From positions 1,387,001 to 1,451,000 of the forward strand of contig NZ_CP147020.1 of the NCBI RefSeq assembly GCF_037126435.1: a stretch of DNA of 64,000 nt, written 5' to 3'. Made by a program: the position numbers and the translations under genes. Within the stretch, counting starts at the first letter, position 1; the number at the start of each line of letters is the position of its first letter. Shown here piece after piece: positions 1 through 64,000 of the stretch. The notes beneath the pieces are model-generated. The model was given only the letters and a program-made list of their open reading frames with translations. It made no database searches and was not told where the DNA came from. The DNA comes from Bernardetia sp. ABR2-2B (lineage in GTDB: Bacteria; Bacteroidota; Bacteroidia; Cytophagales; Bernardetiaceae).

Positions 1-220
1 GGCGAATAAACCCCATGTGCTGAAAGACCAAATAAGTCTGCGAATGTTTTTTATTCTCATTTATTTTGAGAAAAAACAAAAAAGTTGCTCGCTGGAGCAG
101 ACGGGTAGGTCGTTAAAGCTGTTTTGTGAAATTCAGCGTAGATAAATGATAGGACAAGTTTATTTTTTGTTTTGAAAACGGGAAATCAAACTGGACAGGA
201 CTCGGCTTATAGACTTATTT
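1..220 (+). ncRNA. rnpB: RNase P RNA, 3' part (5' end outside window)
   Basis: This is the catalytic RNA of RNase P, which trims the 5' leader of pre-tRNAs. I recognise conserved blocks of bacterial type A RNase P RNA in the right order: an AAACCCC block near 8-15, a GACCAAATAAG block near 27-37, GGGTAGGTCGTTAAAGC near 105-121, the GTAGATAAATGATAGGAC block near 139-156, and ACAGGACTCGGCTTATAGAC near 195-214, which corresponds to the 3' P4 strand and P1 side. The 5' half lies to the left of the window. An intrinsic terminator follows at once. The exact 3' end is estimated. Confidence 0.85.
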
Positions 221-233
221 TTACAACTTATTT

Positions 234-278
234 AAAGTCAGCATTCTGAATTGAGAGATTCAAAATTCTGACTTTTTT
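234..278 (+). terminator. Intrinsic terminator of rnpB
   Basis: The arms AAAGTCAG...TGAAT and ATTCA...CTGACTTT form a long stem with a GAGAG-type loop, followed by a T-run. It sits 15-20 bases after the RNase P RNA. Confidence 0.75.
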
Positions 279-451
279 ATTTTTACTCTTTCTAATTCAG
301 TTCTGAACTGAGAAAATTTAAGGGTTCTTACCTAACCTTTTCTGAATAAATTTCATTGTTTAATCTCTGTTCTCTTGGCATTTATATCTTTTTTATAAGG
401 TTTTGTGTATATTTCCGTTATAAAACTATAAAATTCTGAAAATCAAATTAT

Positions 452-2344
452 ATGAACTATTTTTTCTATACTAAAAACTATTTTGTTAGTTCAAAACTGT
501 TTTCTACATTGTGTTTTTTACTTTTTTATTCTCTCGTTTCACTTTCTTTTGCTCAAAAGGAAAATAATATAAGTGAGAATGAAATAAGTGTGATGGAATT
601 CGTTTTTGAAGAACAGAAATCTCCTACACTTAAAGATGACAACTTTCCAAAAGAAGCTTTAAAAATAGTATCCAACTATGAAAAAACAACAGCTTATAAA
701 TTAAAGTATGACGTAGAAATTGCACTAAATTCAAACAAAAAAGATAATTATACAATAACATTTGTTTCTAAAGAAGTAACTGGAGGAACATATCGTAACT
801 TTTCGATAGCTGACTATCTACTCCCTGAGCAAATTAGTTTTGAAGTAACTTGGGGGAATAAAATTAAGAATGATAAAACAGACAATAAAACCATAAAAAA
901 AGAATTTTCTAGAGTAGAATTTGATATTAATCATAAAGTAAGTGTTGATGTTTCTTTTCCGATGACTGAAGAGTTTAGTCCTATTTTGATAGAAGAAATA
1001 ACCTTTCATTATGGAGAATTACAGGAAAAAGGACTTCGTTCTCGCATAAAATTAATTGATGAATATTATAATGAATCGCAGAAAATAGAAGGTTTTTTGA
1101 AAGATTTGGCTGCTATTCAAAAAGAAAACAATAATGATAATAAGACTGAATTAAAAGAAAAACTAATTCCCATAGAAAATGCCATTAACAAACTAGATGC
1201 ATACGCAAGTGAACTCATTACAGATGAAGAAGACCCTGTAAAACTTCGTCAGCAACTTAGTAATCTAAAAACTTCTTACACACAAACTCGTTCAGTGCTT
1301 TTTGCTTCTACGGCTCAATCAAAAAAAGAATGTCAAGAAGAGTATCAACAAGCAAAACAATATTTGGATGATGGAAAAGCAAACTCAGCACAACTAACTT
1401 TTACGGCTGTATTAGCAAAATGCCCTACTCATATTCCATCACTTATTCGTAGAGCACAATTATTTTATCAAGAAGGAAACTTCGATAATGCTCGTCAAGA
1501 CCTTTCACATGTTCCGAAAGGCGAGGAACTAAAACCTGCTTTAGCAACCGAGAGTGATTTGCAAACAGCTATTGAAAGCGTTTATTTTGATTTATTTGCA
1601 TTTTTTATACGCAAAGGGGATTATGCTTCCAAAAACTTAGAGTTTGATGAAGCTTTTGGCTTCTTTTCTCAAGCAGAAGAAATTTGCAAACAAAACCCAT
1701 TTTTACCAAACTGTACAGACCAACTTGCACCACGCCTTGAAAATGCAAAAAAAGACCAGTTAGAATATTTAGATGCACAAATCAGAAACTCCTTATACGA
1801 AAATAATTTATCAGAAGCTGTTGGTTTTGTCATTAAGTCAAAAAATATAGTAGGAAAGCAAGAACTGAAAGGCGAACTAAAAAACCATACTGAGTTACTT
1901 ACTCAAAAATTAGAAAAACGAACAAATGATGCCATCATTATACAAAATTGGGAGGAAGCATTAGAGGCTCTTGAGCTAAATGTAGGACTCAAAACAGGTC
2001 TTACTTATAACGATTCTAGTTTGTTTTGGAAAGAAGTCGGACAGAAAATTGAACAACAAGATCAAAAAGAAAATAAAAAAGATTTATTGATTTATGCAAC
2101 AGCTCGTTACTCCCAACTCAATTTGCCTTTGACCAATTCTCTTTTAAAACGTCTTACTAAAACTGATATTTCTAAAAATGAATGGCAACAACTTGGTCAA
2201 GATATTGGAAAAAAAGATTACTATCTTCAACCGTCTGCCAATCCAGAAGAAATTATTACAAGATACGTTTTACTAGACCCTGCACTTAATAAAAATTTTC
2301 AGAAAGGGTATTTTCAAGTATGGAAAGAGTTAGAAAAAGAGTAG
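452..2344 (+). CDS. Secreted tetratricopeptide-repeat protein
   Basis: The 630-residue product starts with a signal peptide: a basic start, a hydrophobic segment to about residue 33 and an S-F-A-Q cleavage site, so it should be exported to the periplasm. The first 200 residues are beta-rich and unrecognised. They are followed by a charged, probably coiled-coil segment (about 200-290). From about 295 a TPR-like helical array begins, with a clear unit around QQAKQYLDDGKANSAQLTF, and more degenerate helical repeats continue to the C-terminus. TPR proteins are scaffolds, so no partner or reaction can be assigned. It stands alone between rnpB and a convergent miaA. The ATG is the first in frame and gives an intact signal peptide. 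Confidence 0.75.
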   Translation: MNYFFYTKNYFVSSKLFSTLCFLLFYSLVSLSFAQKENNISENEISVMEFVFEEQKSPTLKDDNFPKEALKIVSNYEKTTAYKLKYDVEIALNSNKKDNYTITFVSKEVTGGTYRNFSIADYLLPEQISFEVTWGNKIKNDKTDNKTIKKEFSRVEFDINHKVSVDVSFPMTEEFSPILIEEITFHYGELQEKGLRSRIKLIDEYYNESQKIEGFLKDLAAIQKENNNDNKTELKEKLIPIENAINKLDAYASELITDEEDPVKLRQQLSNLKTSYTQTRSVLFASTAQSKKECQEEYQQAKQYLDDGKANSAQLTFTAVLAKCPTHIPSLIRRAQLFYQEGNFDNARQDLSHVPKGEELKPALATESDLQTAIESVYFDLFAFFIRKGDYASKNLEFDEAFGFFSQAEEICKQNPFLPNCTDQLAPRLENAKKDQLEYLDAQIRNSLYENNLSEAVGFVIKSKNIVGKQELKGELKNHTELLTQKLEKRTNDAIIIQNWEEALEALELNVGLKTGLTYNDSSLFWKEVGQKIEQQDQKENKKDLLIYATARYSQLNLPLTNSLLKRLTKTDISKNEWQQLGQDIGKKDYYLQPSANPEEIITRYVLLDPALNKNFQKGYFQVWKELEKE

Positions 2345-2425
2345 AATTATGTAAATTAGACACTAGTTGTTGGTGTCGCTACACTAAAACAACAGCAAGG
2401 ATTGGTTTTGCTTTATTTGCATATA

Positions 2426-2507
2426 GGTCAGCCTCGTAGAGCAGACCATTTGTAGTGAAGTGATATTTCAAGTGTTTTTAGTTTTCGGTAGACGGTCTGC
2501 CCTATTT
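2426..2507. repeat. Family B palindromic repeat, degenerate copy
   Basis: The copy contains GGTCAGCCTCGTAGAGCAGACC and, inverted, GACGGTCTGCCC. The right outer arm is eroded. Just upstream (2366-2398) is a partial family A hairpin beginning TTGTTGGTGTCGCTACAC, so both families abut here. It lies in the convergent gap between the TPR gene and miaA. Confidence 0.7.
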
Positions 2508-2606
2508 AAAATAAATCGTACATAAAAATTAAATTTCTATATACGCTTGGGAACATATGGGGGTAATTTTATTACTCTTAAACAACTTCGGTATTAGAAT
2601 TAAGAC

Positions 2607-3620
2607 TTATCCTAAGTTTTCAATAAAATCAATGATTTCTTTTTTGTAGTTTGGCTTCGAAACATCAAACCAAGTATATTCTTTGTCTTTACGAAACCAT
2701 GTTAATTGTCTTTTAGCAAATCGTCTTGTATTTTGTTGAATAGTAGAAATGGCTGTCTCTAAACTTATTTCGTTTTCGCTTTTTTTATCATTATCATTTT
2801 TGAGATTACTATTGAGGTACGCAAAAATCTCCTGATAACCTACCGTTTTTAATGGAGAAAGATGAGCATATTCTTTCAATGACTTTACTTCTTCTACCAA
2901 TCCATTTTCAATCATTATCAGAACCCGTTTGTTTATGCGTTCATATAACTTTTCTCTAGGTCGGTCTAGCATAATCTTTACGGTTTCAAAACCTAGTTTT
3001 AGCTTTCTTTCTTGTCTTGATTTTTCTTGATTTTTCTGATTTTGTTTTCTAAACTCTGAATACTTTTTTCCCGTACTTCTAATTATTTCTAATGCTCTAA
3101 TTACTCTTTGTGGATTATTTAAGTCTGCTTCTGCTGCATATTCTGCATCTTTTTTCTTTAACTCTGAAACTAAATTTTCTAGTCCGTTTTGCTCTAATTC
3201 TTGATTTAATTCTTCTCTAAAATTAGTATCAATAGTTGGCATTTCATCAAACCCATCACAAATAGCTTGAATAAAAAGCCCAGAACCTCCTGTCAGTATG
3301 AGCATATCATTTTTTCTATCTCTAGCTTCGAACAAATCATTGATAAGAGATAAAGCCTCTTTCTCGAACTGTCCTGCTGACAAAGGATTTTGAATAGAAT
3401 GAGAATCAATAAAATGATGTTTGATTTTTTTGGTAGAGCCTGTTTTTGAAGTAAAAATCATTTCATTAGGTGTAGGCTTTGCAGTTCCGATACTCATTTC
3501 TTTATAAAACTGTCTTGAATCAGCTGATATAACCTCTGTATCGAAATAAGCTGCTAGTTCTGTACATAAAGCTGTCTTTCCTACGGCTGTCGCTCCTGCT
3601 ATTACAATTATTTTTTTCAA
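2607..3620 (-). CDS. miaA: tRNA dimethylallyltransferase
   Basis: MiaA transfers a dimethylallyl group to N6 of A37 in tRNAs that read codons starting with U, the first step of ms2i6A formation. The protein has the P-loop GATAVGKT at residues 8-15, the D-S-R-Q-F-Y motif and the G-T-A-K-P block that follow it, the TGGSGLF motif near 111-117, and the C-terminal R-R-F-A-K-R-Q-L-T-W-F-R signature. Length 337 is slightly above the usual ~310 because of a Lys/Gln/Asn-rich insert around 205-215 and an Asn/Asp/Lys-rich one near 275. It lies 61 bp downstream of the large kinase gene on the same strand and could be cotranscribed with it. Confidence 0.95.
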   Translation of the reverse strand: MKKIIVIAGATAVGKTALCTELAAYFDTEVISADSRQFYKEMSIGTAKPTPNEMIFTSKTGSTKKIKHHFIDSHSIQNPLSAGQFEKEALSLINDLFEARDRKNDMLILTGGSGLFIQAICDGFDEMPTIDTNFREELNQELEQNGLENLVSELKKKDAEYAAEADLNNPQRVIRALEIIRSTGKKYSEFRKQNQKNQEKSRQERKLKLGFETVKIMLDRPREKLYERINKRVLIMIENGLVEEVKSLKEYAHLSPLKTVGYQEIFAYLNSNLKNDNDKKSENEISLETAISTIQQNTRRFAKRQLTWFRKDKEYTWFDVSKPNYKKEIIDFIENLG

Positions 3621-3681
3621 ATTAATTTATATTTTCTAAAGTTTATTCAAAATTCTTGTGTCTTTACTATTAAATAATACC

Positions 3682-6600
3682 TTAATTATTTCTATTTTCT
3701 CCACTCTTGTCCAAATCAGCAGAAATAAATAATTTTTCTAACTGCTCTTTAGTTTTGGGTTCAAAACTAGGCAATATTACCATAAAAGCAGAACCTTTTC
3801 CGAGCTGACTAGCAAATTTGAGTTCTCCTCCTAGCTTCTCAACAGCCTGACGAACAATGTAGAGTCCCAAACCATTTCCATCAGAAGTTTCATTTCCACG
3901 ATAAAACATATCAAAAATTCGCTCTTGATAGGCTTTATCTATTCCAACACCGTTATCTGTAATTTTTAGTATAAATTTTTTATCTTCTCTCAAAGCAGTT
4001 TCTACTACTATGACTGACCTTTTTTTAGTTTTATCTACAAATTTGATAGCATTTGAAAGTAAGTTTCTCAAGATTACATTTAGCCTTAAATTATCAGTAT
4101 AGATAACTCCATTATGGTTTGATTTAATTTTAAACTTTATTTCACTTGCGTAAGGTAGAAAATCTAAATCAGCAATATTTTTATGAATTAAATATTCTAT
4201 TCGTAAAGGCTGGTAGTTTGTTTCTAAGTTATTTGTTTGAGAATAATTGATGATAGATTGTACGAACTCATCTAGTTTATGGATTCTACCTCTAATCTTT
4301 TGAATATGAGAAAGGGAATGTTCTTTATCAATTTCGGCAATATTCAATAGCCCTAAAATTGATGTTAGAGGAGAACGCAAATCATGTGAAGCTTTATAAA
4401 CAAACTGGTCTAGTTCATAATTACTTACTTTTAACTCTTCCAAAGTTTGACGTAACATTTCTTCTGCTTCTACTTGATCAGAAATATTTTCAATAAACAT
4501 TACAATAAAGGCTGGTTTTTTATCATCATCTTTTACTACTGAAAGTGATAAATTGAGCCAAATAGTATCTCCATTTTTATGAATATAACGAGTACGCATC
4601 GAATACCCCTCACTTTTTTCATTCAGAACACGACGAAGTTGCATAATATCTCTAGGCAAATCTTTTGGATGTGTTATTTCTCTTAATTTTCTGATGCTTA
4701 GTTCGTCTTGAGAATAGCCAGTCATTTTACAAAAATGAACATTGAAAGCTGCCCAAGATAAATCTATTCCAATATGAGCAATTCCAATCCCTGCTTGTTC
4801 GAAAGTAGAGCGAAATTTAAGCTCACTTTCTTTTAATAGTTGTTCTGTAATTTTTCGTTCACTAATATCTCTTACAATAGCTACAAAACGATTCTCTCCG
4901 TCGTCTAAATCTACATATTGCAATAAGAGTGCAACAGGAAATTTGCCTCCACTTTTATGTAAAAAATTAGTATCTAAGTTTATTTGATGATTTGTATTAT
5001 TTACCACATACGAAGTAAGTTGTTTAAAATCTTGAGGACTAATATCACTTATTAGGTCGATGAGTTTCATCGTACGCAGTTCTCCAAAAGAATATCCAAC
5101 AGCTTCGGTAGCTCCTTTATTGGCATAAATAAATAAGTGTGTATTGGCATCAAACATAAAAACACTATCTTTAGTAACATCCAGCGTACGCTTGAACTGT
5201 GCTAAAGAACGCATAATTTGTGCTTTTTCTTCCTCAAATACTCTTCGCTCACTCATATCTCTAATCACATAAAGATAGCCAATAATTTTTTTATTTGAAT
5301 CATAAACAGGTGTAGAAATAGTTTCTGAATAGGCTAAACCTCCATTTTTACACTTCAAAGCAATTTCAAAAACAGATGTTTTTTCCATTATATCAAAATG
5401 GTCGGAGATTAGAGAAAAACTATTTTCCTCAAATAAACTGGAGAATAATTTCCCTATAAATTCTTCTTCCTCATATCCTAAAAGTTTTTTTATAGCAGGA
5501 TTTACCCATTCTATTTCTAAATTGGGAGATGTAAAAATTACTCCATCAGGAAGAGAGTCCAAAATGAACTGCAACATTCTTTTAGTGCTATCCAGTTCTT
5601 GGTTAGACAATATACGTTGTGTAATCTCAGTATCTACTCCTTCTATTCGTATTGGATTTTTGTTTTTATCTACCGTTACTTTTACGTCTGTCTGAATCCA
5701 TTTTATATTTCCTTTTGTATCTACTATACGGTATTCATACGAAATACTTTGCCCTTCTCTCGCCTTCCGACGGGCTTCTTCTACTAGCTTTCTATCTTCT
5801 GTATGAACTCTTTTGAGCCAAGCATTTGGATTATTTTTAAGTTCAGATTGTGAAATATCATAAATTTTTTCTACTGCAGCCGATATGGTAAGTAAGTTAT
5901 CTTTTTTGACATCATACGACCAAAATACATTATCTAATGATTGAAAAATACCTTCTAATAATTCTTTTGTATTTCTTAAATCCTTTTCGATACTTTTTTC
6001 TTCAGTAATGTCTTTTGAAGAAAGAATAAAAAATTGCTCTTCACGACGGTTATAAAAATCGTTGATATATAGTTCAATATCAATTAGTGAATTATCTTTT
6101 CTTTTGAGCTTCCAAAATCGTTTTGTAGTAGTATTCCCCCTACGAGCTTGTTTTATAGTGTGGATAGCATCTTCTAGTTCAGAATCAGGCATAATTATAG
6201 AATATACTTTCCCAATTAATTCTTCTGGCTCATATCCTGTCATGAGTGCATACTGCTTATTAACATTTATAAAATAGCCCCACTCACTAATAACAGCTAG
6301 TCCAATTTTGGCAGCTTGAAAAATTGATTCTCCAAAATTTTGGCTTTCACGTAATTTATTTTGAGCTTCTTTTATTTTTTTGAGATTTCTAACTAAAGCA
6401 ATATAGACCGTTTTGCCTTTTTCAAAATGAGTTTCACTCAAAGAAACACTTAAGGGAAAATCAGTTTGGTCTTTATGTTTTGCAATCAACTCTATATTAT
6501 GAATAACCTTTAAATCAGATGAAGACTGTGCTATTAGCTGTGCAAAAGTTTTAGGTATGGGTTGTTTAGATAAAAGTCCTTCTATAGACTTTCCAAGTAA

Positions 6601-7149
6601 TTCTTCTTCTTTATACCCAAAAATAATTTCAGCAGCAGGATTGACTAAAGATATAATTCCTTTTTCATTGATAATAAAAATACCATCAGGTACAGTTGCT
6701 AAAATGCTATTTAGCTGTTGAGTCTGTATTTCATTTGTCTCTCTAAATGTTTCTATTGGATTTGAGACAAGACTATTAGAGATATGATTGATGGCTATAT
6801 AGATATGATTTTCTCTCGTAAAAAGAGATGAAATAGTATATTCTTCTCGGCTGTTAATATTTTCATTACGCTTTATAAAACTATAAGATTCAACTACTTT
6901 TATATTCTTTTGAGTTTGTGTTTGTTCAAGCTGATTTATTAGTTTGGTAATTAATTCTTTAGTCAGTATTGTACTCTGAACTTCAAATATTCTTTCTATT
7001 TCCTTTATAAACCTTCTACCAACAAGCTCTTCTTTTTCTTTTTGAATGAGTTTTTCCATAGAAGAGTTGGTGTGCAAGATACAGTTATGTATATCAAGCA
7101 CACAGAGGGCTTCTGTGGATAATTCAAAAAAAGGATTTCTGTAAGGCAT
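3682..7149 (-). CDS. Multi-PAS sensor histidine kinase
   Basis: This 1155-residue sensor kinase has no clear membrane segment, so it is probably cytoplasmic. I count seven PAS-like modules: a weak one at 1-110, then about 145-260, 270-385, 395-510, 525-640, 650-765 and 780-895. Several are followed by PAC-type ends such as E-R-x-I-T-E. The last PAS leads into a HisKA dimerisation helix with the phosphoacceptor motif S-H-D-L-R-S-P near 917, then an HATPase domain with N box N-L-L-S-N-A, G1 D-N-G-V-G-I and G2 G-N-G-L-G-L. There is no receiver domain. Ligand and partner regulator are unknown; no response regulator gene is adjacent. A probable promoter lies 165-190 bases upstream. Confidence 0.9.
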   Translation of the reverse strand: MPYRNPFFELSTEALCVLDIHNCILHTNSSMEKLIQKEKEELVGRRFIKEIERIFEVQSTILTKELITKLINQLEQTQTQKNIKVVESYSFIKRNENINSREEYTISSLFTRENHIYIAINHISNSLVSNPIETFRETNEIQTQQLNSILATVPDGIFIINEKGIISLVNPAAEIIFGYKEEELLGKSIEGLLSKQPIPKTFAQLIAQSSSDLKVIHNIELIAKHKDQTDFPLSVSLSETHFEKGKTVYIALVRNLKKIKEAQNKLRESQNFGESIFQAAKIGLAVISEWGYFINVNKQYALMTGYEPEELIGKVYSIIMPDSELEDAIHTIKQARRGNTTTKRFWKLKRKDNSLIDIELYINDFYNRREEQFFILSSKDITEEKSIEKDLRNTKELLEGIFQSLDNVFWSYDVKKDNLLTISAAVEKIYDISQSELKNNPNAWLKRVHTEDRKLVEEARRKAREGQSISYEYRIVDTKGNIKWIQTDVKVTVDKNKNPIRIEGVDTEITQRILSNQELDSTKRMLQFILDSLPDGVIFTSPNLEIEWVNPAIKKLLGYEEEEFIGKLFSSLFEENSFSLISDHFDIMEKTSVFEIALKCKNGGLAYSETISTPVYDSNKKIIGYLYVIRDMSERRVFEEEKAQIMRSLAQFKRTLDVTKDSVFMFDANTHLFIYANKGATEAVGYSFGELRTMKLIDLISDISPQDFKQLTSYVVNNTNHQINLDTNFLHKSGGKFPVALLLQYVDLDDGENRFVAIVRDISERKITEQLLKESELKFRSTFEQAGIGIAHIGIDLSWAAFNVHFCKMTGYSQDELSIRKLREITHPKDLPRDIMQLRRVLNEKSEGYSMRTRYIHKNGDTIWLNLSLSVVKDDDKKPAFIVMFIENISDQVEAEEMLRQTLEELKVSNYELDQFVYKASHDLRSPLTSILGLLNIAEIDKEHSLSHIQKIRGRIHKLDEFVQSIINYSQTNNLETNYQPLRIEYLIHKNIADLDFLPYASEIKFKIKSNHNGVIYTDNLRLNVILRNLLSNAIKFVDKTKKRSVIVVETALREDKKFILKITDNGVGIDKAYQERIFDMFYRGNETSDGNGLGLYIVRQAVEKLGGELKFASQLGKGSAFMVILPSFEPKTKEQLEKLFISADLDKSGENRNN

Positions 7150-7313
7150 TGGTGACTAACTTTACGAATAATTAAAATTAAGTTATCCAAATTTGTCTTT
7201 AATTTATGAAAAAAAATGCACTTAGGGAAAATTACTAATTAAAAATTATGGATTACGAAATGAATATTCAGCATAGCTAATTTAAACATCTAACTATCAA
7301 CCAATTACAAAAA

Positions 7314-7340
7314 CAAAAGTATAAATTTATTTAATTTCAA
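7314..7340 (-). promoter_or_regulatory. Predicted Bacteroidota promoter for the multi-PAS kinase
   Basis: On the minus strand the -7 box TACTTTTG (7314-7321) fits TAnnTTTG, with TTG (7338-7340) 16 bases upstream. It reads towards the kinase at 7149. Confidence 0.4.
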
Positions 7341-7393
7341 CTTCGCTCATCACTTTCACTTAGTTTTTAATGGATTTTAACCAAACTTAGCAT

Positions 7394-10300
7394 CTAAATG
7401 TTAGGGTCAATTTTAGCTCCTATAACAAGTACATCATCAATTTGTGGATATTCATTTCTCCAGTCTTCAAATGTCTTTTTTAAGATTTGGTGTTGTTTTT
7501 CCATAGGACGTTGATGAATTTCTAACAACAGTTTTTTGAGTTTGCCTTTCATAAACTTTCTATTTTTCTCTCCTCCAAATTGGTCTTGATAACCATCAGA
7601 AAAAGTGTATAAGACAGTTGGAGAATCAATTTTGATAGAATGATTTGTATATTTTATACCTTCTTTATCATAATAGTTTCCACCTATTGAAAGTTTATCA
7701 GCTTTTACTTCATATAACTCTCCATTCTTGATATAAATCAATGGATTTTTTGCTCCAGCAAACTCCACCGTACGAGATGTTTGATTCCACGTCCAAATAT
7801 TCATATCCATTCCATCACGATTATCTGTTTCTCTTTGTTTTAAGATATTACTGATTTCTTCATTGAGAAGGTTAAGAATAAGACTAGGTTGTGTAATGGA
7901 GTAATCTTCAACCATTTTATTTATCAAATCATTTCCTATCAAGGACATAAAAGCTCCTGGAACACCATGTCCCGTACAATCTACGGTAGCCACAATTACT
8001 TTTTCGCTTTGCTTTTCTATCCAATAAAAATCTCCCGAGACTATATCTCTAGGCAAGAAAAGAACAAAAGATTCGGGAAGGAGTTCTTCTACTTGCTCTG
8101 GAGTAGGAAGCATTGCTACTTGAATACGCTTTGCATAATTGATACTAGAAATAATATTATTATTCTGTTTTTCGATAATAAGATTTCGCTCATCAACTAC
8201 CTGTTGCTGGGTCAATAACTCTTCGTTCGTTGAGCGAAGTTCGGCAGTGCGTAATTTTACCGTTTTTTCTAGCTCTTCGGCTTTCATTTTGATTCTTTTT
8301 GTTCTTGCAGCGACTATCCCCCAAATACTTCCACCTACTAAAAGAATTACCAAACCAATAAACCAAGGTGTTTCATAAATATGTGGTTTTACAACTACTT
8401 TTATACTTGCACCTTCGTTATTCCAAACACCATCATTATTAGCAGCAATAACTTGAAAGGTATATTTCCCATTTGGAAGGTTAGTATAAATCGCCTCTCT
8501 CTTATTATTTTTTGCTACCACCCAATCTTTATCAAAACCCTCTAATTTGTACTTAAACTTTACCTTTTCGGGCGCACGAAAACTAAGAGCTGTAAAATCA
8601 ATGATTATACGCTGTTGTTCTGGTTTTACGATTACCTTTAAAGGTTCTAAAAGTGTTTCATCATCCAAAAGTACCTTTTGAACATAAACAGGTGGGCGAC
8701 GAGAATTTATAGGTAAAAAATTGGGATTGATATGTAAAGCTCCATTATTTGTAGGAATCCAAATTATTCCTTCGGGAGAAAATAAAGATTGAGTTGCTCC
8801 TTTACATTGTTCGGAGCGCATTCCATCATTTTTGTCGTATTGTGTCCAATCTAAAATTATGTTTTCGCCTTCAGCTAAAGAATTAAGATCATTTTTTTTG
8901 ATACGCAAGACACCTCTATTTGAAGAAAACCAAAGATAACCTTTATCATCTTCTACAATATCAAAAATAGTTTCATTCGGCAAACCATTTGAACCATCAA
9001 AAACAAATGCTTCTTTGTTTTTCCAGCGCACCAAACCAGCATTAGTAGCAAGCCAAACTACATTTTGTTTATCACAATGAACATTAAAAATAAGGTTGGT
9101 AGGTAATCCATTCTCAACAGTAAATAAATCAAATTTATTTCCATTTTCAACAGCTAACCCTCCATTATTTGTTCCTACCAAAAGGTTTCCATTATTATCT
9201 TCTGTTATAGACATCACAAAATCAGCCGTAAATCCTCTTTCCAAACCAACTTTATCAAAAATATCTGTGCCTGTTTTTTTGTCTTTTTTATATTCTACTA
9301 ATCCTTCTCCTCTTGTTCCTACCCAAAAACGACCTTTTGTATCCTCATAGGTCAAGCGAAGTACATTAGTTGGTAGTCCATCCTTAGTAGTAAATAATTT
9401 TTCATTTCCGTTAATTTCTTTTTTCAGTAATCCATCATAAGTAACAATCCAAACTGTTGCTTCGCTATCCTGACGAATATTAAAAATTTCATTTCCATTA
9501 AGATTTGTTTTTAATGGATAATCGAAGACTTTATTTTGCTTAGAGTTTATTCGGTGAATAGTTCCATTACTTGTCCCTACCAAAACATCTGTTTTATTAT
9601 ATGCTCCTATCGAATTAACAGCAGGATGAGCAAGTCCTTCACGAACAGTATAATTTATAAATTTTCCATCACGCAGACGACAAAGTCCGTGTCTAGCTGT
9701 CGGAATCCATAAATCTTCTTCTTGGTCTAACCAAATTGAACGCACATCATCAAATGCTTCATCTGTTTCGGTGGTTAGGAGTTCTATTTCTTTTGACAAA
9801 ACATTATGACGATAAATATTATTACGAGTAACAATCCAAAAATTACCTGCTGGATCAAATCTCATATCGTGGATTCGTTCTTCAGCTAATTCTGGAAATT
9901 TTCTAACAAACTTTTCGTTTTCATACTTCAAAACTCCATCATATGTTCCTGCCCAAATTGTTTTTTTCTTATCTAAATATAATTTTAATGTACGAGCATT
10001 TTCTACTTCAGATTCTACCTTTAAAAGTCTATTATTCTCTAAGGTCAAAACGCCTTGCTTTCTTGTTGCTAACCAAAACTTACCTCTAGGGTATTCTAAA
10101 ATATCATAAATAGACTCAGAAGATAACTCTTTTGAGAGAATAGGCGAAAATTTTTGTTTCTTTATGTCATAAATAAATAAGCCACTAGAGCGAGTTCCTA
10201 TATACGCCGAATCACTATTATCTAAAACATGGATAGCTTCAATATATTCACTCTCTAATCCGTGCGATTTGAATACTCCATTTTTATAACTAATCAATCC

Positions 10301-10693
10301 ACTTCCTTGTGTTCCTATCCAAAGTGTGCTGTCCTTACTTTCTGACAGACGAGTAACGTTGTTTGTCTTTAAAACATCTGTTGTATTTTTGGTATATAAA
10401 TCAAATGTGTTTCCATCGAAACGTAAAAGCCCATCATAACTCCCAATCCATAAATAGCTATCTTTGGTTTGAATGAGTTGTAGAAGCGTTCCTGAAGGCA
10501 GTCCTTTTTCGCTATCCCAAACATCTATTAAAAATTGAGAAAGCTGTTTTTTGGGGTCAAAAGGGACATGTTTGTTTTGTTTTTGTGCATTGAGGACAAG
10601 TGAGACACAAAAAAACAGGAGTAAAAAAAATCCTTTCAATAAAAATTTATTAAAAATAAAACTATGTTTTAATTTCTCTTGTAATTTTTTCAC
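7394..10693 (-). CDS. Two-component-type propeller sensor with SpoIIE/PP2C phosphatase output
   Basis: The product (1099 residues) has a signal peptide or anchor at about 15-36, then a long periplasmic region with about a dozen two-component-regulator propeller repeats (recurring W-I-G-T-x-G-G-L patterns, about 45-690). A Y_Y_Y domain follows (about 700-770), then one membrane helix (about 775-797), a coiled coil (about 800-860) and a C-terminal PP2C/SpoIIE-like Ser/Thr phosphatase domain with F-L-P-R-D-I-V-S-G-D-F-Y and D-C-T-G-H-G-V-P-G. In such proteins the propeller senses a periplasmic ligand and the phosphatase probably acts on an anti-anti-sigma-like partner; no such partner is in the window. 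The start appears to be GTG, which keeps the whole signal peptide. A good promoter lies upstream. Confidence 0.9.
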   Translation of the reverse strand: MKKLQEKLKHSFIFNKFLLKGFFLLLFFCVSLVLNAQKQNKHVPFDPKKQLSQFLIDVWDSEKGLPSGTLLQLIQTKDSYLWIGSYDGLLRFDGNTFDLYTKNTTDVLKTNNVTRLSESKDSTLWIGTQGSGLISYKNGVFKSHGLESEYIEAIHVLDNSDSAYIGTRSSGLFIYDIKKQKFSPILSKELSSESIYDILEYPRGKFWLATRKQGVLTLENNRLLKVESEVENARTLKLYLDKKKTIWAGTYDGVLKYENEKFVRKFPELAEERIHDMRFDPAGNFWIVTRNNIYRHNVLSKEIELLTTETDEAFDDVRSIWLDQEEDLWIPTARHGLCRLRDGKFINYTVREGLAHPAVNSIGAYNKTDVLVGTSNGTIHRINSKQNKVFDYPLKTNLNGNEIFNIRQDSEATVWIVTYDGLLKKEINGNEKLFTTKDGLPTNVLRLTYEDTKGRFWVGTRGEGLVEYKKDKKTGTDIFDKVGLERGFTADFVMSITEDNNGNLLVGTNNGGLAVENGNKFDLFTVENGLPTNLIFNVHCDKQNVVWLATNAGLVRWKNKEAFVFDGSNGLPNETIFDIVEDDKGYLWFSSNRGVLRIKKNDLNSLAEGENIILDWTQYDKNDGMRSEQCKGATQSLFSPEGIIWIPTNNGALHINPNFLPINSRRPPVYVQKVLLDDETLLEPLKVIVKPEQQRIIIDFTALSFRAPEKVKFKYKLEGFDKDWVVAKNNKREAIYTNLPNGKYTFQVIAANNDGVWNNEGASIKVVVKPHIYETPWFIGLVILLVGGSIWGIVAARTKRIKMKAEELEKTVKLRTAELRSTNEELLTQQQVVDERNLIIEKQNNNIISSINYAKRIQVAMLPTPEQVEELLPESFVLFLPRDIVSGDFYWIEKQSEKVIVATVDCTGHGVPGAFMSLIGNDLINKMVEDYSITQPSLILNLLNEEISNILKQRETDNRDGMDMNIWTWNQTSRTVEFAGAKNPLIYIKNGELYEVKADKLSIGGNYYDKEGIKYTNHSIKIDSPTVLYTFSDGYQDQFGGEKNRKFMKGKLKKLLLEIHQRPMEKQHQILKKTFEDWRNEYPQIDDVLVIGAKIDPNI

Positions 10694-10750
10694 AGGGAAA
10701 GTAGTCTAAAGGAAGTATAATTTTGAGCATAAATATGAATATAATCATTA

Positions 10751-10779
10751 CAAAAATAACATTTTTTTTGGCTTATCAA
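10751..10779 (-). promoter_or_regulatory. Predicted Bacteroidota promoter for the propeller/phosphatase gene
   Basis: On the minus strand TATTTTTG (10751-10758) matches TAnnTTTG and TTG (10777-10779) lies 18 bases upstream. The leader would be about 50 bases. Confidence 0.55.
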
Positions 10780-10810
10780 GAATTTATTTTGATTAAATTG
10801 TATAGATAGA

Positions 10811-10914
10811 TACGTCAGCCTTGTAGAGCAGACCGTTTGTAGTCAATAGATTTAGTTTTTAATAGACAGTCTGCCCTTTAGGACTGACCTATTTAGTAAA
10901 ATACCTAGTAGTAT
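10811..10914. repeat. Family B palindromic repeat
   Basis: The core runs from GTCAGCCTTGTAGAGCAGACCG to GACAGTCTGCCC and GGACTGACC, and can fold into one long hairpin. The right outer terminus CCTAGTAGTATG is recognisable; the left one is eroded. It lies between two divergent genes. Confidence 0.8.
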
Positions 10915-11032
10915 GCTTTTTTATTTTAATTTGTGTAGCTTGTTTTATCAAAAAACCAAAAGCAGTATGATAATTGATTTTTAGATAACATTATTCTCTG
11001 CTCATTTTCTAATTACTCTATAAAAAAATCGT

Positions 11033-11791
11033 ATGAAAAATCAGTATTCTTCAAAATTATATCTAATTGGATATTTATTCCTTTTTTTTGGCATTACACA
11101 TATTACTTTTGCTCAATCTAAAAAGCAATCATTTTATAAAGATGGTTCATTAAAAGCAGAGGGAAAAGAAATAAAAGGGAATAAAGAAGGCTATTGGTTT
11201 TTATATTATCCAGATGGAACTACGATGGCTTTTGAGAAATACCAATATAACAAGCTCAATGGGACTTCGAAGTATTATTCGCCAAATGGAAAACTAGAAC
11301 GTAAAGAAATTTGGATAAATGGAATGTTGCAAGATTCAGCTTTTTTTTATTATCCTAATGGACAACTAAAGCGAACAGGTATTTATCGTGATGGAGCTTA
11401 TGAAGGACTGTGGTTATCTTATTATGAAGATGGAACACTTGCAAGAAGAGTATTTTACACAAAAGGACAATTAGACGGACTGGTAGAAGAGTATTTTACA
11501 GATGGAAGTCTGATACAATCAGGAACATACAAGGACGGAAAAAAGCAAGGCTCTTGGACGTATTACGACGAAAATGCAATTGTGATAAGTAGAGGAGTTT
11601 ATAAAGAAGGTAAAAAAAGTGGGTATTGGATTCATTACGATGAGCAAGGAAAACCAAAATATGAAGGAAAATACGAAAAAGGAAAAGTAACTGGAGACTG
11701 GTTTTATTACAAAAAAGGAAAACGAAAAACAATCAAAAAGAAAAAACTACCTATTGAAGATCTAGAGTATGAGGAGGAAACTGGGAGCTAG
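11033..11791 (+). CDS. Secreted YwqK/MORN-like repeat protein
   Basis: The 252-residue protein has a signal peptide (hydrophobic segment to about residue 27, cleavage after T-F-A-Q). It then consists almost entirely of ~23-residue repeats of the form Y-x-N/D-G-x-L-x-x-x-G-x-Y-x-x-G-x-x-x-G-x-W. This is the pattern of the YwqK/MORN-variant family often annotated as toxin-antitoxin system YwqK family antitoxin in Bacteroidota. That name is inherited from Bacillus and no toxin is present here, so a structural or binding role in the envelope is just as likely. The C-terminus is very basic and then acidic. The gene is monocistronic and convergent with the desaturase gene. Confidence 0.75.
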   Translation: MKNQYSSKLYLIGYLFLFFGITHITFAQSKKQSFYKDGSLKAEGKEIKGNKEGYWFLYYPDGTTMAFEKYQYNKLNGTSKYYSPNGKLERKEIWINGMLQDSAFFYYPNGQLKRTGIYRDGAYEGLWLSYYEDGTLARRVFYTKGQLDGLVEEYFTDGSLIQSGTYKDGKKQGSWTYYDENAIVISRGVYKEGKKSGYWIHYDEQGKPKYEGKYEKGKVTGDWFYYKKGKRKTIKKKKLPIEDLEYEEETGS

Positions 11792-11801
11792 AAATTGGAT
11801 A

Positions 11802-11880
11802 TTAGGACATGGGAACTGGGAACTGGGAACTGGAAATTTGTATTTATCCTAACTCCCAATTCCTACTTTCCATGTCCTAA
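11802..11880. repeat. Inverted repeat with internal GGGAACT tandem units
   Basis: TTAGGACATGG at the left is an exact inverted copy of CCATGTCCTAA at the right. The left arm continues into three or four GGGAACT/GGAACT units and the right arm holds the imperfect complement. It occupies the 93-bp convergent gap, so it probably terminates transcription from both sides. Confidence 0.7.
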
Positions 11881-11884
11881 GAAA

Positions 11885-12877
11885 TTAATCTATCCACTTA
11901 AATTTATAACCTGCACTTGTATCTGGTTTCATTCTTTCAGCTACACGCAAAAGACGAGCAGGAAGCTTCATGATATAATCTCTTGCTTTTTCTCCAGTAT
12001 CATTGAGGTCTTTTAGGTCAGCAATATTCCATTTTTTGATAAGCACTTCCATAATATCTACATAATCTTCGGCTGTATAAACTCCCAAACGTTGAGCGCA
12101 ATCAGAAAAATGCTTGAATGTCTCGCCTACTTTCCCACCAATTTCACGTAAATAATGCGCTGGCATAACGATTTTTTTACGCATCATATCCTCAAATGCA
12201 AAAAGCATTTCGTTAGGGTCGACTTCCAAAATCTTCTCTACAAATGACATATACGCATACGCATGACGATATTCATCAGCAGCTACCATACTACACATTT
12301 TTTCTAAATCAGAGTTATCGTGAGTTCCTGCAAGTTGAGCAACTCTTTTATGGGAAATGTTAGTCGCTAGTTCTTGAAAAGAAGTATAAACAAAATTACG
12401 GTAAGGGTCAGTTGCTGTTCCAATATCAAAACCATCAGCAATCAAATGTTGAGTAGAAATTTCTACTTGTTTCATGTTTACTCTCCCTGAAAGATAGAGA
12501 TATTTATTGAGTAAATCTCCATGACGATTTTCTTCGGCTGTCCATCCTCTAATCCATTTTGTCCAAGGACTTTCTTTATCCCCTTGATTTACACCTTCTA
12601 CATCCATTAGCCAAGATTCATAGGTTGGTAATGCTTCTTCCGTTATCATATCACCTATCAGAACAATCCAAAAATCATAAGAAAGCTCTCTAGCACGTTC
12701 TTGAAGGTCTTTTACTTTATCAAAAAAATCTAATTTAGAAGCATCAGGTAACAAATCAGAAGGTTGCCAATTTACATCAATAGGACGCAAGAATTTACTA
12801 TTCATTTTTTCCACGTAGCTTTCTAAGTGCTGCATGACTTCCAAACGAGAAGGGGAAAGGGTTAAGATATTATTCAT
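11885..12877 (-). CDS. Soluble acyl-[ACP] desaturase, di-iron
   Basis: This family (stearoyl-ACP desaturase type, FA_desaturase_2) inserts a cis double bond into an acyl chain carried on ACP, using O2 and ferredoxin. The 330-residue protein has both iron-binding E-x-x-H motifs: E-E-N-R-H in the block EENRHGDLLNKYLYLSGRV (about 117-135), which matches the plastid enzymes closely, and D-E-Y-R-H (about 203-207). W-T-A and the surrounding helix-bundle residues are also conserved. There is no transit or signal peptide, so it is cytosolic. It would supply unsaturated acyl-ACP for membrane lipids. Regiospecificity cannot be read from the sequence. Confidence 0.93.
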   Translation of the reverse strand: MNNILTLSPSRLEVMQHLESYVEKMNSKFLRPIDVNWQPSDLLPDASKLDFFDKVKDLQERARELSYDFWIVLIGDMITEEALPTYESWLMDVEGVNQGDKESPWTKWIRGWTAEENRHGDLLNKYLYLSGRVNMKQVEISTQHLIADGFDIGTATDPYRNFVYTSFQELATNISHKRVAQLAGTHDNSDLEKMCSMVAADEYRHAYAYMSFVEKILEVDPNEMLFAFEDMMRKKIVMPAHYLREIGGKVGETFKHFSDCAQRLGVYTAEDYVDIMEVLIKKWNIADLKDLNDTGEKARDYIMKLPARLLRVAERMKPDTSAGYKFKWID

Positions 12878-12916
12878 ATGCTATTTTTTTATACCAATTT
12901 TTATAAAATCTATACT

Positions 12917-12924
12917 CAAATATA
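12917..12924 (-). promoter_or_regulatory. Possible -7 box for the desaturase gene
   Basis: On the minus strand the bases read TATATTTG, a perfect TAnnTTTG, 40 bases before the desaturase start. No TTG sits at the right distance, so this is only a partial match. Confidence 0.35.
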
Positions 12925-13103
12925 TTTGTATAGAATCAAATCGATAAATTATTTATTTGATTGTATGTATTTGTGTGTGTTTATTTTGACTTGCAAGATA
13001 CAAATTTAATAAGCACAAAACACTATTGAAAGTAGGTTTCCTTCTTGATTCTTAGTATTTTTTATTGTAAAAACTGACTTTTGAATTTTTGAAAATGACT
13101 CTT

Positions 13104-14291
13104 TTATTTCAAATTCTCATAAAAATAAAGCTCTTTCTTTTCGATTAATTCGGGATGAAGTATCTTTATAAAATCTTCTAATATTTTATCTGGAAAAGCT
13201 ACTCCACTCTCAAAATAATCATTTCCACCACTTTTTAACTGTCTTTTATTGTGATTAAATACATTTTTATTCTTGACAGACTTAAAAGAAACAAAACGCC
13301 TGTCCGAACTAATAAGCTGATTCATGTTCTTCCAATCACTCGCATGAAACCAATAATCTGCTTGTTCAGCCTTGTCATAAACCGACTCTATGGCTAAAGG
13401 AGAAGCTCCTGTTCCTTCCAAATCATTCCATAAATAAATTGCTCCTGCATCTTTGGCAAACTGTGCTACATAACTTTCTCCATTAGGCATAAACCACGTT
13501 TCATTATACCATGCATTAAAAAAAAGTGTGGGTTTATTTTCTTTTTTTATAGTTGCAGTTAGGTTTTTGAGGGAATCGTAATTGCTTTTTACTTGATTAA
13601 AAATTTCGGCTGCTTTTTCTTCTTTTTCAAACAAAACACCAAAGAACTTTATCCATTCAGCTTGAGCAAGAGGCGAACTTTCTAAGGTTTCATTACAAAT
13701 AATAACTGGCAAACCAAGTTCTTTCATTTTTTGTTGTGTGTTGCTCGTTCCTCCATATAAAGAAGCATCATACGTAAAAATTGCATCAGGTTCTAAGCTG
13801 ACCAGACCTTCAAAGTTTACTCCAGAGCCATCATCATTCCCAACTTCTTTAATTTTTCCTGCATCTAAATTCTTTCTAATTTCTTCATTCGAAACATACT
13901 TTGCACCCACAAAACCTATTAAATTATCTACATTTTCTAAGAGAGAAATAAAAGTAGCGTATTTTGTTGAGCGTGAAACGATACGCTTTAAAGGAATTTG
14001 AAGGGCAACGTCATACTCTAAATCTGTTTTTGGTTTGGTTTCTCCTTTATAAAGTAAATACCGTTGTTGTACAGTTGCATTTTTATCATAAACCTCTAAA
14101 ATTTTGAAATTTGGATAAGAATAAGAATTAAATTGAGTTGCATGAGCAAGAAAAAGAGAATCAGTAGGAATCTGTGTGCTTTGCCATTCAATAGCTGATT
14201 CATCTTCTTTTTCTTTGTCTGTCATTTTATCAGAACTACAAGAAAAAAGAAGTAGAAAGAGGATAGAATAATAAAAAGGATAGATTTTCAT
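13104..14291 (-). CDS. ABC transporter substrate-binding lipoprotein (siderophore/cobalamin type)
   Basis: The product (395 residues) has a lipoprotein signal ending in L-L-L-F-S-C-S-S, so it is probably a lipid-anchored envelope protein. The rest is a periplasmic-binding-protein fold of the FepB/BtuF class: two lobes joined by a long helix, with typical blocks such as R-I-V-S-R-S-T near 90 and N-L-E-P-D-A-I-F-like L-V-S-L-E-P-D-A-I-F near 165. It should bind a ferric chelate, haem or corrinoid for an ABC importer. No permease, ATPase or TonB receptor gene is adjacent, so the ligand cannot be narrowed down. Confidence 0.82.
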   Translation of the reverse strand: MKIYPFYYSILFLLLFSCSSDKMTDKEKEDESAIEWQSTQIPTDSLFLAHATQFNSYSYPNFKILEVYDKNATVQQRYLLYKGETKPKTDLEYDVALQIPLKRIVSRSTKYATFISLLENVDNLIGFVGAKYVSNEEIRKNLDAGKIKEVGNDDGSGVNFEGLVSLEPDAIFTYDASLYGGTSNTQQKMKELGLPVIICNETLESSPLAQAEWIKFFGVLFEKEEKAAEIFNQVKSNYDSLKNLTATIKKENKPTLFFNAWYNETWFMPNGESYVAQFAKDAGAIYLWNDLEGTGASPLAIESVYDKAEQADYWFHASDWKNMNQLISSDRRFVSFKSVKNKNVFNHNKRQLKSGGNDYFESGVAFPDKILEDFIKILHPELIEKKELYFYENLK

Positions 14292-14382
14292 GGTAATATT
14301 CTTACGAATTTTAGTTTTAAAAACTCCAAAGAACGGAAAATTTAGTGATTAGAAAAAGTATAGTAACCATTCTTAATTTTTG

Positions 14383-14390
14383 TACCTTTG
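14383..14390 (+). promoter_or_regulatory. Predicted -7 box upstream of the small membrane protein
   Basis: TACCTTTG is a perfect TAnnTTTG, with transcription expected to start near 14397. No TTG is seen at -33. An in-frame TTG at 14388 lies inside the box, which favours the ATG at 14418 as the start. Confidence 0.45.
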
Positions 14391-14417
14391 ATTTTTTCTA
14401 CTCTAATCCCATTACTT

Positions 14418-14822
14418 ATGTATTATCTTGATTTTATGTTTTTTCATATAACTACAATTATTTTCGTTTTTTTTATTGGAATAATTTTATTAGTTGTTAA
14501 AAGAGGAACAAAAGTTTATAAAATATTTGGAAAGGTTTATATAATTTTGATGGTAATTGTAACAATAATCACACTATCCATACCTACTGTGGTCGAAGAA
14601 AGGTTATTTAATCATTTTGGTTGGGTTCACTTGTTTAGTTTATTAGTTCTTTATACTGTTCCTATAACCTATCTTTCTATAAAAAAAGGAAATATCAAAG
14701 TACATAGAAGAAAAATGATTTTGCTGTATTTTGGTGCATTAGCTGTTGCATTAGTTTTTACTTTTTCGTCAGTTATGTTTTATGAAACCTTTTTTGAGGA
14801 ACAATGGATTCACTGTTCTTAG
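14418..14822 (+). CDS. Small four-helix membrane protein (DUF2306-like)
   Basis: From the ATG at 14418 the product is 134 residues with four hydrophobic segments (about 8-28, 40-60, 70-88 and 102-124). The layout, with a short R-G-T-K-x-Y-K-I-F-G-K-x-Y loop after helix 1 and a basic K-V-H-R-R-K-M motif before helix 4, resembles the DUF2306 family of uncharacterised membrane proteins. A TTG 30 bases further upstream opens the same frame but falls inside the predicted promoter. Function is unknown. It is monocistronic. Confidence 0.7.
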   Translation: MYYLDFMFFHITTIIFVFFIGIILLVVKRGTKVYKIFGKVYIILMVIVTIITLSIPTVVEERLFNHFGWVHLFSLLVLYTVPITYLSIKKGNIKVHRRKMILLYFGALAVALVFTFSSVMFYETFFEEQWIHCS

Positions 14823-14895
14823 CTCCTATGAATTAGAGTAAATAATTAGGCTTTTTGAAACTTTTTTTTGAATTTTGATGGTTAAATATAATATC

Positions 14896-14913
14896 GTTGG
14901 TGGAGACACCAAC
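14896..14913. repeat. Perfect short hairpin related to family A
   Basis: GTTGGTG and CACCAAC flank a GAGA tetraloop, followed by an A-run on the plus strand. It is probably a solo hairpin 1 of family A or an attenuator/terminator upstream of trpS. Confidence 0.5.
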
Positions 14914-14981
14914 AACAAAAAAATAATATATAGTTATTTCATCCCACTAATAATTAATCGTTAATAACTAATTACTAAAAA

Positions 14982-15953
14982 ATGTCTCGTATTCTCACAG
15001 GTATTCAGTCTTCTGGTCGTCCACATTTAGGAAATCTTTTGGGCGCAATCTTACCAGCTATTGAGCTTTCAAAAAAAGCAGGTAATGATTCTTATTTTTT
15101 TATTGCTGATTTGCATTCTCTCACTACGGTAAAAGATGCCGAAACGAGAATTCAAAATACAAATGCTGTAGCTGCTGCGTGGCTGGCTTTTGGTTTTGAT
15201 ATAGAAAAAAATACATTCTATCGTCAGTCAAGAATCCCAGAAGTAACCGAACTTGCGTGGCATTTATCGTGTTTTACGCCTTTTCCTATGCTTGCCAATG
15301 CACATTCTTTCAAAGACAAATCTGATGTTTTGTCTGATGTAAATGCAGGTCTTTTTACGTATCCAGTTTTAATGGCTGCTGATATTTTGCTTTATGATGC
15401 CGAATTTGTTCCTGTTGGAAAAGACCAAATCCAGCATTTAGAGATTACTAGAGATATTGCTTCAGCTTTTAATAATAAATATGGAGAAATATTCGTAATG
15501 CCAGAAGTTAAGGTAGATGAGCAAATAATGACAATTCCAGGGACAGACGGACGTAAAATGAGTAAATCGTATGGAAATACTATTGATATTTTCTTACCTG
15601 AAAAGCAACTCAAAAAACAAGTTATGTCTATCGTAACAGACAGCACACCGTTAGAAGAACCAAAAGATACAGCAACTTGTAATGTCTTTGGATTGTATAA
15701 ATTATTAGCTTCTGAAAGTGATTTGGACACAATGAAGCAAAATTATGCAGGTGGAAATTATGGCTACGGACATGCAAAAAAAGCTCTTTTGGAACTTATT
15801 TTGGATAAATATAAAACTGAAAGAGAAACTTTTGATAAACTAATGGCAGATGAAAAAGAACTTGACAATAAACTCAAAATAGGAGAAGAAAAAGCACGAA
15901 AAGTGGCTTTTGAGGTTTTACAGAAAGTTAGGAAGCAGTTGGGATTTGCGTAA
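14982..15953 (+). CDS. trpS: Tryptophanyl-tRNA synthetase
   Basis: This class Ic synthetase charges tRNA-Trp. The HIGH-like signature is P-H-L-G-N at residues 14-18 and the KMSKS loop is K-M-S-K-S at 192-196, preceded by G-T-D-G-R. The mid-protein block F-P-M-L-A-N-A-H-S-F and the P-V-G-x-D-Q-I-Q-H-L-E motif of the active site are intact. Length 323 is normal for bacterial TrpRS. It is monocistronic and lies between the small membrane protein and the accessory patch. No T-box is expected in this phylum and none is seen. Confidence 0.96.
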   Translation: MSRILTGIQSSGRPHLGNLLGAILPAIELSKKAGNDSYFFIADLHSLTTVKDAETRIQNTNAVAAAWLAFGFDIEKNTFYRQSRIPEVTELAWHLSCFTPFPMLANAHSFKDKSDVLSDVNAGLFTYPVLMAADILLYDAEFVPVGKDQIQHLEITRDIASAFNNKYGEIFVMPEVKVDEQIMTIPGTDGRKMSKSYGNTIDIFLPEKQLKKQVMSIVTDSTPLEEPKDTATCNVFGLYKLLASESDLDTMKQNYAGGNYGYGHAKKALLELILDKYKTERETFDKLMADEKELDNKLKIGEEKARKVAFEVLQKVRKQLGFA

Positions 15954-15959
15954 ATTAAA

Positions 15960-16095
15960 TGATTTTGATTTTTTAATGAAAAAAAGTGTAATTTATAAAT
16001 ATAAATACACGCTACAAGCCGAATGCATATTGCTGGGCTACTTTTTCTTGTGAGCGACAGCTAGGGAGTGATGGCTGGGGTTTATCAAAAAAAAT
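15960..16095. other. Intergenic segment of unlike composition at the edge of the accessory patch
   Basis: Bases about 16010-16080 are richer in G and C than the surrounding intergenic DNA (for example TGAGCGACAGCTAGGGAG). I find no ORF or hairpin that explains this. It may mark the left boundary of the patch holding the three orphan ORFs. Confidence 0.3.
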
Positions 16096-16701
16096 ATGAG
16101 TGATAAAAAAAAATACATATTGGTTGGATTAATTTTTTTTCTAACCATTTCTGCCACAAAAAAGTCTGAAAGTAATACCTTTAGTAATTATTTGTTAGAT
16201 GGTTACTTAATACAATTAACCACAAAAAATGAAAAACAGGCGTTATCTAAAATAGGACTTTATCCCTTTCGTTGTTTCTTTTTAAGAAAAAAACAGTTTG
16301 AATATATAGTTCAAGAAAAGCAATTTGACTTGTTAGATAAATATATATACAAACAAAAGATAGAATTATCAACATATCAAAGTTATACAGATTATGAATG
16401 TACTTGTAATGATGATAGCACTAAACTATATTTTGAAGACTATATTCCAATAACAAATCATAAAAATATAAACAAATTTAATGAAGTTACACAAAAACTA
16501 GATGATCCATATAAGGATACACCTATATATAGAGTAACAAGAATAAAATCCTATATGTATTCTTGTAATGAACTTAGTTATAGGTATATAAATTATGGGC
16601 AAGACTCTGTATATTTTTTATCTGATATATTATATCAATCTAAAATGAGTAATCAAGATAGTATATTGATGCATAATTTGATTAATGATTGGAATTTTTA
16701 G
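16096..16701 (+). CDS. Unrecognised protein with N-terminal membrane segment or signal
   Basis: The 201-residue product has a hydrophobic stretch at about 7-21, which could be a signal peptide or anchor. The rest is polar, Tyr/Lys/Asn-rich and contains five or six Cys, including a C-T-C pair near 115. I do not recognise any family. It is the first of three orphan ORFs in a patch between trpS and the PLP acyltransferase, and its stop codon is followed after only 7 bases by a copy of the family C repeat. It is more AT-rich than its neighbours. Confidence 0.6.
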   Translation: MSDKKKYILVGLIFFLTISATKKSESNTFSNYLLDGYLIQLTTKNEKQALSKIGLYPFRCFFLRKKQFEYIVQEKQFDLLDKYIYKQKIELSTYQSYTDYECTCNDDSTKLYFEDYIPITNHKNINKFNEVTQKLDDPYKDTPIYRVTRIKSYMYSCNELSYRYINYGQDSVYFLSDILYQSKMSNQDSILMHNLINDWNF

Positions 16702-16708
16702 ATTAGCC

Positions 16709-16855
16709 GTTAAGCGTTGTCTATGACTACGATTTATCATTATGGCAAATCTTCAGATTTGTGAGGATAAGGTATTGGTATTTTTATACTTACTTGAAAA
16801 CATAAATCTGAAGATTTATATAACTGATAGGTCTTAGTTACAAACTAAGCCCAAC
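16709..16855. repeat. Family C repeat, copy 1
   Basis: This 147-bp element begins GTTAAGCGTTGTCTATGAC and ends AACTAAGCCCAAC. It holds two internal palindromes (CAAATCTTCAGATTTG and ATAAATCTGAAGATTTAT) that also pair with each other, and a CTTAGTTACAAACTAAG hairpin at the right end. It starts 8 bases after the stop of the orphan ORF. Confidence 0.8.
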
Positions 16856-16892
16856 AATGGAGAAAAATATGTTGAACCAATAAAAAAAGTTG

Positions 16893-17519
16893 ATGCAAAT
16901 ACAGGATTGGAAATTCAAGAGTAGTGTTATTATAATTTTTGTATTCGTTTTGGTAAACTTTAAGGTTTTAGGACAAAACTGCAAATCATTTTCTGACAAA
17001 GAGAGTGGTGATTCAATTCTTGTTTGTATAGACTCACTCGGAAATGATTTTTTTCATATATCTATACGTAATGATCAAGTTTTAGAAACATTATTTAGTT
17101 CTATTGACCTTAAAGTAGTCAAAAATACACTTTTTTACAGAAGCAGACTAGATAGTGTCATTATAGACACGTTATATTCATTTGATAATCCAAAAGATTT
17201 CGACGTCATCTACAGATCAGAAACTCTTCAAAAAGTTAAGCCTAGTTTTATACCACAAGGCGTCTTCTGTTTTGATGGTTTAGATGGAAATATTGATATG
17301 ACTAGTCCTACACCAGTAAAACTCACACACATTGATGATGATAATGTAACTCCACTGTCTTTTTCAATTTATACAAATGATGATGATTATATTTACAACA
17401 TTACTATCGACTTAAAACAAGGTTTTTTGAGTTTTCTATATTTTTCGAGTGAAAGTCTTAATTATACATCATATACCCATCCATCATATATCCTAACCGA
17501 GCGTAGAATGAAAAAATAA
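16893..17519 (+). CDS. Unrecognised secreted protein
   Basis: Starting at the ATG at 16893 (a TTG directly before it opens the same frame), the product is 208 residues. It has a signal peptide: basic start, hydrophobic segment about 11-27, cleavage near V-L-G-Q. The mature part is beta-rich, acidic and Ser/Asp-rich, and belongs to no family I recognise. It should be periplasmic or at the surface. It is the second of the three orphan ORFs and its stop lies 3 bases before family C copy 2. Confidence 0.6.
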   Translation: MQIQDWKFKSSVIIIFVFVLVNFKVLGQNCKSFSDKESGDSILVCIDSLGNDFFHISIRNDQVLETLFSSIDLKVVKNTLFYRSRLDSVIIDTLYSFDNPKDFDVIYRSETLQKVKPSFIPQGVFCFDGLDGNIDMTSPTPVKLTHIDDDNVTPLSFSIYTNDDDYIYNITIDLKQGFLSFLYFSSESLNYTSYTHPSYILTERRMKK

Positions 17520-17522
17520 ATT

Positions 17523-17663
17523 GTTAAGCGTTGTCTGCAACTACGATTTATTAGTTTGATAAATCTTCATATTTGCGAGGGTAAGGTGTTTTTATATTTA
17601 CTTGATAACATAAATCTGAAGATTTATATAACTGATAGGTCTTAGTTACAAACTAAGCCCAAC
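17523..17663. repeat. Family C repeat, copy 2
   Basis: The 141-bp element has the same ends as copy 1 (GTTAAGC...GCCCAAC). The right half is nearly identical to copy 1 over about 75 bases, including the ATAAATCTGAAGATTTAT palindrome and the CTTAG/CTAAG hairpin. The left palindrome is slightly decayed. Confidence 0.8.
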
Positions 17664-17739
17664 AACAGAAAAAGGCAGCAGAAGGGCAAATGAAAGACAA
17701 ATAGAACTTAAATTTTATTTACTTTTTTACAAAAAAAAC

Positions 17740-18051
17740 ATGTATTACTTTTTTTTATTTATAATTCCTATTTTAATTTCATTTTTTGCGATTTATCTTG
17801 CAAAAGATAGTAAAATTATTAATTATATATTAAAATTTTTAGTTTGTTTTTCAATTCTACTTTTCACCTACATAATTATTCTTGGACTTGTTACTAAAAC
17901 AACAATGCTTAGTAGTTATTTTGAAAACTTTGATAAATATCCTTCTTTAATTCTTTCTGAGTTTTTTATGGAAACTTTATTTAATGTCATCATTCCCATA
18001 GGTATTTTGCTGATATTAATTAAAATTTTTAATAAAATATTCAAAGGCTAA
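17740..18051 (+). CDS. Small hydrophobic protein with three membrane helices
   Basis: The 103-residue product is almost wholly hydrophobic, with segments at about 2-20, 28-50 and 76-96 separated by short Lys/Asp loops. I do not recognise it. It is the third orphan ORF in the accessory patch, behind family C copy 2 and ahead of partial copy 3. It could be a genuine small membrane protein; the AT-rich sequence makes spurious hydrophobic ORFs possible, so confidence is moderate. Confidence 0.5.
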   Translation: MYYFFLFIIPILISFFAIYLAKDSKIINYILKFLVCFSILLFTYIIILGLVTKTTMLSSYFENFDKYPSLILSEFFMETLFNVIIPIGILLILIKIFNKIFKG

Positions 18052-18099
18052 TATTGGTTTTTCCAGTTCGGAGTAGTGTTCAAAAAGTAAAATAAAATT

Positions 18100-18160
18100 G
18101 TTAAGCGTTGTCTATGACTACGATTTATCAGTTTGGCAAATCTTAGATTTGCAAGTTGAA
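18100..18160. repeat. Family C repeat, truncated copy 3
   Basis: The left 55-60 bases match copies 1 and 2 (GTTAAGCGTTGTCTATGAC and the following CAAATCTTAGATTTGC palindrome). After that the sequence diverges and the right half is missing. An 88-codon ORF starting at 18098 begins inside the repeat and is not considered a gene. Confidence 0.7.
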
Positions 18161-18333
18161 AATAAAAGTCTAAGACTAACAACAAATCCCTATCGACAAA
18201 AGACCAATAATAGCATTTCTTTTTTAAAAGATAATGCTTTTTATTTTTTGAATTATGACTTGATTTTTAATAGAAATTTCAAACAAAAACGGCTTAGAAT
18301 AGCTCTGTATTTCCAAAATTGCCTTATTCGCAC

Positions 18334-18341
18334 TATATTTG
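18334..18341 (+). promoter_or_regulatory. Predicted -7 box for the PLP acyltransferase gene
   Basis: TATATTTG followed by CA is a perfect TAnnTTTG and resembles other boxes in the window (31173, 51987). No TTG is found 16-21 bases upstream; the nearest is 12 bases away. The leader would be about 200 bases. Confidence 0.4.
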
Positions 18342-18550
18342 CATATTATTTTTCCGACTTTTAATAAAAAATAGAGAATCTTATTTTTACAATTTCTATT
18401 TTGAGTATGCCCTTTAAAAGAAATTGAACCATAATTTTAAGATTAAAATTACAAAAAAAGTAATAATTTAAAGTTATTAATGTATAATTTAGTAATTAAA
18501 TAGAATTGATTAAAAAGTCGCTACATCAACCATTAACTAAAAGATATAAC

Positions 18551-19795
18551 GTGGATTTATTCGAAAAATTAAAAACAAATCGTGGCCCTTTAGGTCAGTT
18601 TTCTTCTATTGCACACGGCTATTTTGCTTTCCCAAAGTTGGAAGGCGAACTCAAGCCTCGCATGAAGTTTAGAGGAAAAGAAGTATTGACGTGGAGTTTG
18701 AATAATTATTTAGGACTTGGAAATCACCCAGAGGTTCGTAAAGCAGACACAGAAGCTACAAAAGATTGGGGTCTTGCTTACCCAATGGGTTCACGTATGA
18801 TGTCTGGAAACTCAAACACAATAGAAGAATTTGAATCACAACTTTCAGACTTTGTACAAAAAGAAGATACTTTTATATTGAATTATGGCTATCAAGGAAT
18901 TATGTCTGTTGTAGATGCTCTCCTTGACCGTAAAGACGTAGTTGTTTATGATTCTGAATCACACGCTTGTATCTTAGATGGACTTAGAATGAGCCTTGCC
19001 AAACGTTATGTTTTTCCTCACAATAATATCGAAAATTGTGAAAAGCAATTAGAAAGAGCGACTAAATATGTAGAAAATACAGGAGGAGCAATTTTGGTAA
19101 TCACAGAAGGTGTCTTTGGAATGCTTGGCGACCAAGGTAAATTAAAAGAAATTGTTGAGCTTCGTAAAAAATATAACTTCCGTATGCTTGTAGATGATGC
19201 TCATGGCTTCGGCACAATGGGCGAAACAGGAATCGGAACAGGAGAAGCACAAGGCGTTCAAGATGAAATTGATATTTATTTCTCTACATTTGCCAAATCT
19301 ATGGCAAGTATTGGAGCGTTCGTTTCAGGTCCAGAAGACGTAATTAATTATTTGCGTTATAATATGCGCTCTCAGATTTATGCCAAAACATTGCCTATGC
19401 CACTTGTAGTAGGTAATATGAAACGTTTGGAAATGCTTCGTACTATGCCAGAGCTAAAGGACAATCTTTGGAAGGTCGTACGTGCGCTTCAAGACGGATT
19501 GCGTGAAAATGGATTCAATATCGGAGAAACAGATTCGCCAGTTACACCCGTATTTTTGAGTGGTGGAAATAATGAAGCAGGTAATCTTATCATTGACCTT
19601 CGTGAAAATTATTTTATTTTCTGTTCAGTCGTGATTTATCCAGTTGTTCCTAAAGATGTAATTATGCTTCGTCTTATTCCGACGGCAGCACATACATTAG
19701 AAGACGTAAATCAAACTATTGAGGCATTCAAAGCTGTTTCTGATAAGCTCAAAAATGGAGTTTATGCAAATAACGAAATTAGTGCTGCCATCTAA
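18551..19795 (+). CDS. PLP-dependent acyltransferase, probable cysteate (or serine) C-acyltransferase of sulfonolipid/sphingolipid synthesis
   Basis: This belongs to the alpha-oxoamine synthase family (SPT, KBL, BioF). It condenses an amino acid with an acyl thioester and releases CO2. Conserved features are S-L-N-N-Y-L-G-L-G near 53 (GTG numbering), a substrate-binding Y-G-Y-Q-G, the D-D-A-H-G-F-G-x-M-G motif, and the PLP lysine in T-F-A-K-S at residue 249. In gliding Bacteroidota the close homologues are cysteate acyltransferases making the capnine backbone or serine palmitoyltransferases making sphinganine; sequence inspection cannot separate the two. A ComA-like gene 33 kb away favours cysteate. 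Start: homologues begin near D-L-F-E-K-L, so I prefer the GTG at 18551 over an in-frame TTG at 18506. Length is about 414. Confidence 0.85.
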   Translation: MDLFEKLKTNRGPLGQFSSIAHGYFAFPKLEGELKPRMKFRGKEVLTWSLNNYLGLGNHPEVRKADTEATKDWGLAYPMGSRMMSGNSNTIEEFESQLSDFVQKEDTFILNYGYQGIMSVVDALLDRKDVVVYDSESHACILDGLRMSLAKRYVFPHNNIENCEKQLERATKYVENTGGAILVITEGVFGMLGDQGKLKEIVELRKKYNFRMLVDDAHGFGTMGETGIGTGEAQGVQDEIDIYFSTFAKSMASIGAFVSGPEDVINYLRYNMRSQIYAKTLPMPLVVGNMKRLEMLRTMPELKDNLWKVVRALQDGLRENGFNIGETDSPVTPVFLSGGNNEAGNLIIDLRENYFIFCSVVIYPVVPKDVIMLRLIPTAAHTLEDVNQTIEAFKAVSDKLKNGVYANNEISAAI

Positions 19796-20104
19796 TATAA
19801 TTGGTATTTATCTATTACTATTCTTATTTTCCTAAAATTAGGATTTATAGTATATTTATTTACTAACTAATTGCTTTTCAAGTTGTTAAGCTATTATTTA
19901 GTTATCAAAAATAAAAAAAACAATTTTCTATTTGAGAAATATATAACTAAAATCAAAAAAAAACACCTCAAAACGCTGTTTTTGATAGTTTTGTTAGTAT
20001 ATTGTCCCTTAAATAGAGCTATAAAGGCATTTTGCCTTATGTTCATTTTGCTTTTAAAAGCATTTTTTAAAATTAAATTTATAACCTTCAATTTACTTTT
20101 CACT

Positions 20105-20299
20105 ATGGGTCGTTATCAAGAAGTCGAAGACTTAATTACAGCATTAAAAGAAGATTTTTCTAAATTCTACGATAAAGAAAATCAAGCAGCAGGAACTCGT
20201 ATCCGTAAAGGAATGCAAGAACTTAAAAAAGTTGCTCAAGAAATCCGTACTGAAGTACAGGAAACTAAAAACAAACGTACTGAAGCTGCTAAAAAGTAA
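20105..20299 (+). CDS. Histone H1-like DNA-binding protein (Hc1-like)
   Basis: The product is 64 residues from the ATG at 20105: basic, helical, starting M-G-R-Y-Q-E-V and ending in a Lys/Thr/Ala-rich tail (N-K-R-T-E-A-A-K-K). This matches the short histone H1/Hc1-like proteins abundant in Bacteroidota, which bind DNA non-specifically and help compact the nucleoid. The same frame stays open 78 codons upstream, but that part is AT-rich, hydrophobic and unrelated in character. I regard it as leader, not coding. An intrinsic terminator follows. Confidence 0.8.
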   Translation: MGRYQEVEDLITALKEDFSKFYDKENQAAGTRIRKGMQELKKVAQEIRTEVQETKNKRTEAAKK

Positions 20300-20337
20300 T
20301 TTTTACTTTAAAGAAACTTCTTTACTCTTGTTATGAG

Positions 20338-20373
20338 AAAAACCATTTCTATTTTTTATAGAAGTGGTTTTTT
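20338..20373. terminator. Bidirectional intrinsic terminator
   Basis: AAAAACCATTTCTAT and ATAGAAGTGGTTTTTT form a stem with A/T runs on both sides. It lies between the convergent H1-like and cation-efflux genes. Confidence 0.8.
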
Positions 20374-20385
20374 GTTTTGGGTTTT

Positions 20386-21339
20386 CTAATGCACCTTTTC
20401 ATCTTCCAAACTATCATCAGCATCAAGTTCTAGGGTAGCATGATGAACAGAATGGTGTAGAAGTTTGTGCCTAATTACTAATTTTAGTCGTTCCCAACGT
20501 TGGAGTGGTGTTTCTATATTATTATTTTCAAAAATATATTTCTTCAAAACGATATGAACAGTTAGTGCATTTTCTGTGCTACTCAATGCCCAAACATGCA
20601 TGTGATGAACAGTTTCTATTTCCTCTATTTCTAAAAGAGATTCTTTTATTTCTTTTATTTTTATGCTGCTCGGAACACCATCTAAGACTAAACGAATACT
20701 TTCATTAAAGAGATTCCAAGTCGAAATCAAAACAACAACTGCAATTACAAGACTAATAATAGGGTCTATAATTGTCCACCCTGTAAAATAAATAATCGTT
20801 CCTGCGACTACTACTCCCACCGAAACGAGCGCATCAACAAGCAAATGTAGAAAAGCCCCTTTTACATTAATATCATCTTTTTGTCCTTTAAAAAATAAAA
20901 AAGCAGAAACTGTATTTATCAAAACGCCAATTGCAGAAACTACAATAATCGTTGTGCCAGTCAAAGAAGAAGGAGTTGTAAAACGTTCAATGGCTTCATA
21001 AATAATCCCTCCAGCCACAGCCACAAGCAAAACCGAATTGATAAGAGAAGCCAACAAAGAAGCTTTTTTGAATCCGTACGTATAACTCAAAGTAGCCGTT
21101 TTTTTAGCAAGTTTCATTCCTATAAGAGCCAAAATAAGACTTCCCACATCGCTCAAATTATGAGTTGCATCTGATAAAAGAGCCAAAGAATTGGTAGAGT
21201 ATCCATAAACAAACTCAATAACTGTAAAAATAATATTGAGAATAATACCGATATAAAAGGCTGAATTGATATTTTCCAAACTTTTAGGAGCATGTTCGTG
21301 GCTATGTCCTGTATGATTATGAGTGTGTGAGTGTGACAT
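20386..21339 (-). CDS. Cation diffusion facilitator (Zn/Co/Cd efflux)
   Basis: The CDF family exports divalent metal ions in exchange for protons. The 317-residue protein starts with a His-rich tail (S-H-S-H-T-H-N-H and more to residue 15), as in CzcD/ZitB. It then has six membrane helices between about 25 and 220. The metal site is visible as S-D-A-T-H-N-L-S-D in helix 2 (about 56-64) and H-L-L-V-D-A-L-V-S-V-G-V in helix 5 (about 165-176), i.e. the HxxxD-type pair. A cytoplasmic dimerisation domain follows, with the H-H-M-H-V-W block. It is likely Zn2+-specific, but that cannot be read reliably. Monocistronic. Confidence 0.92.
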   Translation of the reverse strand: MSHSHTHNHTGHSHEHAPKSLENINSAFYIGIILNIIFTVIEFVYGYSTNSLALLSDATHNLSDVGSLILALIGMKLAKKTATLSYTYGFKKASLLASLINSVLLVAVAGGIIYEAIERFTTPSSLTGTTIIVVSAIGVLINTVSAFLFFKGQKDDINVKGAFLHLLVDALVSVGVVVAGTIIYFTGWTIIDPIISLVIAVVVLISTWNLFNESIRLVLDGVPSSIKIKEIKESLLEIEEIETVHHMHVWALSSTENALTVHIVLKKYIFENNNIETPLQRWERLKLVIRHKLLHHSVHHATLELDADDSLEDEKVH

Positions 21340-21505
21340 AAATTGAAGTTTAAAAAAATGGAATAAAGTATATTATACTCTCAAAAGTAAAAAATAAGCA
21401 GCGCAATTTTGTTACATTGATGTTATATTAATAGAATTTGGCTTAATTTTGTTGATTATCTATTTTTAGTTTTGATATTACTTTTTCCCTTCTAATTCTT
21501 TGCTA

Positions 21506-23005
21506 ATGACTATTTTTTTACGTTTATATTCTGTTTTTGAAAATCATATTCTCAAAAACTCTGTTTTCAGTTTTCTTTTTCTATTTTTATTATTTTATTC
21601 TTTTGAAGGAGTTGCTCAATTTTCGACGATTTTAGAGGGAAAAATAGCTCCCGCTTCTTCATACGAATTAGTCATAGAATATCAATACCAGTATTTGACA
21701 TATCAACCCAAAAGACAACTTCTTACGACAAATGAAAAAGGAGAGTTTAATTTTACTATTCCTCTAAAAAAATCTACTTGGATTTTGTGGAAATGTAAAG
21801 ATAAACAAGGGCAAGTTTATCTACACGTAGGGGATAGCTTGAATATGCAAGTAGAATTAGGAGCTTTACCTTATGGAACAAAATTCTCTGGATTGGGAGC
21901 TGCCGAAAACAACTTTCTGCAAAAATGGGAAATAGAGTTTGGTAATAGTTTGAAAAGTGCTTTGTATCCAAAGAAATATAAAAACTTAAATGAAAAGAAC
22001 TTTAAAAATGAAGTAGAGAAATTACGTAAAAATCAGTTCAAATTATTAGAGGAAACGATAGGAAAAAAACCTCTTTCAGATGATTTTATTTTAGCAATGG
22101 AACAAAAAATCACTTATGAAAATGCAAATCATTTGGCAGAATATTCTGTTTTACATGCTTTTCTGAATGACAAAGCCCCACAGGTTTTGTCTAAAGAATA
22201 TTACTCTTTTTTTGAAGAGACGATTATTCAAAGTCCTTCTGCACTCAATCAACCTGCTTATTTGCGTTTTTTGAGGAACTATTTAGAATTTCGTTATACT
22301 CAATCTCATAAAGAAACATCTCTAAAAGCCTATTCAGATTTGTATTATCCATTTCTTTTCGAAATCACAGAAAATGAACTTTTAGGAAGCGTACAGGCTC
22401 ATGCACAGGCTATCTTGATTATGGAATTAATTCAATTAAAAAATAAGCAAGGAAATGAAGATGTATATAAAAACTACCTTGAAAAATATTTAGAGAAACA
22501 TAAAGAAGACAAATCAGCTTCTATTCTGAATCAATTTGTAGAGAAAATCGAGAAAATACAAGTGGGAAAACTAGCTCCTAATTTTTCGTTACAAGATATA
22601 ACTGGCGCAACTATAAAACTATCTGACTTTAGAGGAAAAATAGTTTACTTATTCTTTAGTTCATTAGAGAATGAATTTACAGAAAATCATTTACAAGGTT
22701 TTGAATATCTCAATAACCAACTAGATAATCAAACTGAAAAAAAATCAAATGAAGTAGTTTTCCTTTGGGTTCAAACATCAAAATTAACTTCTTCAATTTC
22801 AAATAAAAAAATAGAAGAGAAATTTAAAAAATTGAATATTACCTCCTTAGCTTGTTATTTTTCGGATACTTTAGGATATAATCTGAATGGTTTGCCAACA
22901 GCTTTTTTGATAGACAAGAAAGGTAAATTAGCTTATTCTACAACAAAACTTCCTTCTGATGTAGGGCTGTTAGAAGATATTAATTATTTATTGAATAACC
23001 GTTAA
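21506..23005 (+). CDS. Secreted TlpA-like thioredoxin-fold protein lacking the CxxC motif
   Basis: From the ATG at 21506 the product is about 499 residues with a signal peptide (hydrophobic about 16-33, cleavage near G-V-A-Q). The N-terminal ~100 residues resemble the DUF4369-type domain found ahead of Bacteroidota TlpA/AhpC-TSA proteins. The middle is helical. The C-terminal 150 residues are a thioredoxin fold: G-K-L-A-P-N-F-S-L, then L-S-D-F-R-G-K and G-L-P-T-A-F-L-I-D with the cis-proline. Where the redox site W-C-x-x-C belongs the sequence reads F-F-S-S-L-E-N-E-F, so both cysteines are missing. It cannot be a normal disulfide oxidoreductase. Its stop overlaps the end of the convergent CRP gene by 4 bp. 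Confidence 0.85.
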   Translation: MTIFLRLYSVFENHILKNSVFSFLFLFLLFYSFEGVAQFSTILEGKIAPASSYELVIEYQYQYLTYQPKRQLLTTNEKGEFNFTIPLKKSTWILWKCKDKQGQVYLHVGDSLNMQVELGALPYGTKFSGLGAAENNFLQKWEIEFGNSLKSALYPKKYKNLNEKNFKNEVEKLRKNQFKLLEETIGKKPLSDDFILAMEQKITYENANHLAEYSVLHAFLNDKAPQVLSKEYYSFFEETIIQSPSALNQPAYLRFLRNYLEFRYTQSHKETSLKAYSDLYYPFLFEITENELLGSVQAHAQAILIMELIQLKNKQGNEDVYKNYLEKYLEKHKEDKSASILNQFVEKIEKIQVGKLAPNFSLQDITGATIKLSDFRGKIVYLFFSSLENEFTENHLQGFEYLNNQLDNQTEKKSNEVVFLWVQTSKLTSSISNKKIEEKFKKLNITSLACYFSDTLGYNLNGLPTAFLIDKKGKLAYSTTKLPSDVGLLEDINYLLNNR

Positions 23006-23718
23006 ACACTCTCAATATTAGCTGTTCTAATAAGTTTTTCTTTATCTAAAATTTTGATTTGTTTTCCCTTTAATTCTATAATTTTGTCAGTATTAAGCTC
23101 TGAAAGATAGCGAATAGCACTTTCGGTAGCCGTTCCGACAAGATTTGCTATTTCTTCTCTGCTCAACCGAACATCAATGATTTGTGGTTTTTCTTTATCT
23201 TGATAGCGACTATGAAGTAATAAAAGCACTTCTGCAAGACGTTCTCTAACTGATTTTTGCATCCAGTTTGTGAGACGTTTTTCCATATCTTGCGTGTCAT
23301 GTGCCATTATTTGCATCATTTTTCTAGGAAAATCTTTATTTTCATCTAGCAGTTCTGAAAAGGTAGACGTTGGTAAAAAACAAACCACAGCATCATCTAA
23401 AGCTTCTGCCGAAACGTTATAAGGCATTTGACTAAGAAGCGAATTATAACCCAAAACATCACCACCAGAAACTATTTTGACAATTTGTTCTTTTCCATCA
23501 ATTCCCAACTTTGTCAGTTTTACTTTTCCTTCATAAATACAATGTATGCCAATAGCACGAGAACCTTCAGAAAATAGATTTTGTCCTCGTTTGTAAAAAT
23601 TGCAGCCTTTATTAACTGAAATAGTTTCGACTTCTTCTTCTGACAAATCACAAAAAACCGATGCTGTACGCTTGGGGCAAGTTTCACATTTTGGAAATTC
23701 AATTGTCTTCTTTCTCAT
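23002..23718 (-). CDS. CRP/FNR-family transcription regulator
   Basis: The product is 238 residues from the ATG at 23718; a TTG 30 bases further out opens the same frame. It has an N-terminal cyclic-nucleotide-binding-type beta-roll (about 20-140), a dimerisation helix and a C-terminal winged helix with the recognition segment L-S-R-E-E-I-A-N-L-V-G-T-A-T-E-S-A-I-R. The N-terminus carries C-x-x-C at C-E-T-C, a third Cys at V-F-C and a fourth at K-G-C, an arrangement compatible with, but not proof of, an FNR-type Fe-S cluster. The usual cAMP-binding R-E-x-S core is not evident. Targets are unknown. It shares a 4-bp tail overlap with the thioredoxin-fold gene. Confidence 0.88.
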   Translation of the reverse strand: MRKKTIEFPKCETCPKRTASVFCDLSEEEVETISVNKGCNFYKRGQNLFSEGSRAIGIHCIYEGKVKLTKLGIDGKEQIVKIVSGGDVLGYNSLLSQMPYNVSAEALDDAVVCFLPTSTFSELLDENKDFPRKMMQIMAHDTQDMEKRLTNWMQKSVRERLAEVLLLLHSRYQDKEKPQIIDVRLSREEIANLVGTATESAIRYLSELNTDKIIELKGKQIKILDKEKLIRTANIESV

Positions 23719-23967
23719 ATATTGGTTCAATTTTAGTCTTTGTTTCAATTTGTTTCTAAAATAGACAATAAAAGATGAAACTTCAAGCTACAATTTTCAG
23801 TTCTAGTATATTTCTACACAAAAAACTTGATACTTTAATATACTACTTTGTAGAAGGCAGAATATTGAAGTATCAAGTTGTTAAAACTAATCTTATAAAT
23901 ACTTATTAAAAGTTATCATGGTTTGTTACAGGTAGTTTAGACATCTTGTCTGAACATAAGAAAACAG

Positions 23968-24122
23968 CCATACTACTAGACATTTTTACTAAATAGGTCA
24001 GTCCCAAAGGGCAGACCATTTATTGAAACTAGAAACACACAAAATATCACTACAAACGGTCTGCTCTACGAGGCTGACCTACATGAAAATAAAGAACCAA
24101 TAGCTTTTGTATAGTAGTATGG
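23968..24122. repeat. Family B repeat, complete with terminal inverted repeats
   Basis: The termini CCATACTACTAGAC (23968) and GTATAGTAGTATGG (ending 24122) are inverted copies differing at one base. Inside is the B core (23996-24080): GGTCAGTCCCAAAGGGCAGACC and GGTCTGCTCTACGAGGCTGACC. This is the most complete B copy. It lies in the 489-bp gap between the divergent CRP and M28 peptidase genes. I see no protein gene in that gap. Confidence 0.85.
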
Positions 24123-24207
24123 AAAACAGCCTTTATTTATCTCAGTCAGTTTGGAAGACTGATATACAAAAAAAACTGTGATAACGCTCATTCTAACAAA
24201 AAACAAA

Positions 24208-25071
24208 ATGAACTTACTGAAAATTGTCCAAAGTTTAGAAAACAAAACAGACCAAAAACGTTTTGAGTTTATCATTGATTTCTTGACAGAAAATGAAATA
24301 AAATATCAAATTCATAATTATAAGACAGGAAAAAATATAATTATCAAGACAAATGAAAACGGAGAAACAGACAAGCCTTATATCGGAATAAGTTCGCATT
24401 TTGATGTTGTTCCTAATTCGGGTGGCGCAAATGATAATGCAACTTCGATAGCTGTTTGTTTAGATATTTTAATGAAGATAAAAAACGAACTAAATAGAAA
24501 TCCTTCTTTTTTAGAAAATCTAGATTTTGATATAACTGTTTTTATTTTTGATGAAGAAGAAAGACAGCTTTTAGGTTCAAGAGCTTATGTAATGGAATAT
24601 GGAAGACAAGAAATACGAAAAGGAAAACTAATTGGGCTTATAAATCTTGAAATGTTGGGACAGGGAGACAAATTAGCACTTTGGAATTTAGAGAACGCTA
24701 TAAACGGGAGCAAAAATAAGGAAACAAGAAAATTACTAAAAACATTAGAAAAAACAGCCAAAGAGAATGGTATTTTCACAAAACGTTTTGATAAAATTGT
24801 TACTAATTCGGCAGACCACGTTAGTTTCAGACACGCAAAACTTCAAGATGCCTTTACCATTACATCTATTTCTCAAAAGGATATAGATATTTCTTACCAG
24901 TATTACGAAGCACAAGAAAAGGGAGAGAGTTTTTTCAAATTAGAAGAAATTATAAGTCAAGCTCCTATTTTTGAGCATTATCACAAACCAAGCGATGTGA
25001 GTGAACATTTAAATGAAAGAAGTATGCAAAGAGTGTCTGATTTAATTTGGGAAACATTACAGAATTTTTGA
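24208..25071 (+). CDS. M28-family zinc peptidase
   Basis: The product (287 residues from the ATG at 24208; an earlier in-frame GTG at 24178 is less likely) has the M28 aminopeptidase-type metal ligands: H-F-D-V-V-P near 64, G-G-A-N-D-N-A-T-S near 72-80 with the bridging Asp, F-D-E-E-E-R near 117 with the catalytic Glu, and a late His in F-E-H-Y-H-K-P-S-D-V. This is the pattern of a two-zinc exopeptidase. There is no signal peptide, so it is probably cytoplasmic and acts on small peptides. Family B DNA lies upstream. Monocistronic. Confidence 0.85.
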   Translation: MNLLKIVQSLENKTDQKRFEFIIDFLTENEIKYQIHNYKTGKNIIIKTNENGETDKPYIGISSHFDVVPNSGGANDNATSIAVCLDILMKIKNELNRNPSFLENLDFDITVFIFDEEERQLLGSRAYVMEYGRQEIRKGKLIGLINLEMLGQGDKLALWNLENAINGSKNKETRKLLKTLEKTAKENGIFTKRFDKIVTNSADHVSFRHAKLQDAFTITSISQKDIDISYQYYEAQEKGESFFKLEEIISQAPIFEHYHKPSDVSEHLNERSMQRVSDLIWETLQNF

Positions 25072-25188
25072 ATAGGAAAATATTGTAACTGATTAGCGAG
25101 AGATTTATATGATTAAATATAAGATAACACAACTGAAACTGACTCAATAAATTAAAATCTTATTTACAAATAATCTTATTTTTTAGAG

Positions 25189-25196
25189 TATATTTG
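25189..25196 (+). promoter_or_regulatory. Predicted -7 box upstream of the aminotransferase
   Basis: TATATTTG is a perfect TAnnTTTG. It ends 10 bases before a family A element, so transcripts would start at or inside the element. No -33 TTG is seen. Confidence 0.4.
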
Positions 25197-25205
25197 TTTT
25201 AACTT

Positions 25206-25347
25206 AGAAGTTGTTTAAGAATGGGTTTTATAGGTATGTTTGTTGGTGTCGCTTCGCTAAAACACCAACAAAAGCAGTGTTATTTTTCCTTAGAACTGGG
25301 TTTGCAACCCAAGTCTAAGAAAAAACGAGTATTCTTAAACAGCTTCT
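25206..25347. repeat. Family A repeat, complete copy with terminal inverted repeats
   Basis: The 142-bp element begins AGAAGTTGTTTAAGAAT and ends ATTCTTAAACAGCTTCT, an imperfect inverted pair. Two internal hairpins follow one another: TTGTTGGTGT...ACACCAACAA with a CGCTTCGCTAAA loop, and CCTTAGAACTGGG...CCCAAGTCTAAG. An inverted copy is at 41447-41585. Confidence 0.85.
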
Positions 25348-25405
25348 TAGTATCTATAAACTCTTGATTTTTCATTTCAAAATTTTCCAAAAAACTTACT
25401 AGTAA

Positions 25406-26551
25406 TTGATTACAACCAAACTCCCAAAAGTAGGCACAACTATTTTTACTGTCATGTCTGCACTTGCTCAAAAACATAATGCAATCAATCTTTCACAAGG
25501 TTTTCCTGATTTTAAAGTCAATGAAAATTTGGTAAAAGAAGTAACAAAGGCAATGAATAGTAATTTTAATCAGTATGCTCCAATGGCTGGTTTTATGCCT
25601 TTACGTGAACAAATTGCTCAAAAAACAGAAAAAATCTATGCCATCTCTCCAAACCCTGATACTGAAATTACGGTTCTTTCGGGAGCTTCGGAGGGAATTT
25701 TTGCTGCTATTGCTGCCACAGTTAGAGAAAATGACGAGGTAATTATTTTCGAACCTGCCTATGATTTGTATGTTCCTGCTGTTGAGCTTCAAGGTGGAGT
25801 TGTAAGGCATGTTTCTCTATCTGCACCTAGTTTCAGACCCGATTTTGAACAGCTCAAACGTATTATTTCTCCAAAAACTCGTTTGATTGTCTTCAATACG
25901 CCACACAATCCAACAGGAACAACATGGACGAGAGAAGATTTGAAAACTCTGGATTCGCTTTTAGAAGGAAGCAATATTTTGGTTATTAGTGATGAGGTAT
26001 ATGAGCATCTTGTTTTTGATAATCAGAAACATCAAAGTGTTCTTTCTTACCCAAACCTAAGAAAACGTTCATTTGCTGTTTTTTCGTTTGGCAAAACTTT
26101 TCATGCAACAGGCTGGAAAGTAGGTTATGTGATTGCACCCAAAGAACTTACTGCTGAACTTCGAAAAATTCATCAATATATTACTTTTAGCACCGTTACA
26201 CCAATTCAAGTTGCGCTATCAGAGTTTTTGAAAGAGGAAGAAAATTACATTCATTTAGCTCAATTCTATCAAGAAAAAAGAGATTATTTATGTAAACTTT
26301 TAGCTCAAACTAATTTTACTTTCACTCCCACTCAAGGAACTTATTTTCAGCTCGTAGATTATTCTAAAATATCTGACCAAAAAGACACTGATTTTGCCAT
26401 TTGGCTAACTGAAAATATAGGTGTTGCAAGTATTCCTATTTCTCCTTTTTATCAAAATTCAACTAATAATTCAGCCAAAATACTACGTCTTTGCTTTGCA
26501 AAAAATAATGAAACATTAGAAAAAGCTGTGGAGAAATTGGGTAAACTATAA
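25406..26551 (+). CDS. PLP-dependent aminotransferase, methionine/kynurenine type
   Basis: This is a class I/II fold-type I aminotransferase of 381 residues, close in pattern to the YbdL (methionine) and kynurenine aminotransferase group. Diagnostic segments are N-L-S-Q-G-F-P-D-F near 31-39, the N-T-P-H-N-P-T-G motif near 168-175, S-D-E-V-Y-E-H, and the PLP lysine in S-F-G-K-T-F-H-A-T-G-W-K. It probably transaminates methionine's keto acid in the salvage pathway; a sulfopyruvate role is only a speculation. The start is a TTG with an in-frame TAA right before it; homologues begin with a similar T-K-L-P, so TTG is well supported. A family A repeat sits between the putative promoter and the gene. 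Confidence 0.88.
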   Translation: MITTKLPKVGTTIFTVMSALAQKHNAINLSQGFPDFKVNENLVKEVTKAMNSNFNQYAPMAGFMPLREQIAQKTEKIYAISPNPDTEITVLSGASEGIFAAIAATVRENDEVIIFEPAYDLYVPAVELQGGVVRHVSLSAPSFRPDFEQLKRIISPKTRLIVFNTPHNPTGTTWTREDLKTLDSLLEGSNILVISDEVYEHLVFDNQKHQSVLSYPNLRKRSFAVFSFGKTFHATGWKVGYVIAPKELTAELRKIHQYITFSTVTPIQVALSEFLKEEENYIHLAQFYQEKRDYLCKLLAQTNFTFTPTQGTYFQLVDYSKISDQKDTDFAIWLTENIGVASIPISPFYQNSTNNSAKILRLCFAKNNETLEKAVEKLGKL

Positions 26552-26564
26552 ATAATTTGCGCTC

Positions 26565-27905
26565 TTAAATCGCCAAATCATCTTCAATAGATTCTGTTTT
26601 TTCTTTGTTTTGTCTAGCCAATACGGCAAAGCCAAAGGTAAGAACACCAACACGTCCTACAAACATCAAACAGATAACTATTATTTTCCCTGCATTACTT
26701 AAATCTCCAGTTATCCCCATACTTACACCTACTGTACCAAGTGCAGAAGCTGTTTCAAAGACTATTTTATCTAAAGAATGAACTTCTGTAAAAGAAAGTA
26801 GAAAAGTTGCTAAGAAAATAATGCTCGTATAAAGAATAAACGTAGAAGTAGCTACATAAAGCCTTTCAAAAGGAATTGTTCTGTTTAAAAAATTGATGCG
26901 CTTATCTCCTCTCAATCTACTCCAAAGGATAGAAAGCATAGCCGTAAGTGTCGTAATTTTCATTCCTCCTGCTGTTCCAGATGGAGAAGCTCCTACATAC
27001 ATCAAAAAAACAGTTAAAACAATCATAGGCATTGCCAAACTCCCCAAAGGAATTGTATTAAACCCTACGGTTGTCATGGCAGTCATAGCTTGAAAAAAAG
27101 AAGCAAGTAATCGTTTATCCCAAGGAAGCGACATTACCAAAGGTTCAGCAAAATAGAAAAATAGTGTTCCTGCTGAAAGAAGAATAGCAAAACCATAGAA
27201 AATAATTTTTGTGGTAAATGTTATTTTGTCGGACTTTCCTCTTATTCTGTTCCAAATATCTGTAACCACAATAAAACCCATAGAACCCGTGATGGCAAGA
27301 ATAGAAATGACAACATTTATAAAAACATTATCTCTCATAGACTCAAAACTATCTCCAAAAAGAGCAAAACCAGCCGTACAGAATGCCGAAACACTATGAT
27401 AAATACCACTCCATAGTGCTTCTCCAAATTCCATCCCTTGATTCATGAAAGAAATCATAAAACAAACTGCTCCAAAGGTTTCCATGATAATGGTAAAAAA
27501 TATAACAGAGGGAATAAAATCTTGAATCATGAAACCTTTTGGTAACGCAAATGAAGCGTTTACCATTTTCTCATGCCAAGGTGTGATTTTTCTAGTCGTA
27601 GAAAGTAGATAATAAGTTGTCAAAGACATATAGCCAATTCCTCCTACTTGAAAGAGAAGCATAATTACAAACTGTCCTCCAATATTATACGAATCGAAGA
27701 CGCTAATCGTAACAAGTCCAGTAGTGGAAACAGCAGAAGCAGAGATGAAAAGATTATCTAAAAAACCTGTATCTTGTTTATGTAGAAATGGCAAACTCAA
27801 AAGCAACCAACCCAGTAAAATATATGCCAAAAAACCTAGCATAATATTGAACTGAGGTGATTTGCTATCTCTCAAATATTGATAGTAAAAAAATACACTC
27901 TTCAT
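26565..27905 (-). CDS. TrkH/KtrB-family potassium uptake channel subunit
   Basis: The 446-residue membrane protein has the four-fold pore repeat of the SKT superfamily, each with a filter glycine: S-T-T-G-L near 59, C-T-A-G-F near 175, T-T-V-G-F near 289 and G-T-V-G-V near 395. It imports K+ (KtrB types are Na+-coupled) and needs a cytoplasmic regulator of the TrkA/KtrA kind. No such gene is next to it, so the partner is elsewhere. Length fits KtrB better than TrkH (~480). It ends 13 bp from the convergent aminotransferase gene. Confidence 0.9.
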   Translation of the reverse strand: MKSVFFYYQYLRDSKSPQFNIMLGFLAYILLGWLLLSLPFLHKQDTGFLDNLFISASAVSTTGLVTISVFDSYNIGGQFVIMLLFQVGGIGYMSLTTYYLLSTTRKITPWHEKMVNASFALPKGFMIQDFIPSVIFFTIIMETFGAVCFMISFMNQGMEFGEALWSGIYHSVSAFCTAGFALFGDSFESMRDNVFINVVISILAITGSMGFIVVTDIWNRIRGKSDKITFTTKIIFYGFAILLSAGTLFFYFAEPLVMSLPWDKRLLASFFQAMTAMTTVGFNTIPLGSLAMPMIVLTVFLMYVGASPSGTAGGMKITTLTAMLSILWSRLRGDKRINFLNRTIPFERLYVATSTFILYTSIIFLATFLLSFTEVHSLDKIVFETASALGTVGVSMGITGDLSNAGKIIVICLMFVGRVGVLTFGFAVLARQNKEKTESIEDDLAI

Positions 27906-28008
27906 TTTGAATCAAATAAAAATGATAGTTAAAAAAATGAATAAATCTGTCTAATAAGTAAAAAGTGTTCTAAAATGTTTATGATTTATTAAATTATTAT
28001 TCGATAAC

Positions 28009-28680
28009 TTACTCTTTTATTGCCATCATAAGTCCATCACGCAAAGGTAAAAGCATACTAAAAGTACGATTGTCTATTTTATTTTTTTTGTTATACTCTA
28101 TTAATGCCCTAGTATCTTTATCATTTTTCTTTAGTTCTGAATCATCTTTTAATACTTTACCACTCCAAAGTACATTATCAGCTATTATAATTCCTCCTTT
28201 TCTGACTTTATCAAAAACTAAGTCATAATACAGTCCATAATTAGACTTATCAGCATCGATAAAAACCATATCCCATTCTTCATTTTCTATTAGAATTGTC
28301 GGAATAATGTCAGCAGCATTTCCCAAATGCAGCCTTACTTTGTCTTTCAAACCTGCTTTCTCTACAAACTCTCTTGTAATGCTTTCTTGCTCTACATTAT
28401 TATCAATAGTATGTAAAACTCCATTTTCTTGTAAACCCTGTGCTAAACAGATAGCAGAATACCCTGTATAAGTTCCGATTTCAAGAATACGTTTTGGTTG
28501 TATCAGCCTTGAAATCATTTGTAAAAAATTTCCCTGCAAGTGTCCAGAAAGCATACGAGGCTTGTTGGCTCTCAAATGCGTTTGTCGGTCTAGTTCTTTT
28601 AAAACGGGTAGTTCATCTTGAGAATGTGCTAAAGCATAGTTTTCTAGGTCTTGTAGTAGTTCTGGTGGTAGAAAATCCAT
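28009..28680 (-). CDS. SAM-dependent O-methyltransferase (caffeoyl-CoA OMT family)
   Basis: The 223-residue protein matches the bacterial class I O-methyltransferases (MT family 3). The SAM-binding glycine motif is L-E-I-G-T-Y-T-G-Y-S near 68-77, followed by H-T-I-D-N and the metal/substrate block F-I-D-A-D-K-S-N-Y near 140-148, then A-D-N-V-L-W-S-G-K. These features identify a Mg2+-dependent catechol-type O-methyltransferase. The substrate in bacteria of this phylum is usually unknown; tRNA 5-hydroxyuridine (TrmR) is one established possibility for relatives. Its upstream region holds the AATTCGTAATT-type element. Divergent from recF. Confidence 0.88.
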   Translation of the reverse strand: MDFLPPELLQDLENYALAHSQDELPVLKELDRQTHLRANKPRMLSGHLQGNFLQMISRLIQPKRILEIGTYTGYSAICLAQGLQENGVLHTIDNNVEQESITREFVEKAGLKDKVRLHLGNAADIIPTILIENEEWDMVFIDADKSNYGLYYDLVFDKVRKGGIIIADNVLWSGKVLKDDSELKKNDKDTRALIEYNKKNKIDNRTFSMLLPLRDGLMMAIKE

Positions 28681-28685
28681 TTTTA

Positions 28686-28716
28686 TTTAATTACGAATGA
28701 AAAATTACGAATTACG
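28686..28716 (-). repeat. ATTCGTAATTCGTAATT element upstream of the O-methyltransferase
   Basis: On the minus strand two or three ATTCGTAATT units run directly up to the start codon. The same unit in the same orientation precedes the starts at 31221 and 41798. Confidence 0.6.
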
Positions 28717-28775
28717 AATGAAATGAAGTATTTTTGAAGACTAAAATATAATTTCAAAATTATCAACCAAACTGA

Positions 28776-29912
28776 ATGTTTATTAAAAGTATTCACCTTA
28801 CTCATTTCCGAAATCACGAAGATACAAAATCTACTTTTGAAGAACACATAAACTGTTTGGTTGGCAAAAACGGAAGTGGAAAAACAAACCTTTTAGACGG
28901 AATTTATTATCTCTGTATTGGTCGTGGTGCGTTTAGTTACACCGATACACAACACTTGCAACATGGAAAGACTTTTTTTTCGTTGAAAGGAACTTTTGAT
29001 AAAGAAAATAGAAAAAATACGGTTCATTGTATTGTAGAAAAAGGAAAACAGAAAGTTATAAAACTCAATAACAAACCTTATCCAAAAATAAGCGAACATG
29101 TTGGAAATTTCCCTTGTGTTTTACTTGCTCCCAACGATACTGATTTGATAAGAGAAGGCAGCGAACTTCGTCGCAATTTTTTTGATACCATTATTTCTCA
29201 AATTCATAAAAACTATATTCAGTTACTGATAAAACAAAAGCAGATTTTAAAACAACGAAACCAACTTTTGAAAGATGCTGACCAGCAAGAGAGTTTTTTA
29301 AAAAAAGATGTTTTAGAGATTTATAATGCACAGCTTTTACCTATTTTTTCAGAAATTCATCGTTTTAGAAGTGATTTTATAAAAGAATTTATGCCTATTT
29401 TTTCAGAAATTTATGCAGCTTTGGCAGATGAAAAAATGACCATAAACTATCGTTCACACCTTACAGAAGAAGAAAAAAGCGAACGTTCAAAGAAGAAAGT
29501 CCTCAGTTTTGAAGAAGTATTTAAAGGAAATTTGCTCAAAGATTTGATTTTACAACGAACTGAAAAGGGAACTCACCGAGACGATTACAAATTCTTATTA
29601 AGAAAAAAAACATTGAAACATTATGGCTCACAAGGACAGCAAAAATCCTTTGTCATTGCTTTAAAATTAGCTACTTTTTCTATTATTTATAATCAAACAC
29701 AGATAAAACCAATCTTACTCTTAGATGATATTTTTGATAAGCTAGACGAAACCAGAATTAAAAACCTCTTAAAGCTCCTTTCAAAATCTGATTTCGGACA
29801 AGTATTTGTAACCGATGCAAGACCAGAGAGAACAAGAAAACTACTAGATTCTTTTGGCAGACCGATTGCTTTTTTTGAAGTGAAAGATGGGAGTATTGTA
29901 AATGATGAATGA
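28776..29912 (+). CDS. recF: DNA replication and repair protein RecF
   Basis: RecF is an SMC-like ATPase that helps load RecA at gaps and stalled forks. The 378-residue product has Walker A G-K-N-G-S-G-K-T at residues 30-37, the ABC signature segment G-S-Q-G-Q-Q-K-S near 286-293 and Walker B/D-loop L-L-L-D-D-I-F-D-K-L-D near 312-322. Length is normal. It is not beside dnaA/dnaN here, as is common in Bacteroidota. It is divergent from the O-methyltransferase gene with less than 100 bp between them. Confidence 0.95.
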   Translation: MFIKSIHLTHFRNHEDTKSTFEEHINCLVGKNGSGKTNLLDGIYYLCIGRGAFSYTDTQHLQHGKTFFSLKGTFDKENRKNTVHCIVEKGKQKVIKLNNKPYPKISEHVGNFPCVLLAPNDTDLIREGSELRRNFFDTIISQIHKNYIQLLIKQKQILKQRNQLLKDADQQESFLKKDVLEIYNAQLLPIFSEIHRFRSDFIKEFMPIFSEIYAALADEKMTINYRSHLTEEEKSERSKKKVLSFEEVFKGNLLKDLILQRTEKGTHRDDYKFLLRKKTLKHYGSQGQQKSFVIALKLATFSIIYNQTQIKPILLLDDIFDKLDETRIKNLLKLLSKSDFGQVFVTDARPERTRKLLDSFGRPIAFFEVKDGSIVNDE

Positions 29913-30017
29913 TAAATATATATACTTTGAAATTTTATTTAAAGTCGTTAGATTGTATTTTATTAGACACTTTAATTAGGAAAGAAGCAAATGTAATTTA
30001 TCAAAAACTTTAAGTGA

Positions 30018-31067
30018 ATGAAACTTAACCCTTTTAGAAAAAATAGAAAAAACAAAATAGACTTTAATCTTCCAAAGGTTTACCGAACAAAAACCATTAG
30101 AGGAGTATCAATGCCTGGTATCATTAGAAATGGAACTCATTTTTTTGTTGATTTAGAAGTGTACGAAGATGGACGTGTGGAATGCTGGAACTTTGAAGAT
30201 TTTGAACACTTTAAAAAGGATGTAAAGAGAGGCTGGGTTTCAGTTAGTATTCCTAACAGAGAAAACATATCAATTCATGGTCTTGGTAGCTGGAGTATAA
30301 ATGATGGTATTTGGATACACAACAAAGAATCATTTATTGATTATGTATGGTCAGTTATCAAATACCTAAACCCAAACTTAGATAACCTGTATAGTTATTC
30401 AGAAAAAAGGGAAAACAACATTATAATTGGTGAGAGTGGGAAAGGTAAAATTTATAAGGAAAATAAAAGAATTCCTGACGACCCTTTTCCTAAAAAGGTA
30501 ATAGGAAAGGGAGCTAATCTGTTCCTAAAAGATAAAGAAGATAAATATCATTTAATAAGATTAGATATTTATAATGAAGAGTCTATAATAGTCAGCCGAC
30601 TTGAAAAATCTTTTGAAATAACATTGGCTCAGCTTGAACAAATGATTTTAGAAGGAAAATTATTATCTGAACTACCAAATGGAGTGCAAGTAAATATTTT
30701 GGGACTAGGAAACTTCAAAGTAGAAGAAAAACAGTACGCTACGAGAATATCAGAAAAACTACTTGAAATAAAAGACACCATCAGAAAACTGGAAGGAAAG
30801 CCTTCAACTATTGAAACATGTATAAAAATACATCAACAATACACTGCAAACCCCACTAATGATTTAAGAGAACAACTAAAAGAGGCTTATGAAAATATTC
30901 CTGAACATGAACGAGCTTATGTAGGTGACATGGATGTGAAAGACACAATAATTAGAATGATAATATATGGAGAACAGGAAATAGAGAACTGGTCACATTA
31001 TCAACTTGCAAAGAGAATGGGAGAAGAACTTCCTTCTATCAGTATTCCAAAACCAAAAAACGATTAA
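30018..31067 (+). CDS. Unrecognised cytoplasmic protein with an internal duplication
   Basis: The 349-residue product has no signal peptide or membrane segment. It contains two related blocks. At about 43-100 there is F-F-V-D-L-E-V-Y-E-D-G...E-D-F-E-H-F...I-S-I-H-G-L-G-S-W. At about 180-235 there is Y-H-L-I-R-L-D-I-Y-N-E-E...L-A-Q-L-E-Q-M...V-N-I-L-G-L-G-N-F. Each is a beta-strand pair, a helix and a conserved (I/L)-x-G-L-G-x-(W/F) end. The C-terminal ~100 residues are helical. I do not recognise the family; the look is that of small cytosolic proteins found near polymorphic-toxin or immunity loci, but nothing here proves that. It follows recF by 105 bp. Confidence 0.65.
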   Translation: MKLNPFRKNRKNKIDFNLPKVYRTKTIRGVSMPGIIRNGTHFFVDLEVYEDGRVECWNFEDFEHFKKDVKRGWVSVSIPNRENISIHGLGSWSINDGIWIHNKESFIDYVWSVIKYLNPNLDNLYSYSEKRENNIIIGESGKGKIYKENKRIPDDPFPKKVIGKGANLFLKDKEDKYHLIRLDIYNEESIIVSRLEKSFEITLAQLEQMILEGKLLSELPNGVQVNILGLGNFKVEEKQYATRISEKLLEIKDTIRKLEGKPSTIETCIKIHQQYTANPTNDLREQLKEAYENIPEHERAYVGDMDVKDTIIRMIIYGEQEIENWSHYQLAKRMGEELPSISIPKPKND

Positions 31068-31152
31068 AAAAATAAATTTAATGTTGATTGAAAAATTCTC
31101 GTCTTTGTTGGTCACCGTAACGCCAAGTCGAAACTAAAAACCAACAACGGCA

Positions 31153-31180
31153 TTGAACTTTACTTGATAGTTTATATTTG
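31153..31180 (+). promoter_or_regulatory. Predicted Bacteroidota promoter for the radical SAM gene
   Basis: TTG (31153-31155), a 17-base spacer and TATATTTG (31173-31180) make a very good match. Transcription should start near 31187, about 34 bases before the ATG. Confidence 0.65.
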
Positions 31181-31194
31181 CACAATTTCAACGT

Positions 31195-31220
31195 AATTTT
31201 TAATTCGTAATTCGTAATTA
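31195..31220 (+). repeat. ATTCGTAATTCGTAATT element before a start codon
   Basis: TTAATTCGTAATTCGTAATT runs up to the ATG at 31221, inside the predicted 5' untranslated region. Confidence 0.6.
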
Positions 31221-32198
31221 ATGAAATTAATTCCCCACCCCATTTTATGCAATTACTACCTTACTTATCGCTGCAATGCAACGTGTAGTTTTTGTGATAT
31301 TTGGGAAAAACCATCGCCTTTTGTAAAGGTAGAAAATGTAGAAAAAAACCTTTCAGACCTTAAAAAATTAGGCGTAAAGGTAATCGACTTTACAGGGGGA
31401 GAACCACTTTTACATCCACAATTAGACACTTTTTTAGAGATTGCTAAGAAGAAAAAGTTTATAACAACTGTTACTACAAACGGAATTCGTTATCCAAAAC
31501 TAGCCGAAAAACTCAAAGGAAAAATAGATATGTTGCATTTTTCTTTAGATGCAGCCGACAGAGAAACACACGACAAAATGCGTGGCGTAAAGTGTTTTGA
31601 TAAAGTAATGGAGTCAATAGAAATAGCTAAATCTTTAGGTGAGCGACCAGATATTTTGTGTACAGTCTTTGAAGGGAATTTTGAGGAAGTAGAAAAAATC
31701 TATGAAACTATCACTTTGAAAAATAAATTAGTTTTGATTCTTAATCCTGTTTTTGAGTATAACTCTGTGGATACATTGGGAAATTTGAATGCAGCTTATT
31801 TAAAAAAATTACTCCAATTCTCTAAGAAAAAATTAGTTTATCTCAATGAAGCCTTTATAGATTTGCGATTAGAAGGAGGAAATCATATTGAAAAACCGAT
31901 TTGTAAGGCTGCTAGTTCGACGCTCGTTATTTCTCCAGAAAACAAACTCGTTTTGCCTTGTTACCATTTGGGAAAAGAAGAATTTGAAATCAATGACAAT
32001 TTGTACGATTTATATCATTCTGACAAAATAAAAATGCTCATTTCAGAGGAGGGAAAACTACCTGAGTGTGAAGGCTGCACCATTAATTGTTATATGCAGC
32101 CTTCTTTTGCTGTGGAGATAAATCGTTTTTTTTGGAAAGCACTTCCTAGTACACTCAAATATAACTTTATGAAAGAAACTTGGAAGAATTTGATTTAG
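31221..32198 (+). CDS. Radical SAM protein with SPASM-like C-terminal cysteines
   Basis: The 325-residue protein has the radical SAM cluster motif C-x3-C-x2-C as C-N-A-T-C-S-F-C (Cys 18, 22, 25) and the SAM-contact motif T-G-G-E-P near 61-65. The C-terminal part has further cysteines (K-P-I-C-K-A-A, P-C-Y-H-L-G, C-E-G-C-T-I-N-C) that look like a SPASM or twitch domain holding auxiliary Fe-S clusters. Relatives modify peptides, build cofactors or act on hopanoid/heptose substrates, so the reaction is not assignable. No obvious peptide substrate or partner gene lies next to it. It has its own promoter and converges on the response regulator genes with a 4-bp tail overlap (32195-32198). Confidence 0.85.
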   Translation: MKLIPHPILCNYYLTYRCNATCSFCDIWEKPSPFVKVENVEKNLSDLKKLGVKVIDFTGGEPLLHPQLDTFLEIAKKKKFITTVTTNGIRYPKLAEKLKGKIDMLHFSLDAADRETHDKMRGVKCFDKVMESIEIAKSLGERPDILCTVFEGNFEEVEKIYETITLKNKLVLILNPVFEYNSVDTLGNLNAAYLKKLLQFSKKKLVYLNEAFIDLRLEGGNHIEKPICKAASSTLVISPENKLVLPCYHLGKEEFEINDNLYDLYHSDKIKMLISEEGKLPECEGCTINCYMQPSFAVEINRFFWKALPSTLKYNFMKETWKNLI

Positions 32199-32617
32199 GT
32201 ACTTTCTTTTTTCTCTTCTACTTCTTCGAATAACTGTTCTAGCATTTCGGTTGTAATAGGCTTTACAACATATTTATCTACAATAGAATAACTTTCAGCT
32301 TTTTCTATGTATTCTGGAACAATAGAAGAAGTTATAATATAAATAATTACTTTCTTCTCTACTGGCTCAATAAAATTTTCTATGATTTCATCTAAAAATT
32401 GCCATCCATCAATAACAGGCATATTCAAGTCTAAAAATATCACATTAGGAATATTTCGCCCAGAACGCAACCTCGGCTTGAGTGAATTGAGAGCTGCCTC
32501 TCCGTCCTTAAAAAACTCTATATAATTAGAAAAATCTACCATCTTCATTACCTTATCGGCAAGATAAGTATAAATAGGGTCATCATCTATTACACAAACA
32601 TGATTAAATTTTGGCAT
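32195..32617 (-). CDS. Single-domain response regulator (second of a tandem pair)
   Basis: The 140-residue product is only a receiver domain. The acidic pocket is D-D-D at 11-13, the phosphoacceptor is Asp63 in F-L-D-L-N-M-P, the switch residues are in I-I-T-S-S and the conserved lysine is in V-V-K-P-I. There is no output domain, so it works by protein contact, CheY-style. It is a close paralogue of the receiver just upstream: the first 12 residues differ at one position. The C-terminus is a short acidic helix. Probably cotranscribed with the kinase gene at 33070-34572. Confidence 0.92.
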   Translation of the reverse strand: MPKFNHVCVIDDDPIYTYLADKVMKMVDFSNYIEFFKDGEAALNSLKPRLRSGRNIPNVIFLDLNMPVIDGWQFLDEIIENFIEPVEKKVIIYIITSSIVPEYIEKAESYSIVDKYVVKPITTEMLEQLFEEVEEKKEST

Positions 32618-32687
32618 TTAGTGTAGCTTTAATCGTCATTTTATTTATCTTTTTATCAAAAACCTAAACAAAATTAACAAATAAAAA

Positions 32688-33083
32688 TTAACTTTCCATT
32701 TTATCAAACAATTCTTTTAGTCTTTCAGGCGTAATTGGTTTTACTAAATAGTTTGTAACAAGTGAATACTCCTTTGCTTTATTTATATCAACAGGATCAA
32801 TGGAAGAAGAAACAATATAAATAACAATTTTTTGTGTATTTGGAGTCATAAATTCATCCAAAAACTGCCAGCCGTCCATAATAGGCATATTCAAATCTAA
32901 GAATATAACTTCTGGCACTTTTTCACCTGCTTCTACTCTAGGTTTTAGAGCATCTAAGGCTTCTTTTCCATTTTTAAATATCTCAATATATTTTGAGAAT
33001 TTTCCTATCTCCATAATCTTACGAGTAGTGAAAGTATAGATAGGATCGTCATCTATGATACAGACGTGATTAAATTTCGGCAT
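32688..33083 (-). CDS. Single-domain response regulator (first of a tandem pair)
   Basis: The 131-residue receiver domain has D-D-D at 11-13, phosphoacceptor Asp63 in F-L-D-L-N-M-P-I-M-D-G-W and the Lys in L-V-K-P-I. There is no output domain. Its start overlaps the end of the PAS kinase gene by 14 bp, which shows tight coupling and identifies that kinase as the likely phosphodonor. Its paralogue follows 70 bp downstream. Two CheY-like receivers behind one kinase suggest a branched output or a phosphate sink. Confidence 0.93.
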   Translation of the reverse strand: MPKFNHVCIIDDDPIYTFTTRKIMEIGKFSKYIEIFKNGKEALDALKPRVEAGEKVPEVIFLDLNMPIMDGWQFLDEFMTPNTQKIVIYIVSSSIDPVDINKAKEYSLVTNYLVKPITPERLKELFDKMES

Positions 33084-34572
33084 TTCTTAGGTATATTTTA
33101 AATGTGGTTCCTTTATTTACTTCGCTTTCCACCTCTATTGTTCCACCCAGTGCTTCAATTTGACTTTTGGTAATAAAAAGACCTATTCCACGAGCATCTT
33201 TTTTGTCATGAAATGTTTTATACATTCCAAAGAGCTTCTGACCATGTTTTTCCAAGTCTATTCCTAACCCATTATCTTTTATTGAAAAAGTAATATATTG
33301 AGGATTTTTCTCTGCAAAAATATTAATCTTTGGTTTTCTACCTTCTGCTTTATACTTTATAGAATTAGTAAGGAAATTCAATATTATACTTTCCAAATAA
33401 GCTGGAATAGCATCTACCAAAAGGTTTTTATCTACTTTATTAATGACTTTTGCTTGATTAGAATTAAGCTGACTTTTTATAGATAACTGAGCTTTCTCTA
33501 TGTATTCATGAAGATTGAGAGGCTTTGTGTTGTCTTTTACTTCATTTTGCATTGCCACAATCTGATTGAGATAGGATAACGTTTCCTGCAACTTTTCAGA
33601 AGACTGTATTAGCATAGGAAAATATTCATTTTCTGTTGCTTCCTTATACTCTAACTCTATCATAGAAAGTAGCATCGTAAAATTACTGGTGTGAGAACGA
33701 AGGTTGTGCGATACGATATGTGCAAAATTAAGTAATCTTTCGTTTTGTGCAAGAGTTGTTTCTAATAATAATTTCTTTTCTGTAATGTCTGTCAGTTGAG
33801 AAACAAAATGCAAAGGCTTTCCAGCTTCATCTCTCATCATCGAAACGCTCAGAATTGCCCATACCAATCCATCAGATTTGCTAAAATAGCGTTTTTCCAT
33901 CTGATAACTCTCCCTTTTACCTTCCACTAGCTCATCCAAAAGTTTCAAATCCAAATCTAAATCATCTGGGTGTGTAATATCTTGAAAGGTAAGATTAAAT
34001 AGCTCGTATTTTGTATAGCCCAACATAGTACAAACCTGCTGATTGACTTGTATCCATCTGCCCTCCAAATTTATGAGTGCCATTCCGTTGGGAGCAAACT
34101 CAAAGGTCTGCCTAAAAAGTTCTTTTTGACGTTCTAATTGCTGCCTACGCTTGTACGACTCATCAATATCTTGAAAAAGTCCATAGACTCTTTTACATTT
34201 TCTATCCTCAAATTCACTAATTCCTATGGCTCTTGTCCAAACAGAATTACCTTTTGCTGTTCTTAGTTCTACTTCTACATCATAGTTTATGCCTTCTTCT
34301 ACTGCCTTAGTAAAAACTTCTATTATCAAATCTCTACTTTTACCTTCTACAAAGAAATTAATACCGTTTTCTACAGTTGGATTATAATCTCCTTCCACTT
34401 CATGTATTTGGCGAGTAACTTCACTCCAAATAACTTTTTGTTCTTCTAAATTTACTTCCCAAAGCCCCATTTTTGAAACCTTTTGAATGCGATCAAGAAC
34501 CTCTTGGTAGTTTTTAGTCTCTTGTTCTTGATTAGCAAGTTTTTCTAGTAATTCTATATTATCTAATTTCAT
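33070..34572 (-). CDS. PAS-domain sensor histidine kinase
   Basis: The 500-residue cytoplasmic kinase has two PAS modules. The first lies at about 20-135 (M-G-L-W-E-V-N, E-V-E-L-R-T). The second lies at about 150-265 (F-E-F-A-P-N-G-M-A-L-I, G-Y-T-K-Y-E-L-F). A dimerisation helix follows, with the less usual phosphoacceptor block I-V-S-H-N-L-R-S-H near 288, typical of Bacteroidota kinases that pair with lone receivers. The HATPase domain (about 385-497) has N-F-L-T-N-S-I-K, D-N-G-L-G-I and G-I-G-L-F. No membrane segments. It overlaps the first receiver gene by 14 bp. The signal is unknown. Confidence 0.92.
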   Translation of the reverse strand: MKLDNIELLEKLANQEQETKNYQEVLDRIQKVSKMGLWEVNLEEQKVIWSEVTRQIHEVEGDYNPTVENGINFFVEGKSRDLIIEVFTKAVEEGINYDVEVELRTAKGNSVWTRAIGISEFEDRKCKRVYGLFQDIDESYKRRQQLERQKELFRQTFEFAPNGMALINLEGRWIQVNQQVCTMLGYTKYELFNLTFQDITHPDDLDLDLKLLDELVEGKRESYQMEKRYFSKSDGLVWAILSVSMMRDEAGKPLHFVSQLTDITEKKLLLETTLAQNERLLNFAHIVSHNLRSHTSNFTMLLSMIELEYKEATENEYFPMLIQSSEKLQETLSYLNQIVAMQNEVKDNTKPLNLHEYIEKAQLSIKSQLNSNQAKVINKVDKNLLVDAIPAYLESIILNFLTNSIKYKAEGRKPKINIFAEKNPQYITFSIKDNGLGIDLEKHGQKLFGMYKTFHDKKDARGIGLFITKSQIEALGGTIEVESEVNKGTTFKIYLRNAEI

Positions 34573-34765
34573 CTAAAGTAAGTTTCTTGTAGTGGCTTTT
34601 TAGTAGTTGATAATTTTGTTCCTGATTTTATGTTTTTTTAATATTATTTATAAATCTAACAATTTTTTGAGTATTCTCTGCAAAATTCAATAAAAAAAAC
34701 TATCTTACCCTATATTTTATTAAAAATCAAAAATACGTAAATAAGATTCAAAGACTGATTTTTAG

Positions 34766-36931
34766 ATGGCAAAGAAACAAAACGTAATTTGGCTTTATTT
34801 ATCTCCACAAAATTTTCGTGGTAAAATCACGATGGGCATTACTTTGATGGGTTGTTTGGCTACACTTACACTTATCGGGACGTGGTGGTACATAAACAGT
34901 CAAGTTATTTCTCAATACAATCACATTATTGATAATACAGCTCCTACCCAATATTATTCAAAAGTAATTGAGGATTGTATCAGTAGCAGTACCAGTTTGA
35001 CAGCAATATATTTAGCAACAAGCGAAGAAGAATATAGAGCAGAAAGAGAAACAGTATGGAAAGATTGTGATGTTGCTTTGGCAGCCTTGAGTAATTATAC
35101 AGACCAATGGCGTAATGAAGCCGTTATTTCGCTTGTTTATGATGTTCGAACGAAGGCAAATCGTTTGAGGAAAGAACAAAATAACGTAGAACAAAAATAT
35201 TTTGCAAGAAATGCAGACCTTAAAGAAGATTCAAAAACCGAACGTGTACGCCAAGTCGACCAACTAGAACTCTTAACTGATGACGTACGTGCCGTTTTGG
35301 AGCTTATCATCAATATTCAGAATGAAGAAATCGATAGAGCAAAAGCTGCTATTGGCTTTCATACACAAAACCTTTGGGTAATTGTTCTTCCAGCTTGGAT
35401 GATTATTCTTACTCTTGTCTGTGTGTGGCTTGCGTATTCCATCAATCATAAATTATTGCTTCGTCTTCATATTATCAAACATGCCCTTCGTCAGATTGCA
35501 AAAGGAAATTTGTCTAAGAGAATAAAAATATCTAATAATGACGAAGTTACGCCTATTGAAACAGCTCTGAATCATTTGGCTCACGATATGGAACGATTAA
35601 AGATCTTTGCTAAAGATGTGGGAGAAGAAAGGTTTGATACAAAAGAAATTCCTTTCAACGAAAATGGAGAAATTGGAAGAGCATTTATAGATATGCGTGA
35701 TAGCTTGAAAACAATTGCTCAAAAAGACGAACAACTCAATTGGGCAATAAGTGGAGAAGCGCATTTTGCCAAAATACTAAGAGATTTTAATGAAGATATA
35801 GATGAACTAACACAGATTTTTGTTAGTGAATTGGTAAAATACTTAAATATTTCTCAAGCAAGTTTATATCTTCTAAATCAGGATGTACATTCAGAAAAAG
35901 AATTAGAACTCAAAGCTTGGTTTGCTTATGATTCACACAAAAACCGTAAAAATACTATTCAAATAGGAGAAGGATTAATAGGAGAAACATACCAAGAAAA
36001 TAGAATACTTTATTTGGAAAATCTTCCTAATGATTATTTACACATCGGTTCGGCTCTTGGAAGTGCAAAGCCTGTTTCATTGTTATTTGTTCCTCTCAAA
36101 CTGTCAGAAGAAAGTATTGGTATTTTAGAATTAGCAGCCTTTAAGACACTCCAAAAATATGAAATAGATTTTGTTGAAAAGGTTTGTGAAAATATTACTT
36201 CTTCTATTATTTCTGTCTTGAATACAAGTCGTACTCGCAAACTTTTAGAAGAATCTCAAATGCAGCGTGAAGCAGTCTCAGCACAAGAAGAAGAAATGCG
36301 ACAAAACGTAGAGGAGCTACAAGCCACGCAGGAAGAAATGGAACGCAAACAAAAAGAAACAGAGTTATTAATTCAAAGTAGTAGAGAAACTGAAAATCAG
36401 TTACGAGAGATGAGTGAAAATCTATTATATGAAAAAGTAATTTCTGAAAAAATAATTGATACAGTTTCTCAAGCTATTTTTTGGAAAGATAAAAATGGTT
36501 ATTTTTTGGGATGTAATAATCTATTTGTAGAAGTATTAGGCTTAAATAGCAAAAGTGATGTTATAGGAAAAAACGATTTTGATATGCCTTACCCTAGAGA
36601 AGAAGCAATAAAATATAGCACTGATGATAAGTATGTTATTGATAATGATATATCAAAATTGAATATCATTGAATCACAAACTAATCCAAAAGGTGAAACA
36701 ATATGGCTTCGAACCAATAAATTACCTTTAAAGAATAAGAGTGGTAAAACATTTGGTGTGTTAGGTACATTCGAAAATATTACAGAACAGAAAGATAAAG
36801 ACCTATTATTAGAGAAAAAAATACTTCTACTAAAAGAATTAGAAAGCAAAAATAATAGTCTTCAAGAAGAAATTAATATTTGCCAAAACGATAAAGAAAA
36901 CCTAATAAAAAAAATAAATAAGCAGAAATAA
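34766..36931 (+). CDS. Membrane HAMP-GAF-PAS sensor without an enzymatic output
   Basis: The 721-residue protein has two membrane helices (about 20-42 and 203-225) enclosing a helical periplasmic sensor of ~160 residues. A HAMP domain follows (about 225-280), then a linker, a GAF domain (about 335-480), a long coiled coil rich in Glu/Gln/Arg (about 487-565), a PAS domain (about 570-680) and a short final coiled coil. I find no HisKA/HATPase, GGDEF, MCP signalling hairpin or phosphatase. It must work through partner proteins or is a truncated kinase. It is followed by ddl after only 33 bp, so the two may be cotranscribed. The opposite-strand kinase operon lies upstream. Confidence 0.85.
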   Translation: MAKKQNVIWLYLSPQNFRGKITMGITLMGCLATLTLIGTWWYINSQVISQYNHIIDNTAPTQYYSKVIEDCISSSTSLTAIYLATSEEEYRAERETVWKDCDVALAALSNYTDQWRNEAVISLVYDVRTKANRLRKEQNNVEQKYFARNADLKEDSKTERVRQVDQLELLTDDVRAVLELIINIQNEEIDRAKAAIGFHTQNLWVIVLPAWMIILTLVCVWLAYSINHKLLLRLHIIKHALRQIAKGNLSKRIKISNNDEVTPIETALNHLAHDMERLKIFAKDVGEERFDTKEIPFNENGEIGRAFIDMRDSLKTIAQKDEQLNWAISGEAHFAKILRDFNEDIDELTQIFVSELVKYLNISQASLYLLNQDVHSEKELELKAWFAYDSHKNRKNTIQIGEGLIGETYQENRILYLENLPNDYLHIGSALGSAKPVSLLFVPLKLSEESIGILELAAFKTLQKYEIDFVEKVCENITSSIISVLNTSRTRKLLEESQMQREAVSAQEEEMRQNVEELQATQEEMERKQKETELLIQSSRETENQLREMSENLLYEKVISEKIIDTVSQAIFWKDKNGYFLGCNNLFVEVLGLNSKSDVIGKNDFDMPYPREEAIKYSTDDKYVIDNDISKLNIIESQTNPKGETIWLRTNKLPLKNKSGKTFGVLGTFENITEQKDKDLLLEKKILLLKELESKNNSLQEEINICQNDKENLIKKINKQK

Positions 36932-36964
36932 ATATAACAATCATAAAAACAATTAATTACACTT

Positions 36965-38827
36965 ATGATAAAGATAGGCGTTTTCTTTGGTGGAGTTTCT
37001 CGTGAACGTGAGATTTCATTTTCAGGTGCAAAAACAGTTTCTCAAATCATCAACCATTCTCTTTTTGAGCCTGTTTATATTTTGGTAGATAGCTTAGGAA
37101 AGTTTATCAAAATCAATCCTGTTCAGTTTGAGCATAAAGCTATTTCTCATTTTTATCCTACTCAAGAATCTATTCCAGAAGAATATGACGAGTTTTCGCC
37201 TGTTTATATTGAAACACTTGAAGACTTGACAAAGGAAAAGCACAGAAAAATAATGGAAGAGATAGGAACACCAATTCCTACTGAAAGTCTTTCTGAAGAA
37301 ATAGATTTTGCGCTTTTGATGCTGCACGGTACATTTGCAGAAGATGGCATGTTGCAAGGTCTTTTTGAATGGTTACAGATTCCCTATTCGGGTTGTGGAA
37401 TTTTTCCTTCTTCTTTTGCTATTGATAAGCATTTGCAACAAGTTGTAAATGAAAAACTGAATCTAGGAGACAGCAGAAAGTATCACATGATGCGAAAAGA
37501 CGATTGGAGAAAATGTAATAGAAATGAGCTTTTTGAAGAGTTAAAATCAAAATTAGGATTACCTATTGTCATAAAAGCTCCCTATCAAGGTTCTTCTATT
37601 GGTGTTTCTATTTTGAAAGAAGATAATGTAGAGACATTTATAAAAGCAGTCAATACTTCCCTTTTTGCTCGTCAGATTTCGAAAGAAGAGTGGACAGAGC
37701 TTACAATGCCACAACGAAAAGAATACGTCAATGGACTGATGAGCTTAGAAAAAGGTATTGGTCTGCCAGTAGTTTTTGAAGAGCGTTCGCTTTTAGGGGG
37801 AAATTTGGGCGAACAGATTATTTATTCTCCTATCAAACTCATTGCAAAGCTGAATGATTTCTTTTCTTACTCTGATGAAGATGCTACTCTATTTTCTTTT
37901 GAAAGTGAAGATATGGTTTTGTTTGAGCAGTGCTTATCAGGAAAAGAATTTTCTTGTGGCATCATTCAAAATGAAAACTTAGAAGCTATTGCGCTTCCAC
38001 CGACAGAAATAATTACGACTACAAAAGTATATGACTTTGAAGCCAAATATTTACCTAATGCAAGTCAGAAACGCATTCCAATAGATATTCCAACAGATAA
38101 AATCATAGAAATTCAAGAAAAGTGTAAAAGCATTTTTCAGACCTTCAAGTTTGATGCCTGTGCAAGAATTGATGGTTTTTATACAGATGAAAATAGCATC
38201 GAAATCATTGACATCAATACGCTTCCTGGAATGTCGCCTACTTCACTTATTTTCAGACAAGCTGCCGAAATTGGACTTTCGCCTACTGATTTTATGACAT
38301 ATCTGATTTATCAATCACTAAATTGTAGAGTACATACAGCCAAAAGACCCTATTTTTTTAGGCAATTATTCAAAAAACTAGAAAACGAACTTTTAGAAGA
38401 AAACTATCATAAAAAAAAGAAGGTAGCTATATTTTTTGATGAAACTACTTTTGAAGATGCAAGAAAAAAATATAATCAAATTGCATCGAAAGGAAATCAA
38501 AATCCTTTTTGTGTATTTGTAAAAGTTGAAAAAGAAGAAACGATTTTATACAAACTTCCTGTTTCTTTTCTTTTGAAACCAAATGTAGAAGAAGTTATTC
38601 AAAATTTAGATTCAAATACTCATGCAGCTATTTCTCATACTATCAAAAACGCTAAAGAGCTGACTAATTTCTTTGTAAAAGATTTCATTTCGACAACTCA
38701 AAAAATCACCTTAGAAAACCTTAATGATTTGACACAAAAAACTATTTGGCTATTAAAATCTGAAACAGAGACTACAAAAAAACTAAAACGACAAATTTCT
38801 GAAATTGGAATGGCTGTGATGGATTAA
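36965..38827 (+). CDS. ddl: D-alanine-D-alanine ligase with long C-terminal extension
   Basis: Ddl joins two D-Ala with ATP to make the end of the peptidoglycan stem. The N-terminal domain starts with G-V-F-F-G-G-V-S-R-E-R-E-I-S, which is the Ddl substrate loop. The ATP-grasp part has K-A-P-Y-Q-G-S-S-I-G-V near 200-210, F-E-Q-C-L-S-G-K-E-F-S-C-G and the metal-binding E-I-I-D-I-N-T-L-P-G-M-S-P. The protein is 620 residues, nearly twice the usual ~310-370. An insert follows the G-S-S-I-G-V loop, and about 160 residues follow the catalytic core. That tail begins K-K-V-A-I-F-F, which recalls the start of a second Ddl N-terminal domain, but has no ATP-grasp. Probably functional. Confidence 0.88.
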   Translation: MIKIGVFFGGVSREREISFSGAKTVSQIINHSLFEPVYILVDSLGKFIKINPVQFEHKAISHFYPTQESIPEEYDEFSPVYIETLEDLTKEKHRKIMEEIGTPIPTESLSEEIDFALLMLHGTFAEDGMLQGLFEWLQIPYSGCGIFPSSFAIDKHLQQVVNEKLNLGDSRKYHMMRKDDWRKCNRNELFEELKSKLGLPIVIKAPYQGSSIGVSILKEDNVETFIKAVNTSLFARQISKEEWTELTMPQRKEYVNGLMSLEKGIGLPVVFEERSLLGGNLGEQIIYSPIKLIAKLNDFFSYSDEDATLFSFESEDMVLFEQCLSGKEFSCGIIQNENLEAIALPPTEIITTTKVYDFEAKYLPNASQKRIPIDIPTDKIIEIQEKCKSIFQTFKFDACARIDGFYTDENSIEIIDINTLPGMSPTSLIFRQAAEIGLSPTDFMTYLIYQSLNCRVHTAKRPYFFRQLFKKLENELLEENYHKKKKVAIFFDETTFEDARKKYNQIASKGNQNPFCVFVKVEKEETILYKLPVSFLLKPNVEEVIQNLDSNTHAAISHTIKNAKELTNFFVKDFISTTQKITLENLNDLTQKTIWLLKSETETTKKLKRQISEIGMAVMD

Positions 38828-38837
38828 ATATTTTTGA

Positions 38838-38980
38838 CCGTACTACTAGACAAAATAGTATATGGTGTAGGTCAGTCTCGTAGAACAGACCGTTTGTAGT
38901 CATTTCTTTTGTTTTTAGCTTCAATAGACGGTCTGCCCTTTAGGACTGACCTATTTCTTTGAATAAAATCTAGTAATATG
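38838..38980. repeat. Family B repeat, complete copy
   Basis: The termini are CCGTACTACTAGAC and, inverted, TCTAGTAATATG. The core at 38870-38951 runs from GGTCAGTCTCGTAGAACAGACCG to GACGGTCTGCCCTTTAGGACTGACC. It lies directly after ddl. Confidence 0.85.
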
Positions 38981-38997
38981 ATTTTGACATAAAAATC

Positions 38998-39032
38998 AAA
39001 AGCCAATTATTGAAGAATGATTGGCTTTTTTG
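38998..39032 (+). terminator. Intrinsic terminator downstream of ddl
   Basis: AAAAGCCAATTATT and AATGATTGGCTTTTTT form a strong stem with a GAAG loop and T-run. Bases 39035-39290 hold no gene I can support. Confidence 0.8.
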
Positions 39033-39303
39033 TTAAAAAAAACTTTTCCAGTCGATAGATATTGGGCGATAGAAATATTATTTATAGTATCAAAAACGAA
39101 GCTTTTTCAATCCTTTCCGTCTGCTTTACTACTCCAAAAGGGCAAATCTATTCTCAAAAGCCCCTTTTTTAGTAACTTTTATATTATATAAAGTAAATTT
39201 TGACTTAATTTGCATATCTATTTAATTTGTGCTTATTCACAAAGATTATTTTAATTAAACTTAGTTTACCCAATAATTTATCAAAATATAATTGTATCTT
39301 CTT

Positions 39304-41433
39304 ATGATTTATTCCGTACAAGAAAATCTTACTATTAAAAAAAGACTACAAAAGAGTAGTGTTCTTTTACTTACATTACTCTTTTCTGCTTTATTTTCAT
39401 TTTCTGCTTTTGCCCAAGAAAAACCTACTGGCAGACTAGAAACTATCAATCCTAGTCCGAGTATCAACGACGGAATAGTAGTCGCAAAGATAGAAGGAGG
39501 AACGCCACCTTATCGTTATTATTGGTCAAATGCTGCGACTCCTATTGTAGCAGATACCTGTAAAGGCAATACAGAAGGAGCTGCCGTTTCTCTGAAAGTA
39601 GTGGATGCAGCAGACCAAGAACTAGAACTTAATGCAACAGTAGAGCCTGAATCTGGAGGAGAAAACCTAAATGCAGCATTTACACCCTTGGTAGGTGCAA
39701 TGGCAAAAGTCTTGTTTTTTGACCCTTTTGCAGCCTTAGGCATCTATGACCCACGTATAGAAGTGAAGGAAGGCAAAATAAAACCTCCTTTTGTGATGGA
39801 CAAATCACTTACCAAAATTACTGTTAAGAAATGGCTGGTTGCAGATAAAGCAAAAGTCAAAAAAGGTGATATGATTGCTACTGTGAGTTCTAACAAAGAT
39901 GATAGAGAAATTTATGCTCAATTTGATGGAACAGTAAATATTGTTTTGAAAGAAGGAATGACTGTTTATGATGTTGATCAGAATAAAGATGCTAGAGATG
40001 TTGTGCGTACTAATGGAGGTTCATTAGGAACAATTGATTATGATAAAGAGCAACCTCTCTTGAATCCAAATGGAACACCACAAACTAAGGCGATTCCTTT
40101 AGTTGTTTTTTGGCTTGTTTTGGGAGCTATCTACTTTACTTTCAAAATGAATTTTATCAATTTTAGAGGTTTCAAACATGCTATTGATTTAGTAAGTGGC
40201 AAATTTGACGACCCTAACCACGACCACGGAGAAGTTTCTCACTTTCAAGCCCTCACAACAGCACTTTCTGCAACAGTTGGTTTAGGAAATATTGCTAGTG
40301 TGGCTATTGCCATTTCTGTCGGAGGACCAGGAGCTACTTTTTGGATGATTATAGCAGGTTTCTTAGGAATGTCCTCAAAATTTGTGGAATGTACACTAGG
40401 TGTAAAGTATAGAATTATTAATAAAGAAGGGACTGTTTTTGGAGGTCCTATGTATTATTTGAGTCAAGGACTTGCTAAAAAGCGTATGGGAACACTAGGA
40501 AAAATTCTAGCTGTCGTATTTGCTATTCTTTGTGTAGGAGGTTCATTCGGTGGTGGAAACATGTTCCAAGTAAATCAAGCCTTTGACCAGTTACAAGGAC
40601 AAATTCCTGCCTTAGTAGGTAATGGAGTTTGGTTTGGTGTTGGTTTCGCTGTTTTGGTAGGTATTGTAATTATTGGAGGAATCAAGAGTATTGCAAAGGT
40701 AACAGACAAGATTGTTCCTTTTATGTGTGGTATTTATGTATTAGCTGCCCTTATCGTAATTATGCTAAATATTACAGCTGTTGGCGATGCCTTTATGCTT
40801 ATTTTTGATGGCGCTTTCAATGCAGAAGCTGCTGCTGGTGGTTTTATTGGTGTTTTGATACAGGGTTTCCGTCGTGCTGCTTTCTCAAATGAAGCTGGTG
40901 TTGGGTCGGCATCTATTGCTCACTCGGCTGCCAAAACAGATGAGCCTGTAAGTGAAGGAATTGTAGCACTTTTAGAGCCATTTATTGATACAGTTATTGT
41001 TTGTACAATGACGGCACTCGTTATTATTTTTACAGGAGAATATGCAAATACAGAAGGTTTGTCAGGTGCAGTTCTTACTTCAAAAGCCTTTGGTAAATCA
41101 ATTCCTTGGTTTCCTTATGTTCTTACTATTGCTATTGTTTTATTTGCCTTTTCAACAATGGTCTCTTGGTCATATTATGGAGAGAGAGCTTGGGCTTATC
41201 TTTTCGGACAAGGAAAAGTTGCTAGTTTAGTCTATAAAGGTATTTTCTTAATCTTTGTAGTAATTGGTGCTTCTATTGAGCTTGGTGCAGTAGTAGATTT
41301 TTCAGATATGATGATTTTGGGAATGGCATTTCCAAATATTTTAGGTCTGATACTCCTTTCCCCAGAAGTACGAAAAGATTTGAGAGAGTATTTTAGAAAA
41401 ATTAAATCTGGAGAAATTAAGAAGTTTAAATAG
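39304..41433 (+). CDS. Sodium/alanine symporter (AGCS) fused to SprB-like and lipoyl-like domains
   Basis: The C-terminal ~450 residues are an alanine-or-glycine:cation symporter with about 11 helices, beginning near [10 protein letters not shown] and containing N-F-R-G-F-K-H-A, the [11 protein letters not shown] family signature, G-G-P-M-Y-Y and [11 protein letters not shown]. It imports alanine or glycine with Na+. Ahead of it is an unusual extension: a signal peptide or first helix (to about 38), a SprB-type repeat (about 45-115, with [10 protein letters not shown]), and a biotinyl/lipoyl-like beta-barrel (about 165-225). In that barrel S-S-N-K-D-D-R-E-I puts Lys198 where the modified Lys of such domains lies. 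The extension would face the periplasm. ATG 39304 is preferred to a TTG at 39292. Confidence 0.88.
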
Positions 41434-41446
41434 TTTTTAGACAAAA

Positions 41447-41585
41447 AAGTTGTTTAAGAATATAGATTTTTCCTTAGAATTGGGTTTGCAGACCCAATTC
41501 TAAGGAAAAATAATCCTGCCATTGTTGGTGTTTTAGCGAAGCGACACCAACAAATACACGCACAAACCTATTCTTAAACAACTTC
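41447..41585. repeat. Family A repeat, complete copy, inverted relative to 25206
   Basis: It begins AAGTTGTTTAAGAATAT and ends ATTCTTAAACAACTT. The reverse complement aligns along its whole length with 25206-25347, with both internal hairpins kept (CCTTAGAATTGGG/CCCAATTCTAAGG and TTGTTGGTGT/ACACCAACAA). Confidence 0.88.
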
Positions 41586-41626
41586 AAATATTTATACTTA
41601 AAAAAATAATAAAATCTATATTTTTC

Positions 41627-41658
41627 TTGCAAAAGAGTTGCAAATAAATCTATATTTG
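41627..41658 (+). promoter_or_regulatory. Predicted Bacteroidota promoter for the GlcG-like gene
   Basis: TTG (41627-41629), a 21-base spacer and TATATTTG (41651-41658). The leader is about 130 bases and contains three ATTCGTAATT units (41734-41763). Confidence 0.5.
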
Positions 41659-41733
41659 TAAGATACTAAGGAGTAGAAAATAAATCAAGCACTCTTTTTC
41701 AAACAACAAATCATTGATATTCAATGTATTACA

Positions 41734-41763
41734 TTCGTAATTCGTAATCTTTAATTCGTAATT
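41734..41763 (+). repeat. ATTCGTAATTCGTAAT element in the leader of the GlcG-like gene
   Basis: ATTCGTAATTCGTAAT followed by AATTCGTAATTATT, same orientation relative to the gene as at 31195 and 28686. Confidence 0.6.
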
Positions 41764-41797
41764 ATTCCTACATTGTTAATCTTAAACTAAAAACAAA

Positions 41798-42196
41798 ATG
41801 AACCTTACATTAGCACAAGCAGAAAAAATTATTGATGCTGCAAAGAAAAAATCAGTTGAGTTAGACACAAAAATGAATATTACAGTAGTAGATGCTGGAG
41901 CAAATATGTTGGCTTTCGTTCGTATGGACGGAGCTTGGTTGGGTTCGGCTGATATTTCTTTGAAGAAAGCCAAAACAGCTCGTTTCTTTGATATGAACTC
42001 TGGCGATATCGGAGGTCTTTCTCAACCAGGAGGTTCTTTGTATAATATCGAACACTCAAACGGAGGACTTATCTCTTTCCCTGGTGGCGTTCCTATCGAA
42101 AATGCAGAAGGAGAAATTATTGGAGCAATTGGAGTAAGTGGAAGTTCTGTTGAGAATGACCACGCTGTTGCAGATGCAGGTGCAAAGGCTCTTTAA
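41798..42196 (+). CDS. GlcG/HbpS-family small heme-binding-type protein
   Basis: The 132-residue product matches the GlcG/HbpS fold (DUF336): [11 protein letters not shown] at the start, then [16 protein letters not shown] near 30-46, A-K-T-A-R-F-F, F-P-G-G-V-P-I and the closing G-A-I-G-V-S-G. HbpS of Streptomyces binds haem and senses redox stress, while GlcG lies in the glycolate operon. Neither partner is present here, so the function is not fixed. There is no signal peptide. It is monocistronic, with family A DNA and a good promoter upstream. Confidence 0.88.
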
Positions 42197-42260
42197 TTTT
42201 TTATCAAGCTTTTCTAAGAGAAAAATAGAGTTTTAAAATGAAAATCTATTTTTTTGATTA

Positions 42261-42288
42261 TTGAAAAGTGATTAATTTACTATATTTG
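42261..42288 (+). promoter_or_regulatory. Predicted Bacteroidota promoter for the Imm51-like gene
   Basis: TTG (42261-42263), a 17-base spacer and TATATTTG (42281-42288). The start of transcription would be about 32 bases before the ATG at 42327. Confidence 0.65.
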
Positions 42289-42326
42289 AGCATCTAAAAA
42301 ATAATTCTATTACAAAATATACAAAT

Positions 42327-42677
42327 ATGAACCATCAAGATTTTGAAGAATCACTTAAACCTTTCTTTTGGACGGAACATGAAAATAGTGCTTCTGTTTG
42401 TCTATCACAAATAGAATATAAAGCTGAAATTTTTGAAAAACGAAAAAACGAAGGATTTGAAGGGAATGGCTATGACTGGGTTTCTTTAGCAAGAGTATTT
42501 TTAGAAGAAAAACAACCAAATTTAGTTGGAGTAATCAGTTTTGACCCAGAAGGAAGTATGTATTGTGCTTATTCATCAGACAAAGAAGTATTGAAAGAAT
42601 TTAGTATAAAATTTAAAGAAGCTTGTCAAAATACTGAATTAATTAATGATTTATTTTCAAGAGCAGAGTTGGATTAG
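42327..42677 (+). CDS. Imm51-like immunity protein
   Basis: The 116-residue cytoplasmic protein carries the block G-F-E-G-N-G-Y-D-W-x-S-L-A followed by L-x-E-x-x-P and I-S-F-D-P-E-G-S-M-Y-C-A. I recognise this as the pattern of the Imm51 immunity family of polymorphic toxin systems. Such proteins bind and neutralise a specific toxin domain. No toxin gene is next to it, so it is an orphan immunity gene or a domesticated member. It has its own promoter and a strong terminator 166 bp downstream. Confidence 0.7.
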   Translation: MNHQDFEESLKPFFWTEHENSASVCLSQIEYKAEIFEKRKNEGFEGNGYDWVSLARVFLEEKQPNLVGVISFDPEGSMYCAYSSDKEVLKEFSIKFKEACQNTELINDLFSRAELD

Positions 42678-42843
42678 GGCAAAATATTATAACATTCTAA
42701 AAGTTGGTAGTTTTTGCTATATTTTTGTTAGTATTTCATCTTTATAAAAACTAAAACAGAAGTCTCTATAAGTAGTTATTCAATAGAAAGTGGCTATAAT
42801 ATTGCAAGAAAAAAGGCTATTTAACTTCACAAACTTAATTATC

Positions 42844-42880
42844 AAAAAAGGCTTGAAATTTAATTTTCAAGCCTTTTTTT
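42844..42880. terminator. Intrinsic terminator
   Basis: AAAAAAGGCTTGAAA and TTTTCAAGCCTTTTTTT form a near-perfect palindrome that works in both directions. It separates the Imm51-like gene from the composite repeat. Confidence 0.85.
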
Positions 42881-42887
42881 AAATATA

Positions 42888-43048
42888 GAAATTGTTTAAG
42901 AATAGAAAACTATGTTTTCAAAATGAGCTTTTTATAGCAAATAGATCAGTCCCAAAGGGCAGACCATCTACTAAAGTGGCAAGTATCAACTACAAAACGG
43001 TCTGCTCTACGAGACTGACCTATTTAGACGTAATTCTTAAACAGCTTC
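42888..43048. repeat. Composite repeat: family A termini around a family B core
   Basis: The outer ends are GAAATTGTTTAAGAAT and ATTCTTAAACAGCTTC, the terminal inverted repeat of family A. The inside (42944-43020) is the family B hairpin, from GATCAGTCCCAAAGGGCAGACC to GGTCTGCTCTACGAGACTGACC. No A-type internal hairpins are present. Confidence 0.85.
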
Positions 43049-43067
43049 ATAGTTAAAGCAAAATTTT

Positions 43068-43502
43068 TTACTCTTCATAAATATCAAACTCAGCAGATAC
43101 AGCTTTCATCAATTCTTGATTTTTAAAATCATCATCAGACATTTTTGATAATCTCTTTAAGTATTCATCAAATTGTCCATTTTTGAAAATAGAAAGCATT
43201 TTTCCCCCTTTTTCACATTTAGCAGCATGCCAAACATTTGGAGGAACAGTAATAGTATCACCTGCTTTACAAATGATAGTTTCATCATCAAAAATTAGTT
43301 CTACTTCACCTTCTAAAATATAAAATACTTCGGTCATTATTTTGTGATGATGTCGTGCTAGATAAAATCCAGGTTTTATCTTATCCTCTACAAAACAGAG
43401 TTCTCCATTTGTATTATTTGAGGAAAGTTTTACAAAACAATGATCTTGAGAATAGTTGTAATTTTCTCCTTCTCCGTTACGGATTACTTCTTTATTTTTC
43501 AT
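43068..43502 (-). CDS. Cupin-fold protein
   Basis: The 144-residue product contains a single conserved beta-barrel cupin. Cupin motif 1 is H-H-H-K-I-M-T-E-V-F-Y-I-L-E-G near 53-67 with metal-type His and Glu residues, and motif 2 is P-P-N-V-W-H-A-A near 96-103. It probably binds a metal and a small ligand such as a sugar or polyol, or acts as an isomerase or dioxygenase-like enzyme. The sequence does not tell which. There is no signal peptide. It lies between a composite repeat and a decayed family A copy. Confidence 0.85.
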   Translation of the reverse strand: MKNKEVIRNGEGENYNYSQDHCFVKLSSNNTNGELCFVEDKIKPGFYLARHHHKIMTEVFYILEGEVELIFDDETIICKAGDTITVPPNVWHAAKCEKGGKMLSIFKNGQFDEYLKRLSKMSDDDFKNQELMKAVSAEFDIYEE

Positions 43503-43522
43503 TCTAATTTTATTTTAAGTAT

Positions 43523-43665
43523 GAAGTTATTTAATAATTTTAATCTGTGAACGTACTTATTTAGTGTTGCTACACTAAAATACAAACAAAGACAAGGTTA
43601 TTTTCCATAGAATTAGATTTACAAACCTCAATTCTATGGAAAAATGTGTGTTTTGAACAACATTC
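43523..43665. repeat. Family A repeat, decayed copy
   Basis: GAAGTTATTTAATAATT at the left and GAACAACATTC at the right are degraded termini. Internal hairpins remain as TTAGTGTTGCTACACTAA and CCATAGAATTAG...CTCAATTCTATGG, the latter with changes on both arms that keep pairing. Confidence 0.65.
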
Positions 43666-43697
43666 ATAGTTTGCAAATCTATAATATACAAATTATT

Positions 43698-44702
43698 TTA
43701 TAGCTTAATAATTTCAATATTGAAAGGTGGGTCAAAACTATTGATTCCAAATAAACCTCCAAATTGAGATTCACATACAAAAAGATATTCAGAATCGTTC
43801 TTATTTAAGTACCAAATACCTGATGTATCATCTAAGCCAGTTGCTACAACACTTCCTGTGGCTGTTAGAGTATTAGAAAAAGCTAATTTATATACAGTTC
43901 CTACATTATCTGGATTGCCTGTATCATTTGAGGCATAATACAGAGTTTTTTGACTTTCTACCCAAGTAATTCCATCTACGTTAATTTGATCACCACTTAA
44001 ACCTGTAATATTAACCTCTTCCATAGTTCCAGCTTGTCCATTATTGATAGGAATGTACCAAATTTTGAAACCTAAATAGGCATAAAAACCACCATCATTA
44101 TCATAAATAACACCTCCCAAATTTCCATCGATTGATGAGTCCCATTTGGAAGATGTAAACCAACTACCATTAACTATTCCTGTTGATGGGTTTACTTCAA
44201 TAATTCTAGGATTGGCAAAATCACTAACATAATACTTTCCATCAACAATTGATACTGTATGTCCAATTGTGTTGGCTGGAAGTGACCATTCTCCTGTTTT
44301 TTCTCCTGTTGAGATACTGTATTGAACTAGTTTACTTGCACCTGGTGCACCTCCTGTAAAATCAGCATTATTGAGAATACTTAGTAGTACAGTACCATCA
44401 CTTGTCAATCCCTAACCTTGAGAAAAACCAGTTTCAGCATTTGCAAATAATTGAGCTGTTGGCTCATCCTCTGTTAAGTCAAAAGAACGTAAAGTTCCAT
44501 CACCTAAACCACTTACATAAACTGTATTATTTGTTATTACAATATCTTCAGGGTAAAAATTATTATCCTCAATCGTCAAATTACTTGGTATTTGGGTATC
44601 ATTATGTCTAGGGTTTTTGTCCTTATCACGATGACATGAAGTAAATAGTACAATTGGCAAAACTAAAAGCCAAAGAAAAAATGTTTTATTTTGAAATATC
44701 AT
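43698..44702 (-). pseudogene. Lipoprotein with propeller-like repeats, interrupted by one in-frame TAG
   Basis: Reading from the ATG at 44702, a lipoprotein signal ends in L-F-T-S-C (Cys about residue 22). The frame then runs to G-F-S-Q-G, meets TAG at 44412-44414 and continues in the same frame as G-L-T-S-D-G-T-V for another 237 codons. The joined 334-codon product looks like an SMP-30/NHL-type six-bladed beta-propeller lipoprotein, with recurring D-G-x-Y-Y-V-S-D and I-x-V-D-G-I-T-W segments. A TTG-to-TAG or CAG-to-TAG change is the simplest cause. No frameshift is needed. It may be a sequencing error, a recent pseudogene, or a suppressed stop. The AraC regulator gene lies directly upstream on the same strand. 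Confidence 0.8.
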
Positions 44703-44798
44703 TGTATAATTATTTAAGTGAAACAATGATACAAATTTCGGCAAACCAAGACAGCTTCTAATTATACTTATATGCCTAAATATTATACTAATTAGAAA

Positions 44799-45665
44799 TT
44801 AAGTATCACTGCGAAATTTTTCAGGAGTTGTAGCTGTATGGCGAGTAAAATATTTATAAAAATTAGTAATTTCGTCAAATCCTGATGTATAAGAAATTTC
44901 TTTTATAGGAGAATCAGTATTAATGAGTAAGCGTTTTATTTGCTTGATACATATTTCATCTATAAAGTCTTTAGCTGTTTTATGAACAATTTGTTTTACA
45001 CTAGTATTCAATGTTTTTGTACTCATTCCCATCATTTGTGCATAATGCTTTACTGTTCGTGTATTATTTACATTGTTTTCTACTAAATTTTGAAATTTAA
45101 TGAAATTTTTAGTGTATGTGCTATCATAATTTAGCACTCCTTTATTTGATTTTATCCTAAAGAGCTTAGAAATCAAAATATGTAAAGCACTCCTAATTAT
45201 TCCCATCTGAAAACTATCATTTACTTCAAAATATTCATTTTTGATATCAGAAATAAGTTGTTTTATATCATTAAATTCGGTATCATTTAGTTGAATATTC
45301 GGCTGCCCTAAAGATTCATTAAATAACAACATAGATTTTTGAGCTTCTACTTGTTCTAGATAATTCACTAAAAAATCATCTGTAAATACTAAGAGTGCCC
45401 CAACCAAATCATTACTTTGACAAAAATTATGTATTTGGTCTTTTCTTATTGTTAACAATGTTCCTTTCGAACAAGGATAATCTATAAAATCAATTGTATG
45501 GAAGCCTTCGCCCTGCTCTATAAAAAATATAACAAAAAAACTTATTTTATGGGGTTTGATTACAGAATGATCTGTATATTTTTCTCCGAAAATTTTCTCT
45601 AATTTTACAATATCAAACTGAGTATTTGAACTATTTGCAAACTCTATAGACTTAATACCTTCCAT
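44799..45665 (-). CDS. AraC-family transcription regulator
   Basis: The 288-residue protein has an N-terminal cupin-like sensory half (about 30-100, with F-F-I-E-Q-G-E-G-F-H) and a C-terminal AraC DNA-binding domain of two helix-turn-helix units (about 190-285). The second unit has I-K-E-I-S-Y-T-S-G-F-D-E-I-T-N-F-Y-K-Y-F-T-R-H, the family signature. It probably responds to a small organic ligand. It lies 96 bp upstream of, and on the same strand as, the interrupted propeller lipoprotein, which may be its target or operon partner. Confidence 0.9.
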   Translation of the reverse strand: MEGIKSIEFANSSNTQFDIVKLEKIFGEKYTDHSVIKPHKISFFVIFFIEQGEGFHTIDFIDYPCSKGTLLTIRKDQIHNFCQSNDLVGALLVFTDDFLVNYLEQVEAQKSMLLFNESLGQPNIQLNDTEFNDIKQLISDIKNEYFEVNDSFQMGIIRSALHILISKLFRIKSNKGVLNYDSTYTKNFIKFQNLVENNVNNTRTVKHYAQMMGMSTKTLNTSVKQIVHKTAKDFIDEICIKQIKRLLINTDSPIKEISYTSGFDEITNFYKYFTRHTATTPEKFRSDT

Positions 45666-45791
45666 TTTTTATACAATAGATGTGACCTTGTGTAATAAAC
45701 AGTTAAAACAATGACTTTTTCTGATAATTTAAAGAAGTCTTGCTATGCGTTTGCACTTCAAAAGGTCTGAGATTTATATGAATAGAACTAT

Positions 45792-46676
45792 TTATTTCAC
45801 CGTCTTCATTTCCTCTGGTAATTTGACGTGTTTTTCAATAAATGCTTGAATGTCTTCAATGGTATGTTCGTCTGTAAACTGTACAGGTTTTTTGAATGTT
45901 ACTTGCAAATCTGTGCCTCGTTTTTTCAGAAAGAAGCCTTTTTTGTCAAATGCTCTTCTAAAACCATTGATATAAACAGGCACTACAATCGGCTTTAATT
46001 CTTGAATCAAATGTGCCGAACCTTTTCTGACTGGTGCAAATGCTTTTGTTGTCCCTTGTGGGAATGTTACTACCCAACCCTCTGCTAAGGCTTGTTTTAT
46101 TTTATTAGGAGCTGATGTATCTGCACCACGATTTACTTGCTCTCCCTTTGACCTCCAACTTCTTTTTATGGTAACAGCACCTGTATAAGCCAATAACCTA
46201 GGCAACCAACCACCATCTTTCATTGTTTCTTCGGCAGCTACATAAAACATTTTTGTACGTGGATTGAGCAAATAAACAGGAAAATTAATATTCTTAAATT
46301 TCCATTTTACACTACAAAAAATATGGTACATAACCATTACATCAGCAAAATAGGTCTGATGATTAGAAATAAACATTACCCCTTTATTTGGAAGACTTAT
46401 CAAATGTTCAGCTCCTTCTACCTTAGTGTTGTTTAATATATTAAAACGTGGATAAGTTGCAGCTCCAAGAACGCCTACAAGCATTCTTTTCAAAAACAGA
46501 AAATTTCCAAAAGGGTCTTTTCTGATAAGTTTAATATCCTTTACTTGATTTACCCAAGACATTTTTTGTTTGTCAGAACGCCTTTTATTTGTTTTCCTAA
46601 ATTTTTTGGGTGGCTGAATTGTATTCTCTTCTTTTTCCTTATTTTCTTCTTTTTTGGTAGGTGTGTTTGTGTCCAT
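45792..46676 (-). CDS. PlsC-like 1-acylglycerol-3-phosphate acyltransferase
   Basis: The protein (294 residues) has the acyltransferase motif N-H-Q-T-Y-F-A-D (H-x4-D) near 107-114 and, further on, F-P-Q-G-T-T-K as the F-P-E-G-T-R motif, with Gln in place of Glu. The P-V-Y-I-N-G block near 228 is motif 4. PlsC makes phosphatidic acid from lysophosphatidic acid; relatives acylate other lipids, including lyso-ornithine or lyso-sulfonolipids, so the substrate is open. The first ~45 residues are an unusual charged, Lys/Glu-rich extension. A weak hydrophobic stretch (about 65-80) could attach it to the membrane. It is downstream of rpsP on the same strand with a 260-bp gap. Confidence 0.87.
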   Translation of the reverse strand: MDTNTPTKKEENKEKEENTIQPPKKFRKTNKRRSDKQKMSWVNQVKDIKLIRKDPFGNFLFLKRMLVGVLGAATYPRFNILNNTKVEGAEHLISLPNKGVMFISNHQTYFADVMVMYHIFCSVKWKFKNINFPVYLLNPRTKMFYVAAEETMKDGGWLPRLLAYTGAVTIKRSWRSKGEQVNRGADTSAPNKIKQALAEGWVVTFPQGTTKAFAPVRKGSAHLIQELKPIVVPVYINGFRRAFDKKGFFLKKRGTDLQVTFKKPVQFTDEHTIEDIQAFIEKHVKLPEEMKTVK

Positions 46677-46936
46677 TATTTTATAATTAAAAATGATAAA
46701 ATTGGGTAGTTTTATTAGTGTGTTGTTTGTTTCTTATAACTAAACGAATAGTGTTCGGCTTAGTTTCGGTTTTGAAAAGTTAAACAAATATTTTGATAGT
46801 AAATAGTTTTGCTTCAAATAATTTACACAAAAAAACTCTTTCTTATTTTTTTCTAAAAAATAGAATAAATAAAAAAGAGTTAGAAGTATATTTTATGATT
46901 AGATTGTTTTTTCACGAACAAACCTAATGTCTTAAA

Positions 46937-47485
46937 TTATTCTCCTGCATTTTCTGTTGTTTCTTCCGTAGATGCTTCTGGAGCTTCTTCACTTGCTTCG
47001 GCAGCAGGTTCATTAGCTTTGGCAGCTTCTTCTTGTTTCTTACGGATAGCTTCAGTACGAGCTTCTTTTACCTTAGCTTCTGCAGCCATACGGTCTTTAG
47101 CAGCTTGTTGCTTATCGCCAGAAAGTTTAGAAATACGTGCTTCAATTTTTTGGTCTTTAGCTTCTCTCCAAGCTGCCATTTTTTCGTCAGCAGCTTCTTG
47201 AGTAATTGCTCCTTTATTTACACCTAGTTGAAGGTGCTTACGGAACATTAAACCTTTATAGTGCAACATTCTTCTTACTGTTTCTGAAGGTTGCGCTCCT
47301 ACCATAAGCCATTTCATTGCTTTTTCGTCATCAATAACGATAGAAGCAGGAACAGTTTGTGGATTATAAGTCCCAATTTTTTCGATGAATTTACCATCAC
47401 GTGGCGCTCGGGAGTCTGCTATCACGATTTCGAAACGTGCAGCTTTTTTGCGCCCTCTTCTTGCAAGTCTTATACGAGTTGCCAT
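46937..47485 (-). CDS. rpsP: 30S ribosomal protein S16 with C-terminal extension
   Basis: The first ~80 residues are S16: M-A-T-R-I-R-L-A-R-R-G-R-K-K, then I-V-I-A-D-S-R-A-P-R-D-G-K-F-I-E-K-I-G-T-Y-N-P and G-A-Q-P-S-E-T-V-R-R-M-L. The total is 182 residues. The extra 100 form a charged Ala/Lys/Glu helix ending in an acidic Glu/Ala/Pro/Thr tail, as is usual for Bacteroidota S16. The rimM/trmD/rplS neighbours typical of other phyla are absent. A strong promoter lies about 92 bases upstream. Confidence 0.97.
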   Translation of the reverse strand: MATRIRLARRGRKKAARFEIVIADSRAPRDGKFIEKIGTYNPQTVPASIVIDDEKAMKWLMVGAQPSETVRRMLHYKGLMFRKHLQLGVNKGAITQEAADEKMAAWREAKDQKIEARISKLSGDKQQAAKDRMAAEAKVKEARTEAIRKKQEEAAKANEPAAEASEEAPEASTEETTENAGE

Positions 47486-47576
47486 AACTTATACAAAGTT
47501 TAGAGAGGTCTGAAAATTAAATTAAGTTCTAAAATAAAATAAATTAGAACTCTTGTTCTATCAAAAAACAAGACTG

Positions 47577-47607
47577 CAAAGATAGCTTTTTATTTTAAAA
47601 TTTACAA
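47577..47607 (-). promoter_or_regulatory. Predicted Bacteroidota promoter for rpsP
   Basis: On the minus strand TATCTTTG (47577-47584) matches TAnnTTTG and TTG (47605-47607) lies 20 bases upstream. The leader is about 85 bases. Confidence 0.6.
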
Positions 47608-47662
47608 TTATTTTCAAAAAATCTAAAATCATATACTTCGCCTTCTGTGTCCATCTGTTTTT

Positions 47663-48271
47663 CTAGTTTTGTTTCTTTTTTGCTGATGTAATTGTGATAT
47701 ACATTTTCTGAATCAAGAATGCCCAACATCCACAAATGAATGACATGAGAGTAGCAATTCCAAAATGAAAAAATAATCTAAAAGTAGTTACTTCTCCATA
47801 TCCAATAAAATATTGTCCCAAGTCTGTTCCGTAGTGCCATTGCAAAATAGCCAAAAATGTGTGATGTCCGATAGCTAAAAGAGAATAAACAACTTGTATT
47901 CTCCAATCTTGGTAAATAATAAGAAGGGCGGCATTAGTAAAATAAAAAAAGTGCATTTCTGCCATTCCGTGGAGTTGCCCTATAAATTGCAGCATAAAAA
48001 TCGTATAAACAACTGCAATCAAGACTCTGGAGAGCAATCCTTCTTCCAAAACCAAACGTACGATAAGATACAACATACACGAACAACCCATCGTAACCCA
48101 AGTCAGTAACCACGTATCATAGATAGGAGCAAGACAGACTCCTAGAAAGAAAAAGAAAGCTATAAATTTATCTGATATTATATCTACTTGTTTCTGAACT
48201 TCATTGAGATAACTTTCTTCATTAGAATACTCAACAATAGGAATCCATTTGTTAGTGAAAAAATTAGTCAT
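47663..48271 (-). CDS. Membrane sensor domain without output
   Basis: The 202-residue protein has about six hydrophobic segments (about 33-50, 53-72, 78-98, 104-120, 124-145 and 160-187). Its core M-A-E-M-H-F-F-Y-F-T...I-I-Y-Q-D-W-R, followed by I-G-H-H-T-F-L, matches the N-terminal membrane sensor domain seen in front of methyl-accepting proteins, GGDEF proteins and histidine kinases. Here it ends after a short basic tail with no kinase, cyclase or MCP domain. It is either a stand-alone sensor that signals through a partner or a remnant. Monocistronic. Confidence 0.7.
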   Translation of the reverse strand: MTNFFTNKWIPIVEYSNEESYLNEVQKQVDIISDKFIAFFFFLGVCLAPIYDTWLLTWVTMGCSCMLYLIVRLVLEEGLLSRVLIAVVYTIFMLQFIGQLHGMAEMHFFYFTNAALLIIYQDWRIQVVYSLLAIGHHTFLAILQWHYGTDLGQYFIGYGEVTTFRLFFHFGIATLMSFICGCWAFLIQKMYITITSAKKKQN

Positions 48272-48420
48272 TATATAAAAATAAGAAGATTAAAAAATAT
48301 ATTAAGTAGATTTACAAATATAATCAGAAAAAACAGTTGATTATGCGCTTTTTATTTGGAAAAGTGAAATAAAATGTAAAAATTACATAGTATTTTATCC
48401 AAATTCTATCTCTCTAAGCG

Positions 48421-48448
48421 TTTTGGTATTGAGCTAAAAGTATTTTTG
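48421..48448 (+). promoter_or_regulatory. Possible promoter of the FFD-repeat gene
   Basis: TTTTG (48421-48425), a 15-base spacer and TATTTTTG (48441-48448). The spacer is short. The start of transcription would be near 48455, about 16 bases before the ATG. Confidence 0.35.
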
Positions 48449-48470
48449 TCTAGTAAGCACACACTCATTT

Positions 48471-49607
48471 ATGAATTCATCTAACTTTAATAAATTTATA
48501 GAAGATTTTTCTTCCATTGATTCATCAGATACAAATAGTTTTGAAAGGGTTTTGAAAAAGTATCCTTATTTCCAAACGGCTGCATTATTTTTGGCTAAAT
48601 CAAATCCCATCCAACAAAATACACAAACGGCTGCACTTCGTTCGGCTGACCGTAGGGTTTTGCGTAGTTGGTTAGATGAAAAATACAGAAAAGAATTAGA
48701 AAAGGAAAAACAAGAATTAGAAGCTAGAAAGGAGGCTTTAGAAATAGAAAATAATCAAAAAAATGACTTAGATATTAATACAGAGTCAATAAATGCCTTT
48801 GACAAACTTGTAGGAACACCAACAATAGCATCAAAAAAGGAAGAACCATCAGAAAATATAATAGAAGAAAGTAATGAGGAAAAAGAAATTATTAAAACTA
48901 AAGAGAGTAATCAAGATAATTACGATAAAGAAACCACTCCTGCAAATAGTTTTTTTGATGAGATAGAAGAAGATAGTCCGACTGCTCAGACAGAATCAGT
49001 CAATAGTAAAGTTGATTCCTCTAGCTTTTTTGATAATTTGGAAGATAATGAAGAGTTAGAAAAAACAGAAAACTCAATAGGAAACTCTGATGCTAATTTC
49101 TTTGATGAAGTAGAGCAAAATGAAACCGATGAACCCATCTTTAAAGAACAATCAGATATAAATGAACCTTTAATAACAGATGCTGGTGCAGAAATTCCTC
49201 CAACTACTACCGATGCCAATTTCTTTGATGAAGTAGAACAAAATGAAGTTGATGAACCTATTTTTAAAGAGCAATCGGATATAAGTGAGCCTTTAATTAC
49301 AGATACAGAAATTCCTCCAACTACTACCGATGCCAATTTCTTTGATGAAATAGAACAAAATGAAGTAGATGAACCTATTTTTAAAGAGCAATCGGATATA
49401 AGTGAGCCTTTAATTACAGATACAGAAATTCCTCCAACTACTACCGATGCTAATTTCTTTGATGAGATAGAAAGTGATGATGAGATTTTTGGAGATGCCC
49501 AAAAGGATTTAGATGCTTATGACTTTCCAGACTTTGAAGATGAAAAAGATGAGGCAGAAAAAAATAAAAAAGAAGATGATGCAGGAAGCTTTTTTGATGA
49601 TATTTAG
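48471..49607 (+). CDS. Acidic protein with seven FFD motifs and a 39-residue tandem repeat
   Basis: The 378-residue protein has no signal peptide. Its first ~75 residues (K-Y-P-Y-F-Q-T-A, then L-R-S-A-D-R-R-V-L) match a conserved N-terminal helical domain seen in uncharacterised Bacteroidota proteins. A charged coiled coil follows (about 75-110), then a long Glu/Asp-rich, low-complexity region probably without fixed fold. That region holds seven copies of the motif F-F-D-(E/N/D)-(I/V/L), four of them in tandem units of 39-41 residues. The very last residues are again S-F-F-D-D-I. Evenly spaced hydrophobic motifs in an acidic chain suggest multivalent binding to a partner. Function is unknown. 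Confidence 0.75.
   Translation: MNSSNFNKFIEDFSSIDSSDTNSFERVLKKYPYFQTAALFLAKSNPIQQNTQTAALRSADRRVLRSWLDEKYRKELEKEKQELEARKEALEIENNQKNDLDINTESINAFDKLVGTPTIASKKEEPSENIIEESNEEKEIIKTKESNQDNYDKETTPANSFFDEIEEDSPTAQTESVNSKVDSSSFFDNLEDNEELEKTENSIGNSDANFFDEVEQNETDEPIFKEQSDINEPLITDAGAEIPPTTTDANFFDEVEQNEVDEPIFKEQSDISEPLITDTEIPPTTTDANFFDEIEQNEVDEPIFKEQSDISEPLITDTEIPPTTTDANFFDEIESDDEIFGDAQKDLDAYDFPDFEDEKDEAEKNKKEDDAGSFFDDI
49089..49445 (+). repeat. In-gene tandem repeat, three units of 117-123 bp
   Basis: Units start at GATGC(T/C)AATTTCTTTGATGA at 49089, 49212, 49329, with a partial fourth at 49446. The second and third are nearly identical at DNA level, so the duplication is recent. The first is one 6-bp insertion longer. 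Confidence 0.9.
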
Positions 49608-49608
49608 T

Positions 49609-49644
49609 AAAAAGTCCTTGTTATATTAATTAATAAGGACTTTT
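49609..49644. terminator. Intrinsic terminator between convergent genes
   Basis: AAAAGTCCTTGTTAT and ATAAGGACTTTT form a stem-loop usable in both directions, right after the FFD-repeat gene and before the end of purE. Confidence 0.75.
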
Positions 49645-49656
49645 AAATTAGAAAGT

Positions 49657-50157
49657 TTAAACCAATTCTTTCCAGCCATTTTTATCAATGTTTTCTACGT
49701 CTGTAATTACTTTTTCTTTTAGGGCTTCTTTGAAGTTATCCAAACGAATTGCCAACTGTTCATCAGACGCACCCAAAATTTGAGCAGCTAAAATACCTGC
49801 ATTCTTTGCTCCATCTAATGCCACAGTAGCCACAGGAACACCTGAAGGCATTTGTAAAATAGACAAAACAGAATCCCAACCATCGATAGAGTTAGAAGAC
49901 TTAACAGGAACACCAATTACAGGCAGTGAAGTAAGCGAAGCCACCATTCCAGGCAAATGCGCTGCCCCTCCTGCACCTGCAATGACTACTTTAATTCCAT
50001 TTTTTCTTGCGTTTTTGGCAAAATCAAACAAACGCTCAGGCGTACGGTGTGCTGAAACAATTGTCAATGAATATTCAACTTTAAGTTCGTCTAAAACTTC
50101 TGCTGCTGCACCCATTACTCGTAAATCAGAACGGCTACCCATTATTATCGAAACCAT
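49657..50157 (-). CDS. purE: N5-carboxyaminoimidazole ribonucleotide mutase
   Basis: Class I PurE converts N5-CAIR to CAIR in purine synthesis. The 166-residue protein has the N-terminal I-M-G-S-R-S-D-L substrate loop, S-A-H-R-T-P-E-R with the catalytic His near 38-45, and A-G-A-G-G-A-A-H-L-P-G-M near 64-75. The later block P-V-I-G-V-P-V is conserved. Length is typical. purK is not adjacent. Monocistronic. Confidence 0.96.
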   Translation of the reverse strand: MVSIIMGSRSDLRVMGAAAEVLDELKVEYSLTIVSAHRTPERLFDFAKNARKNGIKVVIAGAGGAAHLPGMVASLTSLPVIGVPVKSSNSIDGWDSVLSILQMPSGVPVATVALDGAKNAGILAAQILGASDEQLAIRLDNFKEALKEKVITDVENIDKNGWKELV

Positions 50158-50265
50158 AATTTCTTTTTTGTAATTTTTATTCTACAAATAATTTAAAAAT
50201 TCAGTACAATATTACAGAAAATGAGAATAAGAAGTAAAAGTTTATGTGATTTATGTTCAAGAATT

Positions 50266-50925
50266 TTATTCGTTCAAAAGATTTTCTGTGAGATACTCAA
50301 TATTTTTCATTATTAATTCATTAAAAACAATATTTGGATTATCATTTTTTGCTAAATCCATTAAAGAGTAACCTAATCTTACTAACTTACCCATATTTGT
50401 TTCTTCGTATGGAGAACTAACTTGTCCTACTCTGTATCTTACTGAAAAATAATAACGTACCCCGTCTGTCATGGCATTAGAAGATTGAGAATACTTTGCT
50501 TGAAAAATAGCACCTTCAAATATGTTTTCTATTAATTTTACATCACTAGATTGTATAGCCTTTTTATATTTATGGATTGTAGTAGATTCATTTTCTTCAA
50601 GATGAGAAATATTTTTATCACTTTCATGATAAACCAAATAATATTGCTTTTCTTTTCTATCAAATTCTATTTGCAATATACTTTCTGTTCCCCAAGACGG
50701 AAATATTTGAAATCTAAGCAAGGGAGAATCTGATAGTCCTTTCAATAAAACTTCCTTTATTTTTATATTGTACTTATCTTCCCAACTAGACTTAGAAAAA
50801 ATACTTTCTATAGGTTCTAAATGGTCATTTTCTAATGCTTTTTTTATTCCTCGTTCTTTTACAATGTCATAGGATGAACCTTTGACTTTTTGTGTTGATG
50901 AAAATAGATTTTTCAAAAAACTCAT
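50266..50925 (-). CDS. Unrecognised cytoplasmic protein
   Basis: The 219-residue product has no signal peptide or membrane segment. It is mixed alpha/beta, Lys/Ser/Asn-rich, with an N-terminal F-L-K-N-L-F stretch that could be an amphipathic helix. The middle part, with the segment F-P-S-W-G-T-E-S-I, looks beta-stranded. I recognise no family. It stands alone between purE and the thioredoxin-like gene, all on the same strand but separated by a terminator on its upstream side. Confidence 0.6.
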   Translation of the reverse strand: MSFLKNLFSSTQKVKGSSYDIVKERGIKKALENDHLEPIESIFSKSSWEDKYNIKIKEVLLKGLSDSPLLRFQIFPSWGTESILQIEFDRKEKQYYLVYHESDKNISHLEENESTTIHKYKKAIQSSDVKLIENIFEGAIFQAKYSQSSNAMTDGVRYYFSVRYRVGQVSSPYEETNMGKLVRLGYSLMDLAKNDNPNIVFNELIMKNIEYLTENLLNE

Positions 50926-50993
50926 GTCTTTCTAGCTTATAGTAATTGAAGCATATTTTTTTATGAAAGCTAAAATAATTAAATGTAAGCACA

Positions 50994-51032
50994 TAAAAAA
51001 TCCTTATCGTTTTCAATCAACAATAAGGATTC
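50994..51032 (-). terminator. Intrinsic terminator of the thioredoxin-like gene
   Basis: On the minus strand AATCCTTATTGTT and AACGATAAGGATT form a stem followed by a T-run. It lies about 25 bases past the gene at 51056-51580. Confidence 0.7.
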
Positions 51033-51055
51033 AATAATTTTATTTTTTCTATAAT

Positions 51056-51580
51056 TTATAATACTTCTTTAAGCACTTCTACTAACTCTTGATTTGTAAT
51101 AGCTGTTTTTACTATCTCGCCTTTTGGATTGAGAAGAACGTGATAAGGAAGTCCAGAAACTTTATATTTATTACAGGCAGCACTTTCCCAACCTTTCAAG
51201 TCTGAAAGTTCTAACCAAGAAGAATTATTTTGAGCAATAGCTGTTTTCCAACGTTCTTTCGAATTATCCAAAGAAACAGATACAATTTCTAAATTCTTAG
51301 AGTTATATTGCGAATATACTTCATTTAATACATTTCTACCTTTCATACTTTCGCTATTCCAAGAAGCCCAAAAATCTAAAAGTATCCATTTTCCTTTTAG
51401 TTTTTCATTTTTATTAAGATTTTCTAATTCTATTTTTTCGCCTTGAGGAGTTTCTAAATTATTAATTTCTATAACAGGAGATTTTGTTTTGAGAGAAGAA
51501 GAAGAAAACATATTACCACATAATCCAACAAGCAATAAGCTCATAGCAATAATAGGTAAGGCAAATAAGGAGAGTTTCAT
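51056..51580 (-). CDS. Thioredoxin-fold protein without active-site cysteines
   Basis: The 174-residue product has an N-terminal hydrophobic segment (about 5-24), a signal peptide or anchor, so it is exported. The rest is a TlpA/ResA-type thioredoxin fold, from K-W-I-L-L-D-F-W-A-S-W to the cis-proline in S-G-L-P-Y-H-V-L-L-N-P. Where W-C-x-x-C is expected the sequence is W-N-S-E-S, so both redox cysteines are replaced (Asn and Ser). It therefore cannot exchange disulfides in the usual way. It may bind clients or act as a structural subunit. This is the second such protein in the window. Confidence 0.85.
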   Translation of the reverse strand: MKLSLFALPIIAMSLLLVGLCGNMFSSSSLKTKSPVIEINNLETPQGEKIELENLNKNEKLKGKWILLDFWASWNSESMKGRNVLNEVYSQYNSKNLEIVSVSLDNSKERWKTAIAQNNSSWLELSDLKGWESAACNKYKVSGLPYHVLLNPKGEIVKTAITNQELVEVLKEVL

Positions 51581-52136
51581 AGTATTGTTTTGAATAAGAT
51601 TATTTAGATAGTTTTTTTATTGAATATGATTTTGATACACAAAGAGCTGAGAGAGAGTTTACTTTTTATTTTATCATAATTTCATTTTATCGTATGTTTA
51701 AATAGAGAAATTCAGAGTAGCTAAATGAACATATCAAATCACATTTATTATATAGACAAAATTAGTGCTTAGTTTTCTTTAAAAAAATGCAACTTAATAC
51801 TAGAAGTTACGTTAGAGGTATTTTTGCTAGAATAATCTGAGTTTTATTCGTAAAAAGAAGGTAAAAATTGATAAATCAGACGTTTAGATTGAAATTTTAA
51901 CATTTATTTAATGTTTAGATTGGTTTTATTTTAGATTATTTAATACTGTGTAATGCCATCTTAACATACTTTTCATTCAAATTCAATATATTTGCAGTCT
52001 AATTTTGCTTTTATTTTTTGCACTTTTATAAAGGGTTATTGTCCGAACACAACCATTAGTCTAGTAATAAGTGTAGAAAAAAGAGCAATCAATTCATTTT
52101 TTCAATTTGTACGACTTGTACTAGAACCACAAAAAA
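51581..52136. other. Long AT-rich intergenic region ahead of the comA-like gene
   Basis: This 556-bp stretch between two divergently oriented genes holds one good -7 box (see 51987) but no ORF, hairpin or repeat copy that I can support. Confidence 0.5.
51987..51994 (+). promoter_or_regulatory. Predicted -7 box for the comA-like gene
   Basis: TATATTTG followed by CA is a perfect TAnnTTTG. No TTG is found at -33. The leader would be about 135 bases. Confidence 0.4.
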
Positions 52137-52910
52137 ATGCAAGAACAAAACTACTCACTCACTCATATTCCAGAACGTCCTTCAAAGCCACGCCAATCAG
52201 GCGTTACAATGGTAATGGATAAAGGTTTGAGCGTTAGAGAAATAGAAGACCTTATTAGCGTAGCAGGTGATTACATCGATATCGTAAAACTTGGTTGGGC
52301 AACTTCCTATGTTATTCAGAATTTACAAGAAAAACTAGATGTTTATAAAGCAGCTGGGATTCCTACTTACTTTGGTGGGACACTTTTTGAGGCTTTTTTG
52401 GTAAGGAATCAAGTAGATGAATATCAAAAAGTATTGGATAAATATGGAATGCAGTATGCTGAAATTTCGGATGGCTCATTAGATTTAGACCACGAAGAAA
52501 AATGCAAACTCATTGAGCGTTTCTCAAAACAAGTAACTGTTCTTTCAGAAGTAGGCTCAAAAGATGCTGAAAAAATAATTGCTCCCTATCAATGGATTCA
52601 ACTTATGCAAGATGAACTTGCTGCTGGAGCGTGGAAAGTAATTGGAGAAGCTAGAGAAGGTGGAAATGTAGGATTATTCCGTTCTACTGGCGAAGTGCGT
52701 TCAGGACTTGTACAAGAAATTTTGACTAAAATCCCTGCTGAAAAAATAATTTGGGAAGCTCCTCAAAAAGCACAACAAGTTTACTTCATCAAACTCATTG
52801 GTGCAAATGTAAACTTGGGAAATATTGCTCCTAACGAACTGATTCCACTAGAAACTATTCGTTTAGGGCTTCGTGGAGATACTTTTGATTTCTTTTTGAA
52901 TGGAAAGTAA
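52137..52910 (+). CDS. comA: Phosphosulfolactate synthase (ComA-like)
   Basis: ComA adds sulfite to phosphoenolpyruvate to give (R)-phosphosulfolactate. The 257-residue protein has the TIM-barrel features of the family: R-P-S-K-P-R-Q-S-G-V-T-M-V-M-D-K-G-L near the start, D-I-V-K-L-G-W-A-T-S, Y-F-G-G-T-L-F-E, E-I-S-D-G-S, L-S-E-V-G-S-K-D-A, G-A-W-K-V-I-G-E-A-R-E and the closing L-G-L-R-G-D-T. In methanogens this starts coenzyme M synthesis. Bacteria of this phylum make no coenzyme M, so a role in making sulfolactate, sulfopyruvate and cysteate for sulfonolipids is a reasonable inference. comB/comC partners are not in the window. Monocistronic with a terminator behind it. Confidence 0.88.
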   Translation: MQEQNYSLTHIPERPSKPRQSGVTMVMDKGLSVREIEDLISVAGDYIDIVKLGWATSYVIQNLQEKLDVYKAAGIPTYFGGTLFEAFLVRNQVDEYQKVLDKYGMQYAEISDGSLDLDHEEKCKLIERFSKQVTVLSEVGSKDAEKIIAPYQWIQLMQDELAAGAWKVIGEAREGGNVGLFRSTGEVRSGLVQEILTKIPAEKIIWEAPQKAQQVYFIKLIGANVNLGNIAPNELIPLETIRLGLRGDTFDFFLNGK

Positions 52911-52939
52911 AAAGTAATTATTTCGAAAACAAAAACATT

Positions 52940-52971
52940 AATCCTTTTCTATTTTTGAAAAGGATTTTTTT
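52940..52971 (+). terminator. Intrinsic terminator of the comA-like gene
   Basis: AATCCTTTTC and GAAAAGGATT make a perfect 10-bp stem followed by a T-run. Confidence 0.85.
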
Positions 52972-52988
52972 ATAAAAAAATTAAAGTT

Positions 52989-53975
52989 ATGAAAAAAATA
53001 TATTTACTCCTTTTAGTTTTACTTTTTATTCAAGGGTGTGGCACTAAACAACCGAAAGTTTTAGTAAATGAAGAGATTGATAGTCAGCTGAAAGATAAAA
53101 TAGAGAAGATGAATAGAGGTTTTTTAAGAGCAGTTACATCTAATAATATTGGTGTAATGAAAAAAATGATTGATACTGACAAGTATGAAGGTGAGGAAAG
53201 TTTTGAAGCATTTTTTGAAAAAATGCACGAACATATTGAAAGTGATAATTATACTATTTTAGATGAATATCATATTAAGAATACTACTATGGGTGGAGTA
53301 GATACTTTACACTCTATAAATAAGAAAATAAACAGTTATGAGTTACGTTATCCAAAAAAATCTACCGAAATGTTTGTTTCTCTTATTTTGGTTGATTCGT
53401 TTGGTGAAAAAGTTTTACTAACAATTATGTATGGAAGGGTTGTTACAGGCTGGAGAATTGCTGTTCTTCATATCGGAGGATACACAACTAATAATAAAAC
53501 AGCTCCAGAGTTATATATTAAGTCCAAAAAAGAATTTGAAAAAGGTCATTTGATAAACTCTATGAACATAATATTTTTGGCTATAGACAGGCTAGAACCA
53601 GCAGGAATGTATATTAAATATGATTCAGAACAAAAAATAAAAACTCATTATGAGATGGTATTGAGGGATACAAAAATAGCATATACTTTTCCTTTATCTC
53701 TACAAGACATAAAAACTCAACCTATAATTTTTGATATATACCCTGAAGTAGTAGATTCCAACTACTGTCCTGTTTTTAGATATATATCTAAAATAGATAT
53801 TCAAGACACTCTACAACTAAAAGAAGAAAATATTCAAGTTCATGAAAGAGTAAAAAAAATCTTTAAAGGAGTAGATAAAGGTAGCAAAAACATTGCTTAT
53901 AAAGTCTTGAATCGTTTTCCACAAGGAGAATTTGATGAAGTAAAAGGGTATGGATTTTACAAGAAAAATGAATGA
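52989..53975 (+). CDS. Lipoprotein of unknown function
   Basis: The 328-residue product has a classical lipoprotein signal: two Lys, a Leu-rich segment and the lipobox I-Q-G-C at about 14-17, so the mature protein is membrane-anchored. The mature part has a helical N-terminal domain (about 30-110). A beta-rich part follows (about 120-170, including a G-W-R-I-A-V-L-H-I strand resembling the last strand of NTF2-like proteins). After that comes a TPR-like helix pair near 175-200 and a polar end. I do not recognise the whole. A shared terminator separates it from the convergent OmpA gene. Confidence 0.7.
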   Translation: MKKIYLLLLVLLFIQGCGTKQPKVLVNEEIDSQLKDKIEKMNRGFLRAVTSNNIGVMKKMIDTDKYEGEESFEAFFEKMHEHIESDNYTILDEYHIKNTTMGGVDTLHSINKKINSYELRYPKKSTEMFVSLILVDSFGEKVLLTIMYGRVVTGWRIAVLHIGGYTTNNKTAPELYIKSKKEFEKGHLINSMNIIFLAIDRLEPAGMYIKYDSEQKIKTHYEMVLRDTKIAYTFPLSLQDIKTQPIIFDIYPEVVDSNYCPVFRYISKIDIQDTLQLKEENIQVHERVKKIFKGVDKGSKNIAYKVLNRFPQGEFDEVKGYGFYKKNE

Positions 53976-54017
53976 AAAAAGTAGCCATTTGAATTATCAA
54001 ATGGCTACTTTTTTTTT
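53976..54017. terminator. Bidirectional intrinsic terminator
   Basis: AAAAAAGTAGCCATTTGA and TCAAATGGCTACTTTTTTTT form a long perfect stem with A and T runs on either side, between two convergent genes. Confidence 0.9.
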
Positions 54018-54026
54018 CTTACTATT

Positions 54027-56018
54027 CTACAAAATCTCAAACTCTATTCTTCTATTTTTGGCTTTATTCTCTGCCGAATTATTCTCTACCTGTGGTTGTG
54101 CTTCTCCAAAACCTTTAATTACTAATTGCGCCTTTGGGATTCCTGCATTTATTAAATAATCTACTACTGAAGTTGCTCGTTTTTCAGATAATTTTTGATT
54201 GTAGATTTTATCTCCTACATTATCTGTATGCCCAGAAATTTGCACTTTGATTTTCGGATTAGTTTGTAAATATCTAGTTACTAAGTCTAATTCTGTTTTG
54301 GATTCTTCCTTTAATTCCCACTTATCCGTATCAAAGAAAATATTATTCAGAACTACCTTTGAGCCTTTTTCAGCTTTTTCTAAATAAATATCTACCGTTA
54401 CGTTTTCGCCTGTTCCTTCAGAATAATCAAAGGCAAGACTTTGGAATAAATAGCCTTTTTTGTTTACATTGAGCGCATAATTTGACCCTTCATTAAGTAC
54501 AAAAAGATACTTTCCATTTCTTGGGTCAGAGCTTATAGAAGACTGAATAGTTTTATTTGTTAGGTTGTACAAATCTATATTTGCGCCTAGCTTTTCTTTT
54601 GTTTTGGCATCATAGACCGTTCCTTTTATGTATCTACTAACAGTTATTTCAATTTCCTCAGGCATTTCGAATTTGTAAATATAACTATTACCCAAATCTT
54701 CAGCTATTATTCGATTTTGTTTATCTACTTGTAATTCTGTTTCTCCATCTGCATAATAAGCCGTTTTTCCATCTGCTGTAACAAACAGACTTTGTTGATC
54801 GGTGTATGTGTTGATCGGATAGCCTAAATTTTGAGGTTTAGTCCAGCCTTTCTCCGAATTTTCATCTATTTCTGTTTTGAATAAATCAAATCCTCCAAAA
54901 CCCAAGTGTGTATCAGAAGAAAAAAATAACGTTCTGCCATTTACGTGAATAAAAGGACTATACTCTTCACCTGCTGTATTTATTTGACTTCCTAGATTTT
55001 GAGGAGCTTCCCAAACACCTCTATCGTTGCGAGTAGATTTCCAAATATCTGTTCTTCCAAAACCTCCACTTCTATCAGAAATAAAATAAAGTGTTCGTCC
55101 ATCTGCTGAAAGAGATGCTTGTGATTCCCACGATCTAGTATTGATAATATCGCCCATATTTTTAGGTTCAGACCATTTATCTCCCTGCTTTTCGCTGATA
55201 AATAAATCACAACGCCCATAAACTCCTCTTTCACTCCCCTCACAAATAGTAAAAATTATTGTACGCCCATCTGCCGAAATCGTACATGTTCCTTCATTTG
55301 TTTTGGTATTCAGTTCTGTAACTTTTTCAGGAGTTTGCCATAGACTATCTTTCTTGACGCTTCTCAAAATATCTTCATCTGCTCTTGGGTCGTTGCTCTC
55401 TCTTGCCGTAAAATACATTTCTTCTTCGTCGGCTGTCAGAACAGCAAAATATTGTAATTTTCTAGCATTAATAACTTCTGTAACACGTTCTGGCTTTATA
55501 TCTAAAGGATTTTGTATTCCTTCTACTGCAAATTTACAAGTTGCCAAGCCTTTTATTGAAAGATTTTTCTGAGTTTGAGATTTAGCATATTGATATGCTT
55601 TTTGATATAATTTTTCTGCCTCTTCATACTTCCCTTCTTCCAAATAATCTCCTGCAACAACAATATATAAATCTGTTCTGCGTGGGTCGTTGGGTATAAT
55701 TCGTACAGCTTCTTTGAAATGATACTTAGTTTTTGCTTTATTTCGAAGTATATTATAATAAACTCCAAGATTATAATGTGCCTCAAAATAATTATTATCT
55801 AACTCTACTGCTTTCTCAAAAGACTTTATTCCACGCTCAAAATCTCTATTTGCAATATAATCTTTTCCATTTTGATAGGCTGTTTGCGCTCTTCGATTAG
55901 TTGTTCCTTGTGCAGAAGCGAAGTTGGCAGTCAAAACAAGACTAAATGATACTACAAAAAATAAGGCTATAAGTACCGTTTTTTTAAAATTTGATAAGAC
56001 CGAATATGAATTTTTCAT
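54027..56018 (-). CDS. OmpA-family outer-membrane protein with TPR and PD40 repeats
   Basis: The 663-residue protein has a signal peptide (about 1-36, cleavage near A-S-A-Q). TPR units follow at about 40-160. A WD40-like PD40 beta-propeller (about 190-440) has repeated S-A-D-G-R-T-L-Y-F-x-S-D-R-x-G-G-x-G-x-x-D-type segments. Next comes a carboxypeptidase-regulatory-like domain (about 465-545) and a C-terminal OmpA domain (about 555-663) with F-F-D-T-D-K-W-E-L and the peptidoglycan-binding G-H-T-D-N-V-G. It anchors to peptidoglycan from the outer membrane. This architecture is common in Bacteroidota, and related proteins occur in gliding and secretion loci (PorE-like), but nothing here ties it to them. 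Confidence 0.93.
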   Translation of the reverse strand: MKNSYSVLSNFKKTVLIALFFVVSFSLVLTANFASAQGTTNRRAQTAYQNGKDYIANRDFERGIKSFEKAVELDNNYFEAHYNLGVYYNILRNKAKTKYHFKEAVRIIPNDPRRTDLYIVVAGDYLEEGKYEEAEKLYQKAYQYAKSQTQKNLSIKGLATCKFAVEGIQNPLDIKPERVTEVINARKLQYFAVLTADEEEMYFTARESNDPRADEDILRSVKKDSLWQTPEKVTELNTKTNEGTCTISADGRTIIFTICEGSERGVYGRCDLFISEKQGDKWSEPKNMGDIINTRSWESQASLSADGRTLYFISDRSGGFGRTDIWKSTRNDRGVWEAPQNLGSQINTAGEEYSPFIHVNGRTLFFSSDTHLGFGGFDLFKTEIDENSEKGWTKPQNLGYPINTYTDQQSLFVTADGKTAYYADGETELQVDKQNRIIAEDLGNSYIYKFEMPEEIEITVSRYIKGTVYDAKTKEKLGANIDLYNLTNKTIQSSISSDPRNGKYLFVLNEGSNYALNVNKKGYLFQSLAFDYSEGTGENVTVDIYLEKAEKGSKVVLNNIFFDTDKWELKEESKTELDLVTRYLQTNPKIKVQISGHTDNVGDKIYNQKLSEKRATSVVDYLINAGIPKAQLVIKGFGEAQPQVENNSAENKAKNRRIEFEIL

Positions 56019-56467
56019 GTATATAAATTTGGATTATTATTTTACTATCAATAACGTCAGTATCTTTTATAAATTATTTGATTCTATTAGTTGATTATAT
56101 TCTAAGAATCGAACCAAGTTTAATTTTAGTTTTGCCTAAGACGATTTAAAGCAAGATAAAAATGAGCAAAAACTATCTTTCTTGGTGCAAGAACTCTGCT
56201 TCTTTACACTTTGTTAAAAATTTCATAAAAAAACACCAAAATCTATAAGTCAAATTATGAAATGTTCAAACATCCAAATTAATAATTACGAAATACATAA
56301 AATTTAATCAAATTTATTGATAAATTTTCAACAAAAGAATCTTTTACTTTACTTTGTATCATCAGAAAGAGAAAAACATTACAAATTTCACAAAAAAAAT
56401 ATTATTGTAGATAATCGTATTTTGAAATTAATTGATAACTGTTTTACTGAAAACTGGTAACTGAAAA

Positions 56468-56597
56468 TGTAGGATGGTGAAATTTTGGCAGCCACGCCCT
56501 TCGGTCTCAAGGGTGAAGGTTTGGGATAAACGAATTAATTAGTTTTGCTAATTAATTTGCTAACTACTTCGTGAAGGTTCGAGTCCTTCTCCTACAG
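56468..56597 (+). tRNA. tRNA-like gene, class II type, with abnormal anticodon loop and 59-base variable region
   Basis: The acceptor strands TGTAGGA (56468-56474) and TCCTACA (56590-56596) pair perfectly. T at position 8, a D arm GTG/CAC with a GG-containing loop typical of tRNA-Leu, and a perfect T arm (GAAGG, loop TTCGAGT, CCTTC; 56573-56589) are all present. The anticodon arm is odd. CCCTT/AAGGG closes a 7-base loop CGGTCTC lacking the universal U33. The alternative pairing CCTTC/GAAGG leaves a 12-base loop containing CTCAAGG (a CAA-like anticodon). The variable region would be 59 bases with two hairpins of its own (GTTT/AAAC and AATTAATTAG/CTAATTAATT). No CCA is encoded; the discriminator is G. 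It could be a decayed tRNA-Leu, a tRNA with an inserted palindrome, or a tRNA-derived small RNA. Confidence 0.5.
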
Positions 56598-56610
56598 CAA
56601 AATAATAATT

Positions 56611-56653
56611 AAAAAAAGACTTGAAGGTATAATTTACTTTCAAGTCTTTTTTT
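56611..56653 (+). terminator. Intrinsic terminator of the tRNA-like gene
   Basis: AAAAAAAGACTTGAA and TTCAAGTCTTTTTTT are exact inverted copies around a 13-base loop, 14 bases after the acceptor end. It also serves the convergent glycosyltransferase gene. Confidence 0.88.
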
Positions 56654-56677
56654 GTGATTTTTAAAGTAAAAAATTGA

Positions 56678-57895
56678 TTATCTAACTGTCTGATTTGTAT
56701 CCTTTATCCTTTGATATATTTCGATATATTTTTGAGCTAATTTTTGAGAAGAAAAATCATTTTGAATAATATGGGGAGCAGTTTGACGTATATTTTTTCT
56801 TTTCATTTTATCATCAATGACTGTTTGTAGCGTTTGAAGTAGAGAAACCACATCATTTGTTTTGCACACCCAGCCTAATTCTTTTTCTTTTACATAACTA
56901 GCTAGACCAACTTTATCAGAAACTAAAACAGGCGTTCCCGTACTCAAACACTCTATCACTACATTAGCAAAATTTTCATTAAAGGAAGGTAAAACAAAAA
57001 GGTCGGAATTTGCTAAACATTCAAATTTTTGGCTTCCTTCCAGCCAACCTACCCAGTTTACTTTGTCTTTTAAATTATTTTGATGAATTATTTTTTTTAA
57101 GGCATTTTGATATTCTACGCTTTCACTTTTCCCAATTAAATCCAGTTGTAAATTTATTTTTGAGTCATTATTATTTTCAAATTGTAACATAGCTTCAAAC
57201 AGAATTTCCAATCCTTTTTTGTGATGAATTCTGGACATAAAGACTAATTTGAAAGTATTAGATGATTCTGTTTTTTGAGTCTTTATTTTGAGTTTGTTTG
57301 TAGGAAGAGATAATAAGTTTGGCAATACAAAAACACGATTATCTTTTATATAATCTACTTCATCTCTTTCTATTTGTGCTGTCAGATGTAAATACGATTT
57401 TTTGAGAAGTTTTTTTCCTATAAATTTATGAAAAATACTTTTAGGAGATTTTTTTTGAGATTGAAGTGTGTATTCTCCTAGCATTCCACGAGGAGCAACA
57501 ATTACTTTTACACCTTTCCAAATACATATTAAAACAGAAAAAACAGCAACTGTATTCCACCACGAATGCACATGAATAGCATCAAAATTTTGAGCTGTTT
57601 GAAAGAGTTTTTTTAATAATCTAATAGAAAAGTGAGTATGGTCTTTTGTCTGACGGCTAAAATACCAAACCTCTACTCCATCTACTAAAATAGGTGTATT
57701 ATTCTTAATATCTAATTCTTCTGTTCCATTTGCTGTTGTTGTATAAACGGTTACTTTGTTTATTGATTCATTATTTCTATTGTCTTGGTTATTCATAAAG
57801 TCAGCTTGTGCCTCACACAGACGACTTATAGATACAGTAGTTCCTCCATAAATATAAGCAGGTTTATAAGAAGGAGTAATATGAAGAATATTCAA
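56678..57895 (-). CDS. Glycosyltransferase family 4
   Basis: The 405-residue GT-B enzyme starts M-N-I-L-H-I-T-P-S-Y with a glycine-rich Y-G-G-T-T loop. It has H-V-H-S-W-W-N near 96-102, R-G-M-L-G-E-Y, the C-terminal F-M-S-R-I-H-H-K-K-G-L-E and the family motif E-N-F-A-N-V-V-I-E-C-L-S-T-G-T-P-V near 310-326 (the E-x7-E type). It transfers a sugar from a nucleotide donor to a growing glycan at the inner face of the membrane. The start is TTG preceded by an in-frame TAA, and the family's usual N-terminus begins exactly here. It follows the polymerase-like gene by 37 bp on the same strand, so both probably serve surface polysaccharide synthesis. Confidence 0.92.
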   Translation of the reverse strand: MNILHITPSYKPAYIYGGTTVSISRLCEAQADFMNNQDNRNNESINKVTVYTTTANGTEELDIKNNTPILVDGVEVWYFSRQTKDHTHFSIRLLKKLFQTAQNFDAIHVHSWWNTVAVFSVLICIWKGVKVIVAPRGMLGEYTLQSQKKSPKSIFHKFIGKKLLKKSYLHLTAQIERDEVDYIKDNRVFVLPNLLSLPTNKLKIKTQKTESSNTFKLVFMSRIHHKKGLEILFEAMLQFENNNDSKINLQLDLIGKSESVEYQNALKKIIHQNNLKDKVNWVGWLEGSQKFECLANSDLFVLPSFNENFANVVIECLSTGTPVLVSDKVGLASYVKEKELGWVCKTNDVVSLLQTLQTVIDDKMKRKNIRQTAPHIIQNDFSSQKLAQKYIEIYQRIKDTNQTVR

Positions 57896-57932
57896 TTAAT
57901 TAATTTTTAAAGATTATAGAATAAAACTATTA

Positions 57933-59345
57933 CTACGATTCATAATTGGGATTCTTTACAATCACATTGAATCTTTTTGCTGTATGAAATAATAAATACA
58001 TCGTAACTATACTCCAAAATACAGCATTAAATACGTATTCAAAGGCATTACCTCTTATCAAAATATAAAACAACCCTAAAAAGATACATCCAGAACCAAT
58101 GGCGTAACCACCAAATAAAGATTCTGCCTTTTTAGATAGAAATGTAACTAAAACACCCAATAAAAATAGAGCGCAAAAAATTCCTATTTCTCCACCTACA
58201 ATATAAGAATCTGCAATAAAAGCAGGTTTGGCAGACACAATAGTACCACTACCTACTGCCCCTATTTCATATACTCTATCCATAATTACTTGCTCGGGTA
58301 CTGGTTTGCTTGGATAAAGAATACGAGGAGGGATAGATTCTAATGATTGAACAAGCACCTCTTGTGTCATGTAAGGTATTTCTATGGGTACTCTCTCCAC
58401 ATACACCATAAACATTTTTATTTCAGAGAGTCGATGTGTCAAAAATAGCCAGTTATCATCTAACAAACCATCTACATCTTGATTACCGACTCTTTCTAAT
58501 GCTATAGATGCAGCTTGTGCCGATGCTAACCCTCCTCCCCAACTCAAGTTCCTAACAGCATTAGTATAATAAGGAATAACAAATAAAAATAAAAAAAACA
58601 TAAAAGGAGATGCTATTAAAATAGTTTTTTTATACTTTGACCATAAAATAGCTGATAGAAGTAACATTGGAAGCACTGTAAACTCTTTCCAACCAGAAGT
58701 TAGTGCTTGAAACTCTCCATAAAAAAACAATATTCCTGTTATGAACATATACTTTTTTTCCTTCTCTAGTAAAGCATAACCAAATGAGAAGACAGCAAAA
58801 ACAGCTGTGGAGAGCTGAAATTGGCTTACAAACTGTGCTCCACCTGGTACAAACCTAAAAAAGATACTTCCTGCAAAGAAAAATAGAGTTGTAAAAAAAA
58901 GAATTTTAGAGATAGAGGTTTTAGAAGAGACTTGAATTATATATTTTGGAACTTTATATGTTGAAAATAAGAGTAAACCATGTACATAAGCAGCATGTCC
59001 TAAGCAATACAAAATTTGACAGTAAGCGACACTTGATATATACACATACGACTCTTCTGCTTTTATTTTATCAAGATATAGATACCCCATAGAATCTAAA
59101 TAGAAAAAGATAGATGTAACGGCCATATAACCTGAAAAGATAAGATGAACCAAGAAAAAAGGACGAAATACTTGATTCAATACAGGACGATCAGTTGGAA
59201 GTTTTTTGACTGTTCCTGTGAAAGTAACTAGATATATCCATAATGAACCACTCCAAGCTGTCCAGTAGGCTAGTGAAGGGCTTGTAGAATGAAATAAGAA
59301 GGCTAAAAAAACAGGTAAGTAGAGTAGTAAATAACGTGGATTCAT
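57933..59345 (-). CDS. Polytopic membrane protein, probable oligosaccharide repeat-unit polymerase (Wzy-like)
   Basis: The 470-residue protein has about 12 hydrophobic segments. There is a large loop of about 75 residues (about 290-365) containing I-P-P-R-I-L-Y-P-S-K-P and followed by Y-I-V-G-G-E-I-G-I. Such a loop between the late helices, with P-R and a following G-G-x-x-G helix, is typical of O-antigen or exopolysaccharide polymerases, which act at the periplasmic side. The family varies too much for certainty. It is not RodA/FtsW, although it lies downstream of PBP2 where rodA often sits. The next gene on the same strand is a glycosyltransferase. Confidence 0.72.
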   Translation of the reverse strand: MNPRYLLLYLPVFLAFLFHSTSPSLAYWTAWSGSLWIYLVTFTGTVKKLPTDRPVLNQVFRPFFLVHLIFSGYMAVTSIFFYLDSMGYLYLDKIKAEESYVYISSVAYCQILYCLGHAAYVHGLLLFSTYKVPKYIIQVSSKTSISKILFFTTLFFFAGSIFFRFVPGGAQFVSQFQLSTAVFAVFSFGYALLEKEKKYMFITGILFFYGEFQALTSGWKEFTVLPMLLLSAILWSKYKKTILIASPFMFFLFLFVIPYYTNAVRNLSWGGGLASAQAASIALERVGNQDVDGLLDDNWLFLTHRLSEIKMFMVYVERVPIEIPYMTQEVLVQSLESIPPRILYPSKPVPEQVIMDRVYEIGAVGSGTIVSAKPAFIADSYIVGGEIGIFCALFLLGVLVTFLSKKAESLFGGYAIGSGCIFLGLFYILIRGNAFEYVFNAVFWSIVTMYLLFHTAKRFNVIVKNPNYES

Positions 59346-59477
59346 TGTATATTAATACGGTTTTTGTCTTAGGAATAGAAATTAAATAAATTGACACTTT
59401 TAATTATATAATTAACTAATAGTCAGAAGTTTAATTCGTCATTTTTCCTTACAGACAATAAGAAATTTCTTTCAGCT

Positions 59478-61481
59478 TCATTCTTCATCTTCTCTTTTTG
59501 CTTCTGCTAATACAACATTAGATTCTCCTGTATTTTTCTTGGGTAATTTATTTTTTTGAGTAATAAGAGCTGCCTGTTTTTCTTCTTCCTTTTTTTGCCT
59601 TTTCTGTCTTTTGCGCTCTTCTTCTTTTTCTAACCGTATTCTTTCTTGCTCAACTAAATTAAGCTCTATGATTCTCTTTTCTTTATATTTTACATTTCTA
59701 TCAGAAATAGTATCATTGATATATTTTTCCATCATCAAACTCGCTATTGGAGCTGCCCATGTTCCTCCAAAACCTGCATTTTCTACTACAACAGCTATTG
59801 CTATTTTTGGATTATCTTTTGGTGCAAAAGCTATAAAAATAGAATGATCTTCTCCATGGGGGTTCTGAACAGTTCCTGTTTTTCCACATACTACAATATC
59901 ATCTATCCTTGCTCTACGAGCTGTTCCTGCACGTACAACATCTGCCATAGCATCAACTACATAAGGAAAGTATTTTTCATCAACAGTAGTTTTTTGTTTT
60001 GTTCTGTATTTTATATCTACTAAAGTAGTATCATTTATTGACCTAACAACATGAGGAATATAATAATGTCCTCTATTTGCTAAAATTGAAGCAAAGTTAG
60101 CCAGTTGTAATGGAACAGCACTCATTTCTCCTTGTCCGATACTAAGAGAATAAATATTACCTAATTTCCATCCATAACCACGCCTTTCTGCTATCTTATC
60201 ATAATATGCTGTTGAAGGAATAAGTCCTCTACTTTCATAAGGTAAGTCTATTCCTAGTTTTCTACCAAACCCAAAAGACAAAGCGTGGTCGTGCCAACTG
60301 TCTAAACCAACACGAGTATCTTCTTTGTCATTTTCAGAACGATGTTGACGAATAATTCTGATGAATGATTTATAATAAAATGGATTACAAGAATGTTGAA
60401 TAGAACCATGTATATCTAATGGCGAAGGATGATTATGACAATTTACAAGCTCCTTAGAGCAACTAAATGAAGTATGAACAGTATCCAAAACACCATCTTG
60501 CAAACCTATCAAAGCCTGTACGATCTTAAAAGTAGAACCAGGAGGATAGGCAGCTTGTAATGCACGATTATAGAGTGGCTTTGTAGGGTCTTGAGAAAGC
60601 ATTAAATAATTCTTTGCTACTTCTGTTCCTTCTCCTGTAAGAAGGTTGGGGTCAAAAGTCGGTGCAGAAACCATCGATAATACTTCTCCTGTCTTTGGGT
60701 CAATGGCTACAATACTACCAATTTTGTTTTGCATCAAATACTCGCCATACTTTTGAAGTTCGGCGTCTATTGTTGTTTGTAAGGCTAGACCTGCTTCTGG
60801 AAGCGTATCATACTCTCCATCTTGAAAAGAACCTCTAGCAATTCCCAAACGGTCGTACATAACCTGTTGAACTCCTCTTTCTCCTCTTAATTCTTCTTCA
60901 TAACTTCTTTCTATACCACTAATACCGAGCATATCTCCACGTCTGTAATACCCAGCTGTATCTTTAGAAAGCATACGTTGGTCAATTTCACGTACATACC
61001 CCAAACCACCAGCAAAAGAAGCATAAGGATACTTACGAATCGTTCTTACATTTGGATAAATACCTTCATAATCAGAGAGTTCGTCCTGTATTTTGGCATA
61101 ATTCTCTACTGACATTTGTTTTATAAAAAGATAGGGTTTATAGCGTTGTAATCCGTGTCTTGCCTTCTGTAATTTTTCTCTAAACTCATCTAAAGAAATA
61201 CGCAAAAGCTGACACAGACGAGTTGTGTCATTTGGTTCTAGCTTAAATTCTTTTGCTATAATTTCTATATCAAAAACAGGATTGTTTTCGACAATTATTT
61301 TTCCATCTCTATCATAAACAAGTCCACGAGGAGGATATAAAATATTTGTTCGTGTAGAGGTATTTTGAGCTTGTTGTTGAAAATCATCAGAAATAACTTG
61401 CAACCAAAGAAGTTGAAAACCATAGATTAACAAAACTACTAAAATAGCTACTTGAATGATATATCGTCGAAGGTCGTTCAA
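59478..61481 (-). CDS. mrdA: Penicillin-binding protein 2 (elongation transpeptidase)
   Basis: PBP2 cross-links peptidoglycan during cell elongation. It has one N-terminal membrane helix (about 9-28), the pedestal/dimerisation domain (about 45-220) and a transpeptidase domain. The active-site motifs are S-T-F-K at 316-319, S-C-N near 366-368 and K-T-G at 534-536. The C-terminus has an unusual basic, Glu/Lys/Arg/Gln-rich tail of about 50 residues. The start seems to be TTG; no in-frame ATG precedes it and the next Met is far inside. Normally mreBCD precede and rodA follows, but neither is in the window. A partial -7 box lies about 100 bases upstream. Confidence 0.95.
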   Translation of the reverse strand: MNDLRRYIIQVAILVVLLIYGFQLLWLQVISDDFQQQAQNTSTRTNILYPPRGLVYDRDGKIIVENNPVFDIEIIAKEFKLEPNDTTRLCQLLRISLDEFREKLQKARHGLQRYKPYLFIKQMSVENYAKIQDELSDYEGIYPNVRTIRKYPYASFAGGLGYVREIDQRMLSKDTAGYYRRGDMLGISGIERSYEEELRGERGVQQVMYDRLGIARGSFQDGEYDTLPEAGLALQTTIDAELQKYGEYLMQNKIGSIVAIDPKTGEVLSMVSAPTFDPNLLTGEGTEVAKNYLMLSQDPTKPLYNRALQAAYPPGSTFKIVQALIGLQDGVLDTVHTSFSCSKELVNCHNHPSPLDIHGSIQHSCNPFYYKSFIRIIRQHRSENDKEDTRVGLDSWHDHALSFGFGRKLGIDLPYESRGLIPSTAYYDKIAERRGYGWKLGNIYSLSIGQGEMSAVPLQLANFASILANRGHYYIPHVVRSINDTTLVDIKYRTKQKTTVDEKYFPYVVDAMADVVRAGTARRARIDDIVVCGKTGTVQNPHGEDHSIFIAFAPKDNPKIAIAVVVENAGFGGTWAAPIASLMMEKYINDTISDRNVKYKEKRIIELNLVEQERIRLEKEEERKRQKRQKKEEEKQAALITQKNKLPKKNTGESNVVLAEAKREDEE

Positions 61482-61580
61482 ATCTGAATATTTTTTACTT
61501 TTGGAAGTTTTTGGGGAGCTTTATATCAATGACAAAAAGAACTTTCTTTTGCTTTCAGTTTATCTTCTACTAAAAGACTA

Positions 61581-61588
61581 CAAAGTTA
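61581..61588 (-). promoter_or_regulatory. Possible -7 box for PBP2
   Basis: On the minus strand TAACTTTG fits TAnnTTTG. No TTG lies at the expected distance. Confidence 0.3.
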
Positions 61589-62161
61589 AGCACTTTATCC
61601 CACTTATTTAGAATAAATACTGTTATAAATAATCTAAAAATGATACCAGTAATTATTTTTTTGTCGAAGGAAAAAAGGTCTATATAGAATAAATCCTATT
61701 CTTTATTTGAATTATATCAATATATACCAAAACATAAATTTTGTGTTCAGAAGCTGACTTGTATTTCTAGCTTAGAAAAGATTCAGATGAAATGAGAGTA
61801 AGCGAGACTTGACATGTTATATTCGTTTTAACTTTTCTAAAGAAATCAATTTAATATAACTATTCGGAGTAGAGAAATCAAGAATATATTTTGTTTGTAT
61901 TCAAAGTTTCGAACACAAACAAAACGTATTGAAACTTAAAATGCGTTCATATATTTTGCAAAAAATTAAAAATAGTATTTTTTATCAAAAAAAACACATT
62001 TTATTATCTCTATAATACAATTTTCAAAAAGCACTTTTTTGTTAAAAAAATTGATTTATCAAAAAAAAACAAAATATTATTTACATTATGTCAATAAAAG
62101 TAAATTTTAGTTTCGTAAAATAATTAATTTAAAACGTTTTATATGTTTTTTATGCCTTATG

Positions 62162-62192
62162 TTTGATGATACTTTTAAATGTAATACATTTG
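62162..62192 (+). promoter_or_regulatory. Predicted Bacteroidota promoter for the RHS-type gene
   Basis: TTTG (62162-62165), a 19-base spacer and TACATTTG (62185-62192) fit the phylum consensus exactly. Transcription should start near 62199, about 35 bases before the ATG at 62234. Confidence 0.75.
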
Positions 62193-62233
62193 CACCTTCA
62201 AACAACTCAATTATTCTCTGTAAAGGCATAACT

Positions 62234-64000
62234 ATGAAACTATTCCAACTTTATACCATCTTTCTTTTTGTATTTTTATCATCTATTTACACAACTACAC
62301 AGGCACAAGGAACGGGAGACCAAGACCCATTAGAAGTAAAAATCTTTCCACCTTCTCCCAATACAGCGAGTTTGGGGAAGTATGGAGAAGTACCTGTGGG
62401 TTTATACACAGGAATTCCACAAATTTCTATTCCACTTACCACAGTACAGAGCGGAAGCCTTTCAATGCCTATTAGTTTGAGTTACCATGCAGGTGGCATA
62501 CGTGTAGAAGAAATTGCAAGTTGGGTAGGCTTAGGTTGGAGCTTGAATGCTGGAGGGGTTATTACTAGACAGGTTAGGGGGATTCCTGATGAGTTGGATA
62601 TGGATAGGCAAGAGAATATTGGTAATATAAAAATAAGTGAAGCTAATAATCCTAATCTTGCAAGAGAATTGATGTCAGATGTAGTTTTTGGTTCTAGAGA
62701 TACTCAATCTGATTTATATGTTTTTAATATTAATGGAATATCGGGAAAGTTTTTTCTTGGAAATGATAATGAAGTCTTATTTGATAAGCAACAGGACTTA
62801 AAAGTAAAGAGAATAGACGCTTCTTCGTGGATAATGACTGATGGTAGTGGTAATAAATACTATTTTGGAAAAAGTAAAGATAAATCAAAAGCTGCTATTG
62901 AGATTGGAGAGAACTTCTCAGTAAATAATCTTTCTAGTGATGGTTATAGCGCAATTACAGCTTGGTATATCACAGAAATAGAAGACGTCACAGAACAACA
63001 TAAAATAAATTTTAACTATAAAACAGTACCATCAATTAGCTATTACAGAAGTGCAGAAAAAGAGATGTTATCAGTAACTAATTCAGATGCTTGTTCTGCT
63101 CCTTACTTAGGATACAAGAGGTATTTTACAGCCTCTATGGTTGACCAAATTATACTAGAATCAATAACAAGTCAGAATCAAAAGATAAATTTCATAACAG
63201 ATGTAGATAGAGAAGACTTAAAAGATGGTTTCGGTAGAGCAGCAAAGGCTTTAAGTAAAATTATTGTTGTGCGTAATGATAATCAAAGTATTATAAGAGA
63301 ATACAATCTATCTTATAGTTATTTTCCATCTCTAGGTGTAACAAATAGATATAATCAACTTAATATTTCAGACGAACAACGGTATAAAAAATTACGTCTG
63401 AATCAAGTTCAAGAGAAAAATGGAAACTTAATAATTCCACCTCACAAGTTTGAATACAATTCTCTCCCTATCCCCGAACGTTTTTCTTGTCAAATGGACT
63501 TTTGGGGATTTTACAATGGTAAAGATGAAAATGATAATCGGTATAACTTGAAATTGATTCCCACTTCAGATATTTCATTTCTTCCCTATTCAGACCTTCA
63601 GGTTCGTTATGAAGGAGCAAATCGTTTACCTGATGAAAAATACATGAAAGCTGGAATACTAGAAAAGATAGTTTATCCTACAGGAGGTTATACCAAATTT
63701 GAGTACGAAGCAAATAAAACAATAGATATAATAAAGTTTCCAAAAGGTTATAGAAATGAGTATGTCTTTAGACGTAAAAGAATGGAAGTTATTGAAGATA
63801 ATCTAAATACAACCACAGAGCAAATATTTGAAATAAACAATGCTTCTGAACCAGGACAAGTCATACCTAAAATTCCTTTAGAATGGAGGCTTGAAAATAT
63901 GCACTGTGAAGGAGACTTTGCTACAATTACTTGTGGAATAGAAATACGAATAGAAAGTATATCAAATCCTACATTTACTCCTATTACTTTACGTAATGAA
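62234..64000 (+). CDS. Large secreted RHS-type protein, N-terminal part (runs off the window)
   Basis: The frame is open from ATG 62234 to the right edge, 589 codons, with no stop. There is a signal peptide (hydrophobic about 5-22, cleavage near T-Q-A-Q). The next part has P-S-P-N-T-A-S-L-G-K-Y-G, I-S-I-P-L-T-T-V, L-S-Y-H-A-G-G-I-R-V, W-V-G-L-G-W-S-L-N-A-G-G-V-I-T-R and later Y-P-T-G-G-Y-T-K-F-E-Y-E. These blocks mark the N-terminal shell region of Bacteroidota RHS/YD-repeat proteins, which form a cage around a variable C-terminal domain, often a toxin. The toxin end, if any, lies outside the window. It is likely exported through the Sec system and then the type IX or another route. Confidence 0.88.
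   Translation, partial: MKLFQLYTIFLFVFLSSIYTTTQAQGTGDQDPLEVKIFPPSPNTASLGKYGEVPVGLYTGIPQISIPLTTVQSGSLSMPISLSYHAGGIRVEEIASWVGLGWSLNAGGVITRQVRGIPDELDMDRQENIGNIKISEANNPNLARELMSDVVFGSRDTQSDLYVFNINGISGKFFLGNDNEVLFDKQQDLKVKRIDASSWIMTDGSGNKYYFGKSKDKSKAAIEIGENFSVNNLSSDGYSAITAWYITEIEDVTEQHKINFNYKTVPSISYYRSAEKEMLSVTNSDACSAPYLGYKRYFTASMVDQIILESITSQNQKINFITDVDREDLKDGFGRAAKALSKIIVVRNDNQSIIREYNLSYSYFPSLGVTNRYNQLNISDEQRYKKLRLNQVQEKNGNLIIPPHKFEYNSLPIPERFSCQMDFWGFYNGKDENDNRYNLKLIPTSDISFLPYSDLQVRYEGANRLPDEKYMKAGILEKIVYPTGGYTKFEYEANKTIDIIKFPKGYRNEYVFRRKRMEVIEDNLNTTTEQIFEINNASEPGQVIPKIPLEWRLENMHCEGDFATITCGIEIRIESISNPTFTPITLRNE

What the first reader, a model, noticed from the sequence alone, without database searches (positions are those of the whole stretch)
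56468..56653. tRNA-like gene with a 59-base variable region, no U33, and its own terminator
The sequence shows perfect acceptor and T arms, a Leu-like D arm with GG in the loop, and a perfect terminator 14 bases downstream. Yet the anticodon loop cannot be read normally: CCCTT/AAGGG closes CGGTCTC (no U33), while CCTTC/GAAGG would expose a CAA-like anticodon in a 12-base loop. The variable region is several times the class II length and carries two hairpins, one of them AATTAATTAG/CTAATTAATT. Options are a decayed tRNA with an inserted palindrome, a tRNA with a removable insert, or a tRNA-derived regulatory RNA. Keeping the 7-bp acceptor and 5-bp T stem perfect argues that it is under selection.
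Basis: partly seen in the sequence, partly recalled or inferred. Interest (0 to 1): 0.7.

Follow-up and report, generated by a model that had tools for sequence, protein, structure and literature searches.

The report
Non-decoding tRNA for making asparagine?
The odd tRNA-like gene belongs to a conserved, apparently undescribed RNA family of Bacteroidota bacteria and their phages that looks like a tRNA loaded with aspartate but unable to read codons, and it may serve to make the amino acid asparagine.

Summary
The element (56468-56598, +) is real and is not a decayed tRNA. It is one of four copies in its genome and a member of a conserved RNA family that ARAGORN misses here and no Rfam family matched at E<=1 in 50000-64000. 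All 24 proposed pairs form in 33 of 33 aligned members; 13 show two-sided changes. The family is in 50 of 295 genomes sampled from the window's class and in phage contigs, often within tRNA/tmRNA arrays.

The anticodon loop is 7 nt (window CGGTCTC, family CUGUCUC). G34, U35, C36, C38 and G73 (aspartate identity) and U1-A72 (GatCAB amidation signal) are nearly invariant; U33 and purine-37 are not kept. An AsnC-type regulator lies divergently beside it in 45 of 80 named loci. GatB is in 50 of 50 RNA-bearing genomes, AsnA or AsnB in 1 of 50, against 176 and 43 of 245 others.

Best explanation: a dedicated, non-decoding carrier on which Asp is charged and amidated to Asn. Structure, distribution and associations are shown; charging, amidation and Asn release are inferred.

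The parts
56468..56598 (+). tRNA-like RNA, 131 nt including discriminator G73 and C74
   Evidence: 128.6 bits; it is in the model's training set
56468..56474 (+). acceptor stem 5' strand; U1 pairs with A72, G2 with C71
   Evidence: pairs 1-72 and 2-71 never vary in 33 sequences
56477..56495 (+). D arm, GTG/CAC stem, Leu-like loop AAATTTTGGCAGC
   Evidence: two of three pairs with two-sided changes
56497..56513 (+). anticodon arm CCCTT-CGGTCTC-AAGGG; G34 U35 C36 U37 C38
56515..56570 (+). extended variable arm: stem GAAG/CTTC (56515-56518 with 56567-56570)
   Evidence: three of four pairs with two-sided changes
56523..56530 (+). GGGATAAA, 5' side of conserved internal loop
56531..56559 (+). distal hairpin, length and sequence variable between members
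56560..56564 (+). CTAAC, 3' side of conserved internal loop
56573..56589 (+). T arm GAAGG-TTCGAGT-CCTTC
56590..56598 (+). acceptor 3' strand, then discriminator G73 and C74 (CCA not encoded)
56350..56356 (+). TACTTTG, near match to the Bacteroidota -7 box TAnnTTTG (consensus recalled); the exact box is not present here
   Evidence: in named relatives an exact TAnnTTTG lies within 120 nt upstream in 56 of 76, 7.5 expected by shuffling
56610..56654 (+). intrinsic terminator-like hairpin with T tract

Best explanation
The gene makes a tRNA-like RNA that is processed like a tRNA and carries a charged amino acid but does not decode. AspRS loads it with aspartate through the anticodon-loop letters G34, U35, C36, C38 and the discriminator G73. 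Because it has U1-A72 instead of tRNA-Asp's G1-C72, GatCAB amidates the bound Asp to Asn. The pyrimidine at 37, the frequent loss of U33 and the oversized variable arm keep it off the ribosome, so Asn is not inserted at Asp codons; the Asn is released (by hydrolysis or an unknown deacylase) and feeds AsnRS. In many genera an AsnC-type regulator, divergently transcribed from it, would adjust its level to asparagine, as E. coli AsnC does with asnA (recalled). Shown: family, structure, near-invariance of those letters, gene pairing with AsnC, association with GatB. Inferred: charging, amidation, exclusion from the ribosome, release, regulation.
For: Identity letters: in 42 distinct elements from whole-genome model hits (33 of 49 loci gave a readable element; partly overlapping the next set), U1-A72 42, G2-C71 42, G73 42, G34 41, U35 42, C36 42, C38 41, but U33 only 28 and position 37 U in 39, G in 3. 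In 44 elements found by BLAST, U35, C36 and C38 are 44 of 44 and G34 36 (that set was filtered to end in AGC, so its A72 and G73 are by construction). Over 240 readable distinct elements U1-A72 is in 236 and G73 in 240 (loop letters there are biased, because the DNA pattern fixed TCTC). Passages of PMC9976931 give G73, G34, U35, C36, C38 as the strong aspartate determinants and U1-A72 as the signal for amidating Asp-tRNA-Asn. Neighbour: AsnC-type gene in the stretch in 45 of 80 loci, divergent in 45 of 45, median gap 153 bp; the outer flanks differ between genera. Its best solved match is E. coli AsnC 2cg4, E 6.1e-36; NCBIfam AsnC 171.8 bits (below its 227 cut-off) against 46.9 for Lrp. The same regulator is divergent from asnB in 2 of 29 asnB loci and 0 of 11 asnA loci read. 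Association: class sample of 295, GatB in 50 of 50 RNA+ and 176 of 245 RNA- (Fisher 5.6e-7); AsnA or AsnB in 1 of 50 and 43 of 245 (P 0.0036). 59 relatives: GatB 43 of 43 and 10 of 16 (P 1.8e-4); AsnA/AsnB 2 of 43 and 8 of 16 (P 1.9e-4). Within families that vary in GatB (f61, f56, f23, f36) every GatB-less genome lacks the RNA (product 1.7e-4). AsnRS is in 59 of 59 relatives, so free Asn is useful. Passages of PMC4206432 report Bacteroidetes among 18 genera with AsnRS, GlnRS and GatCAB but no Asn synthetase.
Against: No charging, amidation or expression data. Bacterial tRNA-Asp identity also uses G1-C72 (passage), which this RNA lacks, and G34 is A, C or U in 8 of 44. The own genome's tRNA-Asn also has U1-A72, so with a non-discriminating AspRS the ordinary route would do. 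166 of 226 GatB+ genomes have neither this RNA nor AsnA/AsnB, and within GatB+ genomes RNA and synthetase are not significantly opposed (1 of 50 against 10 of 176, P 0.46): the RNA tracks GatB, not the lack of synthetase as such. G018 and G038 have both RNA and AsnA. Broad asparagine-synthase-like paralogues (TIGR01536) are above cut-off in 52 of 59 relatives, own genome included, and could make Asn. Fisher values ignore kinship. 35 of 80 named loci, and the window, have no AsnC in the stretch. GlnRS was not searched. AspRS sequence did not separate RNA+ from RNA- genomes. No release enzyme is known.
Confidence: 0.55

Rival explanations
1. An aminoacylation sensor or regulatory RNA: charged with Asp, it reports the Asp/Asn state to the AsnC system or to translation, without producing Asn in bulk.
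For: Divergent AsnC-type gene in 45 of 80 named loci; conserved internal loop and extra arm of unknown use.
Against: RNA occurs only with GatB (50 of 50), which a sensor would not need; phages carry it without AsnC in the stretches read (13 loci).
Confidence: 0.15
2. An unusual but decoding tRNA (anticodon GUC, Asp, or recoding to Asn) used in translation.
For: Found within phage arrays that carry many tRNAs and tmRNA (47 of 80 viral stretches hold at least one ARAGORN tRNA or tmRNA, 12 a tmRNA); anticodon GUC kept with U33 in most members.
Against: U33 lost in 14 of 42 and purine-37 in 39 of 42; variable arm up to about 100 nt; the own genome has an ordinary tRNA-Asp GUC; 33 of 80 viral stretches carry it with no other tRNA.
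Confidence: 0.1
3. GatCAB substrate for another purpose: Asn- or Asp-RNA as donor for a non-ribosomal transferase (lipid, peptide or wall modification).
For: Same identity letters and GatB association.
Against: No transferase recurs beside it; the recurrent neighbour is AsnC, then the suf genes, which follow AsnC; phage carriage.
Confidence: 0.1
4. Decayed tRNA-Leu with an inserted palindrome, or a tRNA with a removable intron.
For: Leu-like D loop; palindromic AATTAATTAG hairpin.
Against: Conserved, covarying family across 20 sampled families; outer arm stem conserved.
Confidence: 0.02

Closest known systems
tRNA-dependent asparagine synthesis on tRNA-Asn (non-discriminating AspRS + GatCAB)
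   Same: U1-A72, G73, U35, C38 and GatCAB in the genome; Asp charged then amidated (proposed)
   Different: Anticodon GUC (C36) fits a discriminating AspRS; RNA does not look able to decode; separate gene with extra arm; regulated beside AsnC
tRNA-Asp(GUC)
   Same: Loop CUGUC.C, G2-C71, G73
   Different: U1-A72 for G1-C72, U37 for A37, Leu-like D arm, long variable arm; U33 often lost
tRNA-Leu (class II)
   Same: D-arm sequence, long variable arm; probable ancestor
   Different: G73 for A73, non-Leu loop, arm much longer
E. coli asnC-asnA divergent pair (recalled)
   Same: AsnC-type regulator divergent from an asparagine-making gene
   Different: Partner is an RNA gene here, asnB in 2 Bacteroidota loci
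Non-decoding tRNAs for cell-wall synthesis (tRNA-Gly of Staphylococcus; recalled)
   Same: Charged tRNA not used by the ribosome
   Different: Other amino acid, other enzymes

Membership tests
Canonical elongator tRNA | 7-bp acceptor, T arm, D arm, 5-bp anticodon stem with 7-nt loop | tested here: met
   33 of 33 paired
Canonical elongator tRNA | U33 and purine at 37 | tested here: not met
   U33 in 28 of 42; position 37 U in 39 of 42; window CGGTCTC
Rfam tRNA or other Rfam family | match to a family model | tested here: not met
   E<=1, window 50000-64000: only a chance miRNA hit elsewhere; elements in L061, L227, L237, L207, L212 not covered at gathering score
tRNA-Asp identity | G73, G34, U35, C36, C38 | tested here: met
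   42, 41, 42, 42, 41 of 42 (G34 36 of 44 in the BLAST set)
tRNA-Asp identity | G1-C72 | tested here: not met
   U1-A72 42 of 42; 236 of 240
tRNA-Asp identity | aspartylation by AspRS | not testable with these tools
   needs assay
GatCAB amidation substrate | U1-A72 pair | tested here: met
GatCAB amidation substrate | GatCAB encoded by the same genome | tested here: met
   GatB domain in 50 of 50 and 43 of 43; GatA and GatC not searched
GatCAB amidation substrate | Asp to Asn conversion on the RNA | not testable with these tools
   needs assay
tRNA-Leu | A73 and Leu anticodon | tested here: not met
   G73 42 of 42; loop CUGUCUC type
tmRNA | tag ORF between tRNA halves | tested here: not met
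   ARAGORN reports no tmRNA in the window; phages carry a separate tmRNA
AsnC regulator (neighbour) | NCBIfam AsnC equivalog cut-off | tested here: not met
   171.8 bits against 227 for the one protein scanned, L127; closest by far is still AsnC

The most novel reading that the evidence does not exclude
A dedicated, ribosome-excluded tRNA exists only as a scaffold for amino-acid synthesis: it lets a discriminating AspRS plus GatCAB make free asparagine, replaces asparagine synthetase in a large part of Bacteroidota, is controlled by an AsnC regulator, and is carried by phages as an auxiliary metabolic RNA, some of which have added self-complementary loops that could dimerise it.
Probability: 0.45. 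Interest if true: 0.92.

Novelty: new variant of a known kind. Interest (0 to 1): 0.85.

Why it matters
It would separate two jobs of tRNA: a tRNA kept for chemistry and stripped of decoding. It would explain why so many Bacteroidota keep GatCAB beside AsnRS, give those without asparagine synthetase a source of free Asn, and show phages carrying a metabolic RNA. The family is widespread and was not seen by the tRNA finder or the Rfam library used here, so standard annotation is likely to miss it.

Tried and rejected
Group I or other intron, tmRNA, Y-RNA-like RNA: considered; no Rfam support (YrlA from recall only). Pairing with anti-Shine-Dalgarno, Ro-type motif, tetraloop receptor: thought about, not tested. 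SerRS identity from G73 plus long arm: not pursued once the loop letters pointed to Asp. AspRS signature for (non-)discrimination: R[DN][KA]G at the expected place in 20 of 22 genomes read, irrespective of RNA or GatB; the other 2 (G016, G020) were not readable in the stretch; uninformative. GatB alone in 59 relatives looked unspecific (53 of 59) until RNA-negative genomes were compared. TIGR01536 proved too broad for AsnB. Named phage and plasmid records: no match by blastn. First regular expression found nothing and was replaced. Middle-scoring model hits (60-69 bits, 77-87 nt): of the 12 read, 11 are ordinary tRNA-Leu and one (G021) is a short member that ARAGORN calls tRNA-Asp(atc); G021 was counted RNA-negative in all tables. 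Bacterial palindromes: no excess (180 elements, observed 5.48, shuffled 5.65); viral: 60 elements, 8.53 against 5.92, 18 at p<=0.05, but many are close kin.

Rows dropped: one search kept 44 sequences after requiring at least 4 anticodon-stem pairs and a 3' end AGC; one search read 33 of 49 loci; one search left out 1 unreadable element, and its 3 loops without TCTC/TCCC-type letters (TCCAGCC twice, GTAGACC once) look like mis-parses. RNA-positive means at least 75 bits; one search scored only 10 candidates per genome with strict filters, so RNA-negative includes possible misses. One search used 14 of the 20 families with the RNA (the other 6 had one genome each). Viral: one search found 88 stretches, 80 listed and searched. 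My notebook says 2 of 30 asnB loci; the right count is 29.

Full report
Observation. The sequence at 56468-56598 has the acceptor, D, anticodon and T arms of a tRNA, a 59-nt variable region, and a terminator-like hairpin at 56610-56654. ARAGORN reports no tRNA in the window, and an Rfam scan of 50000-64000 at E<=1 gave only an unrelated chance hit.

A conserved family. A DNA search of 59 related genomes with window 56440-56665 gave matches in 29. From these I took 44 distinct elements; 33 were aligned. With the cloverleaf plus a 4-bp variable-arm stem written in, 792 of 792 cells pair, 13 of 24 pairs have changes on both sides (shuffled mean 5.4, 0 of 500 shuffles reach it), and slid controls pair 51-62%. 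The structure was derived from these sequences, which favours it over slid versions, but two-sided changes occur in all five helices. A covariance model (R1) separates the family cleanly: in 295 genomes drawn from the window's class the family scores at least 78 bits at over 107 nt, the next listed hits are at most 69 bits and 77-88 nt. Fifty genomes in 20 families have it. Of 12 lower-scoring hits read, 11 are tRNA-Leu and one is a 77-nt short member. The own genome has four copies, three in tandem elsewhere; another has six in tandem.

Where it occurs. A pattern scan of named genomes stopped at its limit with 119 stretches; listed records include Hymenobacter, Algoriphagus, Cyclobacterium, Echinicola, Dyadobacter, Spirosoma, Pontibacter, Fulvivirga, Flammeovirga, Phaeodactylibacter, Portibacter and Saprospiraceae and Chitinophagaceae assemblies. 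The viral collection gave 88 stretches; in 80 searched the model finds it (two are cut by an end). 47 of 80 viral stretches also hold at least one tRNA or tmRNA, 12 a tmRNA, and 33 none; two of four arrays scanned also hold GOLLD RNA. ORFs near 13 viral elements look like phage genes on reading (PhoH-, terminase-, ThyX- and HNH-like; my reading, no family search). Named phage and plasmid records gave no blastn match with four queries in all.

Anatomy. The anticodon stem covaries around a 7-nt loop, mostly CUGUCUC; the window's genus has CGGUCUC. In 42 elements from model hits, G34, U35, C36, C38 and G73 are kept in 41, 42, 42, 41 and 42, U1-A72 in 42; U33 in 28; position 37 is U in 39 and G in 3. 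The 44 BLAST-found elements agree for U35, C36, C38 (44 of 44) and G34 (36), their A72 and G73 being required by my filter. Over 240 distinct elements U1-A72 holds in 236 and G73 in 240; the loop counts of that set are biased by the search pattern. The variable arm has a covarying outer stem, an internal loop GGGATAAA/CTAAC and a distal hairpin that ranges from GC-GAAA-GC to tens of nucleotides. An exact TAnnTTTG box lies within 120 nt upstream in 56 of 76 named loci, 7.5 expected; the window has only a near match.

Neighbour. Clustering of ORFs from 119 named loci gave one family present in 61, the next in 30. It is an AsnC-type regulator: best solved match E. coli AsnC, E 6.1e-36; NCBIfam AsnC 171.8 bits, below that model's 227 cut-off, with Lrp at 46.9. 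In 80 loci checked in detail it is in the stretch in 45, divergent in 45 of 45, median gap 153 bp, while genes beyond it differ between genera. The window and 35 of 80 loci lack it in the stretch. The same regulator is divergent from asnB in 2 of 29 asnB loci, in two families (G155, G307), and beside none of 11 asnA loci. That E. coli asnC is divergent from asnA, and that AsnC senses asparagine, I recall.

Association. In the 295 genomes GatB is in 226, AsnA in 14, E. coli-type AsnB above cut-off in 38. RNA+ genomes: GatB 50 of 50, AsnB 0, AsnA 1; RNA-: GatB 176 of 245, AsnA or AsnB 43 of 245. In 59 relatives (41 RNA+ by score, plus two cut by contig ends): GatB 43 of 43 against 10 of 16, AsnA/AsnB 2 of 43 against 8 of 16 (five AsnB calls there: two by NCBIfam, two by reading, one by match shape only, from a capped list). 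Families that vary in GatB lose the RNA with it: f61 (6 RNA+ all GatB+, 3 RNA- all GatB- and AsnB+), f56 (4 and 2), f23 (3 and 1, the last with AsnA), f36. Against a simple reading: 166 GatB+ genomes have neither RNA nor AsnA/AsnB, and within GatB+ genomes RNA and synthetase are not opposed beyond chance (P 0.46).

Mechanism. Passages of the identity review PMC9976931 list G73, G34, U35, C36, C38 as the strong aspartate determinants, U1-A72 as the amidation signal, G1-C72 and U20a as its blocks in tRNA-Asp, and G1-C72 as also important for bacterial Asp identity. Passages of PMC4206432 describe bacteria with AsnRS, GlnRS and GatCAB but no Asn synthetase, Bacteroidetes among them, explained so far by a non-discriminating AspRS acting on tRNA-Asn. 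The RNA offers another route: its Asp anticodon suits a discriminating AspRS, its U1-A72 suits GatCAB, and its loop should not decode, so Asn made on it is not misplaced at Asp codons. The own genome's tRNA-Asp has G1-C72, its chromosomal tRNA-Asn U1-A72. Charging, amidation and release remain to be shown.

Novelty. Full-text searches of the held open-access library showed no paper that by its listing describes such an RNA; I saw listings, and passages of PMC4206432, PMC9976931 and PMC8007984. Subscription papers and preprints were not covered.

Noticed in passing
L357 760-1860 (own genome C1:4796259-4797340), outside the window: Array of four tRNA genes, each with an insert of about 30-65 nt; a shared motif GGTCAA-N7-TTACTTC occurs at nine places with at most 1 mismatch, inside the tRNAs and between them (11 matches at up to 3 mismatches, 1.0 expected), the intergenic ones beside what look like tRNA halves. 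Possible small introns or permuted tRNAs.
   Followed up: partly
L077 808-882 (own genome): ARAGORN reports a tRNA with a four-base anticodon (ttcc).
   Followed up: no
downstream of elements in named loci, e.g. L086, L101, L103, L143: Conserved U/G-rich 3' trailer before the terminator (TTTTGGGTTTATTGTTAATTGACTAA and variants) in many Cytophagales.
   Followed up: no
viral elements, e.g. L237 2552-2723, L231 4874-5021: Phage versions carry a GGGGUAGACCACC or GGGUUGACCAC motif and a self-complementary loop (GCCGGCCGGC, GCTAGCTAGC, TTGTGCACAA), and some a D-loop hairpin insert; possible dimerisation.
   Followed up: partly
L227 6933-7342, L237 8203-8609: GOLLD RNA in the same phage tRNA arrays.
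   Followed up: no
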